A DNA stretch of 57,058 nt from Gemmatimonadaceae bacterium (GTDB lineage Bacteria; Gemmatimonadota; Gemmatimonadetes; Gemmatimonadales; Gemmatimonadaceae): NCBI GenBank assembly GCA_036496605.1, contig DASXKV010000060.1, forward strand, positions 1-57,058. The letters are read 5' to 3'. Shown in pieces: positions 1-57,058 of this stretch. The stretch's first letter is position 1. Every line of letters starts with the position of its first letter. Under the pieces are notes generated by a model that ran no database searches, was not told the DNA's origin, and was given only the letters and a program-made list of their open reading frames with translations. A program made the position numbers and the translations under genes.

Positions 1-259
1 ATCGCAGCGGACGATCTCGTCCGCCAAGCAACCATCAGGGCTGATTGCACGGGAAAAAACGCCCACGCAATCCGCACGGACGAAGTCCGCCCTTGACAAT
101 CGCTCTCATAGAACCGCTGACACGGCCCTGAAACCGCTGACCGGCTCCGTGTGCAGAGACAGCTCCGCGCCCAGTGATGTTCTGAATTTGTGAATGCGTC
201 AGGAGGTTCCCTGACGGTTGGAGGCTTCTCGAGGCATTAGCGGGCGAGCTCCGTCTGTC
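1..259. other. Left edge without a recognisable gene
   Basis: No convincing coding region was seen here. The stretch holds a small palindrome at 7-24 (arms GCGGACGA and TCGTCCGC, two bases between them) and the decamer AACCGCTGAC twice, at about 112 and 132, 20 bp apart. It lies downstream of the minus-strand cupredoxin gene, so the palindrome could be a weak terminator for it or for a gene beyond the window edge. There is no T-run. Confidence 0.4.
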
Positions 260-643
260 TCACTTCACCGTGACTGTACCGCTCATCGCTGCCCCGTGGA
301 TGGTGCAGTGGTACGAATAGGTCCCCGCAGCGCTGAAGTGCCTCGAGTACGTTCCCGTCGCTTGCGTCGGCGAGGCGATCCCGTCATCGAAGGTGACGTT
401 GTGGCTGCTGCTCCCGGCCCACGTCCACGTGACTGCGCCGACGGCGACGGTCGTTGCGGCCGGGGAGAAATAATTATCGCTGACCGTCACATCGTTGCCC
501 GTGCCAGACCCGTTTGTGCGCGAGCCGCCGGGGCCGGTGTTTCCTGAGCTACCGCTTCCGCAGCTCGCGTCGCCCAACAAAAACATCGCGCCAATGGCAA
601 TCGACAAAGAACGCACCGCAACGACCCCTGCGAGAGGATTCAC
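260..643 (-). CDS. Cupredoxin-domain (blue copper) lipoprotein
   Basis: A 127-residue exported electron-transfer-type copper protein. Residues 10-25 are hydrophobic and are followed by Cys28 in a lipobox-like GDASC, then a Gly/Ser-rich linker (29-50) and one plastocyanin-like domain (50-127). Candidate type-1 copper ligands are His81 (SHNVTF), Cys113, His116 and Met120 in YHCTIHGAAM, the usual His-Cys-His-Met set. The start is GTG with AGAGG a few bases upstream; no better ATG precedes the signal peptide. The gene stands alone, next to a broken sugar-dehydrogenase gene on the same strand, which might once have been its electron donor (inference only). The family assignment is strong and the redox partner is unknown. 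Confidence 0.85.
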   Translation of the reverse strand: MNPLAGVVAVRSLSIAIGAMFLLGDASCGSGSSGNTGPGGSRTNGSGTGNDVTVSDNYFSPAATTVAVGAVTWTWAGSSSHNVTFDDGIASPTQATGTYSRHFSAAGTYSYHCTIHGAAMSGTVTVK

Positions 644-745
644 TAACCTCTGCGGAACGCGCCAGGAGTCAACATGGCCCGATGCGTCATCACCTGCGCC
701 GGAGGAGCGATGCGCTCCTCCGGCGGAGGCACGGCGTCGCCTCGA

Positions 746-1904
746 TCAGTCGTCCTGGTCTCGCTGGCCCATGAAGACGATGCGGTAGATCCGCCCGCCC
801 TGGTCGTCAGAGACGTAGAGTGATCCGTCGGGTCCTTGTGTCACGCCGACAGGCCGATGCTTCGCGGTGGCCGGAAGCGGACCGGTCGAACCCGCAAAGC
901 CGTCGGCGAACGTCTCGGCGGGCCACGACGCCGTGCCGGTACGCGCAAACGGGACGAACTGCACCTGGCAGCCCTCGTTAGGCGGCGGTGCTCGATTGAA
1001 ACCGCCGTCGAACGCGATGAATGCACCACCGCGATAGCGCGCCGGGAACTGATCACCGGTGTAGAAGAGCATACCATCCGGTGACCAGTGCGCGCCGAAC
1101 GTCGCGAGTGGCTGATTATAACTTGCGCAATCGATTCCCTGGGGACCACGCACGCGCTGTCCGTCGCCGCCATATTCGGGCGCCAGCACTTTCTTGTGCT
1201 CGGTAATGGCGTCGAAGTAACAGTACGGCCAGCCATTGTTGCTGCCTCGTGTCACGCGCGCCATCTCCTCCGCCGGGAGGTTTGCCCCCTGATCTTGCGT
1301 GTAGAACTGGGGCCAGTTCTCGAAGAGCATGTCCCTGCCCTGCTGCACGGTGTAGAGCTCACCATTGGAGGGGCCGATCGCCAGCGCGACCAGATTACGA
1401 TATCCGGTCGGTAGTGCGTTCCAGACGACTCCGTCTGATTCGTGCCGCGCGCGTCGAAGAGCCAGACGCTCGCGCGAATCGGCAGTTCCGGACACGGAAA
1501 CACACCGGGCGATTGGAGCGCACGGTTCGCGACCTGGCAGGAGTTCGAGGCCGAGCCGATGTTGAGGAAGAGCTGTCGGTGGTCTCGTAGAACGATCGTC
1601 TTGCTGATGTGGTCACCCGTGTTCGGCAGACCCATCGCGACGACCTCGGGATTGTCGATTGGCGTTAGGCGGCCCGCCGGCAATTGGAAGCGCAGCACGC
1701 GATCGTTCGCGCCGAAGAAGAGACGGCCGTTGTCCCAGGCGATGCCGCTCCCGCCCAGCCCGGGACTCAATTGCGATTGTTCGTCCGCGTGACCATCGCC
1801 GTCGCGGCCGGTACGCTCGACGGCCCGGTTGGCCGCTCGGTGCACGCTCCAATCAGAGCGAGCAGAATGAGGGTGACGCGAATCACGTACGAGTGCGACT
1901 GCAT
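746..1904 (-). pseudogene. Broken sorbosone/glucose dehydrogenase-like (PQQ-type beta-propeller) lipoprotein
   Basis: Pieces of one protein lie in three frames. A good start (ATG at 1904, preceded by GGAGGAAA) opens a lipoprotein signal ending in LIGAC, but this frame stops after about 45 residues. A second frame (to about 1440) carries DGDGHADEQ, GIAWDNGRLFFGAND and GLPNTGDHISKTI. A third frame (1435-746) carries WNALPTGYRNLVALAIGPS, GSNNGWPYCYFD and the C-terminal HRPVGVTQGPDGSLYVSDD. These are typical of soluble sorbosone/glucose dehydrogenases. A one-base shift near 1430-1440 joins the last two frames. About 80 residues that normally lie between the signal peptide and DGDG are missing, so a sequencing error alone does not explain it. 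I call it a pseudogene. Confidence 0.72.
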
Positions 1905-2122
1905 GATTTCCTCCCAGCAGACTCGTGAGCCGCGGCCGCCTTGCGAGCGGGCATGCTTCCCTGCGGCCCTTCCGCAGCGGAGGAATGCGCGGCGGCCCAC
2001 GAATCCAGGGACGAGCGATTTGATTCACCTATCGTGACGCTGACACGAGACGTTGCAAGCTCGGGCGTGCGACGCGTCCAACGTCGTTAGGCAAGAGGCA
2101 ACCGCGAGCGAAGAAGTGCACG

Positions 2123-3109
2123 CTATTTCCGAGTGCGTCGCGTGCCGCGCACAAACTCGGCAAGGTCGCGGTCGAGCCGCTGTGGAGCATCGAGCTGCAC
2201 CGCGTGACCGACGCCGTCGTACACGAGCAGCTTCGCACCAGGGACTGTCGCGGCGATGTGGCTCGCCGCGCTGACCCGCACCACACGGTCGGCACTACCG
2301 TGAATGACGAGCGTGGGCACGCGGATGGCCGCGAGCACGTCGTCGTTGTCGAGCACGCGATTGAACATCGCGGCCCGAACCGCCGGCGGCACCATCATCG
2401 CGCTTCCGTACGATCGCTCCCACAACTCGCCGCGCAGCGGATTGGCGAACAGCCGGGTGAGCGCGCGTGTCCCGTCGATACTCTTTTGCACGTCTGGGGA
2501 GAGTGCGTCTCCGAACACCGCCAGCACGTCGTCGGTGAGATAACCCGTCGCTTCCGGTGTGCCGTTCTTCGTGACGGCAGCGAGGAACACAACTCCGCCG
2601 ATCGCCGCGTCGCCGTAGCGACGGAGGTAGTCCGAGATCACGTAGCCGCCGTACGACCAGCCGACCAGTACGGGACGTTCGAGGTGCCTTTCGCGAATCA
2701 GCGCGTCCAAGTCATCCGCCCACAGCGTTCCATCGGTATACTTGGCGGCTTCCAGGGGCTTGTCGGACGCGCCATGCCCCCGAAGATCGTACATCACCAG
2801 TCGAAACTCCGTGGCCAGCGGACCGGCGAGCTGACGCTCCCATGACAAGTAACTTCCGGTGAAGCCGTGGATGAACACGATGGATGGTCCGCCGGCGTTG
2901 CCTCCCTCGTAGAAGCTGAGATTCAGTCCACCTCCGCCGGCGATCGTCCCGGATATCAGCGCCGGCAGCAACGGAAGCTCGGCGTCGGCGGATGCGGACG
3001 GCGGTCCGTCGGCCACAGTGTCGACCAGCTCACCGTCGCGACACGCGAACGAGAAGAGCAGCGGGATCAGGAAATGGTGGTAGCGGGTCCGCGAGCGGCG
3101 GCTGTTCAT
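2123..3109 (-). CDS. Alpha/beta-fold hydrolase, lipoprotein
   Basis: A 328-residue serine hydrolase. I chose the ATG at 3109 because GAGGTGATT sits just upstream and the next residues form a lipoprotein signal (hydrophobic run ending LFSFAC). The fold's landmarks are present: oxyanion HG in FIHGFTGS, nucleophile in GWSYGG, acid Asp in HGSADRVV and catalytic His in GVGHAVQL. The body resembles epoxide hydrolase/haloperoxidase-type enzymes, but the substrate cannot be read from sequence. It is divergent from a LuxR-type regulator, with a 19-bp palindrome between the two starts, so the regulator may well control it. Confidence 0.85.
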   Translation of the reverse strand: MNSRRSRTRYHHFLIPLLFSFACRDGELVDTVADGPPSASADAELPLLPALISGTIAGGGGLNLSFYEGGNAGGPSIVFIHGFTGSYLSWERQLAGPLATEFRLVMYDLRGHGASDKPLEAAKYTDGTLWADDLDALIRERHLERPVLVGWSYGGYVISDYLRRYGDAAIGGVVFLAAVTKNGTPEATGYLTDDVLAVFGDALSPDVQKSIDGTRALTRLFANPLRGELWERSYGSAMMVPPAVRAAMFNRVLDNDDVLAAIRVPTLVIHGSADRVVRVSAASHIAATVPGAKLLVYDGVGHAVQLDAPQRLDRDLAEFVRGTRRTRK

Positions 3110-3185
3110 AATCACCTCTGAGGTTCGAGAGGCGCGATCGAGTGGCGCCTTGCCGCGGAATGTCGAACGGCTCACGGCGGATCGA

Positions 3186-3204
3186 ATCGGATGAATCATC
3201 CGAT
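3186..3204. promoter_or_regulatory. 19-bp palindromic operator between hydrolase and LuxR-type gene
   Basis: ATCGGATGAATCATCCGAT is a perfect palindrome: 9-bp arms around a central A. It lies in the divergent intergenic region, about 80 bp upstream of the hydrolase ATG and just upstream of a TATACT -10-like box (3224-3229) facing the regulator. That position covers the -35 region of the regulator promoter, so it is a candidate autoregulatory or shared site. Confidence 0.5.
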
Positions 3205-3268
3205 GCGTGGCGTCGGCGATGAGGCTATACTCTCACCGCACAGATCGCCCGGATGTGGTGTCGCACCC

Positions 3269-4075
3269 ATGGACCTCGCGCTGCGGCAGGTGGATCTCGC
3301 GCGACTCGAGCACGCGCTGACGACGATCCTGTCACCGCTGGCGCACGAGCGCTGCGACGACTGGCGACTCGCCGTCGAGTCGTCGGTCGCTGAGTTGCTC
3401 GACGGCGATCACGTCGTCTTTGGCATCCCTCGCGCCGGGCTCGCGATGCATGTCCACTCGACGAACGTGGCGGCGCGGCCGCAGCTCGCGATCCAGACTC
3501 TCTTCGGACAGCTACCGGACCTGCCGGCGGATCCGTGGCTACAGGAGGCCGAGCGCGAGCGGCTGCGCTCAGGTGCCGAGGTGTGGAGCAGGCTGCGTGC
3601 GTTCTGGCGGGCCGCCGCCGGCCGGCCGGCGGCATTGAAGGGCTCGCCCTTCCTCGGCGAAGTCCTCACTCCCGGTCGCATCCAAGACAGCGAGAACATC
3701 GATTGGTCCGTAGCTGGTGGGCACGTCGCGTTGTGCGTCTCGTACAGCAACGCGGAGTCGTCAGTGCGGTCGCGGCGCTCGAGCCCGAGAGGAACGGCGG
3801 GCGCGTTGCTCCGCCTGCTGCTTCCCGCGCTCAAGGCCGGAGTGAGCATGCGGCTCGCGCAGGATCAGGAGGTCGCGTCGGCGCCGAGCCTCGCGCGTCT
3901 CGGTCTCACCCGGCGCGAGGCGCAGGTGGCGCGCCTTCTCGCGCGGCGCGCCACGAACCGGGAGATCGCCGAGCAGCTTGGGATGAGTCCGCACACGGTG
4001 CGGCATCACGTGGAGAATGTCTTCGCGAAGCTCGGTGTGCATTCGCGCCGAGCTATCACATTCCTGTCATCCTGA
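3269..4075 (+). CDS. LuxR/NarL-type helix-turn-helix transcriptional regulator
   Basis: A 268-residue regulator with a C-terminal GerE/LuxR HTH at roughly residues 205-262: LTRREAQVARLLARRATNRE, then IAEQLGMSPHTVRHHVENVF. The N-terminal ~200 residues do not match a receiver, PAS or autoinducer domain that I recognise; this type of protein is often annotated only as a LuxR-family regulator. An ATG at 3191 is in frame, but the TATACT box at 3224-3229 would lie inside that longer gene, so I prefer the ATG at 3269. It is divergent from the hydrolase and convergent with the receiver gene. The effector is unknown. Confidence 0.8.
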   Translation: MDLALRQVDLARLEHALTTILSPLAHERCDDWRLAVESSVAELLDGDHVVFGIPRAGLAMHVHSTNVAARPQLAIQTLFGQLPDLPADPWLQEAERERLRSGAEVWSRLRAFWRAAAGRPAALKGSPFLGEVLTPGRIQDSENIDWSVAGGHVALCVSYSNAESSVRSRRSSPRGTAGALLRLLLPALKAGVSMRLAQDQEVASAPSLARLGLTRREAQVARLLARRATNREIAEQLGMSPHTVRHHVENVFAKLGVHSRRAITFLSS

Positions 4076-4131
4076 CCGCGCGAAGGATTTACTTGAGCTT
4101 GTTATTGGCAGGCTTGACAACGAACTCGCCG

Positions 4132-4575
4132 TCAGTTCCCCAGTAGCGGCTTCACGAGAGCAAGGAGAGCGTCGATCTCGAACGGCTTTCTGAGACGGCC
4201 GTGCGCGACGCAACAGCCGTCGAGCGACGCCAGCAGGTCTTCATGCGCCGTGATGAAAATCGTCGGGGGCAGCGGCGGACGCTCGCGCTCGAGGTAGTGC
4301 GTCAGTTCATGACCTCGCATTCCCGGCAATTGCATGTCGAGCACGAGGCAGCATGGCGCGGTCGGTATGGCGCGATTGAGAAACGCCTCCGCTGACGCGA
4401 AAATCTCGGCGCGGATTCCCTCGAACCGAAACGCGCGAGCGAGGGACGATCGCATCGACTCGTGGTCGTCGATGATCGCCACCCATTCGTCCGTCGCTGG
4501 CCCGAGCGACGCTTGCGCACTGATTGGTATCGGCACCGCCTGCCCTCGTTGGCGCGGCACAACATGGCTAGCCAT
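4132..4575 (-). CDS. Single-domain response regulator (FixJ-like receiver)
   Basis: A 147-residue protein that is only a CheY-type receiver domain after a ~30-residue N-terminal extension. The acidic pair is Asp36-Asp37, the phospho-acceptor is Asp80 in VLDMQLPG, the switch Thr109 is in FITAHED, and Lys130 is in LRKPF. The LPGMRG-like region resembles FixJ/NodW-type receivers, but no DNA-binding domain follows. No histidine kinase is nearby, so the partner is encoded elsewhere. It may act through protein-protein contact or phosphate buffering. It is divergent from the chloride channel gene. Confidence 0.85.
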   Translation of the reverse strand: MASHVVPRQRGQAVPIPISAQASLGPATDEWVAIIDDHESMRSSLARAFRFEGIRAEIFASAEAFLNRAIPTAPCCLVLDMQLPGMRGHELTHYLERERPPLPPTIFITAHEDLLASLDGCCVAHGRLRKPFEIDALLALVKPLLGN

Positions 4576-4808
4576 GAAACGTACCCTCAGCGGTCAACCG
4601 GCTTTATTGGACCTTCGGCCAATGGCGGCGATGACCCGAGCAAGGTGCGCGTTGACCAAAAAACACTCAGGTGGACACTCCCGCCGACACGCTCGGGCGG
4701 CGCTTGGCATGGCCCAGAAAGATGCTGAATTGCATTGACGTCAACATACAGCGATCTTCCTATAGTCGTCACTAATCGCAGTCGGAGCCGCATGAGCATT
4801 GGGGTTTT

Positions 4809-6569
4809 GTGAGCACGACTACGAACGGTGGATCTGGAAGCGCGAACGGTGACGGCCACAGCGGCTCGCTCGCCCGTGTCCGCCAGCGCGCCTCGATGCT
4901 GTTGCGTTCGGAGCGCCGCCGCCTCCTCTTCGATACCGTGCTCCTCGGCGTCGCCGGTGTCGCCGCTGCACAACTGTTCAACTTCCTCCTGGGCCTGTCG
5001 CGCAGGCTCTTCCTGACGGCGATCGCGGGTTACCGTCCGCCAGGGCTACCGAGCGAAGGCGCATCCCCACTTGAAGTGATCGGTCCGCACGGGCTGTGGC
5101 TCGTACCCGTCGCCATAACGATCGGCGGACTGCTGGTGGGTATCCTCACAACCTGGCTCGCGCCCGAAGCGGAAGGCCACGGCACGGACGCAGTGGTGCG
5201 CGCCTTTCACCACTCTGGTGGAGCACTTCGCACGCGCGTCGCTCCGGTGAAGCTGCTCGCTTCAGCCCTGACGATTGGCTCTGGCGGCGCAGCGGGACGC
5301 GAAGGGCCCATCGCGCTGATCGCCGCCGCCATTGGGTCGTGGTACGCGACGATTACGAACCGCGGCGACGCGGAACGACGACTCCTTCTGCTCGTCGGCG
5401 CCGCGGCCGGACTCTCTGCGATTTTTCGCTCGCCGATTGGTGCGGCGTTGTTCGTGATCGAGGTGCTGTACGCAGACATGGAATTCGAGGCGAGCGCGCT
5501 CCTGTACGCGACGCTGGCAGCCATTATCGCGTACGCAATCAACGGACTGTTCGTCGGCTGGGGCGCGCTGTTCCGCGTTCCGCCCATCACTACGTTTTCA
5601 TCACCACTGTCATATGGGTGGTATGCGCTGCTCGGCGTGGCCGCCGGGCTCTTCGCCACGGCTCTCCCGGTCGTCTTCTACCGCACGCGCGATGCGTTCC
5701 GCCGGCTTCCTGTTCCGCCTTTCCTCAAGCCCGCGATCGGTGCCCTTCTGACTGGGCTGCTCATTCTTGCCTTCCCGCAGGTGATCGCGGGTGGATACGG
5801 CTGGATTCAGCAAGCGATCGACGGCCACATGGCGTTAGGCACGATGGCCGCGCTCGCGGTGGCAGAAATCGTGGCGCTCAGCTTGACCGTGAGCTCGGGC
5901 GGCTCCGGCGGCGTCTTCGCACCCAGTCTGTTCATCGGCGCCATGCTCGGCGGGGCGTGCGCCGCTCTTGGTCACCAGCCTGTTGCGCCATTCGTCGTGG
6001 TCGGCATGGCGGCCGTCTTCGCCGGCGCGGCACACGTGCCGATCGCGACGATGATGATGGTGACGGAGATGACCGGCGGTTACACCCTGCTCGTGCCCGC
6101 CGCGCTCGCCGTGCTGTTGAGTTATCTCGTACAGACTCGTCTCTCGGGTCGCTTCAAGTATCGGAGCATCTACGAGGCCCAGGTGTCGTCGCGCGCCGAT
6201 TCACCGGCCCACTATGCTCAGCATCTCGAGATCGCCTTGCGCATCCTCCGCGAAGAGCAGCTGTCGAATCTCAATCTCGGAGAATTGGATCTCGTGTCAC
6301 TCGTACGGTCGGGAATCCGTGTCGAGCTGTCGAATGACCGGCGCCTTTTCGTCGGCACGCTCCGCGCCGAGAGTCCGTTCGTCGGCACGACCATTGGCAC
6401 GAGCGGACGCAAGCTCGCGGGAAGCGACACGAACATCATCGGTGTTCTGCGCGGAGAGAAGATGCTTCCGCCGCGCGCCGATCTCGCGCTGGAAGCCGGC
6501 GATCGATTAATTCTCATTGGCGACGTGGCGAGCGTCGACCGGCTCCGCGACCAGTTCGATCCTTGGTAA
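4809..6569 (+). CDS. ClC-family chloride channel/antiporter with C-terminal RCK_C (TrkA-C) domain
   Basis: A 586-residue inner-membrane ClC protein. Selectivity motifs are present: GSGGAAGREGPIALI (gating Glu of GREGP), GLSAIFRSPIGAALFVIEV and GGSGGVFAPSLFIGAMLGG. About ten membrane segments precede residue ~440. The tail (about 490-586) looks like a TrkA-C/RCK_C ligand-binding domain, with ELSNDRRLFVGTLR and ALEAGDRLILIGD, instead of the more usual CBS pair, suggesting control by a small cytoplasmic ligand. The start is a GTG at 4809; the ATG at 4792 is in a frame that stops at once. TTGACG near 4736 and TATAGT near 4761 form a possible promoter, with spacing longer than usual. Confidence 0.88.
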   Translation: MSTTTNGGSGSANGDGHSGSLARVRQRASMLLRSERRRLLFDTVLLGVAGVAAAQLFNFLLGLSRRLFLTAIAGYRPPGLPSEGASPLEVIGPHGLWLVPVAITIGGLLVGILTTWLAPEAEGHGTDAVVRAFHHSGGALRTRVAPVKLLASALTIGSGGAAGREGPIALIAAAIGSWYATITNRGDAERRLLLLVGAAAGLSAIFRSPIGAALFVIEVLYADMEFEASALLYATLAAIIAYAINGLFVGWGALFRVPPITTFSSPLSYGWYALLGVAAGLFATALPVVFYRTRDAFRRLPVPPFLKPAIGALLTGLLILAFPQVIAGGYGWIQQAIDGHMALGTMAALAVAEIVALSLTVSSGGSGGVFAPSLFIGAMLGGACAALGHQPVAPFVVVGMAAVFAGAAHVPIATMMMVTEMTGGYTLLVPAALAVLLSYLVQTRLSGRFKYRSIYEAQVSSRADSPAHYAQHLEIALRILREEQLSNLNLGELDLVSLVRSGIRVELSNDRRLFVGTLRAESPFVGTTIGTSGRKLAGSDTNIIGVLRGEKMLPPRADLALEAGDRLILIGDVASVDRLRDQFDPW

Positions 6570-6600
6570 GTCGTTCGCGCCAACACGTACACCCTACGCC

Positions 6601-7086
6601 ATGCGACACCTCACGCGCTCGCTTCTCCCTATTTGTTCGCTCGCGATTTTGGCGGCCAGCGCACCAGTCCCGAAGGGCATGAACATGACTACGCTGAACG
6701 CGCGTCAGCCGCGTTGCAGCACGGCCATTGCATGTCAAAAGGCTGCGAACGCAGCCTTTGCTGCAGAGATGGCCAGAAGTGGTACCGAGTGCCGCGAAGT
6801 GTCGAATCAACGCGAAGAGACCGCGTGCGTGGGCGCCGCCCTGGACACGACCGAGCGGAATTTCGGCGCGTTCTACGGCGCTCTCGAGAACTTTGTCGGC
6901 GGCGATGCAGTGCGTGGCGCGCAGACGATGTGGTTGGATTACCGAAAGAAGCAATGTGAGGGGATTTTCAATTTCTTCCGTCGCGGCACCATCGCGCCGT
7001 CGGCACGGATCCGATGCGAAATCGCATTGACGCGCAGCCGGATGCGAGATCTCGACGCACTATTCGACGTCCAACTGCATCATTGA
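6601..7086 (+). CDS. LprI-like (DUF1311) secreted protein
   Basis: A 161-residue exported protein. Residues 1-22 form a signal peptide (LLPICSLAILAASA). The mature part carries the pattern of the lysozyme-inhibitor LprI N-terminal/DUF1311 family: paired cysteines (CSTAIACQKA, ECREV, ACVGAALDTTERNFGAF), then WLDYRKKQCEGIF and a late Cys in RIRCEIALTRSRM. That family is periplasmic and in mycobacteria inhibits lysozyme; the role here is inferred only from family. The stop codon overlaps the start of the next gene, so the two are translationally coupled. Confidence 0.7.
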   Translation: MRHLTRSLLPICSLAILAASAPVPKGMNMTTLNARQPRCSTAIACQKAANAAFAAEMARSGTECREVSNQREETACVGAALDTTERNFGAFYGALENFVGGDAVRGAQTMWLDYRKKQCEGIFNFFRRGTIAPSARIRCEIALTRSRMRDLDALFDVQLHH

Positions 7087-8315
7087 CTGACCGCTCGCGA
7101 TCCGCACCCGCGGTGCGCGTCGGCGCGTCCGCCGCGTTCGCGTTCGTGTTCACGATGGGTATCGTGAACCTCTTCGGTGACACGACCTATGAAGGCGGCG
7201 CAAGCATCAATGGTCAGTTCCTCAGCACGCTCGGCGCGAGTGCTGCCGCGATCAGCATCATCGCTGGTGCGGGCGAGTTTCTCGGCTACAGTCTGCGATC
7301 TGTCGCGGGTTGGACCGCAGACAAGACCGGAAAATACTGGCCCATCACCTTCATTGGATTTGCGATCAATCTGTTCGCCGTTCCGGCGATGGCGCTCGCG
7401 GGAAATTGGCAGGTGGCCGCGCTGCTCATACTCGCGGAGCGCACTGGACGCGCGATTCGCAAGCCAACCGTCGAAGCGATGCTGTCGTACTCGACGGGAC
7501 AGCTGGGCACGGGGTGGGTGTATGCGCTGAATACCACACTCGATGAAACCGGCGCGACGATCGGCCCGCTGCTCATTGCATTTGCACTCTATCGACATGC
7601 CAGCTATCGCGCCGGCTTCTCGCTTCTTCTCATCTCGGCGGCGCTGGCATTTGTCGCGCTGATCGTGGCGCGAATTCTCTTTCCCGTTCCTGCGAGGCTC
7701 GAGCAAGGCGAACCGGCGGCCAAGGCCCAACAATTCACACCGGCGTTCTGGCTCTACATGGTAGCCGCCGCGTGCTTCGGTGCCGGTTTAATGAGTTTTG
7801 AATTCATCTCGTTCCATCTCGCGAGTCATCACACCGCGACGCTGCAGTGGATTCCAATCTTCCTGGGCATCTCGACCGGCTTCGGGGTGCTCGCGAATCT
7901 GGCGCTCGGTCGACTGTACGATCGCGCCGGAATCAGCACGGTCGTTGGCGCGGTATTGGTGAGCGCGCTCTTTTCACCCTTCGTCTTTCTCGGCGGCTTC
8001 GGTGTGGCGCTCTTCGGGATGCTGCTCTGGGGCGTCGGTTATGCGACTCAGGACACTTTGTTCAAGGCCATCGTTGCCGATCGCCTGCCCGAAGGGCGGC
8101 GCAACTTCGCGTTCGGCATCTTCTACACAGGGTATGGTGGCGGATGGCTCATTGGGAGCGTCGCTACCGGTTTGCTCTATCAGGTCTCGGTCGGGGCCGT
8201 CATCGCGTTCTCGATGGCAGTGCAACTCGGCTCGATTCCCGTCTTCCTCTTCGCGCGGCGCAAGGAGTCACGGGCTACTGCGCGCGCCGGAGGTCGAACG
8301 CGGAGGCGCGTCTAG
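7083..8315 (+). CDS. Major facilitator superfamily transporter
   Basis: A 410-residue MFS protein with about 12 membrane segments. I placed the start at the TTG (7083-7085), which overlaps the previous stop as TTGA; upstream in-frame codons read through the preceding gene and lack membrane character. Visible features are the first helix (AFAFVFTMGIVNLFGD), a cytoplasmic-loop motif RTGRAIRKPTVEAMLS reminiscent of YbfB/permease-like subfamilies, and late helices around FLGGFGVALFGMLLWGVG. The substrate is not predictable. It closes a ClC - LprI-like - MFS run on the plus strand and converges with a gene remnant. Confidence 0.8.
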   Translation: MTDRSRSAPAVRVGASAAFAFVFTMGIVNLFGDTTYEGGASINGQFLSTLGASAAAISIIAGAGEFLGYSLRSVAGWTADKTGKYWPITFIGFAINLFAVPAMALAGNWQVAALLILAERTGRAIRKPTVEAMLSYSTGQLGTGWVYALNTTLDETGATIGPLLIAFALYRHASYRAGFSLLLISAALAFVALIVARILFPVPARLEQGEPAAKAQQFTPAFWLYMVAAACFGAGLMSFEFISFHLASHHTATLQWIPIFLGISTGFGVLANLALGRLYDRAGISTVVGAVLVSALFSPFVFLGGFGVALFGMLLWGVGYATQDTLFKAIVADRLPEGRRNFAFGIFYTGYGGGWLIGSVATGLLYQVSVGAVIAFSMAVQLGSIPVFLFARRKESRATARAGGRTRRRV

Positions 8316-8336
8316 CACCCCGGATAGGGGACGTGC

Positions 8337-8600
8337 TCGCCTACCGCGATTCGCACCCTCGTAATCGTACGTGCGCCGGCGGCCCGAGTAGTGTGACCGC
8401 GACGGTCTTCTCCACGTAGTCCGTCGCGTGCGCGCCAACCGACCAATTGTGGCCGTCCGCGCTGACCTCCGCGTTGACGAAAAACCGATCGAAGATGCCA
8501 AAGCGCTCGGCCAGTCCGGGGCGATCTCCGCCGCGCGTGCGAGCACGTCCTCTGCCGCCGGGAAATCACGAAGGTCGCTGACGCGCGTGTCCGACAACAT
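8337..8600 (-). pseudogene. Remnant of a phosphoesterase / bifunctional YncE-alkaline-phosphatase-superfamily gene
   Basis: The minus strand holds protein-like segments that form one sequence only if the frame changes twice: VSDLRDFPAAEDVLARAAE in one frame, then RFGIFDRFFVNAEVSADGHN and WSVGAHATDYVEKTVA in another, then HYSGRRRTYDYEGANRG back in the first. This order matches the middle of phosphoesterase-domain proteins that often carry an N-terminal YVTN/YncE propeller. Neither end of the gene is present. I read it as a decayed internal fragment. The family call rests on motif memory, not a search. Confidence 0.55.
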
Positions 8601-8663
8601 CGGCGCGCGCGTGCCCTAGGCTTCGTTGGAGGTCCTCCATCGAGACGCTGAATGAGGTGCGCC

Positions 8664-8900
8664 ATGTTGATCAGACACTCAAGCCACGGAATTCACGTTC
8701 GCCCATCTCGGTCTGGTTTCGTCGCGGGCGTCGTCCTGCTCGCACTGAGCGCGGCCTGCCGAAGCAGCAACGTCGACACCCGGGATTCGCGACGCAGCGC
8801 GAATCCTGAAGAGGGTGCCGTCGGTATCCGAGTTCCTCGGAGGGTCGCGCAGCCCGCAATTCTCCTGCCGTCCTCTTGGTCTACGTCAGCCTGTGCCTGA
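8664..8900 (+). CDS. Hypothetical small lipoprotein
   Basis: About 78 residues. The ATG at 8664 follows GAGGTG at good spacing; residues 12-30 are hydrophobic and end in a lipobox-like LSAAC. The rest (RSSNVDTRDSRRSANPEE and onward) is low in recognisable features. Near the end another frame gives a hydrophobic stretch (LVYVSLCLIFIRAIG), so a frameshift may have removed a membrane segment. No family was recognised and no coding partner is near. It could be a genuine small lipoprotein or a remnant. Confidence 0.35.
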   Translation: MLIRHSSHGIHVRPSRSGFVAGVVLLALSAACRSSNVDTRDSRRSANPEEGAVGIRVPRRVAQPAILLPSSWSTSACA

Positions 8901-9190
8901 TTTTCATCCGTGCGATCGGAAACGCTCACGGAGGGATGAGGCGCTGCTCAAGTCTCACCAGTGAAGCCATTCGTCGGTGTCGGACCATGCGCACGAGAAG
9001 GTACTGGATTTCCCGACACCCTGTCCAACGCCCTCGCCACCGAGCCGGCCTGCCGCGAGCCTAACGAATTTAGCAGCCTGATATGGCGGCTGTCGCTGCG
9101 CACCGTCTTGTGGCCGCGGATTTGCGTTGTTCGCGTCACTCCGGTCGAACGTAGTCGAGATGGCAAACCCCATACCGCCCGGGTGGCCAC
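8901..9190. other. Intergenic stretch without recognisable gene
   Basis: About 290 bp between the small lipoprotein and the 3' end of the haem peroxidase gene. I see no coding signal, hairpin or repeat, apart from one copy of the CGTTAGGC octamer (as GCCTAACG near 9058). Confidence 0.5.
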
Positions 9191-10519
9191 CTAGACGCCA
9201 GCTATTGATTGCGTGAGGAGCTCGACGAGCGTCGCGATTGGTCGCCAATCGTTAGGTGCGAATCGCACGGAGGTTGGATCGCGATCGAGCAGTCCGACGA
9301 GCACCTCGCCGACGATGCGGCCACCGACGGGGCCGAGGCCATTTCCGGAGCTTTTCACGTCGGCCTCGCGCAGGATGTAATACCAGAGCGGTGTCTCCCC
9401 TCTCCAGCCCGCGTTCGCCGCTCCGATCTCGTCGCCGGAGAGCGGCGTCTCGCCGAGCCGGCGCGCGACGGCCTCTCCCGATGGAAGTCCCACGCCCTGC
9501 CCTCGCTGCAGATCACGCACCGCGAGCGAGTGATACTCCTCCACTTCACACTCGCCGGTGAGCGCAACCGGCAGCTCGATCAAGGCTCGCACCAATCGGC
9601 CGTCGATGCGCTTCGCGCGCTGTGCGGTGCTCTTCCCTCGCTCGTCGAAGAAACAGCTCCAGTCGACATTTCGCTCGGGCGGCACGGGGCGGAAGCCAAT
9701 CAAATCCGGAAAGATGGCGAACGACTCGCCTCGCGCGTTGAGCACGTAGCGATGCCGAATCTGCGAATGGCCGTAGCGATACGCGGCGTCGGCGAATTCC
9801 AATGGTATGAAGATCTCCGGCCCGGGACGGAAATACCGACAGCCCTCGCGGAGGAGCTCGTCCGTCATGCGTTGACCGATGAGCGAAGGCAGAAACTCGT
9901 CCACGATCGCCGTCTGATAGTGCCATCGCAGCTCGCGCGCCGCATTCGAGAAGAGGTCCGGCTCCGCGATGCCGGCCGAGCGTGCCCGGTCGACGAACGC
10001 GTTGTGCGCGCGCACGAAGGCGAGGTGCATCTGCGATATGAGCAGATGTGAATCATCGCGCGGATCGCCGATGATCGCCGTGCCCTCGACGTTGCGAAGA
10101 ACGTCTCCGCCGTCCGGACTCGTCAGCAGCTTGGCGGGATCGTTTCGCTGGTACAGAAATGGATGCCCTACCGGACCGTCGCCATACAAACATTGGAGAT
10201 CGAGCCGGGGCGACCGCGCGTTGTGGAGCTGTGAAGGGTCGACCTGCGGTTTTGGTGCCGACCGATCCGCGGTGATGTCGTGGGCGACGAACTGCCCGAA
10301 CAGCGGCCAGCCTGCGGCGACGCGCCCGAGTGATTCCGCCGCATCGCCAGTATCGCCACAGTCGCAGAGTCCGCCAGCCCTCCCGAGTGCGAACAGAAAC
10401 TCCTGATCGGCGGAGAACGACCGCAGGTCGGGAAAGAGCCTTCCGTACGACGCGGGCACCAGTGGCGCGTCGATCTTTGCTCGCGCGCGCATCGGAGCAA
10501 GGCAGTGTGTGTGCTGCAT
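9191..10519 (-). CDS. Animal-haem-peroxidase-family (peroxidase-cyclooxygenase superfamily) protein
   Basis: A 442-residue protein. The distal haem site is GQFVAHDITADRS (His plus Asp, the calcium/haem-ester type), followed by NARSPRLDLQCLYGDGP. The catalytic Arg region is within SNAARELRWHYQ. The proximal His is in EFADAAYRYGHSQIRH. These are in the order expected for bacterial members of the peroxidase-cyclooxygenase superfamily. No signal peptide is evident, so it is probably cytoplasmic or leaves by another route. Family members oxidise halides or organic substrates with hydrogen peroxide; the substrate here is unknown. It is a single gene with no cofactor genes beside it. Confidence 0.85.
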   Translation of the reverse strand: MQHTHCLAPMRARAKIDAPLVPASYGRLFPDLRSFSADQEFLFALGRAGGLCDCGDTGDAAESLGRVAAGWPLFGQFVAHDITADRSAPKPQVDPSQLHNARSPRLDLQCLYGDGPVGHPFLYQRNDPAKLLTSPDGGDVLRNVEGTAIIGDPRDDSHLLISQMHLAFVRAHNAFVDRARSAGIAEPDLFSNAARELRWHYQTAIVDEFLPSLIGQRMTDELLREGCRYFRPGPEIFIPLEFADAAYRYGHSQIRHRYVLNARGESFAIFPDLIGFRPVPPERNVDWSCFFDERGKSTAQRAKRIDGRLVRALIELPVALTGECEVEEYHSLAVRDLQRGQGVGLPSGEAVARRLGETPLSGDEIGAANAGWRGETPLWYYILREADVKSSGNGLGPVGGRIVGEVLVGLLDRDPTSVRFAPNDWRPIATLVELLTQSIAGV

Positions 10520-10602
10520 GACTGGTATTTACGGGTCGCGGTGATGCTCGTCTATGGGACCGTCATACCCGTTAGGTTGGATTTCTCTCTTTACACCGAG
10601 GA

Positions 10603-10930
10603 ATGACACTGTCCGTCGCGTCGTCAGCGTGGGGGTTGTTCGCGGCGCTGGTAGTCGCGATGCTCGCGGTCGATCTCGCGTCGGACGCGCGCGAGCGTCG
10701 CCTCGAGCTGCGATTTGCGCGCCTGCTTAACAAAACTGCTCACCCCAATCCAGCAGGAGATGATTCAGCGTCTGCGTATCTCGGGACATACGGCGCTGGC
10801 CGACGAAGCACTCGAATCGTGGCTCGTCGGACGGCCACTCGACGGCGTCTACCTCGGTGGGGATCAGGATCGCCGCGCCGATTTCGATCGCGTCAACAAG
10901 CAGGCGGCAACACAATCGCCATCCAAATAG
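10603..10930 (+). pseudogene. Frameshifted or overlapping small hypothetical gene(s)
   Basis: The first frame begins with a membrane anchor (SAWGLFAALVVAMLAVDL) and charged residues up to about 10730, then loses coding character. A second frame, from a TTG near 10715, continues as a sensible soluble protein: LLTPIQQEMIQRLRISGHTA, LADEALESWLVGRPLDGVYL, GGDQDRRADFDRVNKQ. One base shift near 10725-10740 would give a ~105-residue protein with an N-terminal anchor. A strong hairpin follows directly. No family was recognised. It could be one frameshifted gene or two small overlapping ones. Confidence 0.3.
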
Positions 10931-10946
10931 GCGGATGGCGATTGTG
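10911..10946 (+). terminator. Hairpin terminator after small hypothetical gene
   Basis: A 14-bp perfect stem (10911-10924 with 10933-10946, arm CACAATCGCCATCC) around an 8-nt loop. It begins inside the last codons of the small plus-strand reading frame. Only a mixed TTCTTC-type tract follows, so it is an imperfect intrinsic terminator. It lies in the gap between this gene and the convergent efflux operon. Confidence 0.6.
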
Positions 10947-11067
10947 GGTTCTTCCGGGCATTCAGGAGAGAACACGATCGGATTCGCTTAGTTTGCGTGA
11001 TTCGCGTCTCAAGAACCCTGGACTCTCCTGGCGTCGCAGGCATGGAGATCTGTCGGGGCACCAGAGT

Positions 11068-12534
11068 TCACTGCGACGGCCAAGTCCCTCCGATTGCCTT
11101 ATAGACGGCGACGAGTGCGGTCGCGGCCGACGTCTGGCCTAACGCGAGCTGATTCTCGGCGTCGAGCAGGGTGCGCTCCGCGTCGAGCACCTGGAGAAAG
11201 TCCGTGAGTCCCGCCTCGAACCGTTGCTCTGCCAACGCTGACGCGCGCTGACTCGAACGCACGGCTTCGCCGAGAATTGCGAGTCGCGCATGGGCGCGAT
11301 CGTAGCTCACGAGCGCAACCTGCGTCTCTTCGAGCGCGCGCAGCACCGTGGCGTTGTAATCCGCCTGCGCTTCACTCGCTCGCGATCGAGCGAGATCGAC
11401 GCGCTGTTTCACACGGCCGAGATCGAACAGCGGGAACGAGATGAACGGCCCGACGAGCAGCCGGGATGTTCCCGTGCGGCTGAGCGAATCGAACGACGTC
11501 GCCGTGTATCCAAGGCGAGCGCCTAACGAAATACGCGGCAAGTAGTCCGCCTTGGCCGCGCCGACGAGGAGCTGCTCGGCCGCTGCCGCGCGCTCGGCCC
11601 GTCGCACGTCGGGTCGACGACGGATCAGATTGGACGGCAACCCAATCTCCAGCGTATCTGGAAGCTGTGGTCGGTCTCCGTCCTTGAGTAACGCGGGCGG
11701 CAGGGCATCCGGAGTCCGACCCAGCAATACCGCGATTCGGTTGCGACCGCGCGCAATCTCGGTCTCGAGACCAGGCATCGTTGCGAGCGTGAGGTAAAGA
11801 ATCGAACGCGCCCGCTCGGTATCGAAGGCCGTCCCTCGGCCGCCGGCGAGCCGGTCCTGCGTGAGCGAGACGGTGCGCCGCTGATTCTCGGCGTTCCGCT
11901 GCGCGACGCCAAGCTGTTGCTCCGCACCACGCAACTCGAAGTAAGTGCGCGCGACCTCGGCCGCAACGCTCACTTGCACGTCGCGCAGCGCATACTCCGC
12001 CGACGCCGCGAAGGCACCCTGGGCCGCGACCGTTCGACCGACGCGACCGTAGAGATCGACCTCCCACGACGCATCGAAGCCAGCATCCCAGAGCTGCTCG
12101 GGCGGAAGCTGTCGGCCAAAACCGGGGAGTTGCGCGATCGATGCTTGCTGTCGAATCGAGCTGCCGCTCGCGGTTATGGTCGGCGCCAGGTCGAACGCCG
12201 CCAATCGGCGGGCCGCGCGCGCACCCGTTAGGCGCGACGCAGCGATCCGGACGTCGGTGTTGGCTCTGAGAGCCTCGTCGATGAGATCGGAGAGCACATG
12301 ATCGTTCAGCGTTTGCCAGAACGGGGCAACGGGCAAAGCCGCGTCATAGTGCACCGATCGATTGAGTGCGACCGCACTCGATTCGGGCGGACAACTGTCC
12401 GCGCGCAACCCGCTCGCGACGGCAGCCGTGCCGATCGAATACTCTGGCGCGACGCGGGTCGTCGGCGCCTGGTACGCCGGCGCACCCACGCAAGCACCCA
12501 CGAATGTCAGAAGTAGAATGCCGAGATTACGCAT
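11068..12534 (-). CDS. TolC/OprM-family outer-membrane efflux lipoprotein
   Basis: A 488-residue outer-membrane channel of the NodT/OprM type. The N-terminus is a lipoprotein signal (GILLLTFVGAC, Cys15). Two repeated OEP halves follow, with VAPFWQTLNDHVLSDLIDEA and AARRLAAFDLAPTITASGSS in the first, and RRRPDVRRAERAAAAEQLLV and RFEAGLTDFLQVLDAERTLL in the second, the classic family landmarks. Three protomers are expected to form the exit duct for the RND pump. Its start overlaps the 3' end of the pump gene by 8 bp, placing it third in a minus-strand adaptor-pump-channel operon controlled from the 17.0 kb region. Confidence 0.92.
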   Translation of the reverse strand: MRNLGILLLTFVGACVGAPAYQAPTTRVAPEYSIGTAAVASGLRADSCPPESSAVALNRSVHYDAALPVAPFWQTLNDHVLSDLIDEALRANTDVRIAASRLTGARAARRLAAFDLAPTITASGSSIRQQASIAQLPGFGRQLPPEQLWDAGFDASWEVDLYGRVGRTVAAQGAFAASAEYALRDVQVSVAAEVARTYFELRGAEQQLGVAQRNAENQRRTVSLTQDRLAGGRGTAFDTERARSILYLTLATMPGLETEIARGRNRIAVLLGRTPDALPPALLKDGDRPQLPDTLEIGLPSNLIRRRPDVRRAERAAAAEQLLVGAAKADYLPRISLGARLGYTATSFDSLSRTGTSRLLVGPFISFPLFDLGRVKQRVDLARSRASEAQADYNATVLRALEETQVALVSYDRAHARLAILGEAVRSSQRASALAEQRFEAGLTDFLQVLDAERTLLDAENQLALGQTSAATALVAVYKAIGGTWPSQ

Positions 12535-15500
12535 GGGCGGTTTCCTCCCCGCGCTGCCACGTGTGAATTGGTTGTACCTCGATGGGAGGCGTCACGGCGC
12601 GACGAGCGTCGCGCGCTGCAATGCCGCGAACGAGCACGTAGAAGAGCGGCGTGAAGATGAGTCCGAAGAAGGTCACGCCGAGCATTCCGGAGAAGACCGC
12701 GATCCCCATGACGTGACGCATCTCCGCGCCGGCGCCGCGCGCGATCACCAGCGGCACCACACCCATGATGAAGGCGAACGACGTCATGAGAATGGGACGC
12801 AAGCGAATGCGTGCGGCCTCGAGTGCGGCGGCAAATCGACTGCGACCCTCCTCCTCCAGATCGCGCGCAAACTCGACGATCAGAATTGCGTTCTTGCAGG
12901 CGAGGCCGACGAGCACGAGGAGACCGATCTGTGTGAAGACATTGTTGTCACCCCTCGTGATCCACACACCAGCGATCGCCGACAAGAGGCACATCGGAAC
13001 GATAAGAATGATCACGACGGGAAGCGACCAACTCTCGTATTGGGCGGCCAATACCAGAAACACGAGCAGCAGGCAGAGCGGGAACACGAAGACCGCGGTA
13101 TTGCCGGCGAGCTTCTGCTGATACGTGAGCTCCGTCCATTCATAGCTCAAGCCGTTAGGCAGCGTCTCGCTGGCAAGGTTTTCCATCGTCTGCACCGCCT
13201 CGCCGGAACTGATGCCGGGTGCCGGGCTGCCATTGATGTCGGCCGTGGTGTAGCCGTTGTAATGCGTGACCTGATCGGGACCGTAGGACTGCTTCACTCG
13301 CAGCACGGAGCCGAGCGGCACCATCTCGCCGTGGGCGTTCTGGACCTTGAGCTGCGTGATGTTGTCGGCCCCCGAGCGGAACGGCGCGTCGGCCTGCGCG
13401 ATCACCTGATACGTTCGGCCGAATTTGTTGAAGTCATTCACGTACTCGGAGCCGAGATAGATCTGCAGCGTCTGGAAGAGATCATTCAGCCCGATATCGA
13501 GCTGCTTTACTTTGTCGCGATCGACATCGGCAAAGAGCTGCGGGACATTCACCTGAAAACCCGAGAACTCGCCGGTGAGCGTCGGCGTCTGGTATGCGCG
13601 ACCGAGCAGCGACTGCGTCGCCGCATAGAGCGCGGAATCGCCCAGCCCGACGCGATCCTCCACCTGCAGCTTGAACCCACCCACTGCCCCAAGCCCATTG
13701 ACCGCAGGTGGAGGAAAGACAGCGACGAACGCCTCTTGAATGCCGGCGAATTTCTGATTGAGCGACTGAACGATCGCCGCGGCGCTCTGGCTCGCCTGCT
13801 TGCGTTCCTCGAACGGTTTCAGTCCGAGAAAGATCGTTCCCGCGTTCGGTTTGTTCGCGAATCCGTTGATGGAAAGTCCCGGGAACGCGACCGCGTGCTC
13901 GACACCGTCCTGCTTGAGCGCGATCTCGGACATCCGCCGAATTACCGCCTCCGTCCGATCGAGCGACGCCGCGTCTGGCAATTGGGCGATGGCGACCAGA
14001 TAGCGTTTGTCCTGGCTCGGCACGAACCCCGCCGGCACACGCGAGAAGCCGACGACGCCGAGCATAACGAGGCCGGCGTAGACGGCGACTGCGACCACGG
14101 CACGCCGGCTGACTCGCGTCACCAATCGTCCATAGCCGCCTGACGCACGCGCGAACGTGCGGTTGAACGGACCGAAGAGCCAGCCGAGCAGCCGATTCAT
14201 CACGCGCGTCGGTGCGTCCTCGGGCGCGCCGCGCGGCCGCAACAAGACCGCGGCGAGCGCAGGCGAGAGCGTCAGCGAATTGAACGCGGAGATCAGCGTC
14301 GAGAACGCGATCGTGAGCGCGAACTGTCGATAGAACTGGCCGGTGAGACCGCTGATGAACGCCACGGGCACGAACACCGCGCAGAGCACGAGCGCGATGG
14401 CGATGATCGGCCCGCTGACTTCCTCCATCGCCCGATGGCTTGCCTCGAGAGGCGAGAGACCTTCCTCGATATGTCGTTCGACGTTCTCGACGACGACGAT
14501 CGCGTCGTCGACGACGATGCCGATCGCCAACACGAGCCCGAATAACGAAAGCGTATTGATCGAGAAGCCCGCGGCGAGCATGACCGCGAAGGTTCCGACG
14601 ATCGAGATCGGGACGGCCGCAAGCGGGATGATCGAAGCCCGCCACGTCTGCAGGAACAGCACGACGACGATGACGACCATCAACGTCGCCTCGAGCAGCG
14701 TCTGGATGACTTCGCGAATCGAATCGCGCACGAAGATCGTCGGGTCGTACACCGCCGACCAGTCGACGCCCTGCGGGAAGCGCGTTTTGAGCTCGCTCAT
14801 CTTCGCGCGAATCGCGCTGGACAGTGCGAGCGCGTTCGAGCCCGGCGCCTGGAAGACCACGATCGCGACGGCGTTCTTGTTGTCGAGAAGCGCGCGTAAC
14901 CCGAAGTCACCGGCGCCTAACTCGATACGGGCGACGTCGCGGAGCCGAGTGACTTCGCCACTTGCACCCGTTTTGATGATGATGTTCCCGAATTCCGTCT
15001 CGTCGACGAGACGCCCCTGCGCACGCACCGTGAGTTGATACGCAACAGGGGTTGGCATGGGTGGCGCGCCAACGACGCCCGCCGCCACCTGGAGATTCTG
15101 CTCGCGGATCGCCTGCACGACGTCACTCGCCGAAAGATCGTGTGCGGCGACCTTGTTGGGGTCGAGCCACACCCGCATGGCATAGTCGCCGGCACCGAAG
15201 ACGATTACCTGCCCTGCACCAGGGATCCGCGCCAATTCATTGCGCACGTTCAGCAATGCGTAGTTGCGCAAATACACCGGGTCGTAGCGTCCCTCGGGTG
15301 AAGTCAGGTGCACGACCATCGTGATGTCGGGCGATCGCTTCTCCGTGACTACCCCCAACGCGCGTACTTCTTCGGGCAGGCGCGCGAGTGCTTGACTCAC
15401 GCGATTCTGGACCTGCACTTGCGCGAGATCGACGGGCGTGCCGATCTCGAATGTCACTGTCAGGTTGAGGACGCCGTCGGCCGTCGCCGACGACGACATA

Positions 15501-15736
15501 TAGAGCATATGCTCAACACCGTTGATCGCGTCCTCGAGTGGTGTCCCCACCGTTTGGGCGAGGACTGTCGGGTTGGCGCCGGGATATACGGCGCGCACGC
15601 TGATGGTCGGCGGCGTGACCTCGGGGTATTCGCTGACCGGCAACCCGCGGATTGCCAGGAGGCCGCTGGCGAGAATCACCAGTGAGAGCACGATCGCGAA
15701 GATCGGTCGATCGATGAAGAAACGTGAGAAACGCAC
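12527..15736 (-). CDS. RND multidrug efflux pump inner-membrane subunit (HAE1/AcrB type)
   Basis: A full-length 1069-residue resistance-nodulation-division transporter. It opens with the family start FFIDRPIFAIVLSLVILASG and carries the porter signature GTPLEDAINGVEHMLYMSS. The proton-relay pair is Asp-Asp in IGIVVDDAIVVVENVE (TM4), and the TM10 Lys is in VGLACKNAILIVEFARDLEE. Two large periplasmic loops and 12 membrane segments are expected. Members trimerise and expel drugs, dyes, detergents or solvents using the proton gradient. The set of three genes argues for hydrophobic-compound efflux, not metals. It lies 24 bp downstream of the adaptor gene and overlaps the channel gene. Confidence 0.96.
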   Translation of the reverse strand: MRFSRFFIDRPIFAIVLSLVILASGLLAIRGLPVSEYPEVTPPTISVRAVYPGANPTVLAQTVGTPLEDAINGVEHMLYMSSSATADGVLNLTVTFEIGTPVDLAQVQVQNRVSQALARLPEEVRALGVVTEKRSPDITMVVHLTSPEGRYDPVYLRNYALLNVRNELARIPGAGQVIVFGAGDYAMRVWLDPNKVAAHDLSASDVVQAIREQNLQVAAGVVGAPPMPTPVAYQLTVRAQGRLVDETEFGNIIIKTGASGEVTRLRDVARIELGAGDFGLRALLDNKNAVAIVVFQAPGSNALALSSAIRAKMSELKTRFPQGVDWSAVYDPTIFVRDSIREVIQTLLEATLMVVIVVVLFLQTWRASIIPLAAVPISIVGTFAVMLAAGFSINTLSLFGLVLAIGIVVDDAIVVVENVERHIEEGLSPLEASHRAMEEVSGPIIAIALVLCAVFVPVAFISGLTGQFYRQFALTIAFSTLISAFNSLTLSPALAAVLLRPRGAPEDAPTRVMNRLLGWLFGPFNRTFARASGGYGRLVTRVSRRAVVAVAVYAGLVMLGVVGFSRVPAGFVPSQDKRYLVAIAQLPDAASLDRTEAVIRRMSEIALKQDGVEHAVAFPGLSINGFANKPNAGTIFLGLKPFEERKQASQSAAAIVQSLNQKFAGIQEAFVAVFPPPAVNGLGAVGGFKLQVEDRVGLGDSALYAATQSLLGRAYQTPTLTGEFSGFQVNVPQLFADVDRDKVKQLDIGLNDLFQTLQIYLGSEYVNDFNKFGRTYQVIAQADAPFRSGADNITQLKVQNAHGEMVPLGSVLRVKQSYGPDQVTHYNGYTTADINGSPAPGISSGEAVQTMENLASETLPNGLSYEWTELTYQQKLAGNTAVFVFPLCLLLVFLVLAAQYESWSLPVVIILIVPMCLLSAIAGVWITRGDNNVFTQIGLLVLVGLACKNAILIVEFARDLEEEGRSRFAAALEAARIRLRPILMTSFAFIMGVVPLVIARGAGAEMRHVMGIAVFSGMLGVTFFGLIFTPLFYVLVRGIAARDARRAVTPPIEVQPIHTWQRGEETAHA

Positions 15737-15760
15737 GAGATGTCTCCGAGCTGAGCAGGT

Positions 15761-16942
15761 CTATCGAGCGGCTGGCGAGACGGCAGCGACATCGGTGGTC
15801 ATCGCCGTCGGTTGGGCGACCACTTTCATTCCGGGACGGACGCGCATGAGGCCATTCACGACGACGCGCTCGCCAGGCTCGAGCCCGGACTCGACGACGC
15901 GAAGTCCATCGACGAGGCGTCCGATCGCGATCGGCCGGTACGCGAGCGTGTTGTCCTCTTTCAAGACGAGCACGAACTTCCGATCCTGATCGGTCCCGAT
16001 CGCTCGATCCTGTATCAACGTCGCGGCGTGGCGTTCCCCTGCGACGAGCCGGACGCGAGCAAACAGTCCAGGTGTGAAGGCGAGTGAGGTGTTAGGCATC
16101 CGCGCTCGCACACGAATCGTTCCCACGGTGCGGTCGACGCGGTTGTCGATGAAGTCGAGCGTTCCCTGATGCGGAAATCCCGCTTCCCCGGCGAGACCAA
16201 CGTAGACGGGCTCGCCGATGGGCCGCGTGCCGCCTGAGGCGCCGCGGTCGCCGCCGCGCAGGTACTTGAGATACGCCTGCTCGTCGCAGTCGAAGTACAC
16301 ATACATCGGGTCCAGCGAAACGATCGTCGTGAGCAGTGTGGACGCGGGAGGTCCAGCCTGGACGAGGTTCCCGGTGGTGATCTCGGCGCGACTCACGCGG
16401 CCGGTGATAGGTGCGCGGACGACCGTCCACTCGAGATTGAGCCGCGCCACACGAACCGCTGCATCTGCGGCGCGAACAGCCGCGTCGCTCTGGGCGCGCT
16501 CGCTCGTGCGAGCATCGAGCTCTTCGCGCGAGATCGCTTGCGTGGCGACGAGTCGTTGCGCGCGCTCGAGCTCCATGTCGGCGAGCTGCTTCCGCGTGCG
16601 CGCTTGTTCGAGCATTGCGTCGGCGCGCGCCATGTCGGCGTCGTAAGGGCGTGCGTCGATCGTGAACAGGATGTCGCCCTGATGAACGATGGCGCCCTCG
16701 GCAAATGAGACGCGCTCGACGAAGCCGCTGACGCGCGGCCGGACCTCGACGCTGTTCACGGCGTCGAAGTGTCCGGTGAACTCCTCCTCGTCGGCGACCG
16801 GGCGGGTGAGCGCGGGAGCGACCGTGACCTGCGGTGGCGGGGGCGCGGATTCGGCCCTCTTGCATCCGCTCGCCGTCGCGGCGGCGAGGAGCGCCGTCGC
16901 CCAGAATGTCAGGCGCCCGACGGTAAAGCCAGTAGTATTCAT
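15761..16942 (-). CDS. RND efflux periplasmic adaptor (membrane fusion lipoprotein)
   Basis: A 393-residue HlyD/AcrA-family adaptor. I chose the ATG at 16942 because it follows GAGGGAG and starts a lipoprotein signal (TFWATALLAAATASGC). The order is lipoyl half (GHFDAVNSVEVRPRVSGFVE), alpha-hairpin coiled coil (about residues 95-165), second lipoyl half (VVRAPITGRVSRAEITTGNL), beta-barrel and membrane-proximal domain ending EPGERVVVNGLMRVRPGMKV. It bridges the RND pump and the TolC-like channel. It is the first gene of the operon, so the operators at 17013-17056 sit directly at its promoter. Confidence 0.94.
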   Translation of the reverse strand: MNTTGFTVGRLTFWATALLAAATASGCKRAESAPPPPQVTVAPALTRPVADEEEFTGHFDAVNSVEVRPRVSGFVERVSFAEGAIVHQGDILFTIDARPYDADMARADAMLEQARTRKQLADMELERAQRLVATQAISREELDARTSERAQSDAAVRAADAAVRVARLNLEWTVVRAPITGRVSRAEITTGNLVQAGPPASTLLTTIVSLDPMYVYFDCDEQAYLKYLRGGDRGASGGTRPIGEPVYVGLAGEAGFPHQGTLDFIDNRVDRTVGTIRVRARMPNTSLAFTPGLFARVRLVAGERHAATLIQDRAIGTDQDRKFVLVLKEDNTLAYRPIAIGRLVDGLRVVESGLEPGERVVVNGLMRVRPGMKVVAQPTAMTTDVAAVSPAAR

Positions 16943-17012
16943 TGCGGCACGACTCCCTCGGAATTGGGTCAGTCCAGCGATTCCCGGCACGACCGCGTAG
17001 GTCTGGTGTATA

Positions 17013-17056
17013 TGTTACTGACCGGTCACACCCCCAGATGTTACCGACCAGTAACA
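17013..17056. promoter_or_regulatory. Two tandem TetR-type operators in the efflux divergon
   Basis: Two related 18-bp sites: TGTTACTGACCGGTCACA (17013-17030) and TGTTACCGACCAGTAACA (17039-17056), centres 26 bp apart. The second has perfect TGTTAC/GTAACA arms; the first has one arm mismatch. They lie about 70-115 bp upstream of the adaptor gene and 130-175 bp upstream of tetR. A TATAGT -10-like box (17102-17107) faces tetR. By family precedent the divergent TetR protein should bind both and release on binding pump substrates. Confidence 0.7.
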
Positions 17057-17186
17057 CTGTCGTCAAGTGGGGATTGCGTTCGCGAGCGGCGAGCGCTCTG
17101 ATATAGTCGGATGAGACCGTGACAAATCGACACGCGACGCACGGCGCCCCCACGGGCGCGATGCTTGATAGGATCGAGGATTAGAT

Positions 17187-17786
17187 ATGACTGCGAAGCG
17201 GCAGGCTGAGCCTCTACTTCCGCCGCGCGAACGAATCGTCGCCGCGGCCGCGGACCTGTTTCTCAAACAGGGGATCCGCGGCGTGGGTGTCGAAGCCATC
17301 GCGGAGGCCGCGGGCACGAACAAGATGACGCTCTACCGACACTTCGCGTCGAAAGACGAGCTGATCGCGGAGTGGGCGCGCGGAATCGTTGCTCAGAAAG
17401 AAGCGCTCTGGGATACCTTGAGCGCGAAGTACCCGGATGATCCGCAGCAGCAGTTGATCGAGTGGAGCGAGCGCGTCGCGTCGAAGCTCGCGGAGATGGA
17501 GCGCCGTGGCTCGATGCTGGCCAACGCACTGGCGGAGCTACCGGAGAAGGACCACCCGGCGCGCCGCGTGATTCAGGCGCACAAACTCCGCGAGCACAAA
17601 CACATTCAGCGGCTTTGCAAGGACGCCGGCTTTCAAGATGCGGATCTCGCCGCCAATCTTTTCTTCCTGCTCCTCGAGGGCGCGCAAAACTGCGTCCAGT
17701 GCACGGGCATGAAGCGAGTCGGCGAGGACCTCGTGCGACTCGTCCAGCGGATGGTGGAGAATACGCAACAGGCGCGTCGTCTTTGA
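17187..17786 (+). CDS. TetR/AcrR-family repressor of the efflux operon
   Basis: A 199-residue TetR-family protein. The N-terminal HTH (about residues 14-62) reads ERIVAAAADLFLKQGIRGVG, then IAEAAGTNKMTLYRHFASKD, the canonical pattern. The C-terminal helical ligand domain contains VASKLAEMERRGSMLANALA and a Cys pair in GAQNCVQCTG. It is divergent from the adaptor-pump-channel operon with two palindromic operators between, the standard arrangement for an autoregulated local repressor of drug efflux. The inducer is unknown. Confidence 0.92.
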   Translation: MTAKRQAEPLLPPRERIVAAAADLFLKQGIRGVGVEAIAEAAGTNKMTLYRHFASKDELIAEWARGIVAQKEALWDTLSAKYPDDPQQQLIEWSERVASKLAEMERRGSMLANALAELPEKDHPARRVIQAHKLREHKHIQRLCKDAGFQDADLAANLFFLLLEGAQNCVQCTGMKRVGEDLVRLVQRMVENTQQARRL

Positions 17787-17911
17787 CTCGGTACATTCGT
17801 GTCGTCGTGCGCAAAAACCTCCGTGCTCGTGATCGCATCGGTTGAACGAGTGGTGGCGATCGAGCGCGCTGGGGAAGCGTCGTCATTGTCGTGGGATTGA
17901 AGTGAGAAATG

Positions 17912-18495
17912 AGTGGACGAATGGTCAGGTCAGCGGAACAGGCGGAGGAATCACCGGAACGGGGGAAAGTATCGCCGGCACAGGCGGAGGAATCACCGGG
18001 CCGGTGCATCGGGCGGAGGAGCGCGCCGTAAAATCGGCGATGGATGGTGCTCAACGACCGATCGCCATCGAAAAATGAGAGGAACAAGACGATGCGCGAG
18101 CGGACACACTGAATCGCTAACGGGAAAAAGCGCGTAGCTGACGGAACAACCCCAACGCTCACCGGAACGCGCGTCGGTGTCGTGGGCCGCGGCGTTCGAT
18201 GACGGGAACGGCCGTGCGTGTTAGCGGCCGTAAATGTTTCGTTCGCGGAACGGCGGTGAGTGTCAGCGGACCGCCTGTGACTGCGAGTGGAACGCGCGGT
18301 GGTGGAACCGGAAAATGTTTTCGATCAGCGGAACCGATTTTCCGCCAGCGGACCAACCGTGTGTGCTACCGGACCACGCGCGACGCTGAGCGGGCACGCG
18401 TTCGCACGAGTAGACCTCCCGTGAGTGCCACGGGAACGCCCGTGCTTTTAGGTCAACGCAGCGGATCGTCCGCGGAACGCGTGTCGAACGGCCCT
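17912..18495. repeat. Degenerate tandem array with a ~21-bp period (about 27 units)
   Basis: Units begin GGAAC, GGACC or GGGAA and end AGC, ACC or GAC, giving a recurrent junction such as AGCGGAAC or ACCGGAAC every 20-21 bp. The units at 17935-17955 and 17977-17997 are identical except for one base. Nearly all others are diverged, and several are 20 bp, so no reading frame is kept through the array. Short stretches of heptapeptides appear in translation (SGTGGGITGTGESIAG; RGTAVSVSGPP), which may mean a decayed repeat protein or may simply be the period of 21. It fills the gap between convergent tetR and the DUF1569 gene. Confidence 0.7.
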
Positions 18496-18521
18496 ACCCC
18501 TACCCATATCCCCTGGCCACT

Positions 18522-18992
18522 TCACAACCCGAACTGGCGCAGGTGATGGTCGATGTGGCGGTATGCCCAACGGCACCATTCCGCCTCGTTGAGCGAGCCA
18601 AACAAGTAGTGTTTGGAAAGTCGCCCCTTCCCTACTGCTACGAGAAAGCGCTCGGTTGCTGTCTCGAGCAATGCGATGTCTGCCGCGAAGTGTGGGCTCG
18701 GTGGTGTGCCGCCGATGAGCTGATCTGCTTCCGGTCGTGTTTTCATACCGTGAGGCCAGGGCAACGGTGCGTATAACGCGGTCCACTTGAGCAAAGTCCT
18801 ATCGACGAGCGTCGGAGCAGGCATCGTACTCCGGACCGTCCGATCTCCGAAAAGGTTGCGGAAGGCGTCTGTCAGGTGACAGACCATCTGACGCGCCGTC
18901 ATTCGCCCCCACCGGCCGGGCATATCGGGATCCAGGCGGTGCAGGCGTTGGAGTATTCTTTCGCGATCACGTCGCCGGCTCAGTGTTCTCAT
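18522..18992 (-). CDS. DinB-superfamily DUF1569-like protein
   Basis: A 156-residue four-helix-bundle protein. The N-terminal helix pair contains WGRMTARQMVCHLTDAFR and the C-terminus ends CRWAYRHIDHHLRQFGL; the His residues in CHLTD and HIDHH are placed as the metal ligands of DinB-like proteins. Members are putative metal-dependent enzymes, some using low-molecular-weight thiols, but most are uncharacterised. I prefer the ATG at 18992 to the TTG six codons upstream. It is convergent with tetR across the repeat array. Confidence 0.72.
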   Translation of the reverse strand: MRTLSRRRDRERILQRLHRLDPDMPGRWGRMTARQMVCHLTDAFRNLFGDRTVRSTMPAPTLVDRTLLKWTALYAPLPWPHGMKTRPEADQLIGGTPPSPHFAADIALLETATERFLVAVGKGRLSKHYLFGSLNEAEWCRWAYRHIDHHLRQFGL

Positions 18993-19036
18993 GGCCGGCC
19001 GGATCCGCAAAAGTCATTCGCGCTCCGCTTGGCGGA

Positions 19037-19066
19037 TTGGCACTCTCGAGGCATTCGTGGTACACT
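19037..19066 (+). promoter_or_regulatory. Promoter placed for a leaderless transcript
   Basis: TTGGCA (19037-19042) and TACACT (19061-19066) are 18 bp apart. The -10 box ends only seven bases before the ATG at 19074, so transcription would start at or next to the start codon. No Shine-Dalgarno sequence is present, which agrees with a leaderless mRNA. Confidence 0.5.
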
Positions 19067-19073
19067 GGGCACC

Positions 19074-19520
19074 ATGTCGATAGCGTGGCAACCGTATCGC
19101 GAACCCCTTTCGGCGACACTCGCTCGCACCCTCGCGATCGCTCTCCTCCTCGGCGCCGTACTCACTCGCTTCTGGGGCGGTGGCGTCGGCCGCTGGCCGA
19201 TGGCCACCCTGTTGATGGTGTGGCCATCGTTAGGTGGTCACTATGTGGAGCTGTGGTTTCTCAATTGGCTGCGGCCTCGACTTTCCAGCGTGCGCAACAT
19301 CCAGGTGGGAGCACGCATCGCCGTGTGGTTCGCAGGCGGCATCGTGCTGGCACTCGGCATGACCCTGACCGGCAACGCCGCTGGCTATTCTCTTCCCGCG
19401 TTCCGGTTGAGCTGGTGGGTCGCAGGTCTCGCTGGGCTTGGCTTCATCGCCGTCGAGCTCGTGGCGCAGCTCGCGTTATTATTTCGCGGTCGACCGAGTT
19501 TTTACGACGGACGCGGCTGA
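19074..19520 (+). CDS. Small integral membrane protein (unknown function)
   Basis: A 148-residue protein with four likely membrane helices: TLARTLAIALLLGAVLTRF, MATLLMVWPSLGGHYVELWF, IAVWFAGGIVLALGMTLTG and WVAGLAGLGFIAVELVAQLA. No signal peptide or catalytic motif was seen. The start was chosen at 19074 because the promoter-like boxes end just upstream and the upstream in-frame extension overlaps the divergent gene. It contains one copy of the CGTTAGG motif, read as Ser-Leu(TTA)-Gly. No family was recognised. Confidence 0.6.
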   Translation: MSIAWQPYREPLSATLARTLAIALLLGAVLTRFWGGGVGRWPMATLLMVWPSLGGHYVELWFLNWLRPRLSSVRNIQVGARIAVWFAGGIVLALGMTLTGNAAGYSLPAFRLSWWVAGLAGLGFIAVELVAQLALLFRGRPSFYDGRG

Positions 19521-19631
19521 CGGGCGGTTACCCCGGCGCGCCGGGCTACAATTTGGCTCGGCGGAGCAGTTGGGCGTTGATGGCGACAATCACCGTGATC
19601 GCCGACATCAGTGCCGCGCCGTGTACTCCGA

Positions 19632-20741
19632 TCATGGAGTGAGTACCCGAAGCACCGGGTGGCCGTCGATGTTCTCGAGAGGGAGATAGACGCGATGCGT
19701 TCGCGGATCGACGGCAACCGTGTGCGCATGAGCCGCTCTGATCTCGCCCACGGGATGCAGGGTTGCGCCGTCGGCGACGAAGCTGCTCAGAACACCGCCC
19801 TCGGATGCGATGTAGAGTCGTCGCCACGCAGGGTCCCAGGCCAGCACATCGGGATCGTCGCCGACGGTGTGTGACGACAGCACCTTCATCGTATGTAGGT
19901 CCACGACAAGGAGCTTTCCGTTGCCCTCACACGAGACGAACGCCAGTCGCCCTGGTTCGTCGATCGCGAAGCCATGCGGATGATCGGAGCCTGGTAGATC
20001 GTATCGAGCCACGATCTTGTCGGTCGCCGGATCGATGGCGACGAGCTGATTGCGTGTTTGTACGGCAACGAGAATGCAGTGCGACACCGAGTCGTAATGG
20101 GTGTTCCCTGCTTCGCCGCCCAGATCGATCGTCGCGATCTTCTTGTTGGTCCGCGCGTCGATCACGACGTCCGCGCCCCCCGACTCGTCGGACACGAATA
20201 CCTTGTGTTCTGCCGGCGCGTAGGCGATGCCGTCGGGAAAGCGGATCCCACCAATGTGTGCGACGACCTTGAGCGTTTGATCATCGATCGCGACCACTTC
20301 GTGATTGCCGGCCGCCGAGGCGTATACGGTATTGTGCTCCGCTACGACCCAGATTCCTGTCACGCGAGGAGTACCGTTCACCTCGGCGACCACGCGTGAC
20401 GAGTCGAGATCGAACACGACGACGCGGCCCGCGTTCATGTGACTCATGTAGAGGCGGCCTTTCGCCGGATCGACACTCTGATAGTCGAAACGATTGGCCG
20501 GCCCGGGAAGCGGAATATCTCGCAGGACGCGCAGCGGTCCGCGCGCCGCGCCGGCGACGGCCACGGCGGACGCGGACCAGCCAGCAGGGGTCATCGAGTT
20601 GGCTAATGCCACACAGGTCCTGGCTTGACCGCTGACGTCAGAGGGGACTGTCCACGCGAGAGCCGTAGAGGCGATCACGAGTCGTCGAATACAGAGTCTC
20701 CCGTCGACTCGACGCCATGTGAAATTTTCGTCTCGTTTCAT
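19632..20741 (-). CDS. YncE/YVTN-family beta-propeller protein, exported
   Basis: A 369-residue protein with an N-terminal signal (about residues 18-40, ending DVSGQA) and then regular propeller blades: NRFDYQSVDPAKGRLYMSHM, GRVVVFDLDSSRVVAEVNGT, NHEVVAIDDQTLKVVAHIGG, NQLVAIDPATDKIVARYDLP, GKLLVVDLHTMKVLSSHTVG. Seven YVTN-like blades fit the length. Such proteins are periplasmic or surface propellers that bind ligands or partner proteins, and usually no enzyme activity is known. A hydrophobic peptide (MIGVHGAALMSAITVIVAIN) lies in another frame just downstream, probably a fragment of something else. Confidence 0.78.
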   Translation of the reverse strand: MKRDENFTWRRVDGRLCIRRLVIASTALAWTVPSDVSGQARTCVALANSMTPAGWSASAVAVAGAARGPLRVLRDIPLPGPANRFDYQSVDPAKGRLYMSHMNAGRVVVFDLDSSRVVAEVNGTPRVTGIWVVAEHNTVYASAAGNHEVVAIDDQTLKVVAHIGGIRFPDGIAYAPAEHKVFVSDESGGADVVIDARTNKKIATIDLGGEAGNTHYDSVSHCILVAVQTRNQLVAIDPATDKIVARYDLPGSDHPHGFAIDEPGRLAFVSCEGNGKLLVVDLHTMKVLSSHTVGDDPDVLAWDPAWRRLYIASEGGVLSSFVADGATLHPVGEIRAAHAHTVAVDPRTHRVYLPLENIDGHPVLRVLTP

Positions 20742-20996
20742 TGTCGTTATGCGTCGTTACGGTTGGTTGGTGAGGCACCTCCCGGGAGCCCCAGCCAATC
20801 TTGTGCGTTGCCCCACGTTACGAAGTCGTGAATCGCGGCGTCAGAGTACTCGCGGGTCCTCGTGGAGCGGTCATTTTTGACCTCTCCCGTGGGTCACGCG
20901 TCATAGGATCGAAGAGCACCCCCCCGTCACCACACCACAGTACAAGGTGAGCTCTGACCTTGCCGATCACGCAGGCCCCAGAGTGAGAGGAGAACA

Positions 20997-21959
20997 ATGC
21001 GAATTGAATTTTCGAGCAGCTGCGCCATCGGACTGGCTATGGCTCTCCTCCTGGGAGCGGCCCCGACGGCGCGAGCGCAACAGCAGGATCCGCCGCGAAA
21101 GACGACGTCGTCGCGCCGGATTCCCGTGACCAAGGACCGGCCGGCGCGCCCTGCACCGGCGGCGGCGCCCGTCGCCACGCAGCGCGTGAATCAGGATTCC
21201 ATCGCGGCCGCCGAGCGCGCCCGGCAGGACTCCATTGCCTCCGCGGAGCGCGCCCGGCAGGACGAGCGCGCCCGGCAGGAGCAGATGCGCAATGACTCCA
21301 TCAAAGTCGCCGAGCAACAGCGTCAGGATTCCATCGCGGCCGCGGACGCGGCCCGGCAGGACTCCATCGCTCGAGCTCACGACAAAACGCAATCGCGAGA
21401 GGCCCTCCGGTTGGCCCGTCGCAATAACAGCGGCTTCTACATGGCGATCGCCGGCGGCAGCACGATGCCGATGGGCGACCTCAAGACAAATCCCGCCAGC
21501 AGCTACAACATGGGCTGGAACGTCACGGTCCCCTTCGGCTGGGACTTCAACAGCTTCCCCCTCGGGATCCGCTTCGACCTGGCGATGGACAACCTGCTGG
21601 GCAAGGCGAACTTGATGGATGCATTCGGCAACCCGATGAAGAACGTCGTTATCTACTCGGGGAGCGGCGGCCTGAAGCTGAATGTGCCGCTGTTCCGGAC
21701 GGCGAGTCGCTTCTACCTCATCGGCGGCGCCGGCGCACATCGTATCACCGGATACGCGACGGCCACGGATAGCGTCCAGACAATCAAGGATGCCAAGACC
21801 GACATCGGCTGGTACGGCGGCGCTGGCTTCAACTTCCGCTTCGGCAAGACGGCGCTCTTTGTCGAGTCGCGCTACATCAACGTGAACGCGAAGCAGCCGG
21901 CCGGCTTCGCGTACGAGAAAGCGAACTACCTCCCGATCATCCTCGGCTTCCAGTTCTAG
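20997..21959 (+). CDS. Outer-membrane beta-barrel protein with N-terminal hendecad coiled-coil repeat
   Basis: A 320-residue outer-membrane protein. Signal peptide 1-27 (MALLLGAAPTARAQ), a Pro/Ala-rich linker to about residue 60, then a charged helical region (62-135) built of 11-residue units such as RQDSIASAERA and RQDSIAAADAA, and a C-terminal eight-stranded-type barrel (140-320) ending in the aromatic PIILGFQF expected for BAM recognition. AGAGGAG lies just before the ATG. Hendecads suggest a right-handed coiled coil that could span the periplasm or contact peptidoglycan. A strong hairpin terminator follows. The function is unknown; the architecture resembles porin-like proteins of this phylum. 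Confidence 0.8.
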   Translation: MRIEFSSSCAIGLAMALLLGAAPTARAQQQDPPRKTTSSRRIPVTKDRPARPAPAAAPVATQRVNQDSIAAAERARQDSIASAERARQDERARQEQMRNDSIKVAEQQRQDSIAAADAARQDSIARAHDKTQSREALRLARRNNSGFYMAIAGGSTMPMGDLKTNPASSYNMGWNVTVPFGWDFNSFPLGIRFDLAMDNLLGKANLMDAFGNPMKNVVIYSGSGGLKLNVPLFRTASRFYLIGGAGAHRITGYATATDSVQTIKDAKTDIGWYGGAGFNFRFGKTALFVESRYINVNAKQPAGFAYEKANYLPIILGFQF

Positions 21960-21980
21960 TCGAGCGAATCAGCATCGTTT

Positions 21981-22025
21981 CGAGCACGGCGCCGCCTCGC
22001 AATCCGCGAGGCGGCGCCGTGCTCG
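21981..22025 (+). terminator. Strong 20-bp perfect hairpin terminator
   Basis: Arms 21981-22000 and 22006-22025 are exact reverse complements (20 bp, mostly G and C) around the 5-nt loop AATCC, starting 22 bp after the barrel gene stop. Instead of a T-run, the stem is followed at once by the CGTTAGGC octamer (22024). On the minus strand it would also end the convergent SRPBCC gene, making it bidirectional. Confidence 0.75.
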
Positions 22026-22036
22026 TTAGGCTGGTT

Positions 22037-22609
22037 TCATTGACGTGTCTCCGACGATCGTGCCGGCATTCTCGAACGACTGCCTTGTATGAACTTCTTA
22101 CGTCCACCGGTGAGATCGATCGCAACGGACATTGCATCGAAGAAGATTGTCGTCGCGCTGGCATGGCCGGCGTACCGGTCGAGGGCGGCCTTCCACGCCA
22201 GTTTGTAGCCGCCATGTGTTCGCCGCGCCTCGGAGCTCATTTTCTCCCAGCCGGTCGACAACAGCTCGACGCGCGTGCTAGTGCCGTCGGGTACAAATGA
22301 TACCTCGACATACTGCGCATCCGATGCGTCGCGAGACGAATGGAACGTGAACGCCACTCGCGTCGGCGGTTCCAGCAGCTTGACGGTTCCCCAGAGGAAA
22401 CGCGTTCCGTCGTGATGTTCCTCGTAAATACTTCCACCGGTCCGACATTCGAAAACGACTCGGCGTACGCGGCGCCCGCCAATCGAGAGCGCGACACGAG
22501 GCCACCACTTCGCAAAGTCTGCGGTGAACCGCTGGTACGCCGCTTCCGGACTCCAGGACACGACAACGGATCGACGAATGGGCGCAACCGCATCTGTCTC
22601 CTCTGTCAT
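22037..22609 (-). CDS. SRPBCC (AHSA1/START-like) domain protein
   Basis: A 190-residue protein of the activator-of-Hsp90-ATPase-like SRPBCC fold. Landmarks are the first strand and helix (RRSVVVSWSPEAAYQRFTAD), FAKWWPRVALSIGG, SIYEEHHDGTRFLWGTVKLL, PPTRVAFTFHSSRDA and the long C-terminal helix region EARRTHGGYKLAWKAALDRY. These small hydrophobic-pocket proteins bind lipids or hydrophobic ligands, and many are of unknown role. The last ~35 residues are beyond the usual domain. No signal peptide was seen. It ends near the shared terminator and lies downstream of a hydrolase gene on the same strand. Confidence 0.8.
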   Translation of the reverse strand: MTEETDAVAPIRRSVVVSWSPEAAYQRFTADFAKWWPRVALSIGGRRVRRVVFECRTGGSIYEEHHDGTRFLWGTVKLLEPPTRVAFTFHSSRDASDAQYVEVSFVPDGTSTRVELLSTGWEKMSSEARRTHGGYKLAWKAALDRYAGHASATTIFFDAMSVAIDLTGGRKKFIQGSRSRMPARSSETRQ

Positions 22610-22643
22610 CTGCGTCGGCCTCTTGTCCGAGTGTGGCGTGCCG

Positions 22644-23639
22644 TTAGGCGCTGGCGGTGAGCCACTGAATGATGCTTGTCATGGCCTCTCTGTCCAGCGT
22701 TGCGTCAGGAGCGTTGTAGCTTGTAAGCGCCTGGGCGGCGTTCAGCTCCGACCGCGGTCGCGACTCGTGCTTCAGCACGTGATTCGCATCGTCGGGGAAG
22801 AGAACGCTGACGAGCGCACGTCCAGCCGCGGCGCGCTGCAGTGGTTCGCCATCGGCGCGCCAGTCGACCTGGATGTCTTTCTTCCCGATCACGATGAGCG
22901 TGGGCACGTCGATCTGCGCGAGGAGCGGCGCGCCGTCGCTCATCCAGAGCTCGCGCGCGAAGGGCAGATTCGCCGGTGCGGCGAGACCGTCCAGCAGCGC
23001 CCGAAAGCCCGCGGGAAGTGACGGATCGGGAGCAATCGGCTCGCCCGCAAGAAAACGAGCGATGGCCGCATCGTAGAGCGCCATCACCGCGTCGCCATTC
23101 GGGAGACTGGCGGCTTGTGCAGCAAGCTGTGATCGTGCGACAGCGCCGACACTCCGACCAGGTGGCGAGATCAGTACGAGGCCGGCAAAGGGAATCTCGG
23201 GGGCGTGGAGCTGGTAGTTGAGCGCGTGAAGCGTACCCTCGCTGTTCGCGACGGCGAAGATTCTGTCTGCGCGAACGAACGACCGATCGGCGAGGGCACG
23301 AACTGCTCCCGCGAGCTCGTCGACGTGACCCTGCATGCTCACCTTGCCGATCATGCGCTGGACATTCTCCCGCGCCTGCGGCCCCGAGGCCCGCTTGTCG
23401 TAGCGCAGCGAGGCGAATCCGGCGCGCGAGAGCTCGTCGGCAATGAGTCGTGCACTGCCGTTGGTTCCTGGAAGGAGTGGCGAGTTCCAGTCGCGGTCCG
23501 TCGGGCCGCTCCCTGCCACAAATACTATCCCACAGAATGGCCCGTTGCCTAACGGGCGTAATAAAGAACCACGCACTGTCATCGAGTCGATCTGCCACTC
23601 GACGTCGGAGGCTTCACTCTGATGGGTCATCGCGAGCAT
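22644..23639 (-). CDS. Alpha/beta-fold serine hydrolase (peptidase/esterase-like)
   Basis: A 331-residue cytoplasmic hydrolase without signal peptide. Landmarks are VFVAGSGPTDRDWNSPLLPG (oxyanion region typical of the YqiA/peptidase S15-like bacterial group), LSRAGFASLRYDKRASG, nucleophile Ser in FAVANSEGTLHAL (the usual G-x-S-x-G has Ala for the first Gly), acid Asp in VIGKKDIQVDW and His in PDDANHVLKHE. The ATG at 23639 was chosen; an upstream in-frame extension is not hydrolase-like. Its stop codon TAA lies inside a CGTTAGGC octamer. The substrate is unknown. Confidence 0.8.
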   Translation of the reverse strand: MLAMTHQSEASDVEWQIDSMTVRGSLLRPLGNGPFCGIVFVAGSGPTDRDWNSPLLPGTNGSARLIADELSRAGFASLRYDKRASGPQARENVQRMIGKVSMQGHVDELAGAVRALADRSFVRADRIFAVANSEGTLHALNYQLHAPEIPFAGLVLISPPGRSVGAVARSQLAAQAASLPNGDAVMALYDAAIARFLAGEPIAPDPSLPAGFRALLDGLAAPANLPFARELWMSDGAPLLAQIDVPTLIVIGKKDIQVDWRADGEPLQRAAAGRALVSVLFPDDANHVLKHESRPRSELNAAQALTSYNAPDATLDREAMTSIIQWLTASA

Positions 23640-23697
23640 AGGCGTCAGAATCTGCCACGAACAATCTTCGGCCGTTAGATACACGGTCCTTCCGCTC

Positions 23698-23850
23698 CTA
23701 TAAAACCGCTCGATAGCGCTCCCACTGACCGCGCAGTGCCGTAAGAAACGCGATGAATGCTGGGTCAGCGCGGATGTTATCGAGATTCGGATCTCGGGCG
23801 AAGGAGGGATAGCATGGCCAGCCGTCATCGGGCCGCGCGCTCCAGCCAAT
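23698..23850 (-). pseudogene. 3' remnant of a TPR-containing protein (kinase/adenylate-cyclase-type tail)
   Basis: The last ~45 codons before the stop at 23698 read DGWPCYPSFARDPNLDNIRA, then FIAFLTALRGQWERYRAV. This is the characteristic C-terminal tail of long TPR proteins that follow Ser/Thr kinase or regulator domains in this phylum. Upstream in the frame there is no TPR or kinase sequence. I read it as the surviving end of a deleted gene. It rests on motif memory. Confidence 0.5.
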
Positions 23851-23916
23851 GAATGGCATCATGCGGCGCAAGTTGAGTGACGTGCCGAAGGATCCTGGCA
23901 GCAAGTGTCTTTTGGT

Positions 23917-24248
23917 CGGTCCCCGACGCGTACACCTCCCGGGCCGGACTCGCTGTCGCGTTTTGGCCGAACCTTGGAATGTCCGCGAATCTGGGTGCAC
24001 GGATCGACGGCCAACCGGTGCGGGACCTGATCGGTGGCGGCGATGCCGGTTTTCGTCGCCCAGGTTTTTCGGTCGCACTCGATCCGGGAATAGCGATCAC
24101 CCTCGGACCTAACGAGGTAACAGTGAATGCGCCCATTCGAGTGGCCGCCAACCGCATGGCGAGCATATATGATCTGTCGACGGGTAAACCCGGTGGAGGC
24201 GATTTCGCGTCGTCGCTGATTTTCGTCGGGTATTCCGTGCGGAACTGA
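23917..24248 (+). pseudogene. 3' remnant of an outer-membrane protein gene
   Basis: An open frame of ~110 codons reads YTSRAGLAVAFWPNLGMSAN, then GGGDAGFRRPGFSVALDPGI, NEVTVNAPIRVAANRMAS and ends SSLIFVGYSVRN. Alternating small and aromatic residues and the final strand resemble the last strands of a barrel from the phenol-degradation/transporter-like outer-membrane family. There is no plausible start or signal peptide. It overlaps the opposite-strand remnant region, so this ~0.7 kb gap between the hydrolase and padR holds two gene ends and no intact gene. Confidence 0.5.
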
Positions 24249-24303
24249 TGCGCGTTGGCGCCTAGCCCCGCTCGGCGACGCGCTCGATGGCTCACGCAGC
24301 ACC

Positions 24304-24363
24304 CTTGGTGTTGACGTTCGACACCAAGGCGACCATGGTTATGGTGTCGACAATCGACACCAT
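24304..24363 (+). promoter_or_regulatory. Two PadR-type operators overlapping the padR start codon
   Basis: Site 1 (24304-24328) has arms CTTGGTGTTGA and TCGACACCAAG around CGT, with one mismatch. Site 2 (24341-24363) has perfect 10-bp arms ATGGTGTCGA and TCGACACCAT around CAA. Both contain the core GTGTCGA/TCGACAC. Site 2 runs into the ATG of padR (24362). Protein binding there would block the promoter or early elongation, the expected autoregulation of a padR-ADOP pair. No Shine-Dalgarno sequence precedes the ATG. Confidence 0.75.
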
Positions 24364-24691
24364 GACCACACGCCTCGACCTGCTCCAGGGAACGCTCGAT
24401 CTCCTCATCCTTCGCACGCTCGCGGCCGGCCCGCGCCACGGGTGGGCCGTCTCCGAGCGCATTCAGGAGACGTCGCGCGACGTGCTCCGCGTGAATCAAG
24501 GCTCACTGTACCCCGCCCTGCATCGACTCGAGCAACAAGGATGGATCTCGTCGGACTGGGGGGTCTCGGAGCTTGGCCGTCGCGCGAGGTTCTACCAACT
24601 CACGCCCGCTGGACGCAAGCAGTTGCGTGACGAGTCAGAACAATGGGCGCAATTCTCGGCAGCGGTCGGCCGCGTGCTACGATTCGCATGA
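24362..24691 (+). CDS. PadR-family transcriptional repressor (first copy)
   Basis: A 109-residue PadR protein of the short type found with ADOP permeases. The winged helix shows LDLLQGTLDLLILRTLAAGP, RHGWAVSERIQETSRDVLRV, NQGSLYPALHRLEQQGWISS and GRRARFYQLTPAGRKQL. No separate ligand domain is present; dimerisation is by the C-terminal helix. I placed the start at 24362, where the typical MTTRLDLLQGTLD begins; an in-frame extension upstream runs through the operators. The stop overlaps the permease start (ATGA), so the two are translated together. Confidence 0.93.
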   Translation: MTTRLDLLQGTLDLLILRTLAAGPRHGWAVSERIQETSRDVLRVNQGSLYPALHRLEQQGWISSDWGVSELGRRARFYQLTPAGRKQLRDESEQWAQFSAAVGRVLRFA

Positions 24692-27288
24692 CGAAACGCT
24701 CATCGCTCTCGTCGCGCTTTCGCGGCGTCGTGCGCCGTCGAAGAGTTGAAGCCGAGCTGGCCGAGGAGCTGGACTTTCACCTCCAGATGCAGGCGAGAAA
24801 GCATCGCCAGATGGGAGTCGGCGACGACGAAGCCCTCCGCTTGGCGCGACTCGAGTTCGGGAACATCGAATTGGTCAAAGAGGACGCTCGCGACGTGCGC
24901 GGAGCGCGCCCGATCGAAGACCTCTTCGCTGACGTGCGGTATGGATGGCGTGGACTCTGGCGCGCTCCCGTCTTCTCTCTCTGCGTCGTTCTCACCAACG
25001 GACTCGGCGTCGGACTGATCACGAGCGTGTTCACGATCTTCGATGCATACGTCCTCCGTCCGTTCGACATACGCGATCCGTACTCACTCTATTCGGTCCA
25101 GTGGCTCGATCGATCCGGCCACGTGCACGATTTCACCGCGCGTAACGCGGTCGCATTGCGTACGTCGTCGGCTGCCATTGCCGATGTCACGGGTTATAGG
25201 ACGTTCTCCGCACGGCTCAACATGGTGCCGGTCGCGGGTGATGCCGTCACCGCGAACTACTTCGGCGTCACCGGCGTGCGAGCGGCGATTGGACGGACCC
25301 TTCGCGCCGATGACGATTACGCGCCGGTGGTTATCCTGAGTCACGCCCTCTGGCAAAGGAGCTTCGGGTCGGACTCGAGCATCATCGGGACGTCGCTGCC
25401 GATTCGTGGCGCGAGCTTTCGCGTTGTCGGAGTGGCGCAGGAGGGTTTCGCCGGCTTCTTCAAGAAGCCGCGGGATTTCTGGATACCAGTCGGCGCAATG
25501 CCCCGTACCGATTCAACTCGGAGCGCCGCCGACAATCCACTATCGATCATCGTTAGGCTACGGCCCGGGGTGGCGAGCGCCCGAGCGCAGGCGTTCATCA
25601 CCGCAGTACTGCAATCGACAACCGCTTCGCTACCAGACAGCAGTCGCGTGCTGCGGGCATTGCTCATGTCCCGCGCGACGCCGGTTGCTTCATCCCGCAG
25701 CGCGTTACTCGCTTTCGCGCCGCTCTTCGTGGCCTTCGCGCTCGTCCTCGCCCTCGCGTGCGCAAACGTCGCGAGCATGCTGCTCGCTCGCGGCATGACG
25801 CGTCAACGCGAGCTCGGAACGCGACTGGCGCTCGGTGCAACTCGCGCGCGGATCGTTAGGCAGCTGGTGACGGAATGCGTCGTCCTGGCGATGCCCGCCG
25901 TCGCCCAGGGGTTCGGAATGGCGTGGCTGGTCGTCCGTTTGGGGGTCGTTGCGCTTTTTGCGACCCTGCCACCGGACCTCACGGCGTTCGTCCGTCTCGT
26001 GCCGATCCATCCGGACGCTCGCGTGCTCGTCTTCGCCATGGTCACCTCGACCGCGTCAGCGTTTCTCTTCGGTGTCACGCCCGCGCTGGAGGCGACACGG
26101 ATTGCCGTCGTCGACGCCATTCGCGGCAACCTTGGCGGCCAGTCGCCGAGCCGTGTACGCGGGCGGCTCGTGATCGCGGAAGTGATCGTCGCCACGCTTC
26201 TTCTCAGCATCGCCGGTGTGCTGCTGCGAGAGGCGGCGCGCCTGGGACGCATGGACACTGGACTGCACACTCGTGAGGTCGTCTCGGTCGAGGTGCAGGA
26301 TCGGGCGCGGCTACCCGTACTTGGCGCGCTGCGACAGAGTCCGTCCGTCGACGCAATCTCGACCGCGGTCTCCCTTCCGCTCGACATGCGGTACTCGACG
26401 GCTATCGCGATTGCCGGCGACTCGACGCGTGTGCCGATGTTATACAATCGTGTGTCGGCGTCGTACTTCGATTTGCTGAAGATCGATCTCGTCGGCGGGC
26501 GAACGTTCACGCCCGATGAGGAGCAGGAGTCCAGCGGAACGGTGATCGTGAGCGAGACGGCGGCCCATCGACTCTGGCCGGGCGCCAGCCCGGTTGGCCG
26601 CCTCGTTAGGCTCGAGCTGCCGGGGCCGGGCGATCCACTCGCCCGCACGCAAAACGCGCGTGTCGTTGGGGTCGTGCGCGATGTCGTCGTGAACTCGCTC
26701 GACGAGGGCCGCAATCGCCCCATATTCTACCTTCCGCAATCGTTGGAGATGTCAGCTTGCTGCTTTCTCGTCCGCGTGCGTGGCAACCCGGTCGCGACCA
26801 AACGGAATCTCGAGGCGGAGCTGGAGAAGCGGCTACCAGGAGCGGTCGACCGCATCGATGTGCTCGACACGTTCGTTGCCGGGGCCTTGTATCCGTACCG
26901 AGTGGCCTACTGGGTTGCACTCGGTCTTGGGCTTCTCGCGCTTGGCCTCACGGTGATCGGCGTCTATGGTGTCGTCGCTTATATGGTGAGCCATCGTGCT
27001 CGCGAGCTCGGCGTGCGGATCGCCCTCGGTGCAACGGCCAGAGACGTCCTCGGGCTCGTTCTCTTGCAGTCCGTGCGACAGACCGCCGCCGGCGCCGCAA
27101 TTGGCGCGGCCGTCGCGCTTGGCGTCGTCCAGATTCTGAGTGCAAATATCGAGAGCATGCCACGATTCGACGGCATCGCGTTTCTCGGCGCGATCGGCGC
27201 AGTGCTGGTGGCCTGTGTCGCGGCAGTGTTCCTGCCGGCACGCGCGGCACTGCGCGTGGACCCCAGCATCGTGTTGCGACAGGACTAG
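24688..27288 (+). CDS. ADOP-family MacB/FtsX-like ABC transporter permease (first copy)
   Basis: An 866-residue permease. The N-terminal ~90 residues are the permease prefix domain (EAELAEELDFHLQMQARKHR, ALRLARLEFGNIE), followed by TM1, a MacB periplasmic core domain, three membrane helices (FAPLFVAFALVLALACANVA; ARGMTRQRELGTRLALGA), then a second core domain and a second FtsX block ending LPARAALRVDPSIVLRQD. This duplicated layout is the acidobacterial-type orphan permease: no ATPase gene is adjacent. Members probably do mechanotransmission or export with an unlinked MacB-like ATPase. The start ATG overlaps the padR stop. The gene carries three in-frame GTT-AGG motif copies. Confidence 0.92.
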   Translation: MTKRSSLSSRFRGVVRRRRVEAELAEELDFHLQMQARKHRQMGVGDDEALRLARLEFGNIELVKEDARDVRGARPIEDLFADVRYGWRGLWRAPVFSLCVVLTNGLGVGLITSVFTIFDAYVLRPFDIRDPYSLYSVQWLDRSGHVHDFTARNAVALRTSSAAIADVTGYRTFSARLNMVPVAGDAVTANYFGVTGVRAAIGRTLRADDDYAPVVILSHALWQRSFGSDSSIIGTSLPIRGASFRVVGVAQEGFAGFFKKPRDFWIPVGAMPRTDSTRSAADNPLSIIVRLRPGVASARAQAFITAVLQSTTASLPDSSRVLRALLMSRATPVASSRSALLAFAPLFVAFALVLALACANVASMLLARGMTRQRELGTRLALGATRARIVRQLVTECVVLAMPAVAQGFGMAWLVVRLGVVALFATLPPDLTAFVRLVPIHPDARVLVFAMVTSTASAFLFGVTPALEATRIAVVDAIRGNLGGQSPSRVRGRLVIAEVIVATLLLSIAGVLLREAARLGRMDTGLHTREVVSVEVQDRARLPVLGALRQSPSVDAISTAVSLPLDMRYSTAIAIAGDSTRVPMLYNRVSASYFDLLKIDLVGGRTFTPDEEQESSGTVIVSETAAHRLWPGASPVGRLVRLELPGPGDPLARTQNARVVGVVRDVVVNSLDEGRNRPIFYLPQSLEMSACCFLVRVRGNPVATKRNLEAELEKRLPGAVDRIDVLDTFVAGALYPYRVAYWVALGLGLLALGLTVIGVYGVVAYMVSHRARELGVRIALGATARDVLGLVLLQSVRQTAAGAAIGAAVALGVVQILSANIESMPRFDGIAFLGAIGAVLVACVAAVFLPARAALRVDPSIVLRQD

Positions 27289-27338
27289 GCCCCGTTCGGG
27301 TCGCGAGCGCTTGACCGGCTCCGCACCGTCGCTCATCT

Positions 27339-27364
27339 TTAAGACTCTCCATAAAGACTCTTTA
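27339..27364 (+). promoter_or_regulatory. Operator of the second PadR gene
   Basis: A perfect palindrome TAAAGA-C-TCTTTA (27352-27364) is preceded 13 bp upstream by a related half TTAAGACTCT (27339-27348), giving a direct repeat of the core AAGACTCT. It lies 20-45 bp before the padR ATG at 27384. The core is unlike the GTGTCGA core of the first padR, which suggests the two repressors do not cross-regulate. Confidence 0.6.
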
Positions 27365-27383
27365 GGTAACCGCCTGCCCATCG

Positions 27384-27725
27384 ATGAGCGAATCCCTCGC
27401 CGTCACCAAGGGAACGTTGGACGTCATCGTCCTTCGCGCGCTCGCGTGGCGCGAGATGCACGGCTTCGAGATCGTCAGCTGGATCGAGGACTCGACCAGG
27501 GAAACACTCGATCTCACCGACGCCGCCGTGTACCAGGCGCTCTACCGAATGGAGAAGCGCGGACTCGTCAAGGCGGTGTGGGGCGTGACCGAGAACAACC
27601 GCCGCGCCAGGTACTACCGGTTGACGAAGCCCGGCAATGCCCATCTGCATAACGAGACGCGGCGTTGGCTCGAGTACTCTTCGCTCATCACTGGATTGCT
27701 CACCGCTCCCATCGCCGCGAGATAG
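27384..27725 (+). CDS. PadR-family transcriptional repressor (second copy)
   Basis: A 113-residue PadR protein: VTKGTLDVIVLRALAWREMH, GFEIVSWIEDSTRETLDLTD, AAVYQALYRMEKRGLVKAVW and RRARYYRLTKPGNAHL. It shares the winged-helix plan of the first copy, but the sequence in the recognition region (DAAVYQALYRME versus QGSLYPALHRLE) differs, in line with its different operator. Its stop codon is two bases before the permease ATG. Ligand unknown; PadR proteins of this short class usually respond to small amphipathic compounds. Confidence 0.93.
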   Translation: MSESLAVTKGTLDVIVLRALAWREMHGFEIVSWIEDSTRETLDLTDAAVYQALYRMEKRGLVKAVWGVTENNRRARYYRLTKPGNAHLHNETRRWLEYSSLITGLLTAPIAAR

Positions 27726-27727
27726 CG

Positions 27728-30469
27728 ATGACGCCTCGTCCGGAGCGTGAACGAAAGGTCGACCTCGCGCTCGAGCGAAAGGTCGACATTCAACGGGCCG
27801 TCGACGAGGAGATCGCGCTCCATCTCGAGTTGCGCATTCAGGATTTGCTCGCGCGCGGACACTCGCTCGAGGAGGCGCGCGCCATTGCGCTCCAGCGCTT
27901 TGGTCCGCTCGAAGAAACGCGCACGCAGCTCGCCACTACTGCATCCATACGGGTTCGACACATGCGCCTCACCGACGAGCTCGACGCCCTCCGACAGGAC
28001 GTCGCCTACAGCATTCGCCAACTGCGGCGCGCTCCGGCATTCGCGTCCGCCGTGATCATTGCGCTGGGTCTCGGCGTTGGCGCAAACGCGACGATGTTCG
28101 GCGCGATCGATCAACTGTTGCTGCGGCCGCCGGCGCACGTTGCCGAACCCTCGCGTTTGATGACGGTCGCCTTTCGCGATGTTCGACGTGACGCCTCGCA
28201 TCTCCAAAGCGTGCTCTCGTTCCCGATCTTCCGAGACCTCGCAAGTGAGAACAGCGTCTTCGCGACGGTCGGTATCTATCGCCCTGTCTCGATCGATTTG
28301 GAAAGTGGGCCGGAGGCGAAGTCGCTCCCAGCGATCCTCGCGAACGCGGATTACTTCCGCGCGCTTGGCGTACGGCCGCTCGCCGGACGGTTTTTCAGCG
28401 ATGACGAAGCCGGCAATCGCCCGGGCGGTCCGGTGGCGGTCCTCGGTTATGAATTCTGGCAGCGCACCTACGGCGGCGACATCGCAGTGATCGGAAGGAC
28501 CATCCAACTGGCTGATGCACCGCACACAGTCATCGGCATCGCGCCGGAGGGGTTCAATGGTTTAGGGCTTACTCGAGTGGACGTGTGGCTCCCGCTGACG
28601 GACGGTCTCCCGCCGGCGGCAATTGCCGTCCTGGCCGAGCAACGGCAGAGCTACTCGTATTCCATCGTCGCGCGACTTGTCCCTGGCGTCGGCATCGGCC
28701 GCGCCGCGGAGGTTGCCACGACGGCACTGACCAGAGGTGCCGTCGCTTCCGGGACGAGCGAGGCCGAGTTGCGCGCGCTCGGCCGTCGCGTCGAGTTGAC
28801 GAGCGTTCTCCCACGCGATGCGCGCGCCGATGAACCCGAAGCGCGCGTCGCCGAGCTCCTCGGTGGCGTGTCGCTGTTCGTGCTCCTCCTTGCGTGCGCG
28901 AACGTCATGAACCTTCAGCTCGCGCGTGGCATCCGGCTTCGCCGCGAGATTGCCGTGCGCATCGCCCTCGGTGTCAGTGCCGGACGACTCATTCGCCAGC
29001 TGGCCCTCGATTGCCTGTTGCTGGCCATGGCTGGCGGCGTCACCGGTTTGATCATCGCGCGTTTCGGTGGTCGCTTCGTGCGCGACACGCTTCTTGGCGG
29101 CTCGCTCGGATCGATTGCGCCGAGCGATTCGCGAGTTCTCATCTTCTCGTTGATCGTCGCGCTGGTCGCCGGGCTCGCCACCGGTCTCATACCCGCGTTG
29201 GCGATGCTGCACCCAAATCTGGTGCTTTCCCTGAGGGAGGGCTCGCGAAGCAGCGACTCCAGGCGGACGAGTCGCGTGCGGTCCGCATTGCTCGGAGTGC
29301 AGGCAGCGCTGACGATGGTACTGCTGGTTGGGACGGGTCTGTTCGTGCTCAGCCTTCGCCGCATCGAGGCAGTGCCTCTCGGCTTCGATCCTTCGCACTC
29401 GGGCGTTGCGCGACTCAATCTGAGCGGACGACGCATGCCTCCGCTCGCCAATCAGACATCGGAGGAGAGAGCACAGTCGCGCCTGACGTTTCGCCGACTC
29501 GAGGAAGTCGCTCGCGAAACTCCCGGTGTCACTGCGGCAGCCGTCGCGCTGACTGCGCCATTCGAAGGTAGTTACGGCGCGGGCGTCACAATTCCGGGCC
29601 GTGATTCGGTTCCGGTGACGCGCGACGGGGGACCGTACTTCAATGCCATCTCGTCCGATTACTTCGCGGCCATCGGTTCCCGGCTCATCGCGGGCCGAGC
29701 CTTTACGACTGCCGATCAAACCACGGCGCCCCGCGTGGTGATCGTGAATGAAACCGCGGCGCGATTATGGTGGCCCAGCGAGAACGCGCTCGACAAATGC
29801 GTCCGCATCGGCGATGTCACGCAACCATGTGCGCAAGTCGTCGGCATCGCACAGAACACGCATCGGCGGCAGATCGTCGAGGATGATTTCGTCCAGTTCT
29901 TCGTGCCGATCGATCAAGCGGATCCGCTCACGCCCGGTGTGGTCCTCTTCCGCACGGCGGGAAGCTCGGAGCGCGCGATTCCGGTCGTGCAGCGCCGCTT
30001 GCAGAACGCGGTCGCCGGTCTTCCGTACGTCGCCGTGCGTCCACTCGATGCGCTGGTGATGCCGCGCATGCGCTCGTGGAAGCTCGGCGCGGCGATGTTC
30101 GGAGTCTTTGGTGGACTTGCGCTCGTGCTGGCGACGATCGGCTTGTACAGCGTGCTCGCCTACGATGTCGCGCGACGACGCTATGAGCTCGCGCTACGAC
30201 GTGCGCTCGGTGCGCCGGCGCGAAGCCTGACGACGATGGTCGTTACGCGGGGCATCGGAGCCGTCGGCATCGGCGCGCTCGCCGGTGCCGTGCTGGCACT
30301 CGGCTCGCAGCGAATCATCGAGCCAATGCTCTTCCAGACGTCGTCGCGAGATCCCGTCGTGTACGGTTGCGTCGCTCTCTTGATTGCCGTCATCAGCCTG
30401 GCCGCGACAGCCTTACCAGGACTTCGCGCGGCGCAAGTCAATCCTGGAATTTCACTGCGCGGCGATTGA
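27728..30469 (+). CDS. ADOP-family MacB/FtsX-like ABC transporter permease (second copy)
   Basis: A 913-residue permease of the same layout as the first copy: prefix domain (AVDEEIALHLELRIQDLLAR, AIALQRFGPLEETRT), TM1 at FASAVIIALGLGVGANATMF, core domain, central helices with LFVLLLACANVMNLQLARGI and RREIAVRIALGVSAGRLIRQ, second core and C-terminal FtsX block (RRRYELALRRALGAPARSLT) ending LRAAQVNPGISLRGD. The N-terminus carries a short duplication, ERKVDLALERKVDI. No ATPase gene is nearby. It is coupled to the second padR and probably repressed by it. Confidence 0.92.
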   Translation: MTPRPERERKVDLALERKVDIQRAVDEEIALHLELRIQDLLARGHSLEEARAIALQRFGPLEETRTQLATTASIRVRHMRLTDELDALRQDVAYSIRQLRRAPAFASAVIIALGLGVGANATMFGAIDQLLLRPPAHVAEPSRLMTVAFRDVRRDASHLQSVLSFPIFRDLASENSVFATVGIYRPVSIDLESGPEAKSLPAILANADYFRALGVRPLAGRFFSDDEAGNRPGGPVAVLGYEFWQRTYGGDIAVIGRTIQLADAPHTVIGIAPEGFNGLGLTRVDVWLPLTDGLPPAAIAVLAEQRQSYSYSIVARLVPGVGIGRAAEVATTALTRGAVASGTSEAELRALGRRVELTSVLPRDARADEPEARVAELLGGVSLFVLLLACANVMNLQLARGIRLRREIAVRIALGVSAGRLIRQLALDCLLLAMAGGVTGLIIARFGGRFVRDTLLGGSLGSIAPSDSRVLIFSLIVALVAGLATGLIPALAMLHPNLVLSLREGSRSSDSRRTSRVRSALLGVQAALTMVLLVGTGLFVLSLRRIEAVPLGFDPSHSGVARLNLSGRRMPPLANQTSEERAQSRLTFRRLEEVARETPGVTAAAVALTAPFEGSYGAGVTIPGRDSVPVTRDGGPYFNAISSDYFAAIGSRLIAGRAFTTADQTTAPRVVIVNETAARLWWPSENALDKCVRIGDVTQPCAQVVGIAQNTHRRQIVEDDFVQFFVPIDQADPLTPGVVLFRTAGSSERAIPVVQRRLQNAVAGLPYVAVRPLDALVMPRMRSWKLGAAMFGVFGGLALVLATIGLYSVLAYDVARRRYELALRRALGAPARSLTTMVVTRGIGAVGIGALAGAVLALGSQRIIEPMLFQTSSRDPVVYGCVALLIAVISLAATALPGLRAAQVNPGISLRGD

Positions 30470-30498
30470 GTAGATCCTCACAGAACGGTGCGCTGAGT

Positions 30499-32649
30499 TC
30501 ACGACCACTTCAAACTGACGTCGGCGATCGGTAACGTGCGAACCCTCTTGCCGGTCGCGGCGAAGATGGCGTTGCAGACCGCCGGCGCCGCGGCCGGAAG
30601 ACCGGGCTCGCCCAACCCCGTAGGCGGCGCGGAGGACTTGATGAACTCCACGTCGACGATCGCAGGCGAGTGATTCATCCGCAGCATCCGGTACTCACCG
30701 AAATTGCTCTGCGCAGCGGCGCCGCGCTCGATCGTGAGTTTCTGAAACCACGCCGCGCTGATGCCGTCGAGCATCGCGCCCTGCACCTGGCTCTCCGCTG
30801 CGCTGAGATTGATGATCGTGCCGGCATCGACGACGGCGGTCAGCTTCTTGATCGCGACCTCGCCTTCGCCGCTCACCGTGACGTCGGCGACAATCGCGAC
30901 GTAGGCGTTGTTGGTATGCGTGATCGCGAAGCCCTGCCCTTCGCCACGCAGACGCGACTTGCCCCAACCCGCCTTCTCGGTCGCGCGCTTGAGCACCGTC
31001 GTCATCTTCGCGGCGTCGAATCCCCGGCCGGCTCCGGCCGGAACCGCGCCTAACAAGTCGAGCGTGAACGCGAGCGGATCGCGGCCAGCCGCGTGGGCTA
31101 GCTCGTCGACGAAACATTGTGTCGCCCACGTGTTGCCGTTGTCGCCGGGCGCACGCCAGTAACCCGTTGGAATGCCCGCCGGCAATTTGCTCGACTTCAC
31201 TTCCGAGCCCGGGAATGCGATGAACGGGAAGCCGCCAGCCGACATGTCGCCGGGACCGCCCTGCATCTTCACGAACGCATCGTGCAGCGCCACTACTTTG
31301 CCGGAAGCGTCGAGGCCCGCGGTGAAATAGTGCCAGCCGTTCGAGCGGTAATTGTCGTGCGCGAAGTCGTCCTCGCGCCGCCACACGAGCTTCACCGGCG
31401 TTCCCTCGAGTTTCTTCGCGATGGCAGCCGCCTCGATCGAAAACTCGTTGCTGCCGCGCCGGCCGAAGCCACCGCCGAGTCGCGTGATGTGCACGACCAC
31501 GTCCTTCGGCGCGAGGCCGAGGCCGCGCGTGACGAGACTCTGCCCGCTCGCAGGAATCTGCGTCGGCGTCCACATCTCCATCACGCCATTCTTGAAGAGC
31601 GCCGTGCAGTTCTGCGGCTCGAGCGTCGCGTGTGCGAGGAAGGGATAGTGGTAGATCGCCTCCACCACTTTCGTACCTGCCGCAAGTGGGGCGGGCGGTG
31701 TGGCCCGCGCGAGGTGCTCCGCCTGCTTCGCCATCTCCGCGCTGTTTTGACTTGCGACGGCGCCCTCGTCCCACTTCACCGTTAGGCCCTTGGCGGCGCT
31801 GAATGCGTTCCACGTCGAATCGGCGATGATGGCAACGCCCGATGTCAGTCCCTCGATGCCGTCGAGCACGAAGGCGTCGCGCACACCGGGGCGTTTCTTC
31901 ACTTCGTCGATGTTGGCGCTCACGACTTTGCCGCCGAACACGGGGCATTTCGTGTATGTCGCGTACACCATCCCGGGCAGGCGCACATCGAGGCCGAAGA
32001 GCGGCGCGCCCCGCACGATCTTCTGGTTGTCGACGCCGGGCACGCGTGTGCCGATCAGCTTGAAGTCCTTGGGGTCCTTGAGCGGAGCGTTCGCGGGCGG
32101 CGTTAGGCTTGCGGCCTTCGTCGCGAGCTCGCCGTAGGTCGCTCGGCGCTTCGAGGCAGCGTGAATGACGGCGCCTTTTTGAGTTTCGCACTCGCCACCC
32201 GAGACGCCCCACGTCTGCGCGGCAGCCTCGATGAGCATCGCGCGCGCCGTCGCGCCGGCGCGACGCAGCGCTGTGAAATTCCCGGTCGTCGAGCCGCTCC
32301 CGACCGAGAACTGCCGGCCATAGGCAGGATTCAAGTCACCTTGCACGACGGTCACCTGCTCCCACGCGACGTCGAGCTCCTCGGCAACGATCATCGGAAG
32401 CGACGTCTTGATGCCCTGCCCCATCTCGGAATTCGGTGCGATGATCGACACCGCGCCGCTCGGCGCGATGCTGATAAAGGCGTTCGGTGCGAACGTGTCG
32501 GCACTGCCGGTCAGCGTCTTCGCGAATGCGGACGAAGTTCCAAAACGCAGATACGTGCCGACGAGAAGGCCGCCACCGGCGAGCGCGCCGGCCTTGATGA
32601 ACGCGCGACGATCCACGACCGGCGAGGAAGGATTGACGGAGCGTTTCAT
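30499..32649 (-). CDS. Molybdenum hydroxylase large subunit (isoquinoline 1-oxidoreductase beta-like)
   Basis: A 716-residue xanthine-dehydrogenase-family Mo-cofactor subunit. A Tat signal is visible ([19 protein letters not shown]), so the folded enzyme is exported. Mo-pterin-binding stretches include [60 protein letters not shown] and the late [20 protein letters not shown], which holds the glutamate expected to act as catalytic base. The layout (two Mo-domain halves, no FAD subunit) is that of isoquinoline oxidoreductase/aldehyde dehydrogenase pairs that pass electrons to cytochromes. It overlaps the 2Fe-2S gene by 4 bp (ATGA). The substrate is probably an aldehyde or N-heterocycle, not determined. 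Confidence 0.9.
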
Positions 32650-33137
32650 GTCCGGCCTCCATTCGCCGGCGTGCCACTGCCGGCGAGTTCGGCGGCCCGC
32701 TTGATGCCGGCGCGGATGCGGACGTAGGACGCGCAGCGACACAAGTTGCCGGCCATCGTGCGGTCGATTTCGGCGTCGTTCGGGCGCGGGCTGCGTTTGA
32801 GCAACGCTGCCGCCGTCATGATCTGTCCCGCCTGGCAATACCCGCACTGCGGCACGTCGAGCTCAGACCAAGCTTGCTGCAGCGGATGCGCTCCAGCGGG
32901 GTCGAGGCCCTCGATCGTGGTGATCTCCGCGCGTCCGACGCTGGAGACTGGCGTCTGGCACGCACGCGTGGGCGTGCCGTTGAGATGGACGGTGCACGCC
33001 CCGCACGCGCCGATGCCGCAGCCGTATTTCGTGCCGACGAGGCCCAGGGAATCGCGCAGCACCCACAACAGCGGAGTATCCGGCGTCACGTCCACCGAGT
33101 GAGACTGGCCATTCACGCTGACGGTGTATTTGCTCAT
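32646..33137 (-). CDS. Molybdenum hydroxylase 2Fe-2S subunit (isoquinoline 1-oxidoreductase alpha-like)
   Basis: A 163-residue electron-transfer subunit with two 2Fe-2S clusters. The plant-ferredoxin-type cluster uses Cys40, Cys45, Cys48 and Cys60 ([16 protein letters not shown]). The helical-domain cluster uses Cys98, Cys101, Cys133 and Cys135 ([18 protein letters not shown]). All eight are present. It is the first gene of a two-gene operon with the Mo subunit. The 15-mer GTGCTTAACGAGGCG lies about 50 bp upstream and recurs upstream of the SGNH gene at 49678. A decayed copy of its 5' half lies at 49968-50082. Confidence 0.95.
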
Positions 33138-33345
33138 AAGCGCGGAGGTAACAGGTCTGATTCCCCGAAGCTCGAGGCAATCCCCGGGTGCTTAACGAGG
33201 CGAACGAGCTTCCTCGCGGCGGCACGATGGAGGTGCCGAGTCATCCTTATACTACAGGCCGTGGAGACCATGTCAAAAAGAAGATGGCCCGTCCGTGTCG
33301 GCGGGCCAGTCCTTCGCGCCACCGTACAGCACTGACCGGATTTTC

Positions 33346-34686
33346 ATGGGCATGTCCAACTTGCTCGCGGCGCGATCTCAGATGGCGGTGTCACTCGCCT
33401 TTCACATTGTATTTGCGGAGGTTGGAATCGCACTGCCGCTCATGATGACGATTGCCGAGTGGCGGTGGCTGCGAAGCGGTAAGACGGTATACCTGGAGAT
33501 CGCGAAGCGTTGGGCAAAGGGCACCGCGATCCTGTTTGCCGTTGGCGCCGTGTCAGGGACGGTACTGTCGTTCGAGTTGGGCTTACTCTGGCCCAGCTTC
33601 ATGCGCTTCGCCGGCGCGATCATCGGCATGCCGTTCTCGCTCGAGGGATTCGCCTTCTTCACCGAGGCGATCTTTATCGGCGTGTACCTGTACGGCTGGG
33701 ACCGGATTCCGGCTCGCGCACACCTGGCCGCTGGAGCGCTGGTCGCTCTCAGCGGGACACTTTCTGGAATCTTCGTCGTGACCGCGAACGCATGGATGAA
33801 TGCGCCCACCGGCTTTCGTGTCGTCAATGGTCAACCGGTTGAGGTGAATCCGATCGCGGCGATGATGAACCCTGCGGCGTTCTCACAAACACTGCACATG
33901 ATCATCGCGGCGTACGCTGCAACGGCTTTGGCGGTCGCCGGAATTCACGCTTACGTCTTGTTGCGTCGACGCGAAGCGTCGCTGAGCGAGCCACTTGGGA
34001 ACTTCCACCGTGCGGCGCTGGTGGTTTCGCTCACGGTCGGGATTCCCGCGGCGATCGTCCAGCCAATCTCGGGGGACATCAGCGCCCGCTTTGTCGCGCG
34101 ACACCAACCAGCGAAGCTCGCGGCAATGGAGGGCCAGTTCGAGACGGAACAGGGCGCTCCGCTCCGCCTCGGTGGATGGCCGGACGTGTCGAAGGAGACG
34201 ACACGGTTCGCAATAGAAATCCCGCGCGGCCTTTCGCTGTTGGCGTACCACGATCCAAGTGCAACCGTGCGCGGCCTGAAGGATTTCCCGCGCGACGTCT
34301 GGCCGCCCGTTCCGATCGTGCACTTTGGATTTCAGATCATGGTTGCTCTCGGGACAACGATGGCAATCGTCGCGCTGTGGGCAGGGTCGGTCGCTGTGCG
34401 TCGACGCCGGCTGCAATACGATGCGAGCGATAGGTGGCTCTTGCTCGCCCTGGTCATCGTCGCGCCCTTTGGTTTCCTCGCGACCGAAGCAGGGTGGTTT
34501 GTCACCGAAGTGGGGCGCCAGCCATGGATCGTGTATGGCGTGCTCAAAACGAGCGATGCAGTGACGCCTATGCCCGGCCTCATTGTTCCGTTCCTGCTCG
34601 TGACTCTGCTCTACTGCAGTCTTGGTGTAGCGGTCATCTGGCTCTTGCGGCGACAAATCGTTCCGACGACACACCCCGGCCGCTGA
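33346..34686 (+). CDS. cydA: Cytochrome bd-type quinol oxidase subunit I
   Basis: A 446-residue membrane subunit with about nine helices. Haem ligands are visible: His in LAFHIVFAE (near residue 19), His in FSQTLHMIIAAYA, and the quinol-side EGFAFFTEAIFIGVYLYGWD. The segment GWFVTEVGRQPWIVYG is the family hallmark after the Q-loop. The Q-loop region is short, so this is the CIO/short-Q-loop class, which is often cyanide-tolerant. The enzyme oxidises quinol and reduces oxygen to water with high affinity. Two ATGs (33346, 33352) are possible. It lies two bases upstream of cydB. Confidence 0.93.
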   Translation: MGMSNLLAARSQMAVSLAFHIVFAEVGIALPLMMTIAEWRWLRSGKTVYLEIAKRWAKGTAILFAVGAVSGTVLSFELGLLWPSFMRFAGAIIGMPFSLEGFAFFTEAIFIGVYLYGWDRIPARAHLAAGALVALSGTLSGIFVVTANAWMNAPTGFRVVNGQPVEVNPIAAMMNPAAFSQTLHMIIAAYAATALAVAGIHAYVLLRRREASLSEPLGNFHRAALVVSLTVGIPAAIVQPISGDISARFVARHQPAKLAAMEGQFETEQGAPLRLGGWPDVSKETTRFAIEIPRGLSLLAYHDPSATVRGLKDFPRDVWPPVPIVHFGFQIMVALGTTMAIVALWAGSVAVRRRRLQYDASDRWLLLALVIVAPFGFLATEAGWFVTEVGRQPWIVYGVLKTSDAVTPMPGLIVPFLLVTLLYCSLGVAVIWLLRRQIVPTTHPGR

Positions 34687-34688
34687 AA

Positions 34689-35717
34689 ATGCGTGGAGCA
34701 ACCTTAGTCAGCTTGCCGGCCTTCATGGCAGGTGTGATCGCGGCGTCGCTCAACATTTACGCCCTATCCGCCGGCGCCGACTTCGGCGGGGGAATCTGGG
34801 ATCTGCTCGCGACCGGTCCACGACGCGACAAGCAGCGCACTCTCATCGCTGATGCCATCGGTCCGATCTGGGAAGCGAATCATGTCTGGATGATCCTCGT
34901 GGTCGTCCTGCTCTTCACGGCCTTTCCGCCTGCATTCGCGCTTCTCATGACCATTCTCCATGTGCCGATTACACTGATGCTGTTCGGCATCGTGCTGCGC
35001 GGTTCGTCATTCACCTTCCGGAGCTACGATAGTCGGCGCGACGTTGTGCAGCGGCGCTGGGGGCGCATTTTCGCGATCGCGAGCACGGCAACCCCCCTCC
35101 TTCTCGGTTGTATCATCGGCACGATCGCCACTGGCGTGCTGCGCTCGACCCAGGTCGAGCTCGATGCGGCATATGTCCAGGTCTACGTGCGCCCCTGGCT
35201 CCGTCCTTTCCCTGTTGGCGTCGGCGTTCTGGCGCTCGCGTTGTTCTCATTTCTTGCGGCGGTGTATTTGACGGTCGAAGCAAAGGAGGACGCGCTGCGC
35301 GAGGACTTCCGAACGCGTGCGCTCCTCGCCTCGGTCGCCGTCGCGGCTATTGCGCTGCTCGACCTTGTACTCGCGAGGTCGAGTGCGCCACTGGTGTGGT
35401 CGGAGCTTACCGAAGGCAGCGTTGCGACGCTGCTTCGCGCCGGTGCCGCCCTCGCCGCGTTAGGCGCGATGGTTGGGCTGTGGCGGCGGAACTATGCAGC
35501 GGCACGCATCGCTGCGATTATCGAAGTCTCGTTCGTCGTCTGGGGATGGGCTCTCGGTCAATTCCCCTATCTCGTCCCGCCGGACGTAACGATCGACGGC
35601 GCCGCTGCGCCAAGCTTGACGCTGAGGTTGCTCGCCATCGCGCTGTTTGTGGGGCTTGTTCTCCTTGCACCATCTCTTCGCTATCTCTACAGGGTCTTCA
35701 AGAAGACAGCCGGCTGA
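34689..35717 (+). CDS. cydB: Cytochrome bd-type quinol oxidase subunit II
   Basis: A 342-residue, roughly eight-helix partner of CydA. The N-terminal signature YALSAGADFGGGIWDLLATG and the following IGPIWEANHVWMILVVVLLF are diagnostic for CydB, as is the conserved PFPVGVGVLALALFSFLAAV stretch. The start (ATG 34689) follows the cydA stop by two bases, indicating coupling. No cydX-like small peptide and no cydDC assembly ABC transporter are in the window. It contains one CGTTAGGC motif, read as Ala-Leu(TTA)-Gly. Confidence 0.93.
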   Translation: MRGATLVSLPAFMAGVIAASLNIYALSAGADFGGGIWDLLATGPRRDKQRTLIADAIGPIWEANHVWMILVVVLLFTAFPPAFALLMTILHVPITLMLFGIVLRGSSFTFRSYDSRRDVVQRRWGRIFAIASTATPLLLGCIIGTIATGVLRSTQVELDAAYVQVYVRPWLRPFPVGVGVLALALFSFLAAVYLTVEAKEDALREDFRTRALLASVAVAAIALLDLVLARSSAPLVWSELTEGSVATLLRAGAALAALGAMVGLWRRNYAAARIAAIIEVSFVVWGWALGQFPYLVPPDVTIDGAAAPSLTLRLLAIALFVGLVLLAPSLRYLYRVFKKTAG

Positions 35718-35754
35718 AACTGCAGTGACATCCGCACCTAACGAGGACCGCAAC

Positions 35755-36291
35755 ATGGAAACAGCCACCGAAGCCCGAGCCCGGCGCGACTACCGTGCCA
35801 GCCCCCTGGCAACGCCAACCGATCTGAAACCGGCGGCGACGCAAGACATCACTGCGGCGCTGAACGTGATTCTCGCTGACGTATTCGCGCTCTATGTCAA
35901 GACGAAGAACTTCCACTGGCACATGAGCGGTGCCCACTTTCGCGACTATCACCTGCTCTTCGACGAACAGGCTGACCAGATCTTCGCGATGACCGACCCC
36001 GTGGCAGAGCGCGTGCGTAAGGTTGGCGGCCTGACCATCCGATCAATCGGGGAGATCGGGCGCCTGCAGCGCATCATGGACAACGACGCCGAGTATGTCT
36101 CGGCGCTCGACATGCTCGCGGAGCTCCGCGACGACAACAAGACGCTTCTCGGCGCGTTGCGCTCGGCACACGACGTCTGCGATGAGCATGGCGACGTCGC
36201 GACCACGAGCCTCATCGAGGTGTGGATCGACGAGACCGAGCGGCGCCTCTGGTTCCTCTTCGAGGCCGCGGAGCGCGATAGAACGGAATGA
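35755..36291 (+). CDS. dps: Dps/ferritin-like DNA-protection protein
   Basis: A 178-residue Dps-family protein. The ferroxidase motif is complete: NFHWHMSGAHFRDYHLLFDE, then QADQIFAMTDPVAERVRKVG, giving the inter-subunit His, His, Asp and Glu iron ligands. A ~35-residue charged N-terminal tail (EARARRDYRAS) precedes it and may bind DNA. Start at the ATG 35755 with GAGG upstream; a GTG at 35725 is possible. Dodecamers oxidise ferrous iron with peroxide and shield DNA. It follows cydAB by 37 bp, so an oxygen- or redox-stress operon is plausible. Confidence 0.92.
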   Translation: METATEARARRDYRASPLATPTDLKPAATQDITAALNVILADVFALYVKTKNFHWHMSGAHFRDYHLLFDEQADQIFAMTDPVAERVRKVGGLTIRSIGEIGRLQRIMDNDAEYVSALDMLAELRDDNKTLLGALRSAHDVCDEHGDVATTSLIEVWIDETERRLWFLFEAAERDRTE

Positions 36292-36354
36292 CGGTTGGAG
36301 GACGTCGGGCGCGCGCTCTTAGCGGTCCGTGGCTCGGCGACGTGCGTCGAGACG

Positions 36355-37356
36355 TCACACCACCTTGATGACTACTTTTCCGGTCGCCCGACCGGACTCA
36401 GAGTACGCGAGTGCGTCACGCACTTGCTCGAGCGGAAACACCTTGTCCACCAGCGGCTTGATTATGCCCCGTTCCACGAGGCGTGTGATTTCGCCCAGCT
36501 GTGCGCCGTCGGCGCGCATGAAAAGATACTCATAGCGCCCATTGTGGCGCCGCGCTGCGGCAGTCGCCTTTCGAGACATCACGCGGATCGCCAGAACGAT
36601 GATCGGGTTCAGTCCCCAGCTCCGCGCAAACGCGGCTGACGGCGTATTGCCAATGCTCACAACGACGCCGCCGGGTTTCACACACTCAAAACTCCGCACG
36701 AGCGTGTCACCGCCCGCGCTGTCCAGCACCACGTCGCAGTCTTTGGCGACGTCTTCGAAGCGTTCGCTGCGGTAATCAATCGCGACGTCCGCGCCCAGGC
36801 GCCTCACGAGTTCCGCATTGCGTTGCCCTACTGTGGTGAAAACCGTTGCGCCCAGGTGGCGGGCCAACTGGATCGCCACGCTGCCGACGCCACCGCTACC
36901 CGCGTGAATCAACACCCGCTGGTTCGCGCGCAACTTTCCAATTTCCACCAATGCCTGCCACGCCGTCAGCGCGACCAACGGAAGTGACGCGGCTTCTTCA
37001 AACGTTTCGTTCGTTGGCTTGAGGGCGGCAACGCCTTCGCGGACAACGGCAAATTCAGCAAACGCTCCAATGCGATTCTTGTCCAGACGCGCATAGATCG
37101 CGTCGCCTTTCTTGAAGCGCGTCACCTGTGCGCCTACGTCGGAAACGACGCCTGCAAGATCATTACCCAGCACCAGCGGGAACCGATATTTGAGCAGCAG
37201 TTTCAACGCTCCTTTGCGCGTTTTGATATCCAGCGGATTCACGCTGGCGGCGTGCACTTGGACTAACAGATCCATTGGGCCTGTAACGGGAATGGCGATG
37301 TCCTTCACCTGCACAAGCTCATTACGCCCGTAGCGGTCGATCAGTGCGGCCTTCAT
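36355..37356 (-). CDS. Zinc-independent medium-chain dehydrogenase (quinone oxidoreductase-like)
   Basis: A 333-residue MDR-superfamily NADP(H)-dependent oxidoreductase. The GroES-like domain (MKAALIDRYGRNELVQVKDI, FPLVLGNDLAGVVSDVGAQV) is followed by a Rossmann fold with HAGSGGVGSVAIQLARHLGA (an AXXGXXG-type dinucleotide loop) and a C-terminus KPLVDKVFPLEQVRDALAYS ending GKVVIKVV. Neither the structural nor the catalytic zinc cysteine set is present, which fits quinone/alkenal reductases. It is convergent with dps. The electron acceptor is not known. Confidence 0.9.
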   Translation of the reverse strand: MKAALIDRYGRNELVQVKDIAIPVTGPMDLLVQVHAASVNPLDIKTRKGALKLLLKYRFPLVLGNDLAGVVSDVGAQVTRFKKGDAIYARLDKNRIGAFAEFAVVREGVAALKPTNETFEEAASLPLVALTAWQALVEIGKLRANQRVLIHAGSGGVGSVAIQLARHLGATVFTTVGQRNAELVRRLGADVAIDYRSERFEDVAKDCDVVLDSAGGDTLVRSFECVKPGGVVVSIGNTPSAAFARSWGLNPIIVLAIRVMSRKATAAARRHNGRYEYLFMRADGAQLGEITRLVERGIIKPLVDKVFPLEQVRDALAYSESGRATGKVVIKVV

Positions 37357-37557
37357 GGATTTGTGTGCGATCGGGGATTCCCGGACAATACTTCCACGCT
37401 TTCGCCGACGGAAAGCGAATGGCCGCCCGGAGAGGTTCTCATATATATCGCGGAGTTCGGGTACACGCGCTTATCGCGGTCCGATGCTGCCCCCGAACAT
37501 CTCCCGCCCTCGCGCATGACGGCAGTGAGCAACCACCAGCGCCATACGCAACGCTCG

Positions 37558-38994
37558 TTAGGTGCCACTCCGGAACGCGGAGACGAGCTGGCGGAGCGCC
37601 TCGGCCTGGGCCGCCAGTTGCTGCGACGTGGCAGCTAGCTCCTCGGCCGAGCGCGCGTTGTCGCGCGCGCTGGCCTCCACATCGCTCACGGCCCGGCATA
37701 CCTCGCCGAGGTCCGCGGTCTGCTCGCCCGACGCGGCCACGGTGCGCTCCACCATCTGCGACGTCTGGCGGATGGAGGGGCCGAGCCGCTCGAGGACCTT
37801 CCCGGCGTTGCTCGTGACGAGGCCCCCGGACTGGGCGAAGCCGATGACCTCGTGGAGCACGTTCTGTGTGTGCGTGGCGAGGCGGCGCACCTCCTCGGCC
37901 ACGACGGCGAAACCGCGCCCCGCGTCGCCGGCGCGGGCGGCCTCGATGCTGGCGTTGAGCGCCAGCAGGTGGGTCCAGTCCGAGAGCTTGTCGATGTCGG
38001 CCGCCTTTGTGGCGATCCGCTCGAGGACGTCGACTGCCTCGCGCATGGCCTTGCCCGCCGCGTCGGCGTTCTTGGCACTCTCGGCGGCGAGGGCCTCCAT
38101 CGCCCTGCTGTCCTCCACTGTGCCTGCGATGTATTCCTGCACCTGCTCGACGATGGTCGTCGTCTCGCTCACCGCCGACGCGGCGGAGCCGGTGCTGTCG
38201 GAGAGCTTCTGGGCCGACGCGGAGACCGCGCCCGACGCCTTTGCTACGATGTCCGCGGTGGACTGCAGCTCGCGCATGAGTTGCGACAAGGCGTCGCTCA
38301 TGGCGCCGAACGCGAGGGCGAAGCTGTCGCGGTCGGAGCGCGGCGATACGCGACTCGTTAGGTCACCGGCTGCGATACGATCCGCCACCGCGGCCATGTC
38401 GCCGAGATAACGCACCATCTCGGTGAAGGCGTTGCCGAACCGGTCGCGCGACGAGCGCGGTGACACGCGGACGGCGAGGTCCCCACTGGCGATCGCGCCG
38501 GCGTGGAGCGCCATCTCGTCCATGTAGGACGACAGCCGCGCCATCGCTCGCAGGAGTTGACCGATCTCGTCGTCGCCAGCGTCAGGGATGGCCAGCCCGC
38601 CTTCGCCGTGCGCGAGTTGGTCGGCCATGAGAGCGGCGGTCCGTATGGGCTCGGTGATGGACCGGCTCATGGCGTTGGCGAGCATGGCCAGCGCGCCCAC
38701 GGCGCCAAGCGTGATGAGCGCGGTGAGGAGCCAGGACGCACGCTGGAGCATGCGCACGCGCTCGAGCGCCGCCGGGCCGTCGAGGTGCGCCATGCGCGCC
38801 TCGGTCACGAGACCGAAAGTGACCGTGAGCGCGAGGAGAAGCAGCAGCGCCGCCGCCGCCACGGTCGGGAGGAGACGGAGCTTCTGCTGGACGTTCGACT
38901 TGTGGAGGAAGCGCTGGAGCGCTTCGGGCAGGGGCGGCGGCTCCGCGCGAACGGAGCCGGCCGCGTCTGCCTCCAGGTCGACTACAGCCGTCAC
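37558..38994 (-). CDS. Methyl-accepting chemotaxis-like protein with tandem HAMP repeats
   Basis: A 478-residue transducer. The start is a GTG whose bases overlap the upstream stop (GTGA), so it is coupled to the DUF4383 gene. Order: short cytoplasmic N-terminus, TM1 ([20 protein letters not shown]), only ~25-30 extracytoplasmic residues, TM2 ([20 protein letters not shown]), a HAMP, then two more HAMP-like modules with near-repeat ends [17 protein letters not shown] and [16 protein letters not shown], then the signalling hairpin with [20 protein letters not shown] and [15 protein letters not shown]. With almost no external domain it probably senses membrane or cytoplasmic cues. No che genes are adjacent. 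Confidence 0.88.
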
Positions 38995-39419
38995 GCCGCC
39001 CGGCGAGGCTGCGCAGCGGGCTGCGGAGCGGCAGCGGGAGCGAACCACATGGCCCAGAAGCCGGCGCCCGCGAGGCCTACGGCAAGCACGAGATGGAGCA
39101 CCACGTCGTAGCCGCCGATGGGCACGATGCCGAGCAGCACGGGCGTGAACATGCCGCAGATGGCGAGGACGAGGTAGGCGGCGCCGCTGCCGAGGGCGTA
39201 GGCGACGGAGCGACCTGCGCTGCGGCCCGCCCACACGCCCCAGGCGCCAAAGAGTATGTGCACGGCATTATGCAGCGCGTTCACGGGGAAGAAACCGAGG
39301 AGCATGCCCGTGGACATGTTCATCATCGTGTGTCCGGCGGCGCCGGCGGCGAAGCCGAACGCGCCCACGACGAGAAAGAGTATTCCGGACACGGTAGCCA
39401 CTCGCTGAATCGACGGCAT
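38991..39419 (-). CDS. DUF4383-domain membrane protein
   Basis: A 142-residue protein with four helices: [60 protein letters not shown] and [20 protein letters not shown]. The motif [14 protein letters not shown] is characteristic of DUF4383 proteins, whose function is unknown. Its stop overlaps the GTG start of the MCP-like protein, so the two are made together; a possible role is as membrane partner of that transducer (inference from coupling only). The tail is Ala/Pro-rich. Confidence 0.8.
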
Positions 39420-39592
39420 CGTGAGTCTCCGGTTGATGGGAGGGTGTGAGGATCGAGTCGCCCGCCGAAGCGGGCGCGCAGGGGAGTTTGAAGAACGACT
39501 GGCTCCCTGCGGCCGGAGTCACGCAAAGAGGAGCGTCGCGCTGCGAAGCGGCGGCGGAACATACCCTCCCGAAAGCGCGCGAGCTTGAGACT

Positions 39593-39714
39593 CGAGAGGT
39601 GAGTTATGAGATCCGGCCTACTCCGTGAGGCGTTGCGGGCATCTCACCCGCCATCAGCGGGTGAGATGCCGGCGTGCCACATCGAAAGGGCCGGATCTCA
39701 TAACTCACCTCTCG
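39593..39714. repeat. Nested palindrome (cruciform-forming element)
   Basis: Outer arms 39593-39618 and 39689-39714 are perfect 26-bp reverse complements. Inside them a second perfect inverted repeat, arms GGCATCTCACCCGC (39638-39651) and GCGGGTGAGATGCC (39657-39670), closes on the loop CATCA. Outer and inner arms share similar text (GTGAG...GAGAT..CGGC), as if one had arisen from the other. It sits between the DUF4383 gene start and the FAD-oxidase gene end. It may be a REP/MITE-like element, or a very large terminator for the FAD gene. The rest of the 392-bp gap (39420-39811) holds no gene. Confidence 0.75.
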
Positions 39715-39811
39715 CTTCTGGAGCTCGGTCTCGACGCGACTGGTCCCGAAATTATCGCGAAGAACCCGGATTTTATACCAGATTCACGATGCTCGGGAAA
39801 GCGCCGGCGTG

Positions 39812-41230
39812 CTACTGCTCTAGCCTCACCGGCTCCGTGCGCGGCTGTAGTTGCGGCGCATAACGAGGCAGGCCCGCCGCGTCGCCGACGTCCGCGACGG
39901 CAATATTCTGGTTGCGCCGAAAACGGTTGCCGGGGTCATACTTCGCCTTCACCTCACGCAGCCGCGCATAGTTGCCGCCATAGGCTTCAGCCACGCGGTT
40001 GCCCTCATCCTCGTTGAGCGCATTGACATAGACCAGCGCAGCTGACCATGGCTGCATCGCTTGGTAGAATGAACGCGTCCAGCCAATCTGGCGCGCATCA
40101 TCACTCGCGTCATTCCACAAACTGAGCACGACCAAATCGATGGCCTGGCCCCGACTCGGGAACGATGTCGCCGCTGGCGACACGCGGGCTACGGCACCGT
40201 GTGCATGCTCGAGCAACATGACCGTGCGCGGCGACGGGCATGACTCGGCGAACTTCACGAACGTATCGATCGCCGCGTCCGGCAAGTCACGAAGGTACCC
40301 GGATTTCCAATAGCTTCGCAGGCCGTGGGGCACCGCGGCGTCGAGCATCTGCTGCATCGCGACGTACGGCATCCGCGCGACAAGATCGGCGACGGGAGGG
40401 CCGAAGGCCTGTAATGGCGCGAGTAGCCGCTCGCCTTCCTCCAAATCAGCCCCGGTCCACGCCGGAACGATGGCAATCATCGGAACGCCTTCCGGACTCG
40501 TTAGTGCCGCGGCATAAACCACCAACTCGTCAGGCAACTCGCTGACGAACTCGCGAAAGAACGTCAGTACTTCACGCGCTCGTGTCAGCGGATGAAGCAG
40601 CATCCCGGAGATCACCGTCCCCACGGGATGGAGCCGATACGTGATGGAGGTGACGACACCGAAGTTGCCGCCGCCGCCCTTGAGCGCCCAAAAAAGATCG
40701 GCGTGCTCCTCGGCGCTGACGGTGATCAACTCCCCATCCGCTGTGACGACGTCATAGGCAAGCGTGTTGTCACACGAGAGGCCGCACCGTCCAAGGAGCC
40801 AGCCGATACCGCCGCCGAGCGTGAGACCGGCGATCCCCGTGGTCGAGACGAGGCCGCCCGTTGTCGCGAGACCGTGGGCCTGCGTCGCGCGATCGAACTC
40901 CGCCCACGTTAGGCCAGTCTCCGCGATCGCAGTGCGTGCGACTGGATCGACGGTGATGCGCTTCATCGGCGAGAGGTCGATCACGAGTCCATCGTCGAGC
41001 ATCGCCAATCCGGCGACACCGTGGCCCCCGGCGCGCACCGCCGGATAAAGATCTTCTCGAGCAGCGAAGCGCACGGCCGCGACTACATCTTCGACGCTGG
41101 TGCAGCGCGCAATCGCCGCCGGGCGGCGGTCGATCATTCCATTCCAGATGCGGCGGGCGTCGTCGTAGCCGGCGGAACTCGGAGTCAAGAGCTCCCCTCT
41201 GAATTCCCGTCTGAGAGGTTCAGTGTTCAT
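39812..41230 (-). CDS. FAD-binding oxidoreductase of the berberine-bridge-enzyme family
   Basis: A 472-residue VAO/PCMH flavoprotein. The FAD domain includes YPAVRAGGHGVAGLAMLDDG (the GGHG His is the usual covalent 8-alpha attachment site), GLVSTTGIAGLTLGGGIGWL, GRCGLSCDNTLAYDVVTADG and LFWALKGGGGNFGVVTSITY. The C-terminal BBE motif is YGGNYARLREVKAKYDPGNR, then FRRNQNI. No signal peptide was seen. Members oxidise alcohols, sugars or alkaloid-like compounds with oxygen as acceptor; the substrate is unknown. It is a single gene. Confidence 0.92.
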   Translation of the reverse strand: MNTEPLRREFRGELLTPSSAGYDDARRIWNGMIDRRPAAIARCTSVEDVVAAVRFAAREDLYPAVRAGGHGVAGLAMLDDGLVIDLSPMKRITVDPVARTAIAETGLTWAEFDRATQAHGLATTGGLVSTTGIAGLTLGGGIGWLLGRCGLSCDNTLAYDVVTADGELITVSAEEHADLFWALKGGGGNFGVVTSITYRLHPVGTVISGMLLHPLTRAREVLTFFREFVSELPDELVVYAAALTSPEGVPMIAIVPAWTGADLEEGERLLAPLQAFGPPVADLVARMPYVAMQQMLDAAVPHGLRSYWKSGYLRDLPDAAIDTFVKFAESCPSPRTVMLLEHAHGAVARVSPAATSFPSRGQAIDLVVLSLWNDASDDARQIGWTRSFYQAMQPWSAALVYVNALNEDEGNRVAEAYGGNYARLREVKAKYDPGNRFRRNQNIAVADVGDAAGLPRYAPQLQPRTEPVRLEQ

Positions 41231-41361
41231 GGTTCCCCTCCGCAGCTATGCGAGTGGCGTGTCGACGATTTCGGTGGCATCGACAATACCGCATCCGGAT
41301 GACGCGTGCAACAAGGTTCGGCACCACTTTAGTAGACACTGATGGCTGATGCCGCGTGGCG

Positions 41362-42501
41362 TCAGTAGCTCCTTCCCGCTCCGCCACCGCCCGCCGAGCC
41401 ACCACCGAAGCTCGAGCCGCCACCGCCTCCACCGCCACCGCCGCCGCCACCAGAGCTGCCCGAGTCGTTTGACGACGACGTGGTCACGACGATCTGCGAG
41501 ATGACTTCGCGCCGCACGTCCTTGAAGCCACAGCTCTCACATTCGCGGTAAATGGCGCGCAGCCCGTCGGAGACAGTCGTTGCGACTTGGAGCGTGACCG
41601 AACGCGTCTCGCACGTCCGCCGCCGGCATTTCGGGCACTCCTTGTACTTGCTGAACCACTTCGGGTATGGGATCACGAGGCGCTGCTCGCATTGTGGACA
41701 GACCCACACGTCGTAGTCGACGCTGCCGAGCCGTTCCTCGAGACCTTCTTCGCGCGTGAGCATCGCGTCGTCCTCGGCTTCGCTCAAGAGGCGCATCTTC
41801 CCATGACCGGCGGGGCAGCGACGCGGTCGCCGACGACGCCACAGTGGAAGGAACCCCATGCCGGCACCCACGAGCACGAGCATCCCGAGCGGCACGAGTA
41901 ACCAGGATTTGTTTCCACGCGACTCTTTGACGGCACTCGTTGCCCGCCCCGGCGCGATCGCTTCGGGACGCCACGCCGTCTCCTCTCGCGCTGCGTCGGC
42001 GAGCTTCTGCACCCCCTGCAGCATGCCGCCGTCGAAGTTGCCGGCGCGAAAAGACGGGAGCACCCAGTTGTCGAGGATGCGTCCAGTGCGCGCGTCGGGG
42101 AGTACGCCTTCGAGACCGTAGCCGACGCTCACGTAGGTCTTCCGAAGCGGCGGTGACCAGAGGAAAACGATGCCGTTGTCCCGCTGCCGCTTTCCGACGC
42201 CCCAGCGGCGGTGGAGGAGGAGCGCTGCGTCCGCGGGATCGAGTCCGTCGAGCGAATCGAGGACAACGACGGCCATCTCGATCGACTTCTCGCGCTCGAG
42301 TTTGTCGATGATCCCGTCGATCGACTGCACGGTCGAGTTGGCGAGATGGTGCGCGGGATCCGCGACCCACGTGCCGTTCGTCTCGCGCGGGTTCTTCACC
42401 CACGACAACCGCCTGTCCTTCCCAGTGCTCGAAGGCACCTGCACGAGGAGGAGAGTCGCCGCAAGCGCGGTGGGAAGTCTCAGAAGAGGAAAGCGCATCA
42501 T
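41362..42501 (-). CDS. TPM-domain membrane protein with zinc-ribbon and poly-glycine tail
   Basis: A 379-residue exported protein. Signal peptide ~1-27; TPM domain (about 45-165) with IDKLEREKSIEMAVVVLDSL, RWGVGKRQRDNGIVFLW and RKTYVSVGYGLEGVLPDART; TM helix near residue 200 (WLLVPLGMLVLVGAGMGFLP); a cytoplasmic region with Cys pairs (RRCPAGHGK, VCPQCEQRL, ECPKCRRRTC, ECESCGFKD) forming zinc-ribbon-like modules; and a C-terminal tail with a run of about 12 Gly, then SSFGGGSAGGGGAGRSY. TPM proteins such as YgcG/Psb32 act in envelope or photosystem maintenance; the role here is unknown. Its ATG overlaps the SulP stop. Confidence 0.85.
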   Translation of the reverse strand: MMRFPLLRLPTALAATLLLVQVPSSTGKDRRLSWVKNPRETNGTWVADPAHHLANSTVQSIDGIIDKLEREKSIEMAVVVLDSLDGLDPADAALLLHRRWGVGKRQRDNGIVFLWSPPLRKTYVSVGYGLEGVLPDARTGRILDNWVLPSFRAGNFDGGMLQGVQKLADAAREETAWRPEAIAPGRATSAVKESRGNKSWLLVPLGMLVLVGAGMGFLPLWRRRRPRRCPAGHGKMRLLSEAEDDAMLTREEGLEERLGSVDYDVWVCPQCEQRLVIPYPKWFSKYKECPKCRRRTCETRSVTLQVATTVSDGLRAIYRECESCGFKDVRREVISQIVVTTSSSNDSGSSGGGGGGGGGGGGSSFGGGSAGGGGAGRSY

Positions 42502-44198
42502 GCGACAGCAGGCCGCTTGCCGGTCGTGCCGAGGAGTTTGCGGAGCTCGAGCTCCTCGTTTGCGCGCTCGAGCGCTGCATCGAGCGTCGGTAGAATGTGC
42601 TCTTCTCCGATCTCGTCGATCAGCACCGAGCGCTGAAGCGCCTGCAAAGGCTGCGGCTGTACTTCACAGAGCAGCACCATCGTACCATCGCCGCGGCTGC
42701 GGTGCACGACATCCTTGAGGGCGTGCAATCCCGTTGCATCGATCGCCGGAACGCGACGCATACGAAGGATCAGGACTTTGGGCTTTCCGGCAACAAGAGC
42801 AAGCGTATCTTTGAATGTCTCGGCGGCGCCAAAGAAGAACGGACCGTTGATCTCGTAAATGTCGATGCCCCGTGGCGCGACGGGCGTTGAGAGCTCGTCG
42901 CCTGCTCCGTCCTCGAGCATTTCATTCGGCACGAGGCTGACGCTCGCCAGACTCGCCATGCGGCGCATGAAGAGAAACGCCGCGAGCACCATTCCGACCT
43001 CGATCGCGACAGTAAGATCGACGAAGATCGTGAGCGCGAATGTGCTGAGCAGCACGACGACGTCGCTTCGCGGGGACGTCAGTTCGGCGCGGAAGACGCG
43101 CCACTCGCTCATCTGATATGCGACGACGAGTAGAATTCCCGCCAGCGTCGCCATGGGAATGAGCGCCGCCCAGCGGCCGAAGAAGAGCGTGATCAGCAGG
43201 ACCGTAATCGCATGCGTCATCCCGGCGACCGGAGTGCGGCCTCCATTCTTGATGTTGGTCGCCGTGCGAGCGATCGCTCCCGTTGCTGGAATCCCGCCAA
43301 AGAGTGGCGACACGATGTTCGCGACGCCTTGCGCCACCAGCTCCATGTTGGACCGATGCTGCCCACCGATCATTCCGTCGGAGACGACGGCCGAGAGGAG
43401 CGATTCGATCGCGCCGAGGAGCGCGATCGTGAACGCGGGCCTAACGAGTCGGACTGCATCCGCATAGCCGAGGTGCGGTACGACCGGCCGCGGTAGACTG
43501 GCGGCAAGCGATCCGAAGCGACTTCCGATGGTTTCGACGTTCAGATGCATCAACTGCACGATCGCTGTCGTGGCGAGCAACGCGACGAGTGGACCAGGAA
43601 TGCGACGACTCACGCGTGGCCACAACGCGATGATGACGATCGACGCGATGCAAACTCCCGTCGCCGCGCCGTTGATCGTTCCAAAGTGCTGCGCAAACGT
43701 TCGAAAGCGTTCGACGAAGTCGGCGGGGACGGCGCCCATGCGGAGGCCGAAGGCATCCTTGATTTCACCGCTCGCGATGATGACCGCGATACCGGAAGTG
43801 AAGCCGGTGATCAGCGGGTGAGGTATGAAGCGAATGGCGGCGCCGAGTCGGGCGAGGCCGAAGCCGATGAGCAGCACGCCAGCCATCAGCGTGGCGATCG
43901 TTAGGCCTTCGAGGCCATACTGTTGCACGATCCCGTACACGATCACGACAAACGCGCCGGTCGGCCCGCCGATCTGAACGCGTGAGCCGCCCAGCGCCGA
44001 GATGACGAATCCGGCGACGATTGCGGTGTAGAGTCCGCGATTCGGTGTTACGCCGCTCGCGATCGCAAACGCAATCGACAGCGGAAGGGCCACGACACCC
44101 ACGATGACCCCGGCAGTGAGATCGCGGACGAACTGTTCGCGGGAGTATTGCCTGAGGGTTGTGGCCAGCTTCGGAACAAACGCGTGGACTGGCGGCAC
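42498..44198 (-). CDS. SulP-family anion transporter with STAS domain
   Basis: A ~566-residue SLC26/SulP inner-membrane transporter. The first motif is LTAGVIVGVVALPLSIAFAI, then GGSRVQIGGPTGAFVVIVYG and LLGAIESLLSAVVSDGMIGG; about 12-14 membrane spans. The C-terminal STAS domain has GIDIYEINGPFFFGAAETFK and VPAIDATGLHALKDVV. Family substrates are sulfate, bicarbonate or carboxylates; the residues do not settle which. The true start is uncertain: a GTG at 44198 gives a normal N-terminus, while the frame stays open to 44351 with unlikely residues. It is cotranscribed with the TPM gene by a 4-bp overlap. Confidence 0.9.
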   Translation of the reverse strand: MPPVHAFVPKLATTLRQYSREQFVRDLTAGVIVGVVALPLSIAFAIASGVTPNRGLYTAIVAGFVISALGGSRVQIGGPTGAFVVIVYGIVQQYGLEGLTIATLMAGVLLIGFGLARLGAAIRFIPHPLITGFTSGIAVIIASGEIKDAFGLRMGAVPADFVERFRTFAQHFGTINGAATGVCIASIVIIALWPRVSRRIPGPLVALLATTAIVQLMHLNVETIGSRFGSLAASLPRPVVPHLGYADAVRLVRPAFTIALLGAIESLLSAVVSDGMIGGQHRSNMELVAQGVANIVSPLFGGIPATGAIARTATNIKNGGRTPVAGMTHAITVLLITLFFGRWAALIPMATLAGILLVVAYQMSEWRVFRAELTSPRSDVVVLLSTFALTIFVDLTVAIEVGMVLAAFLFMRRMASLASVSLVPNEMLEDGAGDELSTPVAPRGIDIYEINGPFFFGAAETFKDTLALVAGKPKVLILRMRRVPAIDATGLHALKDVVHRSRGDGTMVLLCEVQPQPLQALQRSVLIDEIGEEHILPTLDAALERANEELELRKLLGTTGKRPAVA

Positions 44199-44369
44199 GA
44201 AGGTGTCGTAGCGACGAAGTCGATTGTGGGATCTGCGGGCCGGCTGGGTAAGAGTGCCGGCGCCGAAAGTTAGTCGGCCATCGAGCCGCGCCCCGTCAGC
44301 GAAACCCCTACATGGGCGTCGTCGAATACCCGACCAGCTGCACGAACGCATTCCCGCCTAACGCGTTCC

Positions 44370-45035
44370 TCACAGGCCGCCCGTGATCGGCGAGGGTTTG
44401 CAGCCCCAGAAGGTCAGGTAGATGCCTAACGAAAACTCCCATACGGCGATTGGCAGCGCCGCAATTGCTGCGACCGGGCCTACCGATCCAATGAGCCCGG
44501 CCAGAACGGCGAACCACGCCACGGCGAGCAGACCCGCTCCGATGAATCCCAGCACCGGAAGCCACCGCGGCACCAGGCGCGACTGATACAGCAGGGAACC
44601 CAGCAACACACCGTTCACGGCCGGGATGAAGCTCTGGGCGAAGTGGAAGGTCCACTGGTACTGGGCCGCGAGGCCCTGGGCTGTGAACAGTGCACCGGTT
44701 CCCGCCCCCGCCCGGCGCAAGCTCACGATCGACATGAGGCTGACGATGCCGACATAGATCGTGGCGGCTTCCAGCGTGCGTGAGGCGACGAATCCCACCG
44801 CGCGTGCCTCACCCTGCCGCTTGACGATCGGGTAGAGCGCCACGGCAGTTCCGATACCGGCGAGGGCCACAACCATTTCGAGCAGGACACCGAGAATCAC
44901 CGGAGCATCCGGGCCTGCGCCCACCACGAAGTCTGGACCCCGCACGGAACGGTAAAGACCGAGGGTGGGGATCGACACAAAGGTGAGCAGATAGAAGATG
45001 CCAGCGGCCAACGAGTACTTCCGCAGCGAGTTCAT
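44370..45035 (-). CDS. DUF4386-domain membrane protein
   Basis: A 221-residue, roughly six-helix membrane protein. The start ATG (45035) follows GGAGGAGT at ideal spacing. Landmarks: LRKYSLAAGIFYLLTFVSIP, APVILGVLLEMVVALAGIGT, VALYPIVKRQGEARAVGFVA, SRTLEAATIYVGIVSLMSIV and LPVLGFIGAGLLAVAWFAVL. This matches DUF4386, a family with no known function, often near regulators. It is on the same strand as the methyltransferase and kinase genes, 50 bp downstream of the methyltransferase. Confidence 0.82.
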   Translation of the reverse strand: MNSLRKYSLAAGIFYLLTFVSIPTLGLYRSVRGPDFVVGAGPDAPVILGVLLEMVVALAGIGTAVALYPIVKRQGEARAVGFVASRTLEAATIYVGIVSLMSIVSLRRAGAGTGALFTAQGLAAQYQWTFHFAQSFIPAVNGVLLGSLLYQSRLVPRWLPVLGFIGAGLLAVAWFAVLAGLIGSVGPVAAIAALPIAVWEFSLGIYLTFWGCKPSPITGGL

Positions 45036-45085
45036 ACCGACTCCTCCTGGCATCGCAGATCGAGCGTCTCGGACTGTCTCCACGT

Positions 45086-45709
45086 TCAAGAGGCGGCAGG
45101 CGTTCGGACGACCCACGTCGTCATGCATCGCAGGTTCTGCACGACGCTCGTCTTGAGTGGGTCCAACAGTTCACCGCCAAGGCGCGCGGTCGCATCCATG
45201 AGAATCTGCTCATCAACGAGAAAGCGCTGCGAGCCGTCCGACAGCTCGAACCGGCGCCCGCCGAGGTGACGGAATCGCCCTTCCATTCCGATCGTCGAAG
45301 CAAGCCGACAGAAGAGCATTCCACCCGGACGCAGGACACGCCACATCTCGTGCAGCATCGCCACGAAGTGCTCCTCGTCTCGCGCGAAATGGAGCACGGC
45401 ACTGCTCAGGACGACGTCGGCGACGGCGTCGGGAAACGATGTCGCTTCGACGGCCTCGACGCGAAAATTCTCCGACGCCAACCCTGGCGCGAGCTCGCTG
45501 GCGAGGCGTCGCACTTTGTCGATCATCGCGGGATTCTCGTCCACTCCCAGCACATGGCATCCACTGCGCAAAAGGTACACGAGGTTCCGACCCGCGCCGC
45601 ATCCGGCATCCAACACCGTCATCTCCGGCGTGATGCGACCACGCAGGAGTTGATCGAAGACATATATGTCGATTTCCCCGAACTGCTCGGCGAGGGAGTT
45701 GCGCGGCAT
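45086..45709 (-). CDS. Class I SAM-dependent methyltransferase
   Basis: A 207-residue methyltransferase. Motif I is MTVLDAGCGAGRNLVYLL, the acidic end of strand 2 is HVLGVDENPAMID, motif post-I/II ADVVLSSAVLHFARDEEHF and motif III VLRPGGMLFCRLASTIG. It is of the Methyltransf_11/TehB-like type acting on a small molecule or unknown target. It begins 12 bp after the kinase stop, and DUF4386 follows, so kinase, methyltransferase and DUF4386 protein probably share a transcript. The substrate is unknown. Confidence 0.88.
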   Translation of the reverse strand: MPRNSLAEQFGEIDIYVFDQLLRGRITPEMTVLDAGCGAGRNLVYLLRSGCHVLGVDENPAMIDKVRRLASELAPGLASENFRVEAVEATSFPDAVADVVLSSAVLHFARDEEHFVAMLHEMWRVLRPGGMLFCRLASTIGMEGRFRHLGGRRFELSDGSQRFLVDEQILMDATARLGGELLDPLKTSVVQNLRCMTTWVVRTPAAS

Positions 45710-45721
45710 CTACGCGACCTC

Positions 45722-48100
45722 CTACTTCGCGGGCCGGCCGCCGCTGGGCGACGTGAAAAGACTCACATCGAGACCGTAACCACGGACGACGGCCGCGAAT
45801 CGCGGGGACTGGCGAACCGGATCGTACAGGCGATCCGAGAACGAATCCCACTTCGGCGTAATCTCCCGCGCACGCAACGCCGCTTCCAGCTCGCTCAGCG
45901 CACGAGTCGTGTCGCCCATCCCGATCGTCGCCCACATCGAAGCGCTATGAATCAACCAGGTGTCTCTCGGGAGACGATCGAGGTCGCGGAGGATGGCGCG
46001 CGCGGCGAGCGTATCGCCCGCCGCGCCGAGCGAGTACGCCGCCTGCCCGCGCCAGGGCGGCGGCGCTTCGATCCCCGAAGCGAGCGATCGCGCGAGCGAC
46101 GCGTTTCCTGCCGCGACAGCGTCCATCGCGCCGATCGTGCGCGCGAGCACCAAGCCTGGATCGACCTCGCGCGCATGACGGTTGACCGTGAGAGCGGTAT
46201 CCATCTGCCCCGACAACGAGAGCGTGTGCCCGAGCCACACGAACGCCGTGCCATTCAACGGATCCAACGCGACGGCGCGCCGTAACTCGGCGGTCGCGTC
46301 GAGGATGCGACCACGGTGCATCAAGTGACGTCCGTACTGCATGTGCGCATCGGACGACATCGAGTCGAAGCGCACTGCCGCCAGGTATTGTTGTTCTGCC
46401 TCCTGCCACCGAAAGGCGTGATCGAGCGCGAGCGCGAGCCCGACGTGCGCGTCGACGGCCGTGGAATCGAGAGCCAGCGCGTTGTGCGCCGCGTCAGTCG
46501 CTTCATGCTCGATCGCGGAGACGGGCGTCGGGGTGAAGTACGGCAATAGCTCGAGCGCTTCGCTCAACATGCCGTACGCGCGGGCGAACGTGCGGTCCTT
46601 CGCGATGGCGTCTCGAAAGTATGCGACGGACCGCGCGACGCCGGGCCCTCGATGCTCGAGGAGATACAGGCCGCGAAGATACGAGTTGTACGCGTCGAAG
46701 TTGGTGGTGCCCGCGACGCTCGGCGCGCTTGCCGGCGCCGAGCTGCCGCTCGTGAGCGCGGGGCGAAGCTCGTCGACAATCGATGCGCTGATCGCGTCCT
46801 GCACCGAGAAGACGTCTTTCGCATCGCGCTCGTACTTGCTACTCCACAACGCCACGCCGTCCGCCGTACGCGTGAGCTGGCAGGTGATCCGCAAGCGTTC
46901 TCCGACGTGTTGAATCGCCGCCTCGAGCACCGCCTCGACGCCAAGCTCCTTCCCGACAGATCGAACGTCGACCTTCATGCCTTTGTACGTGAAGGCCAGG
47001 CTGTGCGACGTGACGCGAAGGCCCGGCACTCTACTCAACGCGCTCGTGAGGTCGATGGCCATGCCATCCGAGAAGTACTCGGCCGCCGAGTCGCCACCGA
47101 TGTTGGCGAATGGCAGGACGGCCAGGCTGCGCGGCGTTGCTTTGCCACCAACGACTCGACCCCGTGTGACAAATGCCGCGATCACGGCAACGATTATGAG
47201 AACGCTAACGCCTATTTCTAGAAGGCGTCGGCTCGGCCCGCGCGGGCCGTGGGGAGCGGCCAGCGCATCCAGCTCCTCGAGAATCGTCCGTGCACTCGCC
47301 GGACGGTCATCGGGACTCTTGTGCAAGCACCGCGCGACGAGGGCCGAGAGCCGCGCCGGCACGGCAGCTCTCAGCGCGTCGACGCGGCGCGGCTCCTCCT
47401 GCACGTGCGCCACGAGCAGCTGCTGTGGTGACATGCCCGAGAATGGCGGCGTACCAGTCAGCAGCTCGAAGGCGAGACATCCGAACGAGTACACATCGGC
47501 ACGGTGATCCAGATTTGGGTCGCCGAGCGCCTGCTCCGGCGCGATGTAGGCGGGCGTCCCGATCATGACGCCGACCGCAGTCAGCGTCTCGCTTGTGTCA
47601 TGCGTGCGCGACGCCGAGATGGCCTTCGCAATGCCGAAGTCAGTGACGACCGCCGCGTCACCGGAGAGCAGAACGTTCTCAGGCTTGATGTCGCGGTGAA
47701 CCACACCGCGTTCGTGCGCGTAATCGAGCGCGCGCGCCACGTCACGGAGAATGTTGATGACGGCGGCGATTGGTAACGGACCGCCTGCCGCGAGGCGATG
47801 GCGCAGCGACTCTCCGTCGACGAACGGCATCGTGTAATACGGAACGCCGCCCGAGTCGCCCGCACTGAGCACGGGGACGATGTTCGCCTGCTGGAGCTGC
47901 GCCGCGAGCCGTATCTCGCGCGCAAATCGCTCGGCGGAGAGCTCGCCGGCGAACTGCGGTGAGAGAACTTTAATGACGACCTTGCGACCGAGGGAACGCT
48001 CGTGCGCGAGGAAGACGAGCGACATCCCGCCGCCCCCGAGCTCTCGCTCGAGGGTGTACGTGTCACCGAGAATTCGCTGGATTTGCTCGCTGAGTGGCAC
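45722..48100 (-). CDS. Membrane-anchored Ser/Thr protein kinase with TolB-like and TPR sensor tail
   Basis: A 792-residue PknB-type kinase. Kinase domain (about 14-280): Gly-loop GGGGMSLV (22-29), Lys44 in VVIKVL, Glu62, HRDIKPEN (135-142), DFG (154-156), APEQA. A juxtamembrane loop and TM helix (EIGVSVLIIVAVIAAFV) follow. Outside lies a TolB-N/adenylate-cyclase-associated domain (RSLAVLPFANIGGDSAAEYF, SDGMAIDLTSALSRVPGLRV, VGERLRITCQLTRTADGVAL) and then about six TPR-like repeats (residues 470-770). All catalytic residues are present, so it should be active. It is typical of Gemmatimonadota/Acidobacteriota. It likely heads the transcript with the methyltransferase; ligand and targets are unknown. 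Confidence 0.92.
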   Translation of the reverse strand: MPLSEQIQRILGDTYTLERELGGGGMSLVFLAHERSLGRKVVIKVLSPQFAGELSAERFAREIRLAAQLQQANIVPVLSAGDSGGVPYYTMPFVDGESLRHRLAAGGPLPIAAVINILRDVARALDYAHERGVVHRDIKPENVLLSGDAAVVTDFGIAKAISASRTHDTSETLTAVGVMIGTPAYIAPEQALGDPNLDHRADVYSFGCLAFELLTGTPPFSGMSPQQLLVAHVQEEPRRVDALRAAVPARLSALVARCLHKSPDDRPASARTILEELDALAAPHGPRGPSRRLLEIGVSVLIIVAVIAAFVTRGRVVGGKATPRSLAVLPFANIGGDSAAEYFSDGMAIDLTSALSRVPGLRVTSHSLAFTYKGMKVDVRSVGKELGVEAVLEAAIQHVGERLRITCQLTRTADGVALWSSKYERDAKDVFSVQDAISASIVDELRPALTSGSSAPASAPSVAGTTNFDAYNSYLRGLYLLEHRGPGVARSVAYFRDAIAKDRTFARAYGMLSEALELLPYFTPTPVSAIEHEATDAAHNALALDSTAVDAHVGLALALDHAFRWQEAEQQYLAAVRFDSMSSDAHMQYGRHLMHRGRILDATAELRRAVALDPLNGTAFVWLGHTLSLSGQMDTALTVNRHAREVDPGLVLARTIGAMDAVAAGNASLARSLASGIEAPPPWRGQAAYSLGAAGDTLAARAILRDLDRLPRDTWLIHSASMWATIGMGDTTRALSELEAALRAREITPKWDSFSDRLYDPVRQSPRFAAVVRGYGLDVSLFTSPSGGRPAK

Positions 48101-48286
48101 CCTGTCCCACGCGGTAAACCGTCGGCGCCATTCTACGAGAAATCAGTCGGCGTCGCCATCACCGTTCGTCCCTCGTCAGGGTGCCTGCAATGCCCTCTAG
48201 TCTAACCTTCGCGAGAACGTCGCATTCGCGTGATTGAAAACGCAAGGCGAAGCACGCGTGAGCCTGCCGTGCCGCGGTGGGCCAAA

Positions 48287-48322
48287 GTAAAACGTCGTGG
48301 ACATTGGCCCACGACGTTTTAC
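48287..48322 (-). terminator. Hairpin terminator of the SGNH gene
   Basis: Perfect 14-bp arms GTAAAACGTCGTGG (48287-48300) and CCACGACGTTTTAC (48309-48322) around an 8-nt loop. On the minus strand the stem follows the SGNH stop (48352) by about 30 bp and ends in ACTTTGG, a weak U-tract. It separates this gene from the kinase gene on the same strand. Confidence 0.65.
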
Positions 48323-48351
48323 CTGCGGGAGTGCCGGAGCCCTGCAGGGCG

Positions 48352-49644
48352 TCAACGACTCGCGATGAGCGCGGCTTCGTCAGCCAGAATATGGTGATTG
48401 TACCGAGCGTCCAGCGCCTGTGCCGCCGCTTCCGCAAGCACACGCGCCCCAGCCGCATTCGGATGAACACCGTCGAGACTGATAAGCGAACCGTACGGCT
48501 GCAAGGTTGTCATCATTGCGAGGACGTTGAATGGGGGTCTGATGTCCGAGCGGCCGTAAAGCGCCTGCAGCGCGAAGTACGCAAAGCCTCGTCGCTCCGC
48601 CTCCTGTTGAATATGGACGTTCATCCGCGCCAGAAGCGAGTTGACAGCGGCCGCCTCGGTCGGCGTAAGGATGTTGTCTTCGGTAGTAGCAGTGCCGCCC
48701 GCGCAGCTCAACGGATACGTGCCAAGATTGTGAGCCTTGAAGAACGCCCCGGTCGCCGCAGCCTTTGGTACCACAATCGGTACAAAGAGCAGATTCGCGC
48801 TGCCCATGCAGTCTCCGAGGACGTTCACATTGAACGCGGCAGCAAAGGCGCCACGCTGCGACCATATCTCATCCCCCGTGCGGAAAGCGGGGAAGCTCGC
48901 GACGTCGTCGATGAGGCCGACTACGACGGCTTCCTTTGCGGTCGCCTGCACCTGATCCAGGACCTGGTCATAAAGCGGCGCCCAAAGGGCGAACGGAAAC
49001 ATCGAGACGCCTTCGATTGCGACACCATTTCGCGCATTGAGAACTTCGTTACCACCCAACTCCACCGAGACGAGCTTCGGATTCTGCGCGACCATCGATG
49101 ACACCTGCGTCATCCCTGACTCGAGAACGCGGGAAATCAGCTGCCTATTGGAGTCATCCGTGGAGTTTTCGGGCGTCGTGAAGAGCGCGTCACGCGTAAG
49201 GGCAGCGTTGATCGCAAGATTTTGAACGGGCTTTACGACGTCATTCTGAAGCGGCGAGCAGCTGAGGTGTGACGGGTCATCTCCCGCGCCTTCGCCACTC
49301 AGCCGCACGCCCGATGCAAGGGGAGCAACGAGTGGAGACCGGCACCCTGTTCCGTCGATGTACGGCTGGGTGATCGAGCGATGCGCCATGGCGGCAAGTT
49401 GCGCTGGCCAGGATGTCGCCTGCGTAGCTGCGACGACTCCATCGGACTGCCACCCCATGCTCAGGCTCGTCCCAATGGCCACATAACGATTGAACACGCC
49501 GCGCCCCTCGGATTCATCGAGGTTGGCGGCGGTCGCGGGATTGAGCGCCGTTATCGAGGCCCGAGCCGGGTTCGTGGCGTCGGTACAGGCGGCGGCGCTG
49601 AGTGCGAGGATGCTGCAGAATGTGAGGGCGGAGCGGCGGCGCAT
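48352..49644 (-). CDS. SGNH/GDSL-type hydrolase lipoprotein
   Basis: A 430-residue exported lipid-anchored hydrolase. The ATG at 49644 begins a signal ending ILALSAAAC. SGNH blocks: block I FNRYVAIGTSLSMGW with Ser nucleophile in GTSLS, block III LVSVELGGNEVLN (GGNE for the usual GxND), and block V DGVHPNAAGARVLAEAAAQ with Asp and His of the triad. An insertion between blocks carries Cys residues (GTGCRSPL, LSCSPLQ) that may form disulfides. Members are esterases, lipases or acetyl-hydrolases on envelope or extracellular substrates. The frame is open upstream to 50061, but that part is a decayed 2Fe-2S gene fragment, not this protein. Confidence 0.85.
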   Translation of the reverse strand: MRRRSALTFCSILALSAAACTDATNPARASITALNPATAANLDESEGRGVFNRYVAIGTSLSMGWQSDGVVAATQATSWPAQLAAMAHRSITQPYIDGTGCRSPLVAPLASGVRLSGEGAGDDPSHLSCSPLQNDVVKPVQNLAINAALTRDALFTTPENSTDDSNRQLISRVLESGMTQVSSMVAQNPKLVSVELGGNEVLNARNGVAIEGVSMFPFALWAPLYDQVLDQVQATAKEAVVVGLIDDVASFPAFRTGDEIWSQRGAFAAAFNVNVLGDCMGSANLLFVPIVVPKAAATGAFFKAHNLGTYPLSCAGGTATTEDNILTPTEAAAVNSLLARMNVHIQQEAERRGFAYFALQALYGRSDIRPPFNVLAMMTTLQPYGSLISLDGVHPNAAGARVLAEAAAQALDARYNHHILADEAALIASR

Positions 49645-49967
49645 CGTAGCCTCCAAGCGGTGTCGGATACGGTCGACGTGCTTAACGAGGCGCCGAATAT
49701 GTGCGTACGCCATAACGAATCCATACGCAAGATGACGTAGTGGTGGCATGATCGGCGATCGCTGGGTGGCGGGCCGACCACCGGCCACTGAGTCGTTAAG
49801 CGTTATGCGTGGGCCTGCTCGATCCGACGCGGATCGAGTAGTCCAACCAAAACGTTGCGGGCTGAATCGATTCCTGACAGCCACGAGTCGGTCAACCCGT
49901 TCGCTGACACGCTTTTGCATACGCGCAGGGCTCCAGCGGCATCGACTCACGATTGCCTTGGGGACGC
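49645..49967. other. Intergenic stretch upstream of SGNH gene
   Basis: No gene seen. It holds the 15-mer GTGCTTAACGAGGCG (49678-49692, shared with 33188-33202) and a further CGTTAAGC at about 49794. The last ~50 bp (from GCTCCAGCGG near 49929) weakly resemble a more internal part of the 2Fe-2S gene, so the neighbouring remnant may extend here with an internal deletion. Confidence 0.4.
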
Positions 49968-50082
49968 ACCACACGCGCCGATGCCACAGCCGTATTTCGT
50001 GCCGACGAGGCCCAGGAAATCGCGAGTACCCACAGCACGGAGTATCCGGCGTCACGTCCACCGAGTGGGACTGGCGATTCGA
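49968..50082 (-). pseudogene. Decayed fragment of a 2Fe-2S molybdenum-hydroxylase subunit gene
   Basis: About 115 bp align base by base with 33001-33112, the 5' part of the intact 2Fe-2S gene (residues ~12-48, through GCGIGACGA). By eye roughly nine in ten bases agree, with about three deleted bases that break the frame after VDVTPDTP. The fragment ends abruptly at 50082, where the GGGCGACAAACTACTGAG repeat element begins. It could derive from the copy at 33 kb or from another paralogue in the genome. Confidence 0.8.
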
Positions 50083-50083
50083 A

Positions 50084-50184
50084 AGGGCGACAAACTACTG
50101 AGTTGCCGGCCACGAGCGCTCAGCTTCCCGCTCACAGCTGGCCGCTCGACACTGACAGCTCGGCTGCTCAACGATGTTCTCGCC
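50084..50184 (+). repeat. Dispersed repeat element, copy A core
   Basis: The ~100-bp core begins GGGCGACAAACTACTGAG and continues in 7-bp steps (AGCGCTC, AGCTTCC, CGCTCAC, AGCTGGC) to TCTCGCC. It aligns with copy B at 56817-56923; copy B has exactly one more heptamer (AGCTGTC). The left flank keeps only a trace of the inverted units seen at copy B and is joined to the 2Fe-2S remnant. Four 14-bp units follow directly. Confidence 0.75.
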
Positions 50185-50360
50185 GCGCCCTTCTCGACGC
50201 GCCCTTCTCGACGCGCCCTTCTCGACGCGCCCTTCTCGACGCGCCTCTCTGCCCTCTGCCCTCTACCCTCTACCCTCTACCCTCTGCCCTCTGCCCTCTA
50301 CCCTCTACCCTCTACCCTCTGCCCTCTACCCTCTACCCTCCCTCCACCCTCTACCCTCTA
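50185..50360 (+). repeat. Tandem arrays: four 14-bp units then ~14 heptanucleotide units
   Basis: Four exact copies of GCGCCCTTCTCGAC (50185-50240), a short transition, then CCCTCTA/CCCTCTG repeated: 12 exact units at 50252-50335, an imperfect 11 bp, and two more at 50347-50360. Read on the minus strand the array is (TAGAGGG), giving stop codons in all three frames. The final unit supplies the TAG stop of the M28 peptidase gene (50358-50360). Confidence 0.9.
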
Positions 50361-51824
50361 CGGCGTCGCGGTCACTCGCGGGAACTCTCCCTCCCGCATC
50401 GCGGCATCGTAGGCAAACGTCGCGAGCACGACGGACGCCTGCTTCAACGCCTCCGGGTCCACCCGCTCGAACGTGTCCATATTGGTGTGGTGGATGCGCG
50501 TGTCGTACTCGGTGTAGTCCTGGATCGTGTTGAAGCCGGGGAGGCCCAGGGCGATGAACGACAGGTGATCGGTGCTTCCAATTTTCTCCATCACGTTCCG
50601 CCGGGCACCGAGATCGCGGAGTGGCGCGAGCCATTCGTCGAAGATCGTCTTCGCGGCGGCATTTCCTTCCATGTACCAGCCATAGATCCGTCCCGTGCCC
50701 GGATCATTATTGAGATAGAGGGAGAACTTCTCACGCGCCTTGGCGTTGACGTCGCCGGCATAATGGCGCTGTGCATACGCGCGCGAGCCGAGGAGTCCCT
50801 CCTCTTCACCGCCCCAGATGGCGGCCCGGATGGTGCGACGCGGCCTGACACCGGTTGCCTTCAGAATCCGCATCGTCTCGATCAACTCGGCGACCGCGTC
50901 GGCGTTGTCGGCGGCGCCCTGAGCAGAGTGCCACGAGTCGATGTGTGCGCCTAACAACACGACCTCGTCGCCGAGCCTGGGATCGGTTCCCGGAATCTCG
51001 GCGATCACGTTGTACGCGTTGGTATCAGCGGTCTCGTAGCGTGCCCGCAAGGAGACACGCAGCCTCACCGATGAGGAGTCGTGAATCAAGCGCACGAGCA
51101 GGTTGTACTGTTCTGATGAGACGATCAGCGACGGCACCGAGTTCTCAGGCGAACTGGCGCGATTGCCGAGGACGAACATCGTTCCCTCGTCACCTTCGGT
51201 GGGTCGCAGCACGGCCGCGGCTCCAAGCTCGCGCAGAGTGGCGAACATCGTCTGTCGCGGCAGCGGCCCGGTTGCGTTGACGGGCCGCGGCTGGCCGATT
51301 GGAACGGGGGCGTCGTGCTCCGTCGGCTGCATTCGATCGCGGGTGATGAAGACCTCCTGCGGCTTCGTCGCGAGAATGATCGCGCCGCGGATTGCGGCCG
51401 CGTGTGCGCGCACCGAGTCCACGTTCGCCAGGTCGCCGATGTACACCGGCTTACCCTCGACAGTGCCGTTCGTCGATGGCGACCAGGCCTCGGCATACGC
51501 GATGAGCGGCATGTAGCGTGGCGCCGTCAACTCGGCGGTCTGCCCCTCGAGCGTCCAGCCGCGTCCGAAGGGCCAGGACTCGAGGTGCACGTTCGAGAGC
51601 CCGTAGTCACGAAGCTTCTGCGCGGCCCAGTCGACGGACTGCTTGAACGCCGGCGAGCTCGTTAGGCGCGGACCGATGACTGTCGTGAGATGGTCGAACA
51701 GCTCGAGTGCGTGCGAGCGGTTCATTCCTTCGTCGCGGATTCGTGCGAGGTTGACGGAATCCTGCGCGCGTGCGGAGGCTATGGCCGCGAACGCCAGCAG
51801 TGCGGCGATGCTGTAGGATCGCAT
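50358..51824 (-). CDS. M28-family zinc aminopeptidase, exported
   Basis: A 488-residue peptidase with a signal peptide (YSIAALLAFAAIASARAQ). The M28 metal ligands are in order: His in GAHIDSWH, bridging Asp in GAADNADAVAE, catalytic and binding Glu in WGGEEEGLLGS, Asp in GSTDHLSF and His in RIHHTNMDT, so a co-catalytic di-zinc site is complete. A PA-like insert lies between residues ~130 and 260. The start ATG 51824 was chosen for the signal peptide. Its stop TAG is contributed by the heptanucleotide array. It probably trims exported peptides. Confidence 0.92.
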   Translation of the reverse strand: MRSYSIAALLAFAAIASARAQDSVNLARIRDEGMNRSHALELFDHLTTVIGPRLTSSPAFKQSVDWAAQKLRDYGLSNVHLESWPFGRGWTLEGQTAELTAPRYMPLIAYAEAWSPSTNGTVEGKPVYIGDLANVDSVRAHAAAIRGAIILATKPQEVFITRDRMQPTEHDAPVPIGQPRPVNATGPLPRQTMFATLRELGAAAVLRPTEGDEGTMFVLGNRASSPENSVPSLIVSSEQYNLLVRLIHDSSSVRLRVSLRARYETADTNAYNVIAEIPGTDPRLGDEVVLLGAHIDSWHSAQGAADNADAVAELIETMRILKATGVRPRRTIRAAIWGGEEEGLLGSRAYAQRHYAGDVNAKAREKFSLYLNNDPGTGRIYGWYMEGNAAAKTIFDEWLAPLRDLGARRNVMEKIGSTDHLSFIALGLPGFNTIQDYTEYDTRIHHTNMDTFERVDPEALKQASVVLATFAYDAAMREGEFPRVTATP

Positions 51825-52077
51825 GGCGCCAGTGTACGGCCTTCCTGCCACCCGTGCAACCGCGCGGGACTGGCGGGACGACATCGGCGGCCTGCCGCGA
51901 CCATCGCGCGACAGACGCAACGCGAGCGTAAGGCGGCCAAACGCATGTTGCTCGAGTCGAACCTGAGATTCACCTTCCCAATGGCGAAAAACCGCGTTAA
52001 GGGCGCGGCGTTGAGCTTGCTGAGTTGGTGGGTGATGCACTTGCTCGACATCAAATGGTCTCGCGATCGCGACCACG
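51825..52077. other. Intergenic stretch between peptidase and permease
   Basis: No intact gene. Besides promoter space for the peptidase, nothing recognisable was seen until the dehydrogenase remnant at 52078; the whole gap between genes is 384 bp. Confidence 0.45.
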
Positions 52078-52204
52078 CGGCCGCTGGCCAGCGATGTTGC
52101 CGCTCGACTGCCGCTGAGCCGCGTCGCCGACGGCTATCGGCTGCTCGACTCCTTCCCACACGGCAAGGTTCTGATCTTGCCGCAGCTTGAACGCGCTCGT
52201 TAGG
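52078..52204 (+). pseudogene. 3' remnant of an MDR-type dehydrogenase gene
   Basis: About 40 codons in one plus-strand frame read SDVAARLPLSRVADGYRLLD, then FPHGKVLILPQLERAR and stop. This matches the end of zinc/quinone-type medium-chain dehydrogenases (compare VFPLEQVRDALAYSESGRAT and GKVVIKVV at 36.4 kb). No upstream part of such a gene is present. The stop TAG lies in a CGTTAGGC octamer. Confidence 0.5.
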
Positions 52205-52208
52205 CCAG

Positions 52209-54935
52209 CTACTCTAACCGCAGGGCTTCCAACGGCCCGACCTTCGCCGCTCGTCTCGCCGGCAAATAGCTCGCGACGACGGCCGTCGCCACCAGCACGA
52301 CGATCGCGATGCTGAGCGACGGCAAGTCGATCGTGCCAACGCCAAAGAGCTGCGCTCGAATCAATCGCGTTGCCGCAAGCCCCGCCGGCACGCCGATTAT
52401 GACTCCTATAATGGCGACGCGCACCGCCTCGCCGAGAACCATGCTCGTCACATTGCCCGGCTCCGCGCCGAGCGCGGCGCGTAGTCCGAACTCGCTGGTG
52501 CGCTGGCTGGTCGAATACGCCGTGACGCCGTACAGACCGAGTGCCGCGAGCACCAACGTGACGAGACAGAAGAACATCGTCACTTGCTCGAGCAGCACGT
52601 CCTCCGAAACAGTGCCGCGCACGAGATCGTTCACCGGGTCGACGAAGACCGGCAGCTTGGGGTCGACGTCTTCGACGGCCCGACGAATTGGTCCTACGAA
52701 CCGAGACGGATTCCCGCGAACGTGCACCGAGAGTTTGGCTTGCCCAGTCTCGCCCATGGTCGGATCGCTGAACGCGATGTACATCTGGCGATGTGGCTTC
52801 TCGCGGACGTCGGCGCTCTGAAAATCCCGCACGACCCCGACGATGGTGTACGCGACACTGTCGGCCGTCACCGTACCGCCGAGTGGATCGCGAGCAGCGA
52901 AATACCGCTTCGCCATCGTCTCATTGATCACCGTGGCGGGCGGTCCGGCCTCGAGATCGCGCGGCTCGATGTCGCGGCCGCGCAGCAAGCGCGCGCCGAT
53001 GGAATGGATAAAGTTCGGGCCGACGCGGTCGAGCCAGATCAGGCGCTCGGAATCCGCTTGCGGAATGAAACCAGCCACATCGACGTTACGGGTGGACGCA
53101 CCCCCACTGAACAATCCGTGATCGGCGAACGCGACCGCATCCACACCGGGTAATCGGCCGACGCGGTCCGCGAGGTCGCGCCGCAATTGCCCCAGGCGCG
53201 CTCCGACGTACTGCGTCCGCGCCGTCCGCACGCGCACTGCTACCAGGTGATCGCGATCCACTCCGATGTCACTGTGCAGGAGTTGCTGCATGCTGCGCGC
53301 GAGCAAACCGCCCCCGATGAGCAGCAGCATCGACAGCGCGATCTGCGCCACGACGAGCGCGCGCCCGAACGGAATGCGGCCGACGCGCGCCGCGCCCATC
53401 AGACTGCGTCCCTGCGAGCGCAACGACGTCGCGAGATCGACACGCGTCGCGCGGAAGGCAGGCAAAAGCCCGAACAGCAGAACACACGCAAGTGTCACCG
53501 CCGCCGTGAACGCGAGCACGCGCGCATCGGGCGTCGTATCGATGGCGATCGGGCTCGACGCGCTCACGGTCGCGAGCAGCACACGCGTGCCCCAGGTCGC
53601 CGCGAACACCCCGAGCACGCTCGACACGATCGCGAGCGCAGTGCCCTCGATGAGCATTTGCTGAATCAACCGCCCGCGGCCGGCGCCGAGCGTCATGCGC
53701 ACCGTCATCTCACGACCGCGCGCGACGGTGCGCGCGAGCATCAGGCTCGACACGTTCGCGCAGACGACGAGAATGACCAAACCAACCGCCGCCATCAGCA
53801 CCCACAGCGCCTTTCCATACTCGGCGCGCCGTTCCGAGAACCCGCGGGCGCCCGACAGGACGCGAATGGGCGTGTCCTTCAGATTCTGCTCGAACTCGGC
53901 CAGGTCGCGTCCGGAGATGTGTTCGCGAATCGCATTCGCCTCCACCGCGCTGACCTCGTGGCGTGCCTGCTCGAGCGTGACGTCCGGCTTGAGCCGTCCC
54001 ATCATCATGAGCCAGCACCATCCGCGATCGTCGAGCAACCGCATTCGCGGCTGAATCGCCGGCTGCATCATCATCGGCAGCCAGAAGTCCATCGGCTCGC
54101 CGACAATATCGCCGCCGAAGCCCGGCGGGGTGACGCCGACGATCGTGATCGCGACGTCGTTCACGCGCATGGCGCTGCCGATCGCGGCGAACGACCCCGA
54201 GAAGCGACGCTGCCAATAGTCGTACGTGAGGACCGCGACCGGATCTTCCCCCGGCGCCTCGTCTTCCGCCGCGGTGAAGGTGCGGCCCGCGTACGCGGCC
54301 ACGCCGAGCACGCTAAAGAAATTTCCGGTCACGAATCGCGCGTGCGGTTGCTCGGCGGTTGCGTCGGTGCCCGCGCCCACCTGCACGTCGATCGGACCGG
54401 ACCCTCCGTTCGCGTACATGTCGCTGAACACGGTGTTGCGTGCGCGCACGTCCCGATAGAGCAGGAACGAGACGAAGTCGGTAATCGGGGGGGAGGCGGT
54501 CCCGTTCGAATTCACCTGGGCAGGATCAGTGACGATCACGAGCTGCTCGGGATGCGCCACCGGAAGAGGACGCAGCAGCAGCGCGTCGACGAGCGTGAAA
54601 ATCGCCGTATTCGCGCCGATGCCGAGTGCGAGCGTGCCGACGACCGTGAGCGTGTAGGCGGGCCGGCTCTTGAGCGATCGAATCGCATAGCGCAGATCGC
54701 GCACGATGGACTCGAGCCGCTCGATCCCGCGCATATCGCGGCTCACTTCCTTCATCTGCTCCACGCCGCCGAACTCGAGGCGCGCGCGACGCAGCGCCGC
54801 CTCACGCGGCATGCCTTGCTGCTCGTACTTCTCAGCCTCGCGCTCGATGTGGAAGCGCAGCTCGTCGTCCAGCTCTCGCTCGACGGAGGCGCGTGAGAAC
54901 AATGCGCGCAGGCGATACCGGATATCGCTCAGCAA
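52209..54935 (-). CDS. ADOP-family MacB/FtsX-like permease without a PadR partner
   Basis: A 908-residue permease with prefix domain (ERELDDELRFHIEREAEKYE, AALRRARLEFGGVEQMKEVS), TM1 (TLTVVGTLALGIGANTAIFT), core domain, central FtsX block (WVLMAAVGLVILVVCANVSS, VARGREMTVRMTLGAGRGRL), second core and C-terminal block (TSEFGLRAALGAEPGNVTSM) ending LPARRAAKVGPLEALRLE. I placed the start at the TTG 54935 because GAGGAGG lies six bases upstream; a GTG six codons earlier would put that sequence inside the gene. Unlike the other two copies there is no adjacent padR. A separate inverted repeat (54953-54994) lies at its promoter. Confidence 0.9.
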   Translation of the reverse strand: MLSDIRYRLRALFSRASVERELDDELRFHIEREAEKYEQQGMPREAALRRARLEFGGVEQMKEVSRDMRGIERLESIVRDLRYAIRSLKSRPAYTLTVVGTLALGIGANTAIFTLVDALLLRPLPVAHPEQLVIVTDPAQVNSNGTASPPITDFVSFLLYRDVRARNTVFSDMYANGGSGPIDVQVGAGTDATAEQPHARFVTGNFFSVLGVAAYAGRTFTAAEDEAPGEDPVAVLTYDYWQRRFSGSFAAIGSAMRVNDVAITIVGVTPPGFGGDIVGEPMDFWLPMMMQPAIQPRMRLLDDRGWCWLMMMGRLKPDVTLEQARHEVSAVEANAIREHISGRDLAEFEQNLKDTPIRVLSGARGFSERRAEYGKALWVLMAAVGLVILVVCANVSSLMLARTVARGREMTVRMTLGAGRGRLIQQMLIEGTALAIVSSVLGVFAATWGTRVLLATVSASSPIAIDTTPDARVLAFTAAVTLACVLLFGLLPAFRATRVDLATSLRSQGRSLMGAARVGRIPFGRALVVAQIALSMLLLIGGGLLARSMQQLLHSDIGVDRDHLVAVRVRTARTQYVGARLGQLRRDLADRVGRLPGVDAVAFADHGLFSGGASTRNVDVAGFIPQADSERLIWLDRVGPNFIHSIGARLLRGRDIEPRDLEAGPPATVINETMAKRYFAARDPLGGTVTADSVAYTIVGVVRDFQSADVREKPHRQMYIAFSDPTMGETGQAKLSVHVRGNPSRFVGPIRRAVEDVDPKLPVFVDPVNDLVRGTVSEDVLLEQVTMFFCLVTLVLAALGLYGVTAYSTSQRTSEFGLRAALGAEPGNVTSMVLGEAVRVAIIGVIIGVPAGLAATRLIRAQLFGVGTIDLPSLSIAIVVLVATAVVASYLPARRAAKVGPLEALRLE

Positions 54936-54952
54936 CGGTTCCTCCTCTTGCA

Positions 54953-54994
54953 CTTCTACAGGTCTGTGGCAGTATGCAACCGCTCCTGTAGAAG
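54953..54994 (-). promoter_or_regulatory. Spaced inverted repeat upstream of orphan ADOP gene
   Basis: Perfect 10-bp arms CTTCTACAGG (54953-54962) and CCTGTAGAAG (54985-54994) are separated by 22 bp, so half-sites lie 32 bp apart, about three helical turns. It is upstream of the Shine-Dalgarno sequence of the permease and downstream of nothing else on that strand but the esterase gene start side. It is a candidate operator for an unlinked regulator. Confidence 0.55.
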
Positions 54995-55013
54995 CGCAAT
55001 GGGTCCGCCGCGA

Positions 55014-56705
55014 TCAGGACGTCGTCATTCGACTGCGTCGAAAGCGATCCATCATTCTCACCAGCTCGGCGTTCGTGAATGGTTGCCAGCCGTGCGGCTT
55101 CATCGGACGTCCGTACTCGAAAGTGAAGTTCGCTTTCGGGTTGTCGAGCTTTGCCGTCTCCTGCTCCATCAAATAGACGCCGAGGTTCAGGTAGTAGTTG
55201 TCCATGTCGCCGACGTAGACGTGCATCTTGCCGGCGAGCGACGGTCCGATCCGCGCCCAGTTCTGGCGAAGATTCCACGTGAGATCGTCCCCATGGCCGC
55301 GCCAATATGCGGCGACGTCCTTGTCGATCACTCCCGTCAGCCGATTCCAAAGGCGCCGCGGATAGCCGTCGGTGCCGACGGGTCCGTAGGCCGCGTCCCA
55401 CGCGTCGTACTGCTGTCCGCTCCGCGCCTTATCGCCGAGGACCGCTTCGAGGCGGCTCATGAGACGGAACGAAAGCAAGTCCTGGCCTTCAGTGGTGCGG
55501 CTCATCGAACGTTCCGGCACCGGTGCTTGCGCATTGTTCGGGAAGAACGCGTTGGAGTCGGAGTAGATGTCGACCGTTTGATTGCGTCGGAAATCGACCG
55601 GATCCGGATAGAGACACCACGCTCCGCCGAAAAAGTCGGGGCGTTGAATCTGGAGCGCCGCGCACTCCCAGCCTCCTGTCGATCCGCCCGTGAGGAAGCG
55701 CGCGTTGGCTTCGCGAATGAGATGAAAGCGGCGCTCGAGCTCCGGCACGAGCTCGGTGAGCAGCGCGTCCTGATACGGACCGTTGTTCAGCGAGTTCACG
55801 GCATACGAATCGTCGTAATATGGCGTGGGATGCTGCCAGGTGATCGCGACGTAGCGCGGGAAGTCGTCACTCATCCACGCTTTAGCGAACTCTAAACCGC
55901 TCTCGCGAGCCGATCCCGGCGTCGGGTCCCACACACTCGCTTCGTTACTCGGTCGCCCCGCACCACGACGAGTATCCTGAGCGGGACTTTCGGTGAAGCC
56001 GAACGGCGCGCCAAGGCCGAAATGCCCCTGGCTGTAGACCGCGGGGTAGCGTTGACTCGAAGTTGAATCGAAGTCCTTCGGCAGCAGCACGGTCGCGCCG
56101 ATGTAGACCGGCGCTCCCCAGAACTTCGAGAGCAGCTCGCTCTTCATCTTCACGCGCTTGACCCATCGCGTATCTGCGGGTGACGTAACGGCTGGTAATA
56201 TCTTCGTCAACGCGAGACGGACCGTCGTCCGCGCCGACGGATCGAAGTGCACTTTGACGACGTCACTCACCAGGTTGCCTGGCGACGTCGACCAGTGCTG
56301 CCCTTCCCACTGGTCGGCGTGCACCCAGATCGTGTGACCGTCGGCGCGGTGGTACTGCGTGTACACGTTGAGCAACGCCTGCACGTAGTAGTCGCCTGCG
56401 GGCATGTGTCCCAGATCGTCGAACGGAAAGCCGAGAACCTTCGCGCCAACCGTCTCTGTCGTGCCGGGGTTCCATGCGCTCACGTCCACGCCATAGAACG
56501 GCACGCTGCCGCCGTAGCTGCCGGCGAGAAAGCGCGGTTCGCGATCACTGGCGCGTGCGAAGATGACGAAGAGCCGGCCGGTCATGGGCACGCTGCTCGC
56601 CGACGGCGCGAGGCTCACGATGGCCTGCTGCGCGGCAGCGGGCGTCGCAGCCGCGAGGCACGCGATCAGCGTCGATGCGAGGAAGAGGGGCGGACGGGGC
56701 ATCAT
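55014..56705 (-). CDS. Enterochelin-esterase-like exported hydrolase
   Basis: A 563-residue alpha/beta hydrolase of the putative-esterase (EsteraseD/Fes) group. Signal peptide: FLASTLIACLAAATPAAAQQ. The N-terminal half (about 30-200) is a beta-rich domain with GDYYVQALLNVYTQYHRADG. In the catalytic half, RYPAVYSQGHFG is the oxyanion strand, the nucleophile Ser is in RFLTGGSTGGWECAALQIQR, and a late acid and His lie near HVYVGDMDNYYLN and RPMKPHGWQP. Start at the ATG 56705 or 56702; the open frame upstream to 56825 is only translation of the 14-bp repeat units. The substrate could be a siderophore or other ester. Confidence 0.82.
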   Translation of the reverse strand: MMPRPPLFLASTLIACLAAATPAAAQQAIVSLAPSASSVPMTGRLFVIFARASDREPRFLAGSYGGSVPFYGVDVSAWNPGTTETVGAKVLGFPFDDLGHMPAGDYYVQALLNVYTQYHRADGHTIWVHADQWEGQHWSTSPGNLVSDVVKVHFDPSARTTVRLALTKILPAVTSPADTRWVKRVKMKSELLSKFWGAPVYIGATVLLPKDFDSTSSQRYPAVYSQGHFGLGAPFGFTESPAQDTRRGAGRPSNEASVWDPTPGSARESGLEFAKAWMSDDFPRYVAITWQHPTPYYDDSYAVNSLNNGPYQDALLTELVPELERRFHLIREANARFLTGGSTGGWECAALQIQRPDFFGGAWCLYPDPVDFRRNQTVDIYSDSNAFFPNNAQAPVPERSMSRTTEGQDLLSFRLMSRLEAVLGDKARSGQQYDAWDAAYGPVGTDGYPRRLWNRLTGVIDKDVAAYWRGHGDDLTWNLRQNWARIGPSLAGKMHVYVGDMDNYYLNLGVYLMEQETAKLDNPKANFTFEYGRPMKPHGWQPFTNAELVRMMDRFRRSRMTTS

Positions 56706-56750
56706 CACTCCATACAGGGTTAGTTCAATTCTAGTGGCGATGCGGTAGGC

Positions 56751-57058
56751 GTCGAGAAGGGCACGTCGGGAAGAGGGCGCGTCGAAAACGGCGCGTCGAA
56801 AACGGCGCGTCGAATAGGGCGACAAACTACTGAGCTGCCAGCCCCTAGCTGTCAGCGCTCAGCTGTCTCCTCACAGCTGGCCGCTTCGAGACTGACGGCT
56901 GGTTGGTCAACGGTCTACTCGCCGCGCCCTCTTCGACGCGCCCTCTTCGACGCGCCCTCTTCGACGCGCCCTCTTCGCCGCGCCCTCTTCGCCGCGCCCT
57001 CTTCGCCGCGCCCTCTTCGCCGCGCCCTCTTCGCCGCGCCCTCTTCGCCGCGCCCTCT
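56751..57058 (+). repeat. Dispersed repeat element, copy B, with inverted flanking 14-bp arrays
   Basis: Left flank (56751-56820): about five units starting GTCGA in 14-16-bp steps, such as GTCGAAAACGGCGC, which are the reverse complement of the right-hand unit type. Core (56817-56923): GGGCGACAAACTACTGAG then heptamers AGCTGTC, AGCGCTC, AGCTGTC, TCCTCAC, AGCTGGC and on. Right flank (56924-57058): 9.6 copies of GCGCCCTCTTCGAC, which changes to GCGCCCTCTTCGCC after the third unit, and runs off the window end. The 353-bp stretch from 56706 has no gene. Confidence 0.9.

Follow-up and report, generated by a model that had tools for sequence, protein, structure and literature searches.

Positions 17,912–18,495 of the window (the whole stretch of DNA analysed, 57,058 nucleotides of a soil-type Gemmatimonadaceae bacterium) hold a periodic array of diverged 20–21-bp units. 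We propose that this interval is probably a degenerate non-coding satellite (minisatellite) array, belonging to a genome-wide class of intergenic arrays that share a 21-bp period. The array occupies a 735-bp gap between the ends of two convergent genes, a setting that the first-pass annotation, made from the sequence alone, had described correctly: a TetR-family gene on the plus strand and a DUF1569-like gene on the minus strand end towards each other. The features of this region are as follows.

17,187–17,786, plus strand: TetR-family regulator (Pfam TetR_N, E 2.2e-16), ending 126 bp before the array.
17,824–17,911, plus strand: leader immediately 5′ of the array, with blastn matches to the leaders of arrays C47 and C4.
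17,912–18,491, plus strand: degenerate tandem array of 28 units of 20–21 bp, from autocorrelation, unit layout and EM layout.
17,930–17,999, plus strand: least diverged stretch, spanning 3.3 units at an exact 21-bp period (TCACCGGAACAGGCGGAGGAA), from TRF.
18,522–19,010, minus strand: DUF1569-like protein of 162 aa (Pfam DUF1569, E 4.5e-4, just under the curated cut-off), ending about 30 bp past the array.

The TetR-family regulator is an ordinary neighbour and probably acts on the divergent RND pump genes. The DUF1569-like gene, with relatives in 28 of 41 genomes, is likewise an ordinary neighbour.

At lag 21 the array has an autocorrelation of 0.403 (z = 6.8 relative to 500 shuffles that preserve dinucleotides), with further signals at lags 20, 41, 42, 62 and 83 (z = 3.2, 5.4, 5.8, 4.0 and 4.2, same shuffles) and a flat profile at lags 22 and 43. 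The peaks at 21 and 20 bear out the period and coordinates given by the first-pass annotation, which had named autocorrelation at these lags as the check. With the near-identical first units removed (18,010–18,495), lag 21 still gives z = 5.7, a value reached by none of 300 shuffles. An independent EM layout resolves 28 units joined by eight steps of 20 bp and nineteen of 21 bp, with a mean period of about 20.7 bp; depending on the layout there are eight or nine 20-bp steps, the others are of 21 bp, and none is of 19 or 22 bp. The earlier count of some 27 units, with starts of the form GGAAC, GGACC or GGGAA, agrees with our layout. The units have in common an 8-bp core, A[G/C]CGGA[A/C]C; the 12–13 bases after it are variable and nearly free. 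GGA is the best conserved triplet of this core, its two G being present in 26 and 25 of the 28 units and its A in 21, while mean unit identity is 0.42 in the EM layout. Two units previously singled out as almost identical (at 17,932 and 17,974 in our register, 17,935 and 17,977 in the earlier one) do form a close pair; their likeness amounts to agreement at 18 of 21 positions.

This divergence conceals most of the array from ordinary repeat finders. TRF with its usual scoring reports only 17,930–17,999 (3.3 units), and an exact search for three GGAAC cores matches nothing, missing even the window array because the cores vary. Chaining cores that lie 20/21 bp apart gives a score of 115 at the array and at most 12 elsewhere in the window; the profile used was trained on the array itself, and the shuffle test is the unbiased one. 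With 28 units of 20–21 bp, the array fits the definition of a satellite as at least four tandem units of 10–200 nt. A CRISPR array was rejected, since only a degenerate 8-bp core is common to units of mean identity 0.42, in place of near-identical repeats with unique spacers.

The first-pass annotation had suggested searching for the unit elsewhere in the genome, and this search, by a synthetic SGTxVxV repeat and a loose core pattern, shows that the genome has at least 21 non-coding 21-bp arrays, the window array among them. Together they comprise 590 units and 569 spacings in the EM layout, with 13–50 units per array and a mean within-array unit identity of 0.38–0.56. Among the spacings, 535 are of 21 bp, 21 of 20, ten of 22, two of 19 and one of 23, and none is of 18 or 24 bp. 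Several arrays are paralogous blocks at dispersed intergenic sites, and paralogous arrays differ in length by whole units (21 bp; about 63 bp). They group as follows.

Family A: C33, C36, C69, C67 and C8, aligning over hundreds of bases.
Family B: C50a, C50b, C54a, C54b, C38, C3 and C1, aligning over hundreds of bases.
Pair C47/C4: leader and core in common with the window array.

The window leader and first units match the C47 and C4 leaders at 64% over about 137 bp (E 1e-10 to 4e-11), and the core AGCGGAAC is common to all three arrays; C47 and C4 are thus the family of the window array. The window array thus has dispersed copies of its leader and core, as expected of a satellite, with further families elsewhere in the genome. 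The window GGA core is absent from these other families, and no motif is common to all of them. Almost every array in the catalogue sits in a gap between strong gene calls, apart from small overlaps with them. The flanking genes are convergent at 6 arrays, tandem at 9 and divergent at 1, against a background of 83, 288 and 85, so that divergent pairs flank 1 of 16 arrays compared with 19% of gene pairs. Contigs C36, C67, C69 and C38 begin or end within or near 21-bp arrays, and the number of arrays is therefore probably underestimated. MacB/FtsX-type permease-like genes, recognised by eye, stand beside several arrays (L012, left end; L149, 10450–10579; L209, 1660–2463) and may simply be abundant in the phylum.

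A 5′ hairpin, CCACCG...CGGTGG, is carried by four arrays (C33, C36, C47 and C4), a copy with three mismatches occurs at a fifth locus, C12, and the hairpin is absent from the window copy. Four of these five loci coincide with the 5′ end of 21-bp arrays.

L200–L204, hairpin-like CCACCG(TGCGCGTCCGT)CGCGGTGG: C4:2655–2682, C33:271030–271057, C36:181–208, C47:1750–1777 and C12:6520–6547.

The period itself recurs. A scan of 869 kb (the window and seven whole or partial contigs) for periods of 10–45 bp, heptamers left out, finds long non-coding arrays at 21 bp at six loci, with 42 as a harmonic; periods of 14 and 18 bp appear once each, the 14 inside a 21-bp array. Heptamers apart, no other period of long non-coding arrays recurs in these 869 kb. 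From the five scan loci outside the window we estimate some 35 arrays in the 5.97-Mb genome, the catalogue of 21 coming partly from targeted search.

Beyond this genome the arrays are patchy. Searches of 550 kb of a same-genus genome and of 200 kb each of G016 and G018 turned up no non-coding 21-bp array; the G018 sample matches the Gemmatirosa kalamazoonensis plasmid NZ_CP007130, from the same family, at 100%. The single lag-21 match in the same-genus genome (L183) reads by eye as a coiled-coil signalling protein and was set aside as coding. The earlier suggestion to look for the unit in relatives was followed with a core-family sequence model, which finds strong matches in its own genome only among 118 family genomes. 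One weak match led to G129, of another genus, and to an array of 24 units in which 22 of 23 spacings are of 21 bp (L209); a second related array of another genus is L226. A further weak match (L210), a locus with a 1022-codon open frame, was judged by eye to be a gene for an ordinary beta-repeat protein and rejected. The array class is therefore not confined to one genome. In the literature we found nothing relevant on 21-bp arrays in Gemmatimonadota.

The window array codes for no protein and is no structured RNA. It has 2–7 stops in each of the six frames across 17,912–18,495, and nearly every catalogued array has stops in all frames. Translation in unit phase from the core does yield SGTAVSV, TGTPVLL and similar heptapeptides with a single stop in 28 units, as would a decayed and frameshifted gene for a heptapeptide-repeat protein ([S/T]-G-[T/P]-x-V-x-V) dispersed as pseudogenes, and a decayed repeat gene was among the readings offered by the first-pass annotation. 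However, this phase is not a real frame, because the 20-bp units break it, as the same annotation had recognised. Spacing deviations in the class are of ±1 bp in 31 of 34 cases and never of ±3, and other arrays are open in differing frames or in none. Between family-B paralogs, to which the test applies since the window array itself has no close paralog, the synonymous share of changed codons is 16–19% in all six frames, so that there is no sign of protein-level selection; paralog substitutions also fall roughly evenly on the three codon positions in most pairs. An intact coding homologue, which the annotation had named as evidence to the contrary, was not seen in the 118 family genomes with the array model. 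With neither an open frame through the array nor a synonymous bias between paralogs, we rejected this candidate and regard a decayed gene as highly improbable. A non-coding RNA transcribed between the genes, with a protein-binding motif repeated along it and acting as a sponge in the manner of CsrB or RsmZ, is somewhat less improbable, although still quite unlikely. CsrA sites are built around GGA, the triplet that varies least in the window core, and the arrays are directional, but the A[G/C]CGGA context differs from the ANGGA form of those sites and other families lack a GGA core altogether. The window array folds no better than dinucleotide shuffles on either strand (z = 0.15 and 0.64), and neither do the 21 arrays together (mean z −0.4, single outliers both ways). 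No Rfam family matches the window array above chance. A structured RNA was rejected on these grounds, and the earlier idea of a structural or termination region, taken as folded RNA, is not supported.

Another alternative is a phased protein-binding array, in which an architectural or regulatory protein would bind the core on one face of the helix while selection holds the two-turn spacing (20–21 bp) and the rest of the unit drifts. We consider this possible, if rather unlikely. The window spacing, of 20 or 21 bp only with a mean of 20.7, keeps the units in helical phase, and 21 bp is again the period of other unit families and of arrays in a second genus. In spacing the window array resembles iterons and phased operator arrays, whose direct repeats also lie about two helical turns apart; unlike them, it has no replication or partition gene beside it, consists of 28 diverged units and has many differing copies in the genome. 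Although units of the class disagree at roughly one position in two, 94% of spacings have stayed the same, a hint of constraint; this figure is an upper estimate, because the detector looks for lag 21 and favours register-keeping arrays, and the layout penalises other steps. Between paralogs, change is rarer at positions that are conserved from unit to unit (r = −0.78 in family B and −0.64 in family A), a correlation that may reflect duplication, since duplication of units can spread one change over many of them. The position profiles of disjoint family-B paralog pairs, however, agree poorly (r = 0.38, 0.06 and 0.14), and this suggestive but unreplicated position-specific conservation was not taken as proof. 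Under a stiff gap penalty C50a and C54b differ by 215 substitutions and 0 gaps, whereas a softer penalty lets gaps appear, and the indel-to-substitution ratio is then 0.032 in arrays and 0.041 in non-gene flanks (p = 0.29), so that indel depletion was discarded as well. Nor does a binding protein sit easily with the lack of a motif common to all families, or with the lack of arrays in 550 kb of the same-genus genome. Given detector bias, layout penalty and weak or failed control tests, we do not claim selection on spacing, and the protein-binding array proposed by the first-pass annotation is a possible reading, with the helical spacing it calls for. A broader version is more doubtful still: dozens of intergenic arrays would be selected for a 21-bp period of two helical turns with unit sequence nearly free, forming in Gemmatimonadaceae a DNA architecture read by helical phase and bound by a protein that recognises spacing and shape ahead of sequence. 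What does hold of the earlier description is an old and real non-coding array, loose in sequence but tight in spacing near two helical turns.

For the satellite that we favour, a 21-bp unit would have been multiplied by slippage or unequal recombination, a route with which the whole-unit length changes are consistent. Blocks of about 0.5–1.2 kb would then have been copied to other intergenic sites, mostly beside gene ends, and the copies would have drifted by point substitution with their register largely kept. Three aligned family-A copies show no terminal inverted repeats or target duplications, as of a transposon or MITE, at their inexactly mapped ends. DGR-like adenine mutagenesis was rejected as the source of unit diversity, the spectrum being ordinary (Ts/Tv 0.8–1.5, no excess at A). 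If the satellite is neutral, it is hard to see why apparently unrelated unit families, and those of another genus (L209, L226), should all be exactly 21 bp; the recurring period would follow if all arrays descend from one ancestor, or if 21 bp is structurally preferred.

Non-coding prokaryotic satellites have been described as species-specific intergenic tandem arrays of 10–200-nt units, several related copies of which are spread through a single genome (Subirana and Messeguer 2019, PMC6749651). Examples are known from Leptospira interrogans and Methanocella conradii, with short-repeat families in Chloroflexus aurantiacus and Burkholderia, and that survey judged dispersed families of non-coding satellites to be rare among prokaryotes (PMC6749651). 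The arrays of the window class are similarly intergenic, non-coding, tandem and dispersed in one genome. They differ in that their units are far more diverged (38–56% mean identity), as a result of which ordinary repeat finders miss most of each array, and in that one 21-bp period is common to unit families without clear sequence relation. STAR elements of Staphylococcus are direct repeats interspersed in intergenic DNA, where they gain and lose units and have locus-specific spacer sequence (PMC3532100); by description they resemble the present arrays, which also change by whole units, but they belong to another organism, and the arrays here reach 13–50 units. One bacterium thus holds at least 21 arrays of a single period built from several heavily diverged kinds of unit, similar arrays elsewhere may be overlooked, and what sets a repeat period becomes testable within one genome.

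Intergenic heptamer repeats, surveyed with SPADE in 2018, occur in many prokaryotes with a preferred period that is unexplained and no known function (PMC6344855). The 21-bp arrays are comparable in being intergenic with a preferred period, 21 is a multiple of 7, and the genome also has many 7- and 14-bp arrays. In contrast to heptamer repeats, they show no internal 7-bp repetition (mean match 0.13–0.31 at lags 7, 14 and 28), extend further and do not come in inverted pairs. The genome is rich in heptamer-based arrays; the window itself holds further 14-bp and 7-bp arrays at 50,177–50,387 and 56,749–57,058, the last running off the contig end. Inverted pairs, such as (GGTTGGT)n followed by (ACCAACT)n, occur in C33 at 249923–250064 (L071) and 283315–283454 (L073). 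Such pairs in gene gaps could fold into long hairpins, and another is found in the same-genus genome G002 (L127, 10805–10930), which brings them to two genomes of the genus.
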